29,633 nucleotides of DNA from a virus, in IMG/VR virus record IMGVR_UViG_3300021959_000266, positions 1 to 29,633 of that record. The stretch is one strand, 5' to 3'. Under the pieces are notes generated by a model, which saw nothing but the letters and a program-made list of their open reading frames with translations, was not told the origin of the DNA and did not search any database. Of this stretch, positions 1 to 29,633 are shown one piece after another; within the stretch, counting starts at the first letter, position 1; every line of letters starts with the position of its first letter. Both the position numbers and the translations under genes were made by a program.

Positions 1-1164
1 ATTCTTAACAAAGGTAATATAGAATTTGCAAATGATAGTAAGGTGGTTGCAGCTGCAACATCTTCATCTTCTATTAGGGGATTATCTATCAACCTACTCT
101 ACTTAGATGAGTTTGCATTCGTTGAAGATGCAGAGACATTCTACACTGCAACATACCCTGTGGTTACCTCAGGTAGGGATTCTAAGGTTATTATCACGTC
201 TACTGCAAATGGTGTGGGTAATATGTTTCATAAGATATACGAGAGTGCAGTGCATGGGAATAGTGAATATAAACATTTCACTATTAACTGGTATGATGTG
301 CCAGGCCGTGATGAAGAGTGGAAAAAAATTACCATTGCAAACACTTCAGAGATGCAATTTGAACAAGAGTATGGAAACTCATTTATAGGAACAGGTTCAA
401 CTTTAATAAATTCAGACACATTATTGGGTCTCCGTGCAATAGACCCCCATTGGACTAAAGATAATATAAATATATTCAAACAACCTATTGAAGGTCATAC
501 TTACATTTGCACTGTTGATGTTTCAAAAGGAAGAGGTTTAGATTATTCTACTTTTTCTATATTCGACATATCAACAAAACCATTTGAGCAGGTTGCAACT
601 TACAGAGATAATATGTTATCTCCGATGTTGCTTCCCGATGTAATCAATAAATATGCAACTCCGTATAATACACCTTTAGTAGTAATTGAAAATAATGCAG
701 AAGGTGGAATGGTTGCAACACAGTTGCACTACGATATCGAATACGAAAATGTATTCAGACAAGGTCAAACTAAGGCTGAAGATATCGGTGTAACTATGAA
801 TAAAAAGATCAAAAGAATTGGTTGTGCAACATTAAAAGAACTACTAGAAGAAAAAAGATTATCTATAGTAGACAGACACACGATTACTGAACTTATGACG
901 TTTGTGGTAAAAGGTTCGTCATTTGAAGCAGATAAAGGTTATCATGATGATATGGTGACAACATTAACATTATTCAGTTGGTTTGTTGCTACTGATTATT
1001 TTGCACACGTATCAAACAATAAAGTGAAGGAACTTTTGTATTCAGAACAACAAAAACTTATCGAAAATGATATGTTACCTGCGGGAATCTTCGGAGCCCA
1101 AGAAGCTGCAGAAGAACAGTCTTTTGTAGATAACGAGGGAACAAAGTGGTTTTCGGTAATTTAG
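1..1164 (+). CDS. 17: Terminase large subunit gp17, 3' part
   Basis: The frame is open from base 1, so the gene begins before the window; 387 residues and the stop are present. gp17 is the packaging motor that translocates DNA into the prohead and cuts the concatemer. The visible part starts just before the ATPase Walker B (LLYLDEF, acidic pair at 106-111), followed by the STANG coupling motif. The RNase H-like nuclease domain follows, with three acidic ligands in TVDVSKGRG (Asp at 517-519), VIENNAEG (Glu at 688-690) and YHDDM (Asp near 946-951). Walker A must lie upstream and is not visible. The next gene is the sheath gp18, as in other T4-like phages. I see no damage in the visible portion. 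Confidence 0.97.
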   Translation: MLNKGNIEFANDSKVVAAATSSSSIRGLSINLLYLDEFAFVEDAETFYTATYPVVTSGRDSKVIITSTANGVGNMFHKIYESAVHGNSEYKHFTINWYDVPGRDEEWKKITIANTSEMQFEQEYGNSFIGTGSTLINSDTLLGLRAIDPHWTKDNINIFKQPIEGHTYICTVDVSKGRGLDYSTFSIFDISTKPFEQVATYRDNMLSPMLLPDVINKYATPYNTPLVVIENNAEGGMVATQLHYDIEYENVFRQGQTKAEDIGVTMNKKIKRIGCATLKELLEEKRLSIVDRHTITELMTFVVKGSSFEADKGYHDDMVTTLTLFSWFVATDYFAHVSNNKVKELLYSEQQKLIENDMLPAGIFGAQEAAEEQSFVDNEGTKWFSVI

Positions 1165-1186
1165 TTATTGTTGAGAATATTAAAGT

Positions 1187-1194
1187 TATAAATA
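1187..1194 (+). promoter_or_regulatory. T4-type late promoter before gp18
   Basis: Exact TATAAATA, the sequence recognised by gp55-RNA polymerase in T4. It lies 41 bases before the sheath ATG, leaving a normal leader with a ribosome binding site (caggag). Confidence 0.85.
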
Positions 1195-1235
1195 CATCAG
1201 AGTAACAAAACTTTTTACATTAACAGGAGAAAAGT

Positions 1236-3248
1236 ATGGCATTTCAAGTATCACCAGGCGTTCAGGTCTCAGAAATAGACCTAACAAATGTTGTTCCCGC
1301 CGTATCATCAACTACAGGTGCATTCGCTGGGACATTTCAATGGGGCCCTGTTGATGAAGTAGTAACAGTTTCAGATAGTAAGGGTTTAGTGAATACATTC
1401 TTTACACCTGCCAATACAAATGCTGGAGCTGAAGACTTTTATTCAGCAGAAGCATTCCTAAAGTATGGGTCATCACTAAGAGTGGTGAGAATTAATTCAA
1501 CTGGACTTTACAGTGCAAACCAATCTGCGAGCGGTTCGACACTACTGAAAAATCATTCAGACTACGAAAACACATATAGAGATGGTGGTCAAAGTGGAAC
1601 AGTCGGTAGATGGATAGCAAGATGTGCAGGTGCATTAGGAAACTCAATTAAGGTTTCTGTTTGTGCATCAACAAATGCATATTTCAATGCAGCTGTCACA
1701 ACCACATCTGCAACATCAGCTGTAGGAGCTACAACAGTATCAGTAACTGATGCAGATGTTTTCACAGTTAGAGACATTATTAAATTTACAGGTCATAACA
1801 CGATGTATCGTGTTACTGCACTTGATAACAGTGTAGGTGCAGAGACAATCACAATTGAAGCATTAAACAACCCAGCTGGAACAGGATTAACATCATCTGT
1901 CACAAGTGGTGCAAACATAGACCGTTATTGGGAATTCTATGCATCATTTGATAAAGCACCAGGCTCATCAGCAGGTGCAACTAACGCAGGTGCTGGACAA
2001 GACGAAATTCACATTGTAGTTGTTGATGAAGACGGAGCAATTTCAGGTGTTAGACACACTATTTTAGAAACATTCGGATTCGTTTCATTAGCTTCAGACG
2101 CTAAAGACGCACAAGGACAATCAAACTACTACAGAAACGTAGTGGAAAGAGATTCACAATGGGTTTACTGGTCAGGACACTCAACATCAATTTTTGTTGC
2201 AGCAAACGATGACATTACACATGCAGAATCAGTAACATATCAATCAAATACAGGATTCTTAAGACCTGGCGCACCGATCAATGATTCATTGGCAGGTGGT
2301 GCTGACGGTAGATCACCTACAGCAGGTCAGAAGACTGGTGCATGGGACGATCATTTTGCAGACGGAGAGTCAGTAGACATATCATTCTTAATCGTTGGTT
2401 CAACTAGAACAGATGATGGAACTGGTTCAGATCAAGACACAGTATCCGATCACAACACAATTGTCAATGCAGCTATTCAAATTTGTGAAACTAGAAAAGA
2501 TTGTATGACAATTTGTTCACCAAGAAGAACATCATTAGTTGGTGTTTCAGGTGAATCAACACAAACAGTAAACGTTTTAGCAGATGTATCTTCAGTAACA
2601 TCATCATCATATGCAGTCGTAGACTCAGGATGGGTGTATACATATGACAGATACAACGATAGATACGTTTGGATTCCTGCAAACGGTCACACAGCAGGTA
2701 TCATGGCTAGATCAGACCTTTTAAGAGACCCATGGTTCTCACCAGCTGGATTCTCAAGAGGTCAATACTTAGGTATCACTAAACTTGCTTTCAACCCTAA
2801 GAAAGCATCTAGAGACGACCTATACAGAGGAAGAGTTAACCCTGTGGTTACATTCCCTGGCCAAGGAACAGTTTTATTTGGTGACAAAACAATGTTATCA
2901 TCACCTTCAGCATTTGATAGAATCAATGTAAGAAGATTGTTCATTGTTCTAGAGAAAGCAATTGCAACAGCAGCTAAAGCACAACTCTTTGAATTCAACG
3001 ATGCATTCACAAGAGCACAATTTAGATCAGCAGTTGAACCTTTCTTAAGAGATGTGAAGAATAGAAGAGGACTTGTAGACTTCTCAGTTATTTGTGACGA
3101 AACAAATAATACTGATACAGTGATTGATAGAAACGAATTTGTTTGTTCAATCTTTGTGAAACCTGCAAGATCAATCAACTTCATTACCTTGAACTTTGTA
3201 GCTGCAAGAAGTGGTGTTAATTTCGAAGAAATCTACGGAGCAGTTTAA
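1236..3248 (+). CDS. 18: Contractile tail sheath protein gp18
   Basis: 670 residues, close to T4 gp18 (659). It polymerises around the tail tube and contracts to drive the tube through the host envelope. The N-terminus (MAFQVSPGVQVSEIDLTNVV) is the classical start of sheath proteins. The C-terminal part, with the SPAGFSRG-type loop, the NPKKASRDDLYRGRVNP segment and a final domain ending FVAARSGVNFEEIYGAV, is the conserved sheath core. The ATG follows a strong Shine-Dalgarno (caggag). A late promoter lies upstream and the tube gene starts 13 bases after the stop. Confidence 0.97.
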   Translation: MAFQVSPGVQVSEIDLTNVVPAVSSTTGAFAGTFQWGPVDEVVTVSDSKGLVNTFFTPANTNAGAEDFYSAEAFLKYGSSLRVVRINSTGLYSANQSASGSTLLKNHSDYENTYRDGGQSGTVGRWIARCAGALGNSIKVSVCASTNAYFNAAVTTTSATSAVGATTVSVTDADVFTVRDIIKFTGHNTMYRVTALDNSVGAETITIEALNNPAGTGLTSSVTSGANIDRYWEFYASFDKAPGSSAGATNAGAGQDEIHIVVVDEDGAISGVRHTILETFGFVSLASDAKDAQGQSNYYRNVVERDSQWVYWSGHSTSIFVAANDDITHAESVTYQSNTGFLRPGAPINDSLAGGADGRSPTAGQKTGAWDDHFADGESVDISFLIVGSTRTDDGTGSDQDTVSDHNTIVNAAIQICETRKDCMTICSPRRTSLVGVSGESTQTVNVLADVSSVTSSSYAVVDSGWVYTYDRYNDRYVWIPANGHTAGIMARSDLLRDPWFSPAGFSRGQYLGITKLAFNPKKASRDDLYRGRVNPVVTFPGQGTVLFGDKTMLSSPSAFDRINVRRLFIVLEKAIATAAKAQLFEFNDAFTRAQFRSAVEPFLRDVKNRRGLVDFSVICDETNNTDTVIDRNEFVCSIFVKPARSINFITLNFVAARSGVNFEEIYGAV

Positions 3249-3261
3249 GGAGTAAAGAAAA

Positions 3262-3759
3262 ATGGCAACAATAGATCAATTTAAAGCTCAGTTAATCGGT
3301 GGTGGCCCAAGAGCTAACCGATTTAAAATCTTTATTCCTCGTGCAGGAGATAAAATCGAATTCCTTGCAAAAGCTGGTAACATTCCTTCTGCAACACTTG
3401 GTGTTGTTGAAGTGCAATGGAGAGGCTCAGTTCTTAAACTGGCTGGAGATAGAACTTTCGAAAACTGGACAGTATCAATCATCAACGATGTAGAATTCTC
3501 TGCAAGAACAGCTCTAGAAGCATGGCAGACAGAGATTCAAGAACTTGGTGGTGGAAACGGTTCAACTACAACAGACTACTTGATCTCAAGAGCATTTGTA
3601 GAACAGTTGGGTAAAGACGACTCAGTGCTTGCAAGATATGAATTCTTCAACATGTTCCCTGTAAATATTGGTGCAATCGAACTATCTCACGAGACAGTCG
3701 ATTCATTGGAGCAGTTTGATGTTGAATTCGCATTCTCTCACTGGGAAAGAGTTATTTAA
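3262..3759 (+). CDS. 19: Tail tube protein gp19
   Basis: 165 residues versus 163 in T4 gp19. It forms the stacked hexameric inner tail tube through which DNA passes. Visible family features are the short N-terminus leading into ANRFKIFIP, a beta-rich core with KAGNIPSATLGVVEV and NWTVSIINDVEF, and the C-terminal FDVEFAFSHWERV strand typical of the gp19 family. The start follows a ggag site 13 bases after gp18. A second, more divergent gp19-like protein occurs at 9765-10301. Confidence 0.96.
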   Translation: MATIDQFKAQLIGGGPRANRFKIFIPRAGDKIEFLAKAGNIPSATLGVVEVQWRGSVLKLAGDRTFENWTVSIINDVEFSARTALEAWQTEIQELGGGNGSTTTDYLISRAFVEQLGKDDSVLARYEFFNMFPVNIGAIELSHETVDSLEQFDVEFAFSHWERVI

Positions 3760-3788
3760 TTTAGTGAAATATACCTTCCTTAGGGGTA

Positions 3789-3796
3789 TATAAATA
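3789..3796 (+). promoter_or_regulatory. Late promoter five bases before the portal ATG
   Basis: Exact TATAAATA, then TAGTT, then ATG at 3802. With T4 late-promoter geometry the transcript would start at or next to the A of the ATG. The nearest purine-rich site (AGGGG, 3782-3786) lies upstream of the predicted start and would not be in that mRNA. Confidence 0.8.
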
Positions 3797-3801
3797 TAGT
3801 T

Positions 3802-5337
3802 ATGGAAATATTTGGGTTTGAAATAACTCGTAAAAAAGACGAGTTACGAAATATCGAGGTCACAAAAGCACCATCTTTTGTGCCACCTGTTGATGATGAT
3901 GGGACACCCGTCATTCAACAACAGCCTGGTGGTTTTGCACTAGGTGGAGCATATGGTGCTTTCGTAGACTTTGAAGGTGGTATTAAGAATGAGGTTGAAC
4001 TCATTCGTAGATATCGTGAAGCCTCCTTGGTTCCTGAAGTAGATTCAGCTATTGAGGATATTGTCAATGAGTGTATCACTTCTGATTCAGCAGACAGGAT
4101 TGTGTCACTCGATCTCAGAGATGTTAAACTCTCTGACAGTATCAAGAAAAAGATACAAGACGAGTTTGCACACATCTTATCTTTAATGAAGTTCAATCAG
4201 AACTCTCATGAAATAGTCAGAAAATGGTATATTGATGGAAGGGTTTACTTCCATAAAGTTGTTGACCCTGAAAGACCACAAGCTGGTATCGTAGATATCA
4301 GAAACATTGACCCTCTTAAAATTAAGAAGGTTAGAAATGTTGAAAAAGAAAAAGACCCTAAAACTAAGGTCGATAGAATTAAAAAGGTTGAAGAATTTTA
4401 TGTCTTCAACGACAAAGGATTTGATAAGAGTGGAACCATTGATGGGACTGCTCTTAAAATTGCACCTGAAGCAGTATCATATACAACTTCAGGTTTACTT
4501 GACTACACAAAGAATGTAGTAGTTGGGTATCTGCATAAGGCATTGAAAACTGCAAACCAGTTGTCAATGATGGAAGATGCACTTGTAATCTATAGGATTT
4601 CAAGAGCTCCTGAAAGAAGAATCTTCTACATTGATGTTGGAAACTTACCAAAAGCAAAAGCAGAACAATACCTTTCAGATGTAATGAACAAGTATAGAAA
4701 TAAACTTGTTTATAATGCACAGACAGGTGAGATCAAAGATGATCGTAAACACATGTCTATGTTAGAAGACTTCTGGCTTCCTCGTAGAGAAGGTGGAAGA
4801 GGAACGGAGATTTCAACTCTGCCAGGCGGACAAAACCTTTCAGAGATTGAAGATATCGAATACTTCAAGAAGAAGTTATATCGTGCATTAAATGTTCCTG
4901 TATCTAGAATGGAGTCCGACAATGGATTTAACATGGGTCGTGCTTCAGAGATTTCTAGAGATGAACTTAAGTTTAATAAGTTCACAAACAGACTTCAGAA
5001 GAAGTTTGCAAGAGTTTTTACAGATATGCTTAGAACTCAAGTAGTTCTAAAAAATATTGTGAGTGCAGAAGAATTTGATCATTTCAAAGACTTCTTACTT
5101 TACGATTTTGCAACCGACAACCATTTTACAGAGTTGAAGGAAAGTGAAATCATGAGAGAGAGATTTGATACTCTCTCACAAGCATCTGAGTATGCAGGTA
5201 AATACTTCTCACATGAATACATTAGGAAGTATATACTTAGACAGACAGAAGATGAAATTAAGATCATCGATCAACAGATTGCAGCTGAAAAAGATGCAGG
5301 TGAGGACGATGAAGACGAACAAGGTTTCGATTTTTAG
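3802..5337 (+). CDS. 20: Portal protein gp20
   Basis: 511 residues (T4 gp20: 524). It forms the dodecameric portal vertex that nucleates the prohead, docks the terminase and joins head to tail. Recognisable blocks are RRYREASLVPEVDSAIEDIV near residue 65, RKWYIDGRVYFHKVVDPERP near 145, SGLLDYTKNVVVGYLHKALK, ALVIYRISRAPERRIFYIDV and MLEDFWLPRREGGRGTEIST in the middle, and the acidic C-terminal tail. The start MEIFGFEITRKK resembles marine T4-like portals, which supports this ATG although it sits only five bases after a late promoter and lacks a well-placed Shine-Dalgarno. Confidence 0.97.
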   Translation: MEIFGFEITRKKDELRNIEVTKAPSFVPPVDDDGTPVIQQQPGGFALGGAYGAFVDFEGGIKNEVELIRRYREASLVPEVDSAIEDIVNECITSDSADRIVSLDLRDVKLSDSIKKKIQDEFAHILSLMKFNQNSHEIVRKWYIDGRVYFHKVVDPERPQAGIVDIRNIDPLKIKKVRNVEKEKDPKTKVDRIKKVEEFYVFNDKGFDKSGTIDGTALKIAPEAVSYTTSGLLDYTKNVVVGYLHKALKTANQLSMMEDALVIYRISRAPERRIFYIDVGNLPKAKAEQYLSDVMNKYRNKLVYNAQTGEIKDDRKHMSMLEDFWLPRREGGRGTEISTLPGGQNLSEIEDIEYFKKKLYRALNVPVSRMESDNGFNMGRASEISRDELKFNKFTNRLQKKFARVFTDMLRTQVVLKNIVSAEEFDHFKDFLLYDFATDNHFTELKESEIMRERFDTLSQASEYAGKYFSHEYIRKYILRQTEDEIKIIDQQIAAEKDAGEDDEDEQGFDF

Positions 5338-5346
5338 GAGTAGACT

Positions 5347-5517
5347 ATGAGTGAAATAGCAAACAAAATAGTAGATGCAATTCACAACGGTGAGCTAAGT
5401 GATGCAAAGGAACTTGTATTTCAAGGAATGAAAGAGAAAGCTGCAAGTGCAGTGGACATGAAAAGAGTTGAGATGCAGGTAGATTGGATTTCTGACAAAG
5501 AGGAAACAGAAGAGTAA
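5347..5517 (+). CDS. Small prohead-core-like protein (gp67 position)
   Basis: 56 residues, starting MSEIANKIVDAIHNGELSDA. The ribosome binding site (taggag) overlaps the portal stop, and the stop overlaps the next ATG (TAATG), so translation is coupled. In T4 the order 20-67-68-21-22-23 puts the prohead core protein gp67 here. The helical, charged composition and acidic end (DKEETEE) fit a small core protein. The functional call rests on position and size, not on detectable identity to T4 gp67. Confidence 0.65.
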   Translation: MSEIANKIVDAIHNGELSDAKELVFQGMKEKAASAVDMKRVEMQVDWISDKEETEE

Positions 5518-5816
5518 TGAAAACTTTCTCTCAAATGAGAACAGAATTGAACGAAGCAACGTTCAAAGTCCCTTCAGGTGAAAAAGAACTGAAGAGGGAT
5601 ACTGTTCGTGCAGGGAGTAAAAAGTTTGAGTTAGTGTTTGTTCAGAATAAAAAAAGAAAAGTCGAAGTGTATCTTGATGGTAACAATTTTGGACAAGAGT
5701 TCAAAGACCTTCAAGCTGCAGAAAAAGAAATGAAAGACATCAAGGGAGTTTTATCACAAATGGAAGACTTCTCTATCGATGAATTTAAGGAGTTTTTCAA
5801 TGAAGTTAATATCTGA
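5517..5816 (+). CDS. Prohead-core-like protein (gp68 position)
   Basis: 99 residues, starting MKTFSQMRTELNEATFKV. The MK(T/S)FxxF/M...E start is common among prohead and virion proteins of marine T4-like phages and recurs at the 17390 gene. The middle is a predicted beta segment (KKFELVFVQNKKRKVEVYLDG) followed by charged helices. It overlaps the previous stop by one base and the protease gene by 17 bases. By synteny it would be a component of the internal scaffold core, processed or expelled during maturation. Position carries the assignment. Confidence 0.6.
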   Translation: MKTFSQMRTELNEATFKVPSGEKELKRDTVRAGSKKFELVFVQNKKRKVEVYLDGNNFGQEFKDLQAAEKEMKDIKGVLSQMEDFSIDEFKEFFNEVNI

Positions 5817-6453
5817 ATTTAACGACTATGCTATTTCACCCGTTATAGTTGAACAAAACGAAAACGGTAAAAAAGATTACTTTATCGAAGGTGTCTTTAT
5901 GCAGTCCGAAATCAAAAACAGAAATGGACGTGTATATCCTAAAGAAATCATGTTAAAAGAAGTTAACAGATATAGAAAGACGTTCATCGATCAAAAACGT
6001 GCATTTGGGGAACTCGGACACCCTGAAGGCCCAACAATTAATTTAGACAGAGTGTCACATCTTATTACTTCTTTAGAAGAAGATAACAATAATTTTGTGG
6101 GACGTGCAAAAATTTTATCCACACCAAATGGTATGATTGTAAGAAATCTTATCGATGATGGTGCAAAACTAGGTGTTTCATCAAGAGGTCTAGGTTCACT
6201 AGAACAAAAAGGTGACTCACAATACGTTAAAAACGATTTCCAATTAGCAACTGCAGCTGATATAGTTGCAGACCCATCTGCACCCGAAGCCTTCGTAGAA
6301 GGTATTATGGAAGGTGTAGAATGGATTTACGAAAACGGAAGACTAAAATCTCTTAATGTAGAACAGATGAGAGAAGAACTTATGACTGCAAAACGTCATA
6401 AATTAGAAGAAACCAAGTTAAATATATGGAAAAGGTTCGTTGAGAGTCTATAA
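5800..6453 (+). CDS. 21: Prohead maturation protease gp21
   Basis: 217 residues from ATG 5800 (T4 gp21: 212). This start has a Shine-Dalgarno (aaggag, 5787-5792) at ideal spacing; an in-frame codon at 5779 lies further up without a site. gp21 is a herpesvirus-type serine protease that cleaves the scaffold and the capsid N-terminus inside the prohead. The conserved block FMQSEIKNRNGRVYPKEIM is near residue 34. The catalytic His is in GELGHPEG (His74) and the catalytic Ser is in GVSSRG (Ser127/128). A probable substrate site is visible in gp23 (LSE, residues 50-52). Confidence 0.95.
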   Translation: MKLISEFNDYAISPVIVEQNENGKKDYFIEGVFMQSEIKNRNGRVYPKEIMLKEVNRYRKTFIDQKRAFGELGHPEGPTINLDRVSHLITSLEEDNNNFVGRAKILSTPNGMIVRNLIDDGAKLGVSSRGLGSLEQKGDSQYVKNDFQLATAADIVADPSAPEAFVEGIMEGVEWIYENGRLKSLNVEQMREELMTAKRHKLEETKLNIWKRFVESL

Positions 6454-6455
6454 CA

Positions 6456-6463
6456 TATAAATA
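6456..6463 (+). promoter_or_regulatory. T4-type late promoter before gp22
   Basis: Exact TATAAATA just after the gp21 stop and 29 bases before the gp22 ATG, with a caggag site between. It probably gives a separate transcript for the abundant scaffold and capsid proteins. Confidence 0.85.
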
Positions 6464-6492
6464 AAAAAGAAAAACTCAAACAGGAGAAAAAC

Positions 6493-7833
6493 ATGGCAGA
6501 GTTAGATAAAAACCTAGAAGCAGTTGTAGAGGCAAACCAGCCTGATACACAAGCTGAAAAAGGTGACAAAAAACCTGTAAAACAAGGTTCATCTGATGCC
6601 GCTAAAATTGAAAGTGGTAAAGGTGAAGTCGTCAAACCTGAAGAAAATCCTGTTGACAAAGCTGTTGATTCAGTAGATAAAGCTGAAAACGGAGTTAAGC
6701 CTGTTAAGGGTGATGACCAACAAAAAGGTGCATCAGCTCCTGAGAAGGGTGCAAAATTAAAAGAAGGTGAAGAAGATTCTACTAAAGATGAAGTTAAACT
6801 TTCTAAAATGGAATCCATCAAGGCTATCGTCAACACAATGAAGGAAATGAGTAAGGAAGAACTTCAGAAAACATTCGGGTCTATATCCGAAGAAGAAGTT
6901 GACGAGTCCTTGACAAAGGCAGAAGTCGCTAGAAAAATAGTAGAAACCCTTAAAGGCATGGACGAAGCAGACGTTGCTAAGTTCTCAGAGTCTTGGATGA
7001 AAAAAGGCGAAGAAGAAGAAGAGGAAGAAGAAGTGAAGAAAGAGGAAGTTAAAGTTGAAGAATCAACAGAACTTGAATCTTCTTTAGTTGAGATTGAAGT
7101 AGAAGACGACCTTAATGCAATCTCAGAAGCACTTGAACTTTCAGAAGAAAATGCTGAAAAAGCAAGAACTATCTTCAAAGCAGCCGTTCAATCCAAAGTT
7201 TCAGAAATTAAAGAACAACTTGAGTCACAATACTCAGAAGAATTACAAACCTCAGTAGAAAAAGTCAAATCTGATTTATCAGAAGCAGTTGACAAATATC
7301 TATCATATTGTGCAGAAGAGTGGACGAAAGAAAACGAACTCGCAATTGAGAGAGGTTTGAGATCAGAAATGACCGAAAACTTTATCGAAGGATTAAAGAC
7401 ATTATTCGTAGAACACTACGTTGATGTTCCTGAAGACAAGTATAATGTCATTGATGAACTCGCAAATCGTCTTGAAGAGATGGAAGCAAAACTTGACGGA
7501 GAAGTCCAAAGAAATATGGAAATATCTGAAGAGAATGACCACCTCAAGAGAGGCAACATCGTGAGACAGGCAGGTGAAGACCTAACTGAATCACAAAAGG
7601 AAAAACTTGAATCACTAGCAAACGGTGTAGACTTCAAAGATGCAGAAGATTTCGCAGAGAAAATTTCTGAAATCAAAGAAGCCTATTTCGGTGTTAGAGG
7701 TGAAGAGTTAGCCGAAGAAACTATAGTAGAAGAAGGAACTGGTTCTTTCGAAGAAGAATCTTCAGAGAAAGTATTAGACCCAACTATTGCTAAATATTCT
7801 CAGGCAATTTCAAAACTTAAACCATTGGGATAA
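6493..7833 (+). CDS. 22: Prohead scaffold protein gp22, long form
   Basis: 446 residues against 269 in T4. It forms the internal core around which gp23 assembles and is later degraded by gp21. Residues 1 to about 100 are a low-complexity Lys/Glu/Pro/Asp region rich in GDKKPVK-like segments. An Ala-poor acidic stretch with runs of Glu (EEEEEEE near residue 175) follows, then a long predicted coiled coil (about 190-400). The last segment ends DPTIAKYSQAISKL, the conserved end of gp22 proteins. It lies directly upstream of gp23, with a late promoter and a strong ribosome binding site. Confidence 0.92.
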   Translation: MAELDKNLEAVVEANQPDTQAEKGDKKPVKQGSSDAAKIESGKGEVVKPEENPVDKAVDSVDKAENGVKPVKGDDQQKGASAPEKGAKLKEGEEDSTKDEVKLSKMESIKAIVNTMKEMSKEELQKTFGSISEEEVDESLTKAEVARKIVETLKGMDEADVAKFSESWMKKGEEEEEEEEVKKEEVKVEESTELESSLVEIEVEDDLNAISEALELSEENAEKARTIFKAAVQSKVSEIKEQLESQYSEELQTSVEKVKSDLSEAVDKYLSYCAEEWTKENELAIERGLRSEMTENFIEGLKTLFVEHYVDVPEDKYNVIDELANRLEEMEAKLDGEVQRNMEISEENDHLKRGNIVRQAGEDLTESQKEKLESLANGVDFKDAEDFAEKISEIKEAYFGVRGEELAEETIVEEGTGSFEEESSEKVLDPTIAKYSQAISKLKPLG

Positions 7834-7852
7834 ATTTAAAGGAGAACCTTCA

Positions 7853-9163
7853 ATGTTTTTATCAGAAAACTTACAAGAGAAGTGGCAGCCTATTCTAGAA
7901 CACTCTGATCTTCCTGAGATCAAAGACAACTACAAGAAAGCCGTTACTGCTGTTATCCTCGAAAACCAAGAAAGAGCTCTAAACGAAGATAGAGCTACTC
8001 TTTCCGAGGCAGCACCTTTAAATGCTACTGGAAGCTCTGCAATCAATAACTGGGATCCAATTTTGATCTCATTAGTGAGAAGAGCTATGCCAAATCTCGT
8101 TGCATACGACATTTGCGGTGTTCAACCAATGACAGGCCCTACAGGTCTTATCTTTGCTATGAAAGCAAGATACAATGATGACGAAGACGCTAACAGAGAA
8201 GATAAATCTGAAGCTTTGTTTAACGAAGCTAGAACAGGTTATTCTGCCGCTGCAGCAGCTGGTTCAACATCATTGGGTTCCGACCCTGTAGGTGACCCTT
8301 TCGACGCAACTGGCCCTGCTACTTATGCAGGTGATACAGTTGGTGGTATGTCAACAGCAACTGCTGAAGCACTTGGTGATTCATCAGGTAATGCTTTTGC
8401 TGAAATGGCATTCACAATCGAAAAGGCTACTGTTACTGCAAAATCCAGAGCGCTTAAAGCTGAATACACATTAGAACTTGCTCAAGACCTCAAAGCAATC
8501 CACGGTCTTGATGCAGAATCAGAACTTGCAAACATTCTTTCATCAGAAATTCTTGCAGAAATTAACCGTGAAGTTGTCAGAAATGTCAACCTTCAAGCAA
8601 AAGTCGGAGCAGCTGGAACAGCTGTGCCAGGCACATTCAACTTAGATGTTGATGCAAACGGTAGATGGTCTGTTGAGAAATTCAAAGGATTGTTGTTCCA
8701 AATCGAAAGAGAATCAAATGTTATCGCTAAAGAAACAAGAAGAGGTAAAGGTAACTTTATCCTTTGTTCTTCAGACGTAGCATCTGCTCTTTCAATGGCT
8801 GGTGTATTAGATTACACACCTGCTCTTAACACTTCATTAAACGTTGACGATACTGGCAATACATTTGCTGGTCTTCTAAACGGAAGAGTTAAAGTTTACA
8901 TCGACCCATATGCTGGTGTTGACTATATGACCGTTGGTTATAGAGGTTCAAACCCATACGATGCAGGTATGTTCTATTGCCCATACGTTCCATTACAAAT
9001 GGTTCGTGCCGTTGGTGAAAACACTTTCCAACCAAAAATTGGCTTCAAAACAAGATACGGAATGGTATCTAATCCTTTCGTTGGTGCTACACCAGCTTCA
9101 GGACTTGCTTCAGCAGGAACGAACCAATACTACAGAAAGATGGCAGTATCTAACATTCTGTAA
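7853..9163 (+). CDS. 23: Major capsid protein gp23
   Basis: 436 residues from ATG 7853, chosen because it follows aaaggag at proper spacing and gives the typical start MFLSENLQEKWQPIL. Upstream in-frame codons fall inside gp22. It is an HK97-fold shell protein, shorter than T4 gp23 (521) as usual in marine relatives. The N-terminal propeptide has the protease consensus L-x-E at residues 50-52, giving a mature protein beginning AAPLNATG. The conserved NWDPILISLVRRAMPNLVAYD, QPMTGPTGLIFAMKARY and late CPYVPLQMVRAVGENTFQP blocks are all present. A strong terminator follows. Confidence 0.97.
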   Translation: MFLSENLQEKWQPILEHSDLPEIKDNYKKAVTAVILENQERALNEDRATLSEAAPLNATGSSAINNWDPILISLVRRAMPNLVAYDICGVQPMTGPTGLIFAMKARYNDDEDANREDKSEALFNEARTGYSAAAAAGSTSLGSDPVGDPFDATGPATYAGDTVGGMSTATAEALGDSSGNAFAEMAFTIEKATVTAKSRALKAEYTLELAQDLKAIHGLDAESELANILSSEILAEINREVVRNVNLQAKVGAAGTAVPGTFNLDVDANGRWSVEKFKGLLFQIERESNVIAKETRRGKGNFILCSSDVASALSMAGVLDYTPALNTSLNVDDTGNTFAGLLNGRVKVYIDPYAGVDYMTVGYRGSNPYDAGMFYCPYVPLQMVRAVGENTFQPKIGFKTRYGMVSNPFVGATPASGLASAGTNQYYRKMAVSNIL

Positions 9164-9194
9164 ACAAAACAATAATAAACTTTTATTAATGTTT

Positions 9195-9225
9195 AAAGGG
9201 GTCTTAATTAAGACCCCTTTTTTTT
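9195..9225 (+). terminator. Rho-independent terminator after gp23
   Basis: A perfect 26-base inverted repeat (9195-9220) built on AAAGGGGTCTTAA and its complement, running into eight Ts. It should end the gp22-gp23 transcript. The outer stem (AAAGGGGTC/GACCCCTTT) is the same as in the terminator at 28262-28289. Confidence 0.93.
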
Positions 9226-9227
9226 GC

Positions 9228-9235
9228 ACTAAATA
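9228..9235 (+). promoter_or_regulatory. Possible late-promoter variant
   Basis: ACTAAATA, six of eight matches to TATAAATA, lies immediately after the gp23 terminator and 50 bases before the next gene. Position makes it plausible; the weak match leaves it uncertain. Confidence 0.35.
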
Positions 9236-9285
9236 AAAGTGTAACCATGGTGGTTACATTACACATACACACACAGGAGAAAAAT

Positions 9286-9501
9286 ATGAGTAATTCAAAA
9301 ACTGGATTTGAAATCCGAGCAGACTTGTTATCACAAGCACAAGGTATACTAGAAAACAATCTCGAAAGAGAGAACAATAAGGTCTACCTTCACAATGAAA
9401 ACTTCCCTAACGACAAGAGAAATTTGGGTGACCAAATGATCACTGTTGATCAGGTTATTACAACTGCAAGACAACTTAACGAGTTCGTAAACGAGAAGTA
9501 A
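9286..9501 (+). CDS. Small conserved-type hypothetical protein
   Basis: 71 residues, starting MSNSKTGFEIRADLLSQAQG. The ATG at 9286 is chosen because it follows an excellent site (aggag then six bases); an earlier in-frame start would add 13 residues without a site. The protein is soluble, charged and largely helical, with an ITVDQVITTARQLNEFV end. It resembles small proteins I associate with the region after gp23 in marine T4-like phages, but I cannot assign a role. It stands alone between the gp23 terminator and a hairpin at 9516-9543. Confidence 0.8.
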   Translation: MSNSKTGFEIRADLLSQAQGILENNLERENNKVYLHNENFPNDKRNLGDQMITVDQVITTARQLNEFVNEK

Positions 9502-9515
9502 ATTGACCTAAATAG

Positions 9516-9543
9516 TATACAGGGGATATTTTTCCCCTGTATA
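9516..9543 (+). other. Strong intergenic hairpin ahead of a ribosome binding site
   Basis: A perfect 10-bp stem (TATACAGGGG / CCCCTGTATA) with an eight-base loop (atattttt). It is followed directly by ttaggag, the binding site of the gene at 9557. There is no T-run after it, so it is a poor terminator. RNA stabilisation, processing or translational control is more likely. Confidence 0.7.
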
Positions 9544-9556
9544 TTAGGAGTAAATT

Positions 9557-9781
9557 ATGTCAGATTATGCAAAACAAGTGAATGTATTAGAAGGGCCATG
9601 GGAGAAGAGTGCATTTCCTAATGGTATAGAAACAACTAATGTATTAAGTCGTAAGATCATTACACAGTTTGTCAAAGACGGATATCTTTGTGAAGAAACT
9701 GTCAGTAGAGAATACAAAGGAAATGACTACTTTGATACTACCTCAACAAAAAGGATTATAAAACTTGACAACAATCAATAA
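9557..9781 (+). CDS. Hypothetical protein, 74 residues
   Basis: It starts MSDYAKQVNVLEGPWEKSAF and follows a strong site (taggag). The middle (SRKIITQFVKDGYLCEETVSREYKGNDYFDT) suggests a small mixed alpha/beta protein with one Cys. There is no membrane segment or known motif. It overlaps the following gene by 17 bases. A weak late-type box (CCTAAATA, 9507-9514) and the 9516 hairpin precede it. Function is unknown; its position between capsid and tail-type genes suggests late expression. Confidence 0.75.
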   Translation: MSDYAKQVNVLEGPWEKSAFPNGIETTNVLSRKIITQFVKDGYLCEETVSREYKGNDYFDTTSTKRIIKLDNNQ

Positions 9782-10301
9782 GTCAATTCTAAACAAGAAT
9801 AACTTCAGACTTCTGATAGATAAAGTTCCCACAGTGGAATACTATGTCAAGTCTGTTAATATTCCTAGTTTATCATTTACTGAAACTGTTGCAGGTGCAG
9901 GGGTAGGACTTGATGCTTATTTCCCTGGCGATAAGGTTGAATTTGGAACTTTGAATGTATCCTTTTTGATTGATGAAGATTTAGAGAACTTTAAAGAAGT
10001 GTATGATTGGATGAATGCAATTGTTCCAGTTGCAGACCCAGCTGATTATAAAAACTATGTGGGTAGTTCAACCACATCCACAGGTCAGTTATCAAATATC
10101 GATAACGATTTGAACCAGTATTCAGATATCACACTTGTGTTGAACACTAACAAAAATGTTCCCAACAAGTTTTTTAGATTCCATGATGCATTCCCCATCT
10201 CATTGGGTGAGATAAGTCTAGAATCAGGTGCAGATAACGAAACTGTGACCTGTGAAGTTCAGTTTAGATTTTCATACTACACTATAAATACCTCTTCCTA
10301 A
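9765..10301 (+). CDS. Second gp19-like tail tube family protein
   Basis: 178 residues, beginning at a TTG codon (9765) preceded by aagga at 9751-9755; no ATG exists in this frame before mid-protein. The pattern KNNFRLLIDKVPTVEYYVKSVNIPSLSF, then FPGDKVEFGTLNVSFLIDED, then a final ETVTCEVQFRFSYYTI strand is that of the T4 gp19-type tail tube fold. The size also matches T4 gp3 (176), the tail-tube terminator, and marine T4-like genomes often have a tail completion gene here, upstream of uvsY. It is either a gp3-type terminator or an additional tube-fold protein; I favour a tail-end component. Confidence 0.75.
   Translation: MTTINKSILNKNNFRLLIDKVPTVEYYVKSVNIPSLSFTETVAGAGVGLDAYFPGDKVEFGTLNVSFLIDEDLENFKEVYDWMNAIVPVADPADYKNYVGSSTTSTGQLSNIDNDLNQYSDITLVLNTNKNVPNKFFRFHDAFPISLGEISLESGADNETVTCEVQFRFSYYTINTSS
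10283..10290 (+). promoter_or_regulatory. Late-type box inside the end of the gp19-like gene
   Basis: Exact TATAAATA within the last codons of the 9765-10301 gene, 61 bases before uvsY. It could give late transcription of the recombination operon, or be chance in coding DNA. Confidence 0.45.
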
Positions 10302-10302
10302 G

Positions 10303-10323
10303 ATACCATAAATATGGTATAAT
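10303..10323 (+). promoter_or_regulatory. Extended -10 promoter overlapping an inverted repeat before uvsY
   Basis: TGGTATAAT (10315-10323) is a perfect extended -10. It overlaps the right arm of the 18-base inverted repeat ATACCAT-aaat-ATGGTAT (10303-10320), which itself contains a late-like CATAAATA (10307-10314). The start would fall near 10330, about 20 bases before the uvsY ATG. The arrangement suggests a regulated middle or early promoter. Confidence 0.65.
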
Positions 10324-10350
10324 AGTAGTATATAACTGTAGGTATACATA

Positions 10351-10794
10351 ATGAACTTAGATGAAATTAAAGAAGCTTGGAAAAAGGACTGTATTATCGA
10401 TGATATTGAACTCGATAAGTCTTCACTAGAAGTTCCAAAACTCCATGCAAAATATTCCGAACTATTGACTAACTCAGTCATTCGTCTCAAAAATTTAGAA
10501 TTTCAAAGAAACACTCTACTTAAAGATAAGTGGTTGTGGTATAACGGTAAAATGGATGAAAACCGTATCAAAGAACTAGGTTGGAATCCCGACCCGTTTG
10601 ATGGTCTTAAGATTATGAAATCAGACATGCAAGTATTCTACAATGCAGATGCAGATATCCAAAAGGTAAATGCACAAATAGAATACTGCAATGTTACCAT
10701 AAACTTCCTTAAAGAGTGTATGCAAAATATCACTTGGAGACATCAAACAATCAAGAACACTATTGAGTGGCGTAAATTTATGGCAGGTGCATAA
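10351..10794 (+). CDS. uvsY: Recombination mediator UvsY
   Basis: 147 residues (T4 UvsY: 137). UvsY loads the UvsX recombinase on gp32-coated single-stranded DNA. The start MNLDEIKEAWKKDCIIDD, the internal LHAKYSELLTNSVIRLKNLE, the KDKWLWYNGKMDE block and the C-terminal helix ending RKFMAGA follow the T4 UvsY pattern position by position. It is all helical and has no membrane segment. Its stop overlaps the next ATG (TAATG), making it the first gene of a four-gene coupled operon. It is probably driven by the extended -10 promoter at 10315. Confidence 0.9.
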   Translation: MNLDEIKEAWKKDCIIDDIELDKSSLEVPKLHAKYSELLTNSVIRLKNLEFQRNTLLKDKWLWYNGKMDENRIKELGWNPDPFDGLKIMKSDMQVFYNADADIQKVNAQIEYCNVTINFLKECMQNITWRHQTIKNTIEWRKFMAGA

Positions 10795-11462
10795 TGATAC
10801 TAAAAAGTTACATGCATATTCTTCCCGAATTCTTTACAAGAGAAGAAGTTGCACAAATACATAATATTGCACAACAACTACCAACAGAAAAGGGAATGGT
10901 TGGATTTGGAACTGGTAGAGATGCAGATGATGAACCAGCAGAAGTTCCTAATCTTGTAACCCATGTTCGTAAATCTACAATAAAATGGATACATCAACTA
11001 CCCGATAATCTTCAAGCTAAAGTAGATCAGGGAATGACTCTAGCTTGCACTGATTCTGATTGGCCTTTTGAATTGTTACAACATCAAACTCTTCAATATA
11101 CCATATATGAAGGTCGAAAAATTGAAAAAGGAGATTTCTATACATGGCATACTGATGATGGGCCAGAATATTTTGATTTAGATCAGAAGAGAAAATTAAG
11201 TTATGTTGTTCAGTTGTCTGACCCCGATGATTATGAGGGGGGTCTTTTCCAATGGTTAGAGTTGGGTCAAACATTAGATCAAATGCAATTAGGTCAAACA
11301 TCATTAGATATTACGAATGCAATTCATACACTACCATTCTCTGCAAAAGGAATAGGTAGTATGTTCGTATTTCCATCATTTGTCTACCATCAAGTAACAC
11401 CAGTTACAAGTGGAACAAGAACTTCTTTAGTAGGATGGTTCACGGGTCAACACTTTAGGTAA
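10794..11462 (+). CDS. 2OG-Fe(II) oxygenase, PKHD/prolyl hydroxylase type
   Basis: 222 residues. It is a cupin-fold dioxygenase using 2-oxoglutarate, oxygen and Fe(II) to hydroxylate a substrate that the sequence does not reveal. Iron ligands are visible as HxD in YTWHTDDG (His119, Asp121) and a distal His in FVYHQVTPV (His199); the 2OG-binding Arg follows in GTRTSLVGWF (Arg209). The LSYVVQLSDPDDYEGGLFQW strand pair is typical of the family. The gene is wedged between uvsY and uvsW with one-base overlaps on both sides, so it is co-translated with recombination genes. Such enzymes are common in marine T4-like phages. Confidence 0.9.
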   Translation: MILKSYMHILPEFFTREEVAQIHNIAQQLPTEKGMVGFGTGRDADDEPAEVPNLVTHVRKSTIKWIHQLPDNLQAKVDQGMTLACTDSDWPFELLQHQTLQYTIYEGRKIEKGDFYTWHTDDGPEYFDLDQKRKLSYVVQLSDPDDYEGGLFQWLELGQTLDQMQLGQTSLDITNAIHTLPFSAKGIGSMFVFPSFVYHQVTPVTSGTRTSLVGWFTGQHFR

Positions 11463-12871
11463 TGAAAGTTACAGTCAGGAAAGTTGATGATGTCTTCATG
11501 AAGGTAGACTGTGATGATGGTCTGGCTAGAGACTTATTCGACTTCTTCTCCTTTACAGTTCCCAATGCAAAGTTTATGCCTTCCTTTAAAAATCGTTTTT
11601 GGGATGGTAAGGTTCGTCTTTTTGCAATTAAAACACACAAGATTTATATTGGTCTTCTTCCTTATGTAGACGAGTTCTGTAAGGAGAGGGGATATGAGTT
11701 TGAGGGTGTTGAAGATGTCATCGGAAAGAAAACAAGACTGGACGATGATAGTATCGAGGAGTTTGTCAAGACCCTTGACACGACCTTTACACCACGAGAT
11801 TATCAGATAAGTGCATTCCGAAGTGTAGTAGAATACGGTAGACAACTACTTTTATCCCCAACTGCAAGTGGTAAGTCATTTATAATTTATCTTCTTGCAA
11901 GATACTATAACAAGAAAACACTTATTTTAGTTCCCACCACATCACTCGTAGAACAGATGGCAAAAGACTTCGAAGAGTATGGATATAAAGATCGTGTCTG
12001 TAAGATATACTCTAGACAAGAAGTTTTTGATGCAGACATAACCATATCCACATGGCAATCATTTAGTAAAGCTCCCAAAGAAACCATGCAATCCTTTGAA
12101 ATGGTAGTAGGAGATGAAGCACACTTATTTAAAGCAAATGTTCTCAAAGGTATCTTAGAGAAGATGAATAAGACTGCAATTCGTATTGGAACTACAGGGA
12201 CACTGGATGGAACGGAAGTTCATCGACTCCAACTTGAAGGATTATTCGGGCCAGTAAAAAAGGTCATACGAACTTCTGAACTCATTGAAGAAGGAACTAT
12301 TGCAGAAATTCAAATAGATTGTATCATACTTCGTCATACTAAACTAAAGAAGATGACCTATCAAGAAGAGATGGACTACCTAGTATCCAACGAAAAAAGA
12401 AATCAATTCATTACCAATTTAGTCTCTTCCCTAAAGGGTAATACCCTAGTGTTATTCCAGTATGTGGAGAAACACGGAGAAGTGTTGTATAAGTTTTTAG
12501 ATGGAAGAGTGGATGATCTTCACTATGTATTTGGTGGAACAGACACAGACGACAGAGAAGCTGTCAGAAGTATTGTAGAGAAATCAAAAAGTAGTGTCAT
12601 ACTTGCATCATACGGAACTTTCTCTACGGGAGTAAACATTAAAAAAATCGATAACATTGTATTTGCATCACCTTCTAAATCTCGTATTCGAAACCTACAG
12701 TCTATTGGTAGGGGTTTACGAAAGACAGAAGGTAAGGATAAGATGAGACTCTTTGATATTGCAGATGACCTACAATGTGAGAACTACACACTTAGTCACC
12801 TTAAAGAACGAATAAATATATACAACGAGGAGAATTTTCCTTATGAAATTCAACAATTTGATCTAAAGTAA
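11462..12871 (+). CDS. uvsW: Recombination helicase UvsW
   Basis: 469 residues (T4 UvsW: 503). It is a superfamily 2 helicase that branch-migrates recombination intermediates, unwinds R-loops and helps switch replication from origin- to recombination-dependent mode. An N-terminal small domain (FKNRFWDGKVRLF) precedes the RDYQ motif, Walker A PTASGKS (133-139) and DEAH box (218-221). Helicase motif VI appears as QSIGRGLRKTEG. It overlaps both neighbours by one base. It appears intact. Confidence 0.95.
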   Translation: MKVTVRKVDDVFMKVDCDDGLARDLFDFFSFTVPNAKFMPSFKNRFWDGKVRLFAIKTHKIYIGLLPYVDEFCKERGYEFEGVEDVIGKKTRLDDDSIEEFVKTLDTTFTPRDYQISAFRSVVEYGRQLLLSPTASGKSFIIYLLARYYNKKTLILVPTTSLVEQMAKDFEEYGYKDRVCKIYSRQEVFDADITISTWQSFSKAPKETMQSFEMVVGDEAHLFKANVLKGILEKMNKTAIRIGTTGTLDGTEVHRLQLEGLFGPVKKVIRTSELIEEGTIAEIQIDCIILRHTKLKKMTYQEEMDYLVSNEKRNQFITNLVSSLKGNTLVLFQYVEKHGEVLYKFLDGRVDDLHYVFGGTDTDDREAVRSIVEKSKSSVILASYGTFSTGVNIKKIDNIVFASPSKSRIRNLQSIGRGLRKTEGKDKMRLFDIADDLQCENYTLSHLKERINIYNEENFPYEIQQFDLK

Positions 12872-13365
12872 TGGTTAGACCAACAGACTTACTACCAACA
12901 CAATATCAAGTAGTCCGACTAACAACAGGACAAGACATTGTGGGAATGACTAAAGACACAGGTGCAGCTCTTCAGATTACTCTACCTATGATTTGTCATT
13001 TAACTGTGTCTCTTCCTGAGCAAGGGACTGTTGCAACTTTTTATCCTTATTCACCGATGAGTAGTGATGTGGTTATTTCAATTCCTAAAACTATTATCTC
13101 TCATGCAACTGCACTAAACGAACAGTTCATACCTCAATACGATAAAGCTTCTTCTACATGGTTAGGAATGATTGAACATAAACGAATTCCTCTAATAGAG
13201 AAAACTAATAACCAACGAGCACAGAAGATGATTGAAGATGAGATTGAAAGATTAATGTCACACCTAGATTATGATGTAGATGAACTTTTAGAAAGAGGTG
13301 ATGAATCCTCATATGAAAAAGAATTTCTTAGATTATCAAAACCAAAGGACGGTAAGATTCATTAA
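12871..13365 (+). CDS. Sm-like/beta-barrel hypothetical protein
   Basis: 164 residues. The first half reads as short strands around YQVVRLTTGQDIVGMTKD, LQITLPMICHLTV and DVVISIPKTIISHATALN. That order resembles the Sm-like small beta-barrel proteins of marine T4-like phages that begin with a VxLxxGxxIVG pattern. The second half is helical and charged (EDEIERLMSHLDYDVDELLE). It is the last gene of the uvsY operon, coupled to uvsW by TAATG. RNA or nucleic-acid binding would fit an Sm-like fold, but that is inference. Confidence 0.7.
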   Translation: MVRPTDLLPTQYQVVRLTTGQDIVGMTKDTGAALQITLPMICHLTVSLPEQGTVATFYPYSPMSSDVVISIPKTIISHATALNEQFIPQYDKASSTWLGMIEHKRIPLIEKTNNQRAQKMIEDEIERLMSHLDYDVDELLERGDESSYEKEFLRLSKPKDGKIH

Positions 13366-13367
13366 TT

Positions 13368-13375
13368 TATAAATA
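13368..13375 (+). promoter_or_regulatory. Late promoter before the tiny membrane-protein trio
   Basis: Exact TATAAATA two bases after the stop of the Sm-like gene and 55 bases before ATG 13431. A small hairpin (CATAAC/GTTATG, 13384-13400) lies in the leader. Confidence 0.75.
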
Positions 13376-13430
13376 TGTTCCATCATAACATTTCGTTATG
13401 GTTAATTATTAATGAGGTTTATAATTTAAA

Positions 13431-13574
13431 ATGTCCGTATTGGTTGAAAAACTATCTGAGTTAAACAGAAAAAGAAAAAGAATATCACAAGCTGAAGTCA
13501 TTGAAGGATTAGAAGTGATGCTTTTAATCACAGTATTCGTGTCCTGCACATATGCAGTTGCACCCATAGTATAA
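13431..13574 (+). CDS. Tiny membrane protein 1, 47 residues
   Basis: The protein has a basic N-terminal half (ELNRKRKRISQ) and a hydrophobic C-terminal helix (VMLLITVFVSCTYAVAPIV), which suggests a single-span protein with N-in orientation. A late promoter lies upstream; the Shine-Dalgarno is weak. The stop overlaps the next ATG (TAATG). Unknown function; one-span proteins of this size in phages are often holin-like, antiholin or host-membrane factors, but nothing here decides between these. Confidence 0.6.
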   Translation: MSVLVEKLSELNRKRKRISQAEVIEGLEVMLLITVFVSCTYAVAPIV

Positions 13575-13684
13575 TGAGAAAGTTAGAAAGATGGGAAAAG
13601 GAGAATCTTCTTATGGGAGCTACTCTTCTTGTTTTAATGAATACTTTTTTAGTAGGTTTCTTTCATTTTGCTAACATAGTATGA
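13574..13684 (+). CDS. Tiny membrane protein 2, 36 residues
   Basis: It starts MRKLERWEKENLLMGATLLV and continues with a second hydrophobic stretch (LMNTFLVGFFHFANIV). There is a charged head and one or two short spans. It overlaps the preceding stop by one base and the next start by four (ATGA), so its translation depends on its neighbours. No known family recognised. The conserved overlap geometry is the main evidence that it is a real gene. Confidence 0.55.
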   Translation: MRKLERWEKENLLMGATLLVLMNTFLVGFFHFANIV

Positions 13685-13860
13685 GTCTAAATAAGAAAGT
13701 ATTACAAGTGGTGAATCTATCTCCACCCGTAGATGAGTCTTTCTTTGATAAGTTAGAAAAGATGCATCCGATGAGACAAATTGTGTATGCTACTATACTA
13801 CAGATTATTGTATTTGGGTCTATGATGTTATCATTCTATCTGTTACATCACTTATTATAA
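13681..13860 (+). CDS. Tiny membrane protein 3, 59 residues
   Basis: It starts MSLNKKVLQVVNLSPPVDES and has a soluble first half (FFDKLEKMHPMRQ) followed by one transmembrane helix (IVYATILQIIVFGSMMLSFY) and a short HH-containing tail. The ATG overlaps the previous stop (ATGA). It ends the trio; the next 150 bases contain no gene, only A/T-rich sequence and the gp55 promoter region. Confidence 0.6.
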   Translation: MSLNKKVLQVVNLSPPVDESFFDKLEKMHPMRQIVYATILQIIVFGSMMLSFYLLHHLL

Positions 13861-13968
13861 TATATCCCCCTGACGACATAGTCATCTTATCATGGATTTT
13901 TTGATCTGACAAGATACTTTTGCAAAAAAAGTTTAAATATTTTCTAAAATAAATACTATAAACAATCA

Positions 13969-13996
13969 AAAACCCTCTAGTCAACATGAGGGTTTT
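13969..13996. terminator. Hairpin between the membrane trio and gp55
   Basis: A 9-bp stem (AAAACCCTC / GAGGGTTTT) with a ten-base loop. Read on the + strand the T-run is only the stem end; read on the - strand the stem is followed by a fifth T. It could be a weak terminator of the membrane trio. Its loop holds the -35 candidate of the gp55 promoter. Confidence 0.5.
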
Positions 13997-14006
13997 AGTG
14001 TATAGT
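13978..14006 (+). promoter_or_regulatory. Sigma70-type promoter of gp55
   Basis: TAGTCA (13978-13983, four of six to TTGACA), a 17-base spacer and TATAGT (14001-14006). Six bases then separate the -10 box from ATG 14013, so the mRNA would be leaderless or nearly so. Confidence 0.55.
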
Positions 14007-14012
14007 ATTCAC

Positions 14013-14597
14013 ATGACTACGAAAAAACCTAATGAACACTATGTAAACAACAAAGAGTTCACTCAAGCAGTCTCCGAGTATAACCAAGCTGTTGCACTCG
14101 CAGAATCAAAGGGGGAAACCCCACCTAGGATGACTGAGTATATTGGTGAGTGTATCTATAAGATTGCAACCCGTCTTTCCACTCGTCCTAATTTTATCAA
14201 CTATACCTATAGGGACGAAATGATCTGTGATGCAATTGAGAATTGTATTCAGTATATCAATAATTTCAATGCAGAAAAATCTAATAATGCATTCGCATAT
14301 GTAACACAGATATGTTATTATGCATTTCTTAGACGAATCCAAAAAGAGAAAAAACAGGTCTACATCAAACAGAAAAGTATAGAAGCTTCTAATGTAATAA
14401 TGGATGCATACGATACACTTGATGGTAATCATGACCCTATGCTAACCAATACCAATATTGAGTGGATGCAGGAGAATATGAATCCAGTCCAATATGAACC
14501 TAGAACATCTAGAACTCCTAAAAAGAAGAACCCCTCTAAGAAGACTAACTTAGAGAACTTTGTAGAGGATGATCTAGATATTGAAATAGAAGAATAA
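14013..14597 (+). CDS. 55: Late-transcription sigma factor gp55
   Basis: 194 residues from ATG 14013 (T4 gp55: 185). It directs host RNA polymerase to TATAAATA late promoters together with the sliding clamp gp45. The start region NEHYVNNKEFTQAVSEYN matches the T4 gp55 N-terminus, and the body DEMICDAIENCIQYINNFN followed by AFAYVTQICYYAFLRRIQKEKKQ is the sigma region 2-like core. An upstream in-frame ATG at 13986 lies inside the hairpin before the promoter and would add nine unrelated residues, so I prefer 14013. The stop overlaps gp47 (TAATG). Its targets are present throughout this window. Confidence 0.93.
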   Translation: MTTKKPNEHYVNNKEFTQAVSEYNQAVALAESKGETPPRMTEYIGECIYKIATRLSTRPNFINYTYRDEMICDAIENCIQYINNFNAEKSNNAFAYVTQICYYAFLRRIQKEKKQVYIKQKSIEASNVIMDAYDTLDGNHDPMLTNTNIEWMQENMNPVQYEPRTSRTPKKKNPSKKTNLENFVEDDLDIEIEE

Positions 14598-15664
14598 TGC
14601 TAATCGCGCTTTTAAATGACACGCATTGTGGTGTGAGAGGTGATATGTTAGAAATGTCCAACTACCAAGGACGATTCTATAATGAGATTTTCTTTCCATA
14701 CCTAGACGAACATAACATCAAACATATCATTCATTTGGGTGACTACTTTGATAGACGAAAGTATATTAACTTTGCATCTATGAAAGCAAACATTCAACAC
14801 TTTATTGAACCAATGAATGAACGTGGAATCACTATGGACTTGATCATAGGGAACCATGACACCTATTATAAAAACACCAACGATGTAAATGCACCTGAGT
14901 TACTACTCTACAATCAACCGAATGTTAATGTGATCTCAGAGTGTGTAACTAAAGAATATGATGGGTTTAACATTGCACTTGTTCCGTGGATTAACAATGA
15001 GAACTATGCAGATTCCGTAGAATTTTTGTTTGGTGCAGAAGCCTCTATTGCAATGGGTCACTTTGAGATTGAGGGTGCAATTATGCAGCCAGGGATGACT
15101 TGTCCACACGGATTAGACCATACCTATCTAAAACGATTTGATAAGGTATTAAGTGGTCACTTTCATCATAAGTCAGAAGTTAAAAATATCAGATACCTAG
15201 GTTCACAAATGCAGTTCACTTGGTCAGATTATGGTGATCAAAAGTATTTTCATGTGTTTAATACAGAAGACCAATCCATTACACCTGTTCATAATCCACT
15301 TACAATGTTTGAAAAGGCATTCTATGATGATTCGAAGGAAACTTTTGAGTCTATTTCAAATGCAGATTATTCAAAATATGCAGGTAAGTTTACAAAGGTA
15401 ATCGTAGTCAACAAAGAGAATCCATATTGGTTTGATACCTTCTTGGATAAAATCCATGGTGTTAATCCTCTACATGTATCTGTTGTAGATGACAACAAAC
15501 ATATGGACTTTATGGACGATGATGATGTTGGTGATATCGAAGATACACTTACAATTCTGAACAAGTATATTGATGGTTTAGAAATACAAGGAAAGAAAAA
15601 ACCATTGACAGATTTAATGACTTCATTATATCATGAAGCTTTGGATGAACACACTTATCTATGA
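14597..15664 (+). CDS. 47: Recombination nuclease subunit gp47 (Mre11/SbcD type)
   Basis: 355 residues (T4 gp47: 339). It is the phosphoesterase subunit of the gp46/gp47 complex that resects DNA ends for recombination-dependent replication and host DNA breakdown. All metal-binding motifs are visible: NDTHCG (Asp8, His10), HLGDYFDRR (Asp49), GNHD (Asn86, His87), MGHFEI and SGHFHHKSE. The C-terminal half is acidic and variable. It is coupled to gp55 upstream and overlaps gp46 by four bases. Confidence 0.96.
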   Translation: MLIALLNDTHCGVRGDMLEMSNYQGRFYNEIFFPYLDEHNIKHIIHLGDYFDRRKYINFASMKANIQHFIEPMNERGITMDLIIGNHDTYYKNTNDVNAPELLLYNQPNVNVISECVTKEYDGFNIALVPWINNENYADSVEFLFGAEASIAMGHFEIEGAIMQPGMTCPHGLDHTYLKRFDKVLSGHFHHKSEVKNIRYLGSQMQFTWSDYGDQKYFHVFNTEDQSITPVHNPLTMFEKAFYDDSKETFESISNADYSKYAGKFTKVIVVNKENPYWFDTFLDKIHGVNPLHVSVVDDNKHMDFMDDDDVGDIEDTLTILNKYIDGLEIQGKKKPLTDLMTSLYHEALDEHTYL

Positions 15665-17376
15665 TTGAATTTCAAACAATAAAATACAAAAACTTATTAT
15701 CCTCAGGAAATAAGTTTACTGAAATAAAATTAAACGAACATCAAACCACACTGATACTAGGGGAAAATGGTGCAGGTAAATCTACACTGTTGGATGCACT
15801 ATGTTTTGGTTTATATGGTCGTGGGTTTAGAAATCTAAAGAAAGAACTACTTATCAACTCTATCAACCAAAAGGAACTATTGGTAGAGGTTGTATTTAAA
15901 GTAGGTAAGAAAACATACAAGGTCATTCGTGGAACAAAACCAAACAAGTTTGAACTCTATTTGAATGACACTCTAATTAATCAAGATGCATCGATTAGAG
16001 ACTACCAAGAACACCTAGAAAAGAATGTCCTCAAAATGAGTTATCGTTCTTTTACTCAGGTTGCAATCCTAGGGTCTGCAAACTTTACTCCTTTTATGCA
16101 GTTAAAGGCTGCAGAGAGACGTAAACTTGTAGAAGACCTTTTGGATATTTCTATCTTCTCAACAATGGCAGACCTACTTCGTAAGAAGATTTCTGCACAT
16201 ACTATTGAGATCAAAGACACTACACATAGTATTGATTTGATGGAAGAGAGAATAAAAGGACTTAATGAACAACTTAATGCACTTCGTGAGAATCGTGATC
16301 AAAAGATTAGTAAGTATGAAAATACTGTGACAGAAACACAAACTAATATCTCAAATCTCATGGAGAAAATAGATGAAAAGACGAAAAATGTGGTGGAGAA
16401 AAAGTCCACGATCACAGACAGAGACCCTCAGGGAGATAGACTTAAACAGGCAAGAGAAGTGGAGACTAGACTCCATGATGCTTACCGAAAAGCTGTTAAG
16501 GAAATCGAATTTTATGAACAGAATGATGACTGTCCAACATGTAAACAAGGATTAGACGAGTCACATAAACAAGAACACATTGCAGAGAAGTCGGCAAAGA
16601 AAGAAGAGTTAGGTCAGGCAATTAAAAAGATTGGAGAAACTATTGAGGAATCTTCACGAAGACTTGAAGAGATTGGTATTATCCAAGATGAGATAGAAAA
16701 GATACAAAAATCTATTGGTCTTCTTCAAGCTGAAGTAGTGTCAAATCAAAAGTTTATTACAAAGATACAAAAGGAAATTGAAGACCTCAAAAATGAAGAG
16801 AGTGGTAATTCCAATGTTCAGGAAAGAATTGACGACAGTGAACATGAATTAGATATACTACACAATAAAAAGAAATCTTTAGTTGATCAGGGTCACTACT
16901 TTGATATTGCACAGATGTTGTTAAAAGACCAAGGGGTCAAACAGAAGATCATCAAACAGTATGTTCCTATTATGAACAAGTTGATTAACAAGTATCTTGC
17001 TCAGTTAGAATTCTATGTCGGGTTCGAACTCAACGAAAGTTTCGAAGAGACTATCAAGTCAAGATTTAGAGACGTGTTTAAATATGATAACTTCTCACAG
17101 GGTGAAAAGATGAGAATCGACCTTGCACTTCTATTCACATGGAGAGCAGTTGCAAGAATGAAGAACTCAGTGAACACTAATCTTCTAATTCTAGACGAAG
17201 TGTTTGACAGTTCACTTGATACAGCTGGAACAGACGACTTCTTAAAACTTCTGAATACACTTACAGAGAAGACTAATGCATTCATTATCAGTCATAAGGG
17301 TGATGCACTCTATGATAAGTTTAATGATGTTCTAAGGTTTGAGAAATACAAAAACTTCTCAAGACTTGCAGAATAA
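15661..17376 (+). CDS. 46: Recombination ATPase subunit gp46 (Rad50/SbcC type)
   Basis: 571 residues (T4 gp46: 560). It is an SMC-like ATPase partner of gp47. Walker A GENGAGKS is at 34-41. Two coiled-coil arms (about 170-280 and 300-410) flank the zinc hook CPTC (291-294). The signature FSQGEKMR is near 478-485, Walker B LLILDE near 508-513, and the His switch is in ISHKGD. The stop at 17374-17376 abuts a late promoter for the next gene, so transcription strategy changes here. Confidence 0.96.
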   Translation: MIEFQTIKYKNLLSSGNKFTEIKLNEHQTTLILGENGAGKSTLLDALCFGLYGRGFRNLKKELLINSINQKELLVEVVFKVGKKTYKVIRGTKPNKFELYLNDTLINQDASIRDYQEHLEKNVLKMSYRSFTQVAILGSANFTPFMQLKAAERRKLVEDLLDISIFSTMADLLRKKISAHTIEIKDTTHSIDLMEERIKGLNEQLNALRENRDQKISKYENTVTETQTNISNLMEKIDEKTKNVVEKKSTITDRDPQGDRLKQAREVETRLHDAYRKAVKEIEFYEQNDDCPTCKQGLDESHKQEHIAEKSAKKEELGQAIKKIGETIEESSRRLEEIGIIQDEIEKIQKSIGLLQAEVVSNQKFITKIQKEIEDLKNEESGNSNVQERIDDSEHELDILHNKKKSLVDQGHYFDIAQMLLKDQGVKQKIIKQYVPIMNKLINKYLAQLEFYVGFELNESFEETIKSRFRDVFKYDNFSQGEKMRIDLALLFTWRAVARMKNSVNTNLLILDEVFDSSLDTAGTDDFLKLLNTLTEKTNAFIISHKGDALYDKFNDVLRFEKYKNFSRLAE

Positions 17377-17384
17377 CATAAATA
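17377..17384 (+). promoter_or_regulatory. Late promoter five bases before the 17390 ATG
   Basis: CATAAATA (seven of eight), then GTAGT, then ATG at 17390. The box starts directly after the gp46 stop. The spacing is identical to that at the portal and 28324 genes. Confidence 0.75.
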
Positions 17385-17389
17385 GTAGT

Positions 17390-18928
17390 ATGAAAAGTTT
17401 TAATCAATTCCTTAACAAAGAAGACATTAAATTAGACCTACCTACAGTTTCCGTTATTATGGAAGGGGGTATGGGCAAGGATGACCTCTTTAAAAGGAAA
17501 AACAAAACAGGGTTTATTGAGAAAGGTTCTAATGGTGAACTTTTAGACACTACTGGTAAAAAACTTTCAATCAAAGATCAAGAAGCTTGGGATGCAGCAC
17601 GTCATACATTAGAACTTGCAATATCTGATGGTGACCTAGACAAGGAGTGGGCATCTAATCTTAATAAGGCATTGGGTATTCGTGGACTTAGTAACATCGA
17701 TAAGATTGCAAACGGGTTTTCCACAGTAACAGGTAAAGACCCATCAGGTGAAGATTGGGAAGCTGGTATTGCAGTTGCATTAGACAAACTCCAAGGTAGA
17801 AACTTTATGGAAACTCCTGAATGGGAGAGATTCGGAAAGTATTGGGGTGATTGGGAAGACCAAGCAATGTTGACTGCAAAGGACTTTATCACCAAATTAA
17901 AAGTCACTACACTTTCACAAACAGGTTCAATGAAAGTAGGGGGGTTGACCCCTGAGTGGAAAGGTTCAAACACTACACCTAAAACAGACTTGATGGACAC
18001 GGGTGGTAGAAAAAGAATATCACTTAAGAAAGCAGGTGGTTCTCAGTTAATGTCAGCAGGTAAGGAAGAGTCTATCTCTACCGTAGAAGCTGCAATGAGA
18101 ATGTATTCTACAAATCCACAAGGTAAAAAGAAAATTGATTCTCTTTTAGATAGTTTAGAAAAGAAAATGATCAAACTATCTGAGAAGGGTCAAGTATCAG
18201 ATATTGAAGCACTTAGAGGTAAGGATAATCTCTCACCACAAGATCAAGCAAAACTCAATGAGTTAGACTTAGGTCAAGAGTATGCAAAAGAATTGACTTC
18301 AGAAATGGAAAATCTTTTCAACTCAGAACCCCTAATGAAGTCATACTTCTGTTGGGAAGCTGCAACGGGTCATGGTAAGTTCGGACAAGACACATGGCCA
18401 ACTGCAACTGTGATTGCAACTTTTAGAGGTAGTGGTGGAATAGAATCTATACAAGAATTAAAAAGTCCTGAGAAAGACGGTGGAGCAATTGCAAAGGGTA
18501 ATGGGTTCTATGTGTCATTTAAAAGTTCAGGAAGTTCTGCACCATACCTATCTCTTAGATCAAAGAAAGTAAAACTTAACAATTCACATAAACCATACAC
18601 ACTAGGTGAGATATTAGTAGAAGAGATTATGAAAGAAAAGTTCATGCTCACCGAAGACTTGCAAACACTTAATGAATTTCAATTAGTAGACAAAATTTTG
18701 AAAACTGCAAAGGATGTTTCTTCAAAGGTATCATCTGTTGCAAAAAGAATTTGGGCAGCTGTATTACAAAGAATTAACGAAGCATTTAACTGGATTAAAA
18801 AACAGGGTAGAAAAATTTTAGATGCTGTGTTATACTTTTTTGGATTGAAAATAAATGATGTAAAACTGAAATCAGGTGGAACCTATCCTCTGTTTTCAGG
18901 ATTAAAAACAAGTGCATTTGCAGGGTAA
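17390..18928 (+). CDS. Probable virion protein with amphipathic C-terminus
   Basis: 512 residues from ATG 17390, which starts MKSFNQFLNKEDIKLD and sits right after a late promoter. An upstream in-frame start lies in gp46. The opening resembles the MKTFxxF starts of prohead and virion proteins of marine T4-like phages. Middle segments (FLYVSF-type strands, SEPLMKSYFCWEAATGHGKF near 320, YLSLRSKKVKLNN near 400) suggest a folded domain. The last ~90 residues hold a cationic amphipathic stretch (VAKRIWAAVLQRINEAFNW, IKKQGRKILDAVLYFFG). A late promoter inside an early-type gene region suggests a structural or injected protein. No family recognised with confidence. Confidence 0.8.
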   Translation: MKSFNQFLNKEDIKLDLPTVSVIMEGGMGKDDLFKRKNKTGFIEKGSNGELLDTTGKKLSIKDQEAWDAARHTLELAISDGDLDKEWASNLNKALGIRGLSNIDKIANGFSTVTGKDPSGEDWEAGIAVALDKLQGRNFMETPEWERFGKYWGDWEDQAMLTAKDFITKLKVTTLSQTGSMKVGGLTPEWKGSNTTPKTDLMDTGGRKRISLKKAGGSQLMSAGKEESISTVEAAMRMYSTNPQGKKKIDSLLDSLEKKMIKLSEKGQVSDIEALRGKDNLSPQDQAKLNELDLGQEYAKELTSEMENLFNSEPLMKSYFCWEAATGHGKFGQDTWPTATVIATFRGSGGIESIQELKSPEKDGGAIAKGNGFYVSFKSSGSSAPYLSLRSKKVKLNNSHKPYTLGEILVEEIMKEKFMLTEDLQTLNEFQLVDKILKTAKDVSSKVSSVAKRIWAAVLQRINEAFNWIKKQGRKILDAVLYFFGLKINDVKLKSGGTYPLFSGLKTSAFAG

Positions 18929-18931
18929 AAT

Positions 18932-19552
18932 ATGTATGAATTAATTGATGAAGCTAGTAAGGTTCTAAGAACCCCACCACAACTATTTGACTTTGAGACG
19001 AGGACAGATGCAGAAGAGATTGCATCTAAATTAAAAGAAGCAATGCAAAGATTTGGTGGTATTGGTCTATCTGCAAACCAAGTAGGATTAGATGCAAGAG
19101 TCTTTGTAATGAAGTCAGAAGACAAAGGAGTCGTTGCATTCTTTAACCCTGAATTAAAAAGGGTATCCCAAGAAACAGATTTGATGAAAGAGGGGTGTCT
19201 CTCTTTTCCCGATATCTACTTAATGATTAAGAGATCAAAAGTGGTAGAATTAGAATATCAAGATGAAACAGGTGAAAAACAAACATTATTATTAAACGGT
19301 CTAGCTGCAAGGTGTGTTCAACACGAAATAGACCACTTAAACGGAATTCTCTTTCTTCAAAGAGCATCTAGATTAAAACTTGAACGAGCTCTTAAGTCTA
19401 GACCCAAAGAGCAGAAAAAAAGAATAGAATATGAAAAACGAATGGCAATTGCAAAATACATCAAGTCCCAAGCCAATATGGGAAGTTCCGAACCTACTGA
19501 CGGAGAATCAGTGCAGGAAACTGATACAGTGGTTCAGGACACACAAGCATAA
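18932..19552 (+). CDS. def: Peptide deformylase
   Basis: 206 residues. It removes the N-formyl group from nascent proteins, a metalloenzyme often carried by marine T4-like phages. The three motifs are complete: GIGLSANQ (43-50), EGCLS (87-91) and HEIDH (131-135), the Cys and both His being metal ligands. The catalytic core ends near residue 150. A charged tail follows (KSRPKEQKKRIEYEKRMAIA), then an acidic Ser/Thr/Gln-rich end overprinted by the next gene for 122 bases. The start is three bases after the previous stop with only a weak aggg upstream. Confidence 0.95.
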   Translation: MYELIDEASKVLRTPPQLFDFETRTDAEEIASKLKEAMQRFGGIGLSANQVGLDARVFVMKSEDKGVVAFFNPELKRVSQETDLMKEGCLSFPDIYLMIKRSKVVELEYQDETGEKQTLLLNGLAARCVQHEIDHLNGILFLQRASRLKLERALKSRPKEQKKRIEYEKRMAIAKYIKSQANMGSSEPTDGESVQETDTVVQDTQA

Positions 19553-20075
19553 GATATCAATAGGTTCAGACGAAGACTACTATGGAATACAAAAATTCCA
19601 TATCTTCAATCCTGAAATTAGAGACATCTTAAACAAAGTTGAATTTGATGTAGTTTCTGAAATCTTTGCAAAGACTGGTGCAAGGGTCTATCCAACTATG
19701 ACCAATATCAACGAGTGGTTCATTGGTGGAATACAAAGACCACATTTAGATGTGTATACCAACGAAGAGTTGCTGGCTGGTTTAGACCAAAATCCACCTG
19801 AGTTTCCTAATAGAGAGTGGACTACCATTGTAAATCTTAATACAGACTATAGTGGTGGAGAAACATACTTCCCAAATGAAAACTACACTGTAAAACCTGA
19901 AGTAGGAAAGTCTGCAATCTTCCAAGGAATTTATCACGATCATGGTGTCCATAAAGTGTATCAGGGGTTTAGATATACCGTTTCCATATGGTTCTCAGCA
20001 GATATCAACAACATGTTGTCAAACAAAATGACAAATGACATGTCTTTAACTTACCTAAATTTAAAAAATTCTTAA
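19431..20075 (+). CDS. 2OG-Fe(II) oxygenase, second copy type
   Basis: 214 residues. Iron ligands are HxD in RPHLDVY (His105, Asp107) and a distal His in HGVHKVYQGFRYTVSIWF (His174), with Arg181 for 2-oxoglutarate. The family strand WTTIVNLNTDYSGGETYF is present. The N-terminal IWEVPNLLTENQCRKLIQWF is a usual oxygenase opening, which argues that translation starts inside the deformylase gene (ATG 19431), although no clear ribosome binding site precedes it. It is unlike the first oxygenase (10794) in spacing of motifs. Substrate unknown. Confidence 0.85.
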   Translation: MKNEWQLQNTSSPKPIWEVPNLLTENQCRKLIQWFRTHKHKISIGSDEDYYGIQKFHIFNPEIRDILNKVEFDVVSEIFAKTGARVYPTMTNINEWFIGGIQRPHLDVYTNEELLAGLDQNPPEFPNREWTTIVNLNTDYSGGETYFPNENYTVKPEVGKSAIFQGIYHDHGVHKVYQGFRYTVSIWFSADINNMLSNKMTNDMSLTYLNLKNS

Positions 20076-20115
20076 ACTTTTTTTAAAAACCTCGTAAAAT
20101 CAATGACTTAGAGAC

Positions 20116-20145
20116 TTGACAATGGGTCTCACTTTTTGCTATACT
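20116..20145 (+). promoter_or_regulatory. Early promoter A
   Basis: Perfect -35 TTGACA (20116-20121), an 18-base spacer and -10 TATACT (20140-20145). The spacer ATGGGTCTCACTTTTTGC resembles those at 20546 and 23277. The leader is about 15 bases and contains aaggag before ATG 20168. Confidence 0.88.
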
Positions 20146-20167
20146 ATGCATATAGTAAGGAGTAAAT

Positions 20168-20371
20168 ATGAGTCACCCAAATAACCAAGCAATCGCAGAC
20201 AGAGCTGTGGACGATGCAATAGAACTCGTCAATTCTTTCTCTGATATGAAAGTCAAACAGGTTCTTCACCTAAACTTTGGAGTTAGGGATGGAGACAGAG
20301 ACGATCTGATCGAATTTGTTGCAAACCAATTCTTTAACGACTACATGAATGCACCAACTCCACATGGTTAA
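20168..20371 (+). CDS. Small early hypothetical protein, 67 residues
   Basis: It starts MSHPNNQAIADRAVDDAIEL, with strong promoter and ribosome binding site (aaggag). The composition is acidic and helical; the segment DDLIEFVANQFFNDYM closes the protein. No membrane segment or known motif. As the first gene after a host-type promoter it is probably expressed immediately on infection, when phages usually make host-takeover factors; that role is inferred from position only. It overlaps the next gene by eight bases. Confidence 0.8.
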   Translation: MSHPNNQAIADRAVDDAIELVNSFSDMKVKQVLHLNFGVRDGDRDDLIEFVANQFFNDYMNAPTPHG

Positions 20372-20549
20372 GTATCTGAAAGAAATCACCAAGTGGGAAG
20401 GGAACACCCCTAACCACACCTACATGGTTAACGAAAAGGGTCACCTAGTAGGATATATCAAGACTGGAACCAAGGAAGAGATCATATTCAAGACCCCTTC
20501 CAAACTGTTCTCAAAAAGTCGTAGAAAATTTATTGAACTCAAGTATTGA
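20364..20549 (+). CDS. Small basic early protein, 61 residues
   Basis: It starts MVKYLKEITKWEGNTPNHTY from ATG 20364, overlapping the previous stop; an ATG at 20349 would add five residues. The pattern TPNHTYMVNEKGHLVGYI...FKTPSKLFSKSRRKF is one I recognise from small conserved proteins of cyanophage-type genomes, without known function. The basic end (KSRRKFIELKY) could bind nucleic acid. The next early promoter begins inside its last codons. Confidence 0.75.
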   Translation: MVKYLKEITKWEGNTPNHTYMVNEKGHLVGYIKTGTKEEIIFKTPSKLFSKSRRKFIELKY

Positions 20550-20575
20550 CAATGACCCCACTTTTTTGGTAAGAT
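20546..20575 (+). promoter_or_regulatory. Early promoter B, near-leaderless
   Basis: TTGACA (20546-20551, overlapping the previous stop codon), an 18-base spacer ATGACCCCACTTTTTTGG and -10 TAAGAT (20570-20575). Only six bases separate the -10 box from ATG 20582, and there is no ribosome binding site. Confidence 0.8.
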
Positions 20576-20581
20576 AACATT

Positions 20582-22948
20582 ATGACAGAACAAATACGAA
20601 ATCAGAAAGACACCCTTGCAAAGTTGATGGCAACTGAGAACCTTACAGTTGTCCATAAGAAAATCCCTACTGCATACTTCGATGTGAAGAATCGAATCCT
20701 TGCATGTCCAGTATTCAAAGATGACATTTCATCTGAACTCTATGACTTGTTTATGGGTCATGAGGTAGGACATGCCCTTCACACTCCACTAGAAGGTCTA
20801 CATTCAACGCTGACAGAGAACAAGACCCTAAAGGGTTACCTCAATGTAATTGAAGATGTGAGGATTGAGAGTGCAATCAAAAACAAATTTACTGGTCTAA
20901 GAAAATCATTCTTCAAAGCTTACAATGAATTGATGGATATGGATTTCTTCAAACTAAACGGAAGAGACCTTTCTAAACTATCCTTGATTGATAAAATTAA
21001 CTTAATCACTAAAGTTGGTTCAAGAGTAAATATCCAATTATCCAACGAAGAACAAATCTTCCTCGACATGGCTTATGCATGTAAGACTTGGGATGATGTT
21101 GTTTCATGTTCACAAGCAATCTACGATTGGTCTAAAGCAAATGAGACTAGGGATGAGGAAGATCAAAAAATCGTTCCTACTTCATATCAGTATGATGAAT
21201 CTGACTTTGATGAAGATGAAGAAGAATATCCATTTGAGCCATATGGTGATGAAGACGATGAAGATGATGAAGAGGGTGACACCACTCCAAACACTTCAGG
21301 TGGTTCTGATCTGACTGATACACTTCCTGATATTGACACTTCAGAAATGAAAGAAACTGGTGAGACTGTAGAAACAGAGGAAGAACCTAAAGACGAAATC
21401 AAAAACACTGGTGAAAAAAGAGACGGTGGAACTTCTGCAAATCAATATGACGATGAAGACGGTGCAAGAGAAGCTCTAACTGAACACTATGCACATGAAA
21501 ACGAAGAAATGTTTGTTTCTGAAAATACATCTGTAAGAACTCAGATTAACATGAAAGATGTATACGATGTGTTTGATGCAGAAAATATTGTAGTCGGTTT
21601 CAAACAAGTTTCACAAGACTGGAAAAAGTTTTGGAACCCTTCACCTGATATGTATTCATACGATAGGGAAGAGATTGTAAAAGGTTTAGCCAGGGCAAAG
21701 GTAACTGCAAAGAGAATCTCTAACAGAAACAAAAAAGTTGTCATGCATATGGCAAAAGAATTTGAAATGAGACAAACTGCATTAAGAAGTGTCAAAGCTT
21801 ACCAAGGTAAAACTGGTCAGTTAGATATGAACAGAATTGCAAAATATCAAATTGTTGATGATGTATTCAAAAGAGCAACCTACCTTCCTGAAGGTAAAAA
21901 CCACGGTATTAACATTTTGTTAGATTGGTCAGGTTCTATTCAAAAAGAAGCAGCCGATCTTTTAGAACAAAGTATCATCCTTGCAGAGTTCTGTAGAAAA
22001 ACAGGTATTCCTTATAGAGTGTATCTATTTTCTGATTCTTATAGTAGTAAGTTCCATTCAATTAGAGACATTGCATTATTAGAAGTTCTTTCTAATGAAA
22101 TGTCTAATAGACAACATCAAGAAATGTTGATTAACCTTGCAGGATTATGGAACAACTTTTTCCTTGCAAAGTTTTCTTTCAGAAAAGGTTACCAAGCAAC
22201 TATTGAAGCTTACAATGAAATGTTTGGTGATGTAGATTGGTATGACCCTGAAATGAATCACGGTTATATACACTTTCCTACACACATTAACCCTAGAGGG
22301 TATAGCTTAGGGGGAACACCATTGAATGCAGCTCTTGTTGCAATGAGAAAACTTCTTCCAATCTTCAACAAGAAGTATGGTATTGAAAAGTCTATCCTCA
22401 CTGTTATTACTGATGGATACTCTCATGAGACTGATTATTTGAATCCTACTGCAAAAGAGAGAGAAGAATGGGAAGAACAACAAGATGACTACAACACTCC
22501 ATGGAAGAGAGAATTGATTGATCATGAAACTAACAGAGTATATCCTTATACAACTAAGGGTAATTATAGAGGTGGTTTTCCAAATACTCAAAACCTCTTA
22601 CATTGGGTTCAAGATACCACAGGTGTTCAAATTGCAGGTTACTTTGTTCTTTCTAAAAAAAGTGATTTGTTTCACCTTCTTTCAGCTGCCGATGTCAAAA
22701 GATCATGGATGGATGCAGAAACAATATGGAAGGATGTTAGAATCAATGGTTCTGTAATACATTGTCATGGATATAACAAACTTTTTGTGACAACACCTAA
22801 GTCACTTGGTGTTGATACTGAAGACACTTTGTCCGATGACTTCATCGATGCAAAGAAAGTAAGAGTGTTAGCAGCTTTCAAAAGAAATCAGAAAGCAAAA
22901 ACAACTTCAAGATTTTTAACTAATGAGTTTATAAAGGAGATAGCATAA
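20582..22948 (+). CDS. CobT-like protein: zincin domain plus VWA domain
   Basis: 788 residues. The N-terminal domain has a metallopeptidase motif HEVGH (60-64) with a following NVIEDVRIE (88-96) able to give the third Glu ligand. Residues about 200-290 are very acidic and low complexity. The C-terminal VWA domain has an intact MIDAS: DWSGS (448-452), the Thr of GGTPL and the Asp of TDGYS. Phage proteins of this type are often named CobT from the VWA homology. With the AAA+ partner at 23341 it looks like a MoxR/CobS-VWA machine, more likely remodelling or cleaving a protein than inserting cobalt. Driven by early promoter B. Confidence 0.88.
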   Translation: MTEQIRNQKDTLAKLMATENLTVVHKKIPTAYFDVKNRILACPVFKDDISSELYDLFMGHEVGHALHTPLEGLHSTLTENKTLKGYLNVIEDVRIESAIKNKFTGLRKSFFKAYNELMDMDFFKLNGRDLSKLSLIDKINLITKVGSRVNIQLSNEEQIFLDMAYACKTWDDVVSCSQAIYDWSKANETRDEEDQKIVPTSYQYDESDFDEDEEEYPFEPYGDEDDEDDEEGDTTPNTSGGSDLTDTLPDIDTSEMKETGETVETEEEPKDEIKNTGEKRDGGTSANQYDDEDGAREALTEHYAHENEEMFVSENTSVRTQINMKDVYDVFDAENIVVGFKQVSQDWKKFWNPSPDMYSYDREEIVKGLARAKVTAKRISNRNKKVVMHMAKEFEMRQTALRSVKAYQGKTGQLDMNRIAKYQIVDDVFKRATYLPEGKNHGINILLDWSGSIQKEAADLLEQSIILAEFCRKTGIPYRVYLFSDSYSSKFHSIRDIALLEVLSNEMSNRQHQEMLINLAGLWNNFFLAKFSFRKGYQATIEAYNEMFGDVDWYDPEMNHGYIHFPTHINPRGYSLGGTPLNAALVAMRKLLPIFNKKYGIEKSILTVITDGYSHETDYLNPTAKEREEWEEQQDDYNTPWKRELIDHETNRVYPYTTKGNYRGGFPNTQNLLHWVQDTTGVQIAGYFVLSKKSDLFHLLSAADVKRSWMDAETIWKDVRINGSVIHCHGYNKLFVTTPKSLGVDTEDTLSDDFIDAKKVRVLAAFKRNQKAKTTSRFLTNEFIKEIA

Positions 22949-23232
22949 TGGAACCATTAAGAATTGACCCTAGTTATTATCAGAGCTATTCTGATTCAAC
23001 TAGTTTATTAGCAGACGCAATACAGGAAGTAGGCCCTTCCCCTTGTCAGAAATTTAATTGTGATAAGTGGAGTCAGTGTGCAAGTGAGAAAGTCGAATGT
23101 AAGGCATTCAGAGTTTGGACTAACATGGGTAAAGGAGTGTATGAAAGACACTTAGTGTTAAAGAGTGATGGAACTCCTAGGGAGAAACCTATTGAAAATT
23201 CAATGGGTATTCTACTACAACCTATTAAGTGA
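22948..23232 (+). CDS. Small Cys-rich protein between CobT-like and CobS-like genes
   Basis: 94 residues, coupled to the upstream gene by TAATG. Four Cys occur in one segment with spacing C-x4-C-x5-C-x6-C (CQKFNCDKWSQC then EKVEC), suggesting a small zinc or Fe-S site, although no named family is recognised. The remainder is beta-like (AFRVWTNMGKGVYERHLVL). Its place between the two machine subunits suggests an adaptor or substrate. It could equally be unrelated. Confidence 0.75.
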   Translation: MEPLRIDPSYYQSYSDSTSLLADAIQEVGPSPCQKFNCDKWSQCASEKVECKAFRVWTNMGKGVYERHLVLKSDGTPREKPIENSMGILLQPIK

Positions 23233-23276
23233 TTGATTTGAAAGGCAATTTATTTTCATTATTTTTTGCAAAACAC

Positions 23277-23306
23277 TTGACAGTGACCCCTACTTTTTTA
23301 TATACT
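23277..23306 (+). promoter_or_regulatory. Early promoter C
   Basis: TTGACA (23277-23282), an 18-base spacer GTGACCCCTACTTTTTTA and -10 TATACT (23301-23306). The leader is about 28 bases, with acggaga before ATG 23341. Confidence 0.87.
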
Positions 23307-23340
23307 AATAACTGATGAGAAATTTAACGGAGACTACATT

Positions 23341-24573
23341 ATGACTAATAAAAGAACCTATGATCGTTCTGAGTCCGTTCAGGTGAACGGCAAACCATTC
23401 CACTTCACTCCTGATAGGAAGGAGTTTTTGGAAACACTTCAATCTGCATATCCTAATAAGGTTGAATTCACTAAAGAAGATTTACAAAGTGTGGGTGATT
23501 TCCCATATTGGATTAAGTCTTCAAGGTATGACTTCAATCAAGGGAATGGTATTTTCAACCTATCTCAAGTTATGAGTAATGTAGTTGCAATGGTCAAACC
23601 AACTCCAAAAGGGTTTTCACTTCCTGCAAAACCAGTTTCTAATATGCCTGTTGCAGCTCAGACTGCATCAGTCAATCTCATGGAAGACAATGTCAAAATC
23701 ATTCCTGAGAAAATGTCTAACTATGTTCCTTTTGGACACTTCAAAGATGTTGAGAATATTATCAAGTCTAAAATCTTCTTCCCTGTTTTCGTGACAGGTC
23801 TTTCAGGTAATGGTAAGACACTTATGATCGAACAGGTGTGTGCAAAACTGAAGAGGGAACTCTACAGAGTCAACATCACCATCGAAACTGATGAAGACGA
23901 TTTGATGGGTGGTCATACACTAGTCAATGGAAACATTTCATTTAGAGAAGGCCCTGTTGTCAAAGCAATGAGAAAAGGTGCAGTCCTTCTCTTAGACGAA
24001 GTTGACTTGGGTTCTAACAAGTTGATGTGTCTGCAATCAGTTCTTGAAGGTAAAGGATACCTAATCAAGAAAACTGGTGAGTGGGTGACACCTGCTGAAG
24101 GTTTCACAATCCTTGCAACTGCAAACACTAAGGGTCAAGGTTCTGAAGACGGTAAGTTTATTGGAACTCAGATTATGAACGAAGCAATGTTGGAAAGATT
24201 TGCAATCACTATGCAACAAGAATATCCACCTCTTTCAACTGAGGTTAAAATCCTTGAGAAAGAAATGGAGTTGACTGGGTCAGTCGATAAAGAGTTTGTT
24301 AAGAAACTTGTAGACTGGGCTGACATAATCAGAAAAACCTACTACGAAGGTGCAATTGATGATGTCATCACTACTAGAAGGTTGGTTCACATTGTGAATG
24401 CATTCAGAATGTTTGGTGATAAACTCAAGTCCATTCAAATGTGTATCTCAAGATTTGATGAAGACACTAGGACTGCAATTCTTGACCTCTACACTAAGAT
24501 AGATGCAGGTGTTGATCTTAATAATGAAGAAAACCCTGTTGACGAAATTAGTGATTCAGATTATAATGTCTAA
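23341..24573 (+). CDS. cobS: CobS-like MoxR-family AAA+ ATPase
   Basis: 410 residues. Walker A is GLSGNGKT (153-160), Walker B VLLLDEVD (Asp219, Glu220). The sensor 1 Asn is in ILATANTKG, and an Arg-finger region is in NEAMLERFAITM. It is named for similarity to the CobS subunit of cobaltochelatase, but belongs broadly with MoxR-type ATPases that act with VWA proteins, here the 20582 gene. The N-terminal 130 residues are phage-type, with VNGKPFHFTPDRKEFLETLQ near the start. Early promoter C gives it independent expression. Confidence 0.9.
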   Translation: MTNKRTYDRSESVQVNGKPFHFTPDRKEFLETLQSAYPNKVEFTKEDLQSVGDFPYWIKSSRYDFNQGNGIFNLSQVMSNVVAMVKPTPKGFSLPAKPVSNMPVAAQTASVNLMEDNVKIIPEKMSNYVPFGHFKDVENIIKSKIFFPVFVTGLSGNGKTLMIEQVCAKLKRELYRVNITIETDEDDLMGGHTLVNGNISFREGPVVKAMRKGAVLLLDEVDLGSNKLMCLQSVLEGKGYLIKKTGEWVTPAEGFTILATANTKGQGSEDGKFIGTQIMNEAMLERFAITMQQEYPPLSTEVKILEKEMELTGSVDKEFVKKLVDWADIIRKTYYEGAIDDVITTRRLVHIVNAFRMFGDKLKSIQMCISRFDEDTRTAILDLYTKIDAGVDLNNEENPVDEISDSDYNV

Positions 24574-24859
24574 GATGAGTGATATAAACTACAAATACAA
24601 TGAGGGAGAACTCTTAAAAGAGTTTTCCCAATATGTTGATCAGACATATGATCAACATTATTCTTTAAACAAGTTTCAAGCAACGGAGTTCATTTTAGAT
24701 AGTGGACACGGTGAAGGATTCTGTATTGGCAACATATTGAAGTATGCACAAAGATACGGTAAAAAAGATGGGTATAATCGTAAGGATTTGTTGAAGGTCT
24801 TACACTATGCTCTTATAGCTCTCTATAACCATGACCTTCAACATGAGGATAAAAAATAG
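24566..24859 (+). CDS. DUF3310-like protein
   Basis: 97 residues from ATG 24566, which overlaps the CobS stop; ATG 24575 is an alternative start. The core KFQATEFILDSGHGEGFCIGN followed by ILKYAQRYGKKDGYNRKDLLKVLHYALIAL matches the pattern of DUF3310 phage proteins, in which an acidic helix and a GNxxKYxxRYxxK stretch are conserved. Biochemical role unknown. It lies directly before the sliding clamp (gap of two bases), which hints at a role during replication. Confidence 0.75.
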   Translation: MSKMSDINYKYNEGELLKEFSQYVDQTYDQHYSLNKFQATEFILDSGHGEGFCIGNILKYAQRYGKKDGYNRKDLLKVLHYALIALYNHDLQHEDKK

Positions 24860-24861
24860 TG

Positions 24862-25530
24862 ATGAAAATATCAACTGATACGAAGACTGTTCTAAAAAAC
24901 TTCTCCACGATTAACTCAGGTATTAGAGTAAAATCAGGGAACAAGTTAGAGACAATCTCTAATATGAAAAACATACTTGCAGTGGCAACGGTCAGTGAGA
25001 CCTTTCCACAAGATTTTAGTATATACAACCTACCTGAATTCTTAGGTGCAACTTCTCTTATGGAAGACCCTGATTTTCAGTTTGGTGATAAAAGTATGAC
25101 TATTGCAGACGATAACACTACCATGGCATATTTTTATGCAAGTGATGGTTTGGTGACTGCACCCGAAAAAATGATTACTATGCCTGATGCAGAAATTGGA
25201 TTAGATATCAGTTCTCAACTACTGAGTGATCTGAATAAAGCAGCAGCTGTCTTGGGTGTAAATGATTTGGTTCTAGAGTCAGATGGAACAAAAGTCACAC
25301 TTACTGTGAAAGACAAAAAGAATGCAGCTACTAATACATTCTCAAGGACTGTAGGACAGAACACCACAGGTGTTAAGTATTCAATAAACTTTAAGATTGA
25401 GAACTTAAAGATTCTAGAAGGAAACTATGAAGTCTTAGTTTCGTCAAAAGGAATCTCACACTTTAAAAACAAAGATGTTGATTTAGAATACTTCATTGCA
25501 ATAGAACCTGATTCAAAATACAATGTCTGA
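24862..25530 (+). CDS. 45: Sliding clamp gp45
   Basis: 222 residues (T4 gp45: 228). It is a trimeric processivity clamp for DNA polymerase and the mobile enhancer of late transcription with gp55. MKISTDTKTVLKNFSTINSG closely follows the T4 start, and FSIYNLPEFLGATSLMEDPD and the final VDLEYFIAIEPDSKYNV correspond to T4 blocks. ATG 24862 is preferred to the GTG at 24859 because it gives the T4-like N-terminus. A structured intergenic element separates it from gp44. Confidence 0.95.
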   Translation: MKISTDTKTVLKNFSTINSGIRVKSGNKLETISNMKNILAVATVSETFPQDFSIYNLPEFLGATSLMEDPDFQFGDKSMTIADDNTTMAYFYASDGLVTAPEKMITMPDAEIGLDISSQLLSDLNKAAAVLGVNDLVLESDGTKVTLTVKDKKNAATNTFSRTVGQNTTGVKYSINFKIENLKILEGNYEVLVSSKGISHFKNKDVDLEYFIAIEPDSKYNV

Positions 25531-25546
25531 CCTATATATTAATGTT

Positions 25547-25643
25547 GTGTATAGAGAAACCAGTCTCGGCTCTTTACACGGGAGTAGTCCATTCTCATCA
25601 TCCTTCTTTGGGGGACTACACGTGAATTCGGTGGGGGGTTCAC
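25547..25643 (+). ncRNA. Three-hairpin structured leader between gp45 and gp44
   Basis: Three successive stems are visible in 120 bases without a gene: 25547-25556 with 25570-25579 (GTGTATAGAG / CTCTTTACAC, one T-T mismatch); 25584-25590 with 25613-25619 (GTAGTCC / GGACTAC); 25622-25626 with 25639-25643 (GTGAA / TTCAC). The last loop holds the G-run that is the only candidate ribosome binding site of gp44, and GGTG (25630-25633) can pair with CACC (25643-25646) instead. No T-run, so it is not a plain terminator. It may regulate gp44 translation. Confidence 0.6.
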
Positions 25644-25650
25644 ACCTATT

Positions 25651-26595
25651 ATGAAACAGGAATTTTTATTCGTAGAAAAGTATCGCCCTCAAACTATTGA
25701 GGATACGATACTTCCTGAAAGACTCAAAAAGACTTTTAAAGAGTTTGTAAACCAAGGTGAGATTCCTAATCTCATGTTGTGTGGTTCTGCTGGTATTGGT
25801 AAGACTACTGTTGCAAAGGCACTCTGTAATGAATTGGGTGCAGACTTTATTGTTATCAATGGTTCTGATGAAGGAAGATTGATTGACACACTACGAACCA
25901 AAATCAAAAACTTTGCATCGACAATGTCACTAAGTGGTGGCCCTAAGGTTGTTATCTTAGACGAAGCAGACTATATCAGTGCAGAGAGTGTTCAACCTGC
26001 ACTACGAAACTTTATAGAGGAGTTCTCTTCTAATTGTAGATTCATCTTTACATGTAACTACAAGAATAGAATTATTGCACCTCTACATTCAAGAACAACG
26101 GTTATAGATTTTGCACTATCACCATCCGACAAACAGAAACTTGCAGGAATCTTCCATAAACGAATTATGGAAATCTGTGAAATTGAGAACATCAAGTATG
26201 ATGAAAAGGTTTTGGTTGAACTTGTAATCAAGTTCTTCCCTGACTTTAGACGATGCATCAATGAAGTGCAACGATATGGTGTTGGTGGAGTGATCGATAG
26301 TGGTCTACTTGCAACACTATCTGAAGAAAAACTAAAACCTTTAATTCAAACTCTAAAGAACAAGAACTGGTCAGCTATGAGAAAATGGGTTGGACAAAAC
26401 TCAGATAATGACTTCAACACACTATATCGTAAAGTGTTTGATGCACTTGAAGTGAGTCTTGAACCATCTTCTATTCCTGCTTCGGTTCTTATTATTGCAG
26501 ACTACCAACACAAGTCTGCATTTGCAATGGACAGTGAGATTAACTTTGTTGCATGTCTCACTGAGTTAATGAGTGAGTGTAAATTTAAGGGGTAA
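25651..26595 (+). CDS. 44: Clamp loader large subunit gp44
   Basis: 314 residues (T4 gp44: 319). It is the AAA+ ATPase that, with gp62, opens and loads gp45. Walker A GSAGIGKT is at 45-52, the DEAD-type Walker B ILDEAD at 102-107, sensor 1 in FIFTCNYKNRI, and an Arg-finger-like LHSR follows; the typical FVEKYRPQTIEDTILPE opening is intact. No good ribosome binding site other than the G-run at 25633-25638, which lies inside the preceding hairpin. Confidence 0.96.
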   Translation: MKQEFLFVEKYRPQTIEDTILPERLKKTFKEFVNQGEIPNLMLCGSAGIGKTTVAKALCNELGADFIVINGSDEGRLIDTLRTKIKNFASTMSLSGGPKVVILDEADYISAESVQPALRNFIEEFSSNCRFIFTCNYKNRIIAPLHSRTTVIDFALSPSDKQKLAGIFHKRIMEICEIENIKYDEKVLVELVIKFFPDFRRCINEVQRYGVGGVIDSGLLATLSEEKLKPLIQTLKNKNWSAMRKWVGQNSDNDFNTLYRKVFDALEVSLEPSSIPASVLIIADYQHKSAFAMDSEINFVACLTELMSECKFKG

Positions 26596-26600
26596 CTATT

Positions 26601-26900
26601 ATGGGACAATATAACGATAAAGTAGAAAGACAGAGAGTTCTGTTGGAAGCAGAAGCATGGGCCAAGGGGGTGAAATCCATTCATGCACACAGACTCCAAT
26701 CTATGTGGTATGACAATCGTCCTATGGACACACTTGAAGGTGGTGTATGTGATACTATCTATAATGATGATTCCATTCAACGAAAATTAGATAACGGAAA
26801 GATTGTTTGGTTGAATTCTGAAAAGAAAACAGGTGACGATCTTATTGATCAATATCTCAGAGTAGTTAATCCTTCCAGTTCTCAACTTCTATTGAGATAG
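26601..26900 (+). CDS. Hypothetical protein between gp44 and gp62
   Basis: 99 residues, starting MGQYNDKVERQRVLLEAEAW five bases after the gp44 stop, with aagggg upstream. The pattern is an N-terminal helix (ERQRVLLEAEAWAKGVKSIH) then a beta-like region (GKIVWLNSEKKTGDDL). No motif assigned. In T4 gp44 and gp62 are adjacent, so this is an insertion in the clamp-loader operon; it is cotranscribed with it and may act on the replisome. Confidence 0.8.
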   Translation: MGQYNDKVERQRVLLEAEAWAKGVKSIHAHRLQSMWYDNRPMDTLEGGVCDTIYNDDSIQRKLDNGKIVWLNSEKKTGDDLIDQYLRVVNPSSSQLLLR

Positions 26901-26902
26901 TT

Positions 26903-27295
26903 ATGAACAAGACTAATCCTTTTGACTTTGTCAAGTCAGTGTCACATACAAAAAAAGACATCATGTTTGATGAAGTCGAGGAAAAGTCATATGCACCATT
27001 CCTAGTAAACAAAGCATTATCTTACCACCAAGATGCGGTATTCTTTGCTAATGAAATGAATTGTAGACACAGTCTAGACAACCGTCTTCAATACTCATTT
27101 TTTCTAAATACTTTAAGAAAACGACAAAGGTTTTCTAAGTGGGAAAAACCCTACATTAGTAAAAAACTCGATGTAATAAAAGATTATTATCAGGTATCAA
27201 CTAGAGAAGCAATGGACTACATGCAGCTGCTAACCGATAAAAATCTTCGTGAGTTGAAGCAAAGAATGAACATTGGTGGAAAGAATAATGGATAA
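26903..27295 (+). CDS. 62: Clamp loader small subunit gp62
   Basis: 130 residues, shorter than T4 gp62 (187). It is the non-ATPase subunit of the clamp loader. The motifs YAPFLVNKALSYHQDAVFFA, LRKRQRFSKWEKP and YYQVSTREAMDYMQLLTDKN line up with T4 gp62, and order after gp44 supports it. The missing part lies mainly at both ends, as in other marine relatives. Overlaps regA by eight bases. Confidence 0.88.
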   Translation: MNKTNPFDFVKSVSHTKKDIMFDEVEEKSYAPFLVNKALSYHQDAVFFANEMNCRHSLDNRLQYSFFLNTLRKRQRFSKWEKPYISKKLDVIKDYYQVSTREAMDYMQLLTDKNLRELKQRMNIGGKNNG

Positions 27296-27695
27296 CATAG
27301 AACAACAAATACAAGACCTAGTCGAGGTCACATTTCCTGAAAGAGACGACTTTCTTAAGATAAGAGAAACCTTATCTAGAATCGGTGTAGCTTCTCGTAA
27401 AGATCAGGAATTGTTTCAATCATGTCATATCTTACATAAACGTGGGAAATATTACATTGTGCATTTCAAAGAATTATTCAAATTAGATGGTAAACCTAGT
27501 AATATTGACGAAAGTGATATTGGTAGAAGAAACACCATCATCAACCTATTAGAACAATGGAAATTAGTAAGTGTAGTAGACAAATCTAAAATTGTAGAAC
27601 CTATTACACCTTTATCACAAATTAAGATTATACCATTCAAAGAGAAGAGTCAGTGGAAACTTACAACTAAGTATTCCATTGGGTCTACGAATTGA
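27288..27695 (+). CDS. regA: Translational repressor RegA
   Basis: 135 residues (T4 RegA: 122). It binds the initiation regions of early mRNAs, in T4 including those of 44 and 45, and blocks translation. The match to T4 is strong: DDFLKIRETLSRIGVASRKD, QSCHILHKRGKYYIVHFKEL and the final EKSQWKLTTKYSIGS. ATG 27288 is chosen; a GTG in frame at 27273 lies inside gp62. T4 has DNA polymerase gene 43 next, but here a late promoter and accessory genes follow. Confidence 0.96.
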   Translation: MDNIEQQIQDLVEVTFPERDDFLKIRETLSRIGVASRKDQELFQSCHILHKRGKYYIVHFKELFKLDGKPSNIDESDIGRRNTIINLLEQWKLVSVVDKSKIVEPITPLSQIKIIPFKEKSQWKLTTKYSIGSTN

Positions 27696-27703
27696 TATAA
27701 ATA
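27696..27703 (+). promoter_or_regulatory. Late promoter of the membrane/curli cassette
   Basis: Exact TATAAATA starting one base after the regA stop. A 29-base leader with taggagg precedes ATG 27733. Confidence 0.88.
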
Positions 27704-27732
27704 TAACTACGTAAAAAGTCTAGGAGGCTAAT

Positions 27733-27939
27733 ATGTTTCAAGGAATCATAGACTTTGTTATGGGAATATGGAACTTATTGATGATTGTCCCTGTGGTAAT
27801 CTCAATATGTTCTGTTATTGTAGCTCTTACACCTACACCTGTCGATGACAAGTTGTGGGCAAAGGTCTACAAGTATTTGGAAGTCTTAGCTCTTGCTGTT
27901 GGTAAGGCAAAAGACAAAAATCCATTATTGGATAAATAA
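27733..27939 (+). CDS. Small membrane protein, 68 residues
   Basis: It starts MFQGIIDFVMGIWNLLMIVP. One long hydrophobic helix (about 8-33) is followed by TPTPVDDKLWAKVYKYLEVL and a basic end (GKAKDKNPLLDK). The hydrophobic helix plus a short charged tail fits a class of small phage membrane proteins that includes some holins; there is no decisive motif. Strong late promoter and ribosome binding site. Confidence 0.75.
   Translation: MFQGIIDFVMGIWNLLMIVPVVISICSVIVALTPTPVDDKLWAKVYKYLEVLALAVGKAKDKNPLLDK
27931..27938 (+). promoter_or_regulatory. Possible late-promoter variant
   Basis: GATAAATA (seven of eight) overlapping the stop of the previous gene, 30 bases before ATG 27968. May add transcription of the second cassette gene. 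Confidence 0.4.
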
Positions 27940-27967
27940 CTAACTATCTACTAGTAGGAGGCATATT

Positions 27968-28237
27968 ATGGATAACGGCGCAATTATCTTTATTGTAGTA
28001 GTTGTTGCTCTACTTGCATTCTTCATGTTTAAAGACAAGGGGAAACAAGTATCAGTGAAAACATCTGCATCAAAGCCAGTAGAATCTGCATCAGTTAAGA
28101 ATGTTCCTTCAGCTGCAGAACTCAAGAAGTTGACAAAAAATCAACTGATTGATTTAGCTGAAAGAGAAAATCTTAAGGTGAAAAAATCAGGTTCTAAGGC
28201 ATCTGTTATTACAGAAATTAGAAATCAGATGAAGTAA
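27968..28237 (+). CDS. Membrane-anchored protein with SAP-like C-terminal motif
   Basis: 89 residues. An N-terminal membrane helix (IIFIVVVVALLAFFMF, about 6-21) is followed by a Ser/Lys/Val-rich linker. The C-terminal ~40 residues (SAAELKKLTKNQLIDLAERE then VKKSGSKASVITEIRNQ) have the helix-turn-helix spacing of SAP or Rho N-terminal type domains, which bind nucleic acid. A DNA- or RNA-tethering membrane protein would be unusual. It has a strong ribosome binding site (taggagg) and is followed by a terminator. The SAP call is from pattern only. Confidence 0.75.
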   Translation: MDNGAIIFIVVVVALLAFFMFKDKGKQVSVKTSASKPVESASVKNVPSAAELKKLTKNQLIDLAERENLKVKKSGSKASVITEIRNQMK

Positions 28238-28261
28238 ATCTTACTGTAATCTAGTTCACTT

Positions 28262-28289
28262 AAAGGGGTCAGCACGACCCCTTTTTTTT
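28262..28289 (+). terminator. Rho-independent terminator inside the accessory cassette
   Basis: A 9-bp stem AAAGGGGTC / GACCCCTTT (28262-28270, 28276-28284) with loop AGCAC and eight Ts (28282-28289). The stem is the same as the outer stem of the gp23 terminator. The next gene has its own late promoter 22 bases later. Confidence 0.93.
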
Positions 28290-28310
28290 GCCTAAAGGAA
28301 AGGTCAATAC

Positions 28311-28318
28311 TATAAATA
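28311..28318 (+). promoter_or_regulatory. Late promoter five bases before the 28324 ATG
   Basis: Exact TATAAATA, then GAAGT, then ATG 28324. No ribosome binding site fits between them. Same spacing as at 3789 and 17377. Confidence 0.85.
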
Positions 28319-28323
28319 GAAGT

Positions 28324-28617
28324 ATGGATATATTCTCATTTATTAAAGAAGTTGGAACTCCTATTGCTATGGCAATAGTCATGAGTTACTTCATCTTTCT
28401 AGTGTTGAAACAAATCTTACAGGGGATAGTAGATAGCATAAAAACTCTCACTATTTTTTGCGAGGGACTAGAAAATAGAGCAAGAACAATGTCCAACGAG
28501 TTGGTGAAAATAGATTTGTTAGTTTCATCAGCACTTGAATTAAAACCCGATATTGATCGAATAGCACGTGCAGAGAATTTCATAGAGGATGGAAAGCTAG
28601 ACGTTAGAAGAGATTAA
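28324..28617 (+). CDS. Small membrane protein, paralogue A
   Basis: 97 residues from ATG 28324 (an earlier in-frame codon lies inside the terminator). SFIKEVGTPIAMAIVMSYFI and a hydrophobic run to about residue 38 form one membrane span, followed by a helical, charged segment (CEGLENRARTMSNELVKIDL). Its N-terminal 35 residues parallel those of the next protein (SLIGEYGFPVVMLVGLGYFI), suggesting duplication. The opening also recalls YvrJ-like phage proteins. A leaderless late transcript is predicted. Confidence 0.75.
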   Translation: MDIFSFIKEVGTPIAMAIVMSYFIFLVLKQILQGIVDSIKTLTIFCEGLENRARTMSNELVKIDLLVSSALELKPDIDRIARAENFIEDGKLDVRRD

Positions 28618-28624
28618 GGAATAC

Positions 28625-28894
28625 ATGGACAACGATATAGCAAGTCTTATAGGAGAGTATGGTTTTCCCGTTGTCATGTTAGTAGGACTGGGGTATTTTA
28701 TCTATTTTCTGTGGAACTTCATCAACGATGAAATAGACCCACATATTGAAAAAATGCACTTCACACTAATTCGTGTTATAGATCAAGTTAGAATGTTAGA
28801 TCAAGATTTAATACGACTTCAACAAAAAGTAAACGTAGTGTTAGAGTATAAGAATAGGGATAAATTGAAGTCGGAAGGAGAAAAGAAAAAATGA
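28625..28894 (+). CDS. Small membrane protein, paralogue B
   Basis: 89 residues, starting MDNDIASLIGEYGFPVVMLV, with aagga upstream and a seven-base gap after the previous gene. One membrane span (about 13-32), then an amphipathic coiled-coil-like helix (HIEKMHFTLIRVIDQVRMLD) and a basic tail. It resembles the preceding protein in the GxP-type N-terminus and topology. Its stop overlaps the CsgF-like start (ATGA), so both are translationally coupled; a structural link to the secretion pore is possible. Confidence 0.75.
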   Translation: MDNDIASLIGEYGFPVVMLVGLGYFIYFLWNFINDEIDPHIEKMHFTLIRVIDQVRMLDQDLIRLQQKVNVVLEYKNRDKLKSEGEKKK

Positions 28895-29379
28895 AAATAA
28901 CAGTAGTGTTTTTTCTATTGATGTTTCCAATAGGAACATATGCAACCGAAATAGTTCATCAATTTAAGAATCCATCCTTTAGTGGTGTAGGAACGGGTTC
29001 TCATTATCTGACGATTGAGAATCAAGAATTCTCTCGTAAGAAACAAATTGAAGATGCACTTGAGGCAGCAAGAAAAGCTGCAGAACGAGAAGCAGAAAAT
29101 ACCACACTTGCAAAATTTATTCGAAACTTAGAAAGTAGAATATATGCACAGATGGCAAAACAATTAGTTGAATCAATGTTCCAAAATGACAATCCAGTTA
29201 GATTTGGTTCATTTGTTTTAGAAGGTTCAACAATTACATATGAAGTGATCACAAACGAAGATGGTAATGAATACATAAAAATGACAATTGTAGATTCAGA
29301 AGGTTCTACCACGGTAATAGAAATACCTGTAGGAACTGGATACTTCGGGAGTGATTATGGCACGAATCCTGACGGTTAG
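28891..29379 (+). CDS. csgF: CsgF-like curli secretion accessory protein
   Basis: 162 residues. A Sec signal peptide (MKITVVFFLLMFPIGTYA, probable cleavage after Ala18) leads into VHQFKNPSFSGVGTGSHYL, which closely matches the E. coli CsgF segment [20 protein letters not shown], the part that inserts into the CsgG pore. The Ala/Glu-rich helix at about 50-95 is a CsgF-like middle, with FIRNLESRIYAQMAKQL near its end. The C-terminal ITYEVITNEDGNEYIKMTIV and DSEGSTTVIEIPV parallel the beta end of CsgF. CsgF is exported to the periplasm and caps the outer-membrane pore. A CsgG-like gene overlaps it by 23 bases. Confidence 0.82.
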   Translation: MKITVVFFLLMFPIGTYATEIVHQFKNPSFSGVGTGSHYLTIENQEFSRKKQIEDALEAARKAAEREAENTTLAKFIRNLESRIYAQMAKQLVESMFQNDNPVRFGSFVLEGSTITYEVITNEDGNEYIKMTIVDSEGSTTVIEIPVGTGYFGSDYGTNPDG

Positions 29380-29633
29380 TATTCTAGCAGTTCTATTAAC
29401 ATCGTGTGCATCCATTCCTCGTTTTTCAAACGAACCTCAGGAGTGCAATCCTGCAACTTGGGGGCCAGAATATAATCATGATTTATATAACTATGCACTT
29501 GCAATGGGAAGAACATTTGAAAGGGCAATACCTTTTATTTGTGTAGATGAAGCATTTGCAGTAGAACTTCCTTCAGTATTAAAACTGATGGAACTACCAC
29601 CAGCTACAACAATGCCTGTCGTTGCAGTTATGG
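29357..29633 (+). CDS. csgG: CsgG-like outer-membrane pore lipoprotein, 5' part
   Basis: The gene runs off the window end; 92 residues are visible from ATG 29357. A lipoprotein signal is clear: MARILTVSILAVLLTSCAS, with the lipobox Leu-Thr-Ser-Cys and Cys17. After a variable region, LMELPPATTMPVVAVM corresponds to the E. coli CsgG segment around LPAPTGKIFVSVY that starts the folded domain. CsgG forms the nonameric outer-membrane channel that exports curli subunits. Adjacency to the CsgF-like gene strengthens the call; the residues between lipobox and the LPP segment are unlike E. coli CsgG. Confidence 0.7.
   Translation, partial: MARILTVSILAVLLTSCASIPRFSNEPQECNPATWGPEYNHDLYNYALAMGRTFERAIPFICVDEAFAVELPSVLKLMELPPATTMPVVAVM

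Follow-up and report, generated by a model that had tools for sequence, protein, structure and literature searches.

T4-type late promoters set five bases before the start codon predict leaderless mRNAs for the portal and other late genes in a lineage of marine T4-like phages

Late transcription in bacteriophage T4 is a textbook system whose transcripts are taken to carry Shine-Dalgarno (SD) leaders. Its promoters consist of an 8-bp box, TATAAATA, at -13 to -6 with the first base of the box numbered -13, roughly a helical turn ahead of the start, followed by an AT-rich start region and served by gp55, gp33 and gp45 (PMC2988020). In T4, RB49 and KVP40 most late boxes stand at least 13 bases upstream of the gene, often with an SD in between. 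Leaderless phage mRNAs, which begin at the AUG and have no SD, are known from lambda cI transcribed from pRM and from the late transcripts of Thermus phages. A further precedent concerns RNA structure: at T4 gene e and I-TevI, a hairpin present in read-through RNA controls the mRNA (PMC3014915). For cyanomyophages and pelagimyophages, the same phage group as the one considered here, the consulted portions of three reports annotate late promoters with a TATAAAT-type motif (PMC3037559, PMC7029224, PMC9004378), and late promoter prediction in pelagimyophages is said, in the consulted part of one of them, to have failed (PMC7029224).

The DNA analysed here (29,633 nucleotides, hereafter the window) encodes at 3802-5337 (+) a T4-type portal protein (gp20; phrog_213, E 4.9e-205), and positions 3781-3804 (+) read TAGGGGTA-TATAAATA-TAGTT-ATG. 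As in T4, the 8-bp box is followed directly by AT-rich DNA (TAGTTATGGAAATATTTG), and homologues of the late sigma factor gp55 (13986-14597, +; phrog_234, E 4.3e-60) and of the sliding clamp gp45, the activator of T4 late transcription (24859-25530, +; phrog_223, E 1.2e-68), are encoded in the window together with a clamp loader. The original prediction placed a late box exactly five bases before the portal ATG and its transcription start on the A of that codon, and both agree with the sequence: the box occupies 3789-3796 (+) and the ATG begins at 3802, and since the first base of the box is -13 in T4 numbering, the predicted +1 falls at 3802, with the last T of the TAGTT spacer (3797-3801, +) at -1. 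There is no ATG, GTG or TTG alternative between the in-frame stop TAG at 3781 and 3802. TATAAATA occurs eight times in the window, always on the + strand, versus 2.1 expected copies, and none of 100 shuffles reaches eight; the copy at 465 falls within the terminase gene and so was not taken as a promoter. No conserved -35 element accompanies the portal promoter, where only hairpin pairing is kept upstream of the box.

Among the 80 relatives' loci that were retrieved, 16 contigs with portals 78-96% identical to that of the window form one group. The box TATAAATA is kept in all 16, and its distance from the ATG is exactly five in 15 of them and in the window, and six in L015. The nearest relative (L003, 96% identical) is an independent contig; L005 lies outside the portal-upstream alignment but is identical to L004 over the stretch. 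The sequence 5' of the box has diverged and is poorly conserved across this clade, so that the distance from box to ATG is what is held, and the start codon itself is anchored by an FGFEI N-terminus conserved in the relatives. Remoter portals (53-57% identity) stand mostly behind a longer leader, in many cases one that carries an SD, although L040 and L044 also show the five-base gap. The comparative sequences thus indicate that the box-to-ATG spacing at the portal is not due to chance, and they make a leaderless portal message, as proposed earlier, the best explanation, with selection acting on the exact spacing.

The arrangement of box, five bases and ATG (N5) is not specific to the portal but characterizes a lineage-wide class of genes, which the original prediction had missed. 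About 2.8 Mb of T4-like phage DNA contains 88 genes in 38 families with NATAAATA-N5-ATG, versus 49 genes for the other 14 spacings below 15 together (about 3.5 per spacing), and the histogram of NATAAATA-to-ORF-start distances in the relatives' loci has one sharp peak, a single base wide, at 5. Within the first 80 loci, N5 holds 31 TATAAATA boxes and 17 other NATAAATA boxes, versus 0-3 and 0-6 per short spacing elsewhere; counted by family, the marine set has 34 at N5 versus 0-5 at each of the remaining spacings between 0 and 14. No N5 peak of similar size appears in the marine set with rearranged AT-rich control motifs, and a control pattern shifted by one base peaks at N4, which is read as largely the same sites.

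Whole genomes were compared for four clade contigs, one further contig, Mosig, HTVC008M, Melnitz and six reference phages. N5 genes of at least 40 aa number 10 in G001 (a 140-kb contig), 5, 5 and 3 in G002-G004, and 3 in the window; among isolates from heterotrophs, the Pelagibacter phages HTVC008M and Mosig have 9 and 7, respectively, and the OM43 phage Melnitz has 3. The whole genomes of T4, RB49, KVP40 and the Synechococcus phage Syn9 have none, the Synechococcus phage S-PM2 has one and P-SSM4 two. Matches to the whole-genome pattern versus its reversed control were 11/0 in G001, 8/0 in Mosig and 9/1 in HTVC008M. Isolated ATAAATA-N5-ATG matches, one or two per genome, occur in T4-group phages, namely at 113272-113286 (+) and 131165-131179 (-) in T4 (NC_000866) and singly in RB49, RB69 and IME13; none of those of T4 and RB49 opens an ORF of at least 40 aa. 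The N5 families include portal, tail-tube-like protein, gp25-like wedge, tube cap and tape measure, as well as DNA end protector, small terminase, peptide deformylase, NifU-like and HNH proteins. In Mosig, HTVC008M, Melnitz, G002 and G003 alike, the end protector gene is N5, with protein identities as low as 27%.

Two further cases are found in the window. A late-type box CATAAATA at 17377-17384 (+) lies five bases before the ATG of a gene with no PHROG (17390-18928, +), whose start is predicted to be leaderless and whose homologue in G004 is also N5. The product begins MKSFNQFL, and several other N5 genes likewise start with MKSF or MKTF, which may echo the sequence that targets internal head proteins of T4 to the capsid. 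The third abutting box, TATAAATA at 28311-28318 (+), precedes the ATG at 28324 of a small membrane-protein-like gene (28324-28617, +; phrog_18771, unknown function) with a predicted leaderless start, and just 5' of this promoter lies an intrinsic terminator of nine pairs followed by a T-run (28262-28284, +). This gene and the next (28625-28894) are a tandem pair, both phrog_18771, of which the first is preceded by a terminator and an abutting late promoter of its own. The product of 28891-29379 resembles HTVC008M CsgF (EIVHQFKNPSFSG versus EIVHEFKNPAFSG), so that curli export genes like those of pelagimyophages are probably present in the window.

Several features of the N5 genes bear on how their messages begin. 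Their start codons are 84 ATG, 1 GTG and 2 TTG, and an SD within 16 nt is found in 2 of 45 N5 genes versus 61 of 95 leadered genes of the same phages; nearly uniform ATG starts lacking an SD support leaderless late mRNA. In 84% of leadered promoters a purine occupies the sixth position after the box, a start-site signature, and the same position holds the A of the N5 ATG. T is found at -1 in 80% of N5 genes versus 43% of leadered promoters. Intrinsic terminators lie directly upstream of 12 of 88 N5 boxes versus 15 of 393 leadered boxes, and genes placed behind a terminator, such as that at 28324, are unlikely to rely on read-through. The portal gene itself has an AUG start and no functional SD. 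From these sequence features we infer, with good support, that N5 genes are transcribed into leaderless late mRNAs.

Two other readings of the motif can be weighed against the same data. If transcription began one to three bases off the A, it would leave either a near-zero leader or an incomplete AUG with the real start codon downstream, as the N6 spacing of L015 and a few genes at N6-N8 might suggest. However, N5 exceeds N6-N8 about 20-fold in sites (84 versus 4 each), the conserved FGFEI N-terminus fixes the portal start, and the N5 ATGs are the depositors' annotated starts in 19 of 19 cases in Mosig, HTVC008M and Melnitz, which makes such a shift very unlikely. Start sites at T4 late promoters may nonetheless wander by a base or two, giving a leader of 1-2 nt. 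It is just as improbable that TATAAATA-N5-ATG serves in translation, as an AU-rich enhancer held at a fixed mRNA distance, and not as a promoter: the box is indeed AU-rich and close to the AUG of genes that lack an SD, but the motif is the gp55 consensus and also stands far upstream of SD-leadered genes, no N5 peak is seen with other AT-rich 8-mers, and those several N5 genes that stand behind an intrinsic terminator must have a promoter of their own.

Upstream of the portal box, an inverted repeat of nine pairs with a 5-nt loop (3769-3791, +) runs with its 3' arm into the first three box bases and would be present only in read-through RNA. In 16 of 16 portals (the window and 15 relatives) the first box bases are where such a repeat, of 5-11 pairs, comes to its end, with 128 pairs in total through the box versus 71 +/- 5 in shuffles (maximum 90), and a mean of 8.0 pairs at portal boxes versus 3.6 at other late boxes of the same contigs. 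The position adjoining the box is paired in 16 of 16 by five different pair types; pairing is thus conserved where sequence is not, which suggests that the hairpin acts as structure. Consensus folding of a MAFFT alignment gave no pairs, since loops differ in length and the arms fall out of register in the alignment; stems were therefore counted in box-fixed register. The repeat has no T-run and no terminator call, and was rejected as an intrinsic terminator; nor is it a general late-promoter feature, being specific to the portal site among the clade late boxes (L003-L018 and the window). A different placement is common in remoter marine phages, where the late box of the portal is often found in a hairpin loop, for example ACCCgactaaatagaaGGGT in L024.

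The 3' arm of the window's portal hairpin contains the GGGG of the SD-like AGGGG (3782-3786, +) that the original prediction had located 5' of the predicted start, where it is indeed present, 15 bases from the ATG. The accompanying proposal that read-through transcripts would still use this AGGGG is not supported: the spacing is too far off at 15 nt, the motif is common only to the window and the 96%-identical L003, and its GGGG is paired in the hairpin 3' arm, so that we judge it a non-working SD. This bears on the possibility that the portal is made mainly from gp18-gp19 read-through mRNA, with the AGGGG or the AU-rich stretch guiding the ribosome and the box a genuine promoter that owes its position at the ATG to genome compactness. 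No terminator separates gp19 from the portal gene, and a leadered late promoter lies upstream at 1187, from which read-through RNA may include the portal gene, with a start that is AU-rich and has no SD. As the main route, however, this is improbable, since compaction would not favour N5 alone, whereas N4 and N6-N14 are almost empty versus 34 families at N5, the AGGGG is distant, not conserved and part of a hairpin, and a terminator precedes the abutting promoter at 28311 and those of several relatives, where read-through should be scarce.

The region 3789-3804 is therefore highly likely, on the sequence comparisons above, to be a T4-type late promoter fused to the start codon, giving a leaderless portal mRNA in an arrangement shared across the lineage. 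In the mechanism we propose, gp55-RNA polymerase would start on the A of the portal ATG, and the resulting mRNA would have the AUG as its 5' end and bind ribosomes without an SD; a subset of late genes would be expressed in this way across T4-like phages of marine heterotrophic bacteria. Read-through RNA from the gp18-gp19 operon would carry the hairpin and the leaderless transcript would not, so that the read-through form probably serves the portal less well as a message, or else has a protected gp19 3' end. The role of the hairpin may accordingly be to silence read-through portal synthesis, or to serve as a 3' stabiliser for gp19.

Within the operon the portal stands alone in having an abutting box and no SD, in the window as in four clade contigs. 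In the same five contigs, gp18, gp19 and gp23 have AGGA/AGGAG-type SDs, as does gp22 in four of five (in G001 the local match falls short of the gp22 start); gp21 overlaps the upstream ORF in the window. The contrast is clear at the leadered late promoters of gp18 (tail sheath; 1187-1194, +) and gp22 (scaffold; 6456-6463, +), which are followed by AGGAG before the ATGs at 1236 and 6493, respectively. The portal is needed at 12 copies per head, and many other N5 genes encode low-copy virion parts. It had been suggested that a low-copy structural protein could be made from a leaderless message at reduced efficiency; that high-copy neighbours keep AGGAG-type SDs while the portal has none fits this idea, but the support is circumstantial and not proof. 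The high-copy gp18, gp19 and gp23 would thus use AGGAG-type sites instead of leaderless starts, and the operon would offer a natural contrast between a leaderless portal and AGGAG-led sheath, tube and capsid genes.

A host explanation would be that SAR11 genes are themselves often leaderless. Over 400 kb of a SAR11 genome, TATAAT-to-ATG distances show a small rise at -14 to -11, but other AT-rich permutations rise almost as much. An alphaproteobacterial host as sole cause was rejected, as Sinorhizobium and Agrobacterium phages of the T4 superfamily lack ATAAATA-N5-ATG, although their late motif may differ. G001, G003, Mosig, HTVC008M and Melnitz, all rich in N5, each have a gene for ribosomal protein S21 (bS21, PF01165), whereas none of 17 T4-like phage records with few or no N5 sites does; G002, G004, G007 and the window are partial and so uninformative on S21. 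This co-occurrence is confounded by shared ancestry. That T4-like phages of streamlined marine heterotrophs devote a late translation programme to leaderless messages, with bS21 possibly tuning late ribosomes to favour AUG-headed phage mRNAs, is a tentative and rather unlikely extension.

If the leaderless reading is true, an abundant ocean phage lineage would provide many natural examples of virion genes expressed without a leader in bacteria. The N5 arrangement may also explain why late promoters were missed in pelagimyophages, and the rule of box, five bases and ATG would offer a means of revising the promoters and start codons assigned in many metagenomic contigs. Fixed N5 abutment and leaderless late genes are unreported in the consulted portions of the three annotation studies (PMC3037559, PMC7029224, PMC9004378), and a literature search of partial coverage found no leaderless T4-type late genes. 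The lambda cI and Thermus phage cases differ from the present one in involving other promoters and other phages, as opposed to a T4-type sigma factor, virion genes and at least 30 families in one lineage. By analogy, T4 gene e is the nearest precedent for the portal hairpin: at gene e/I-TevI, as predicted for the portal, the hairpin is found only in read-through RNA because the late promoter starts inside or after it, but there the SD or AUG is hidden within it, and the late mRNA still has a leader with an SD (PMC3014915). The portal hairpin, in contrast, does not include the portal AUG but ends 10 nt before it, and the late transcript is predicted to have no leader. T4 late promoters and leaderless mRNA are each known, and it is their lineage-wide combination that appears to be new.
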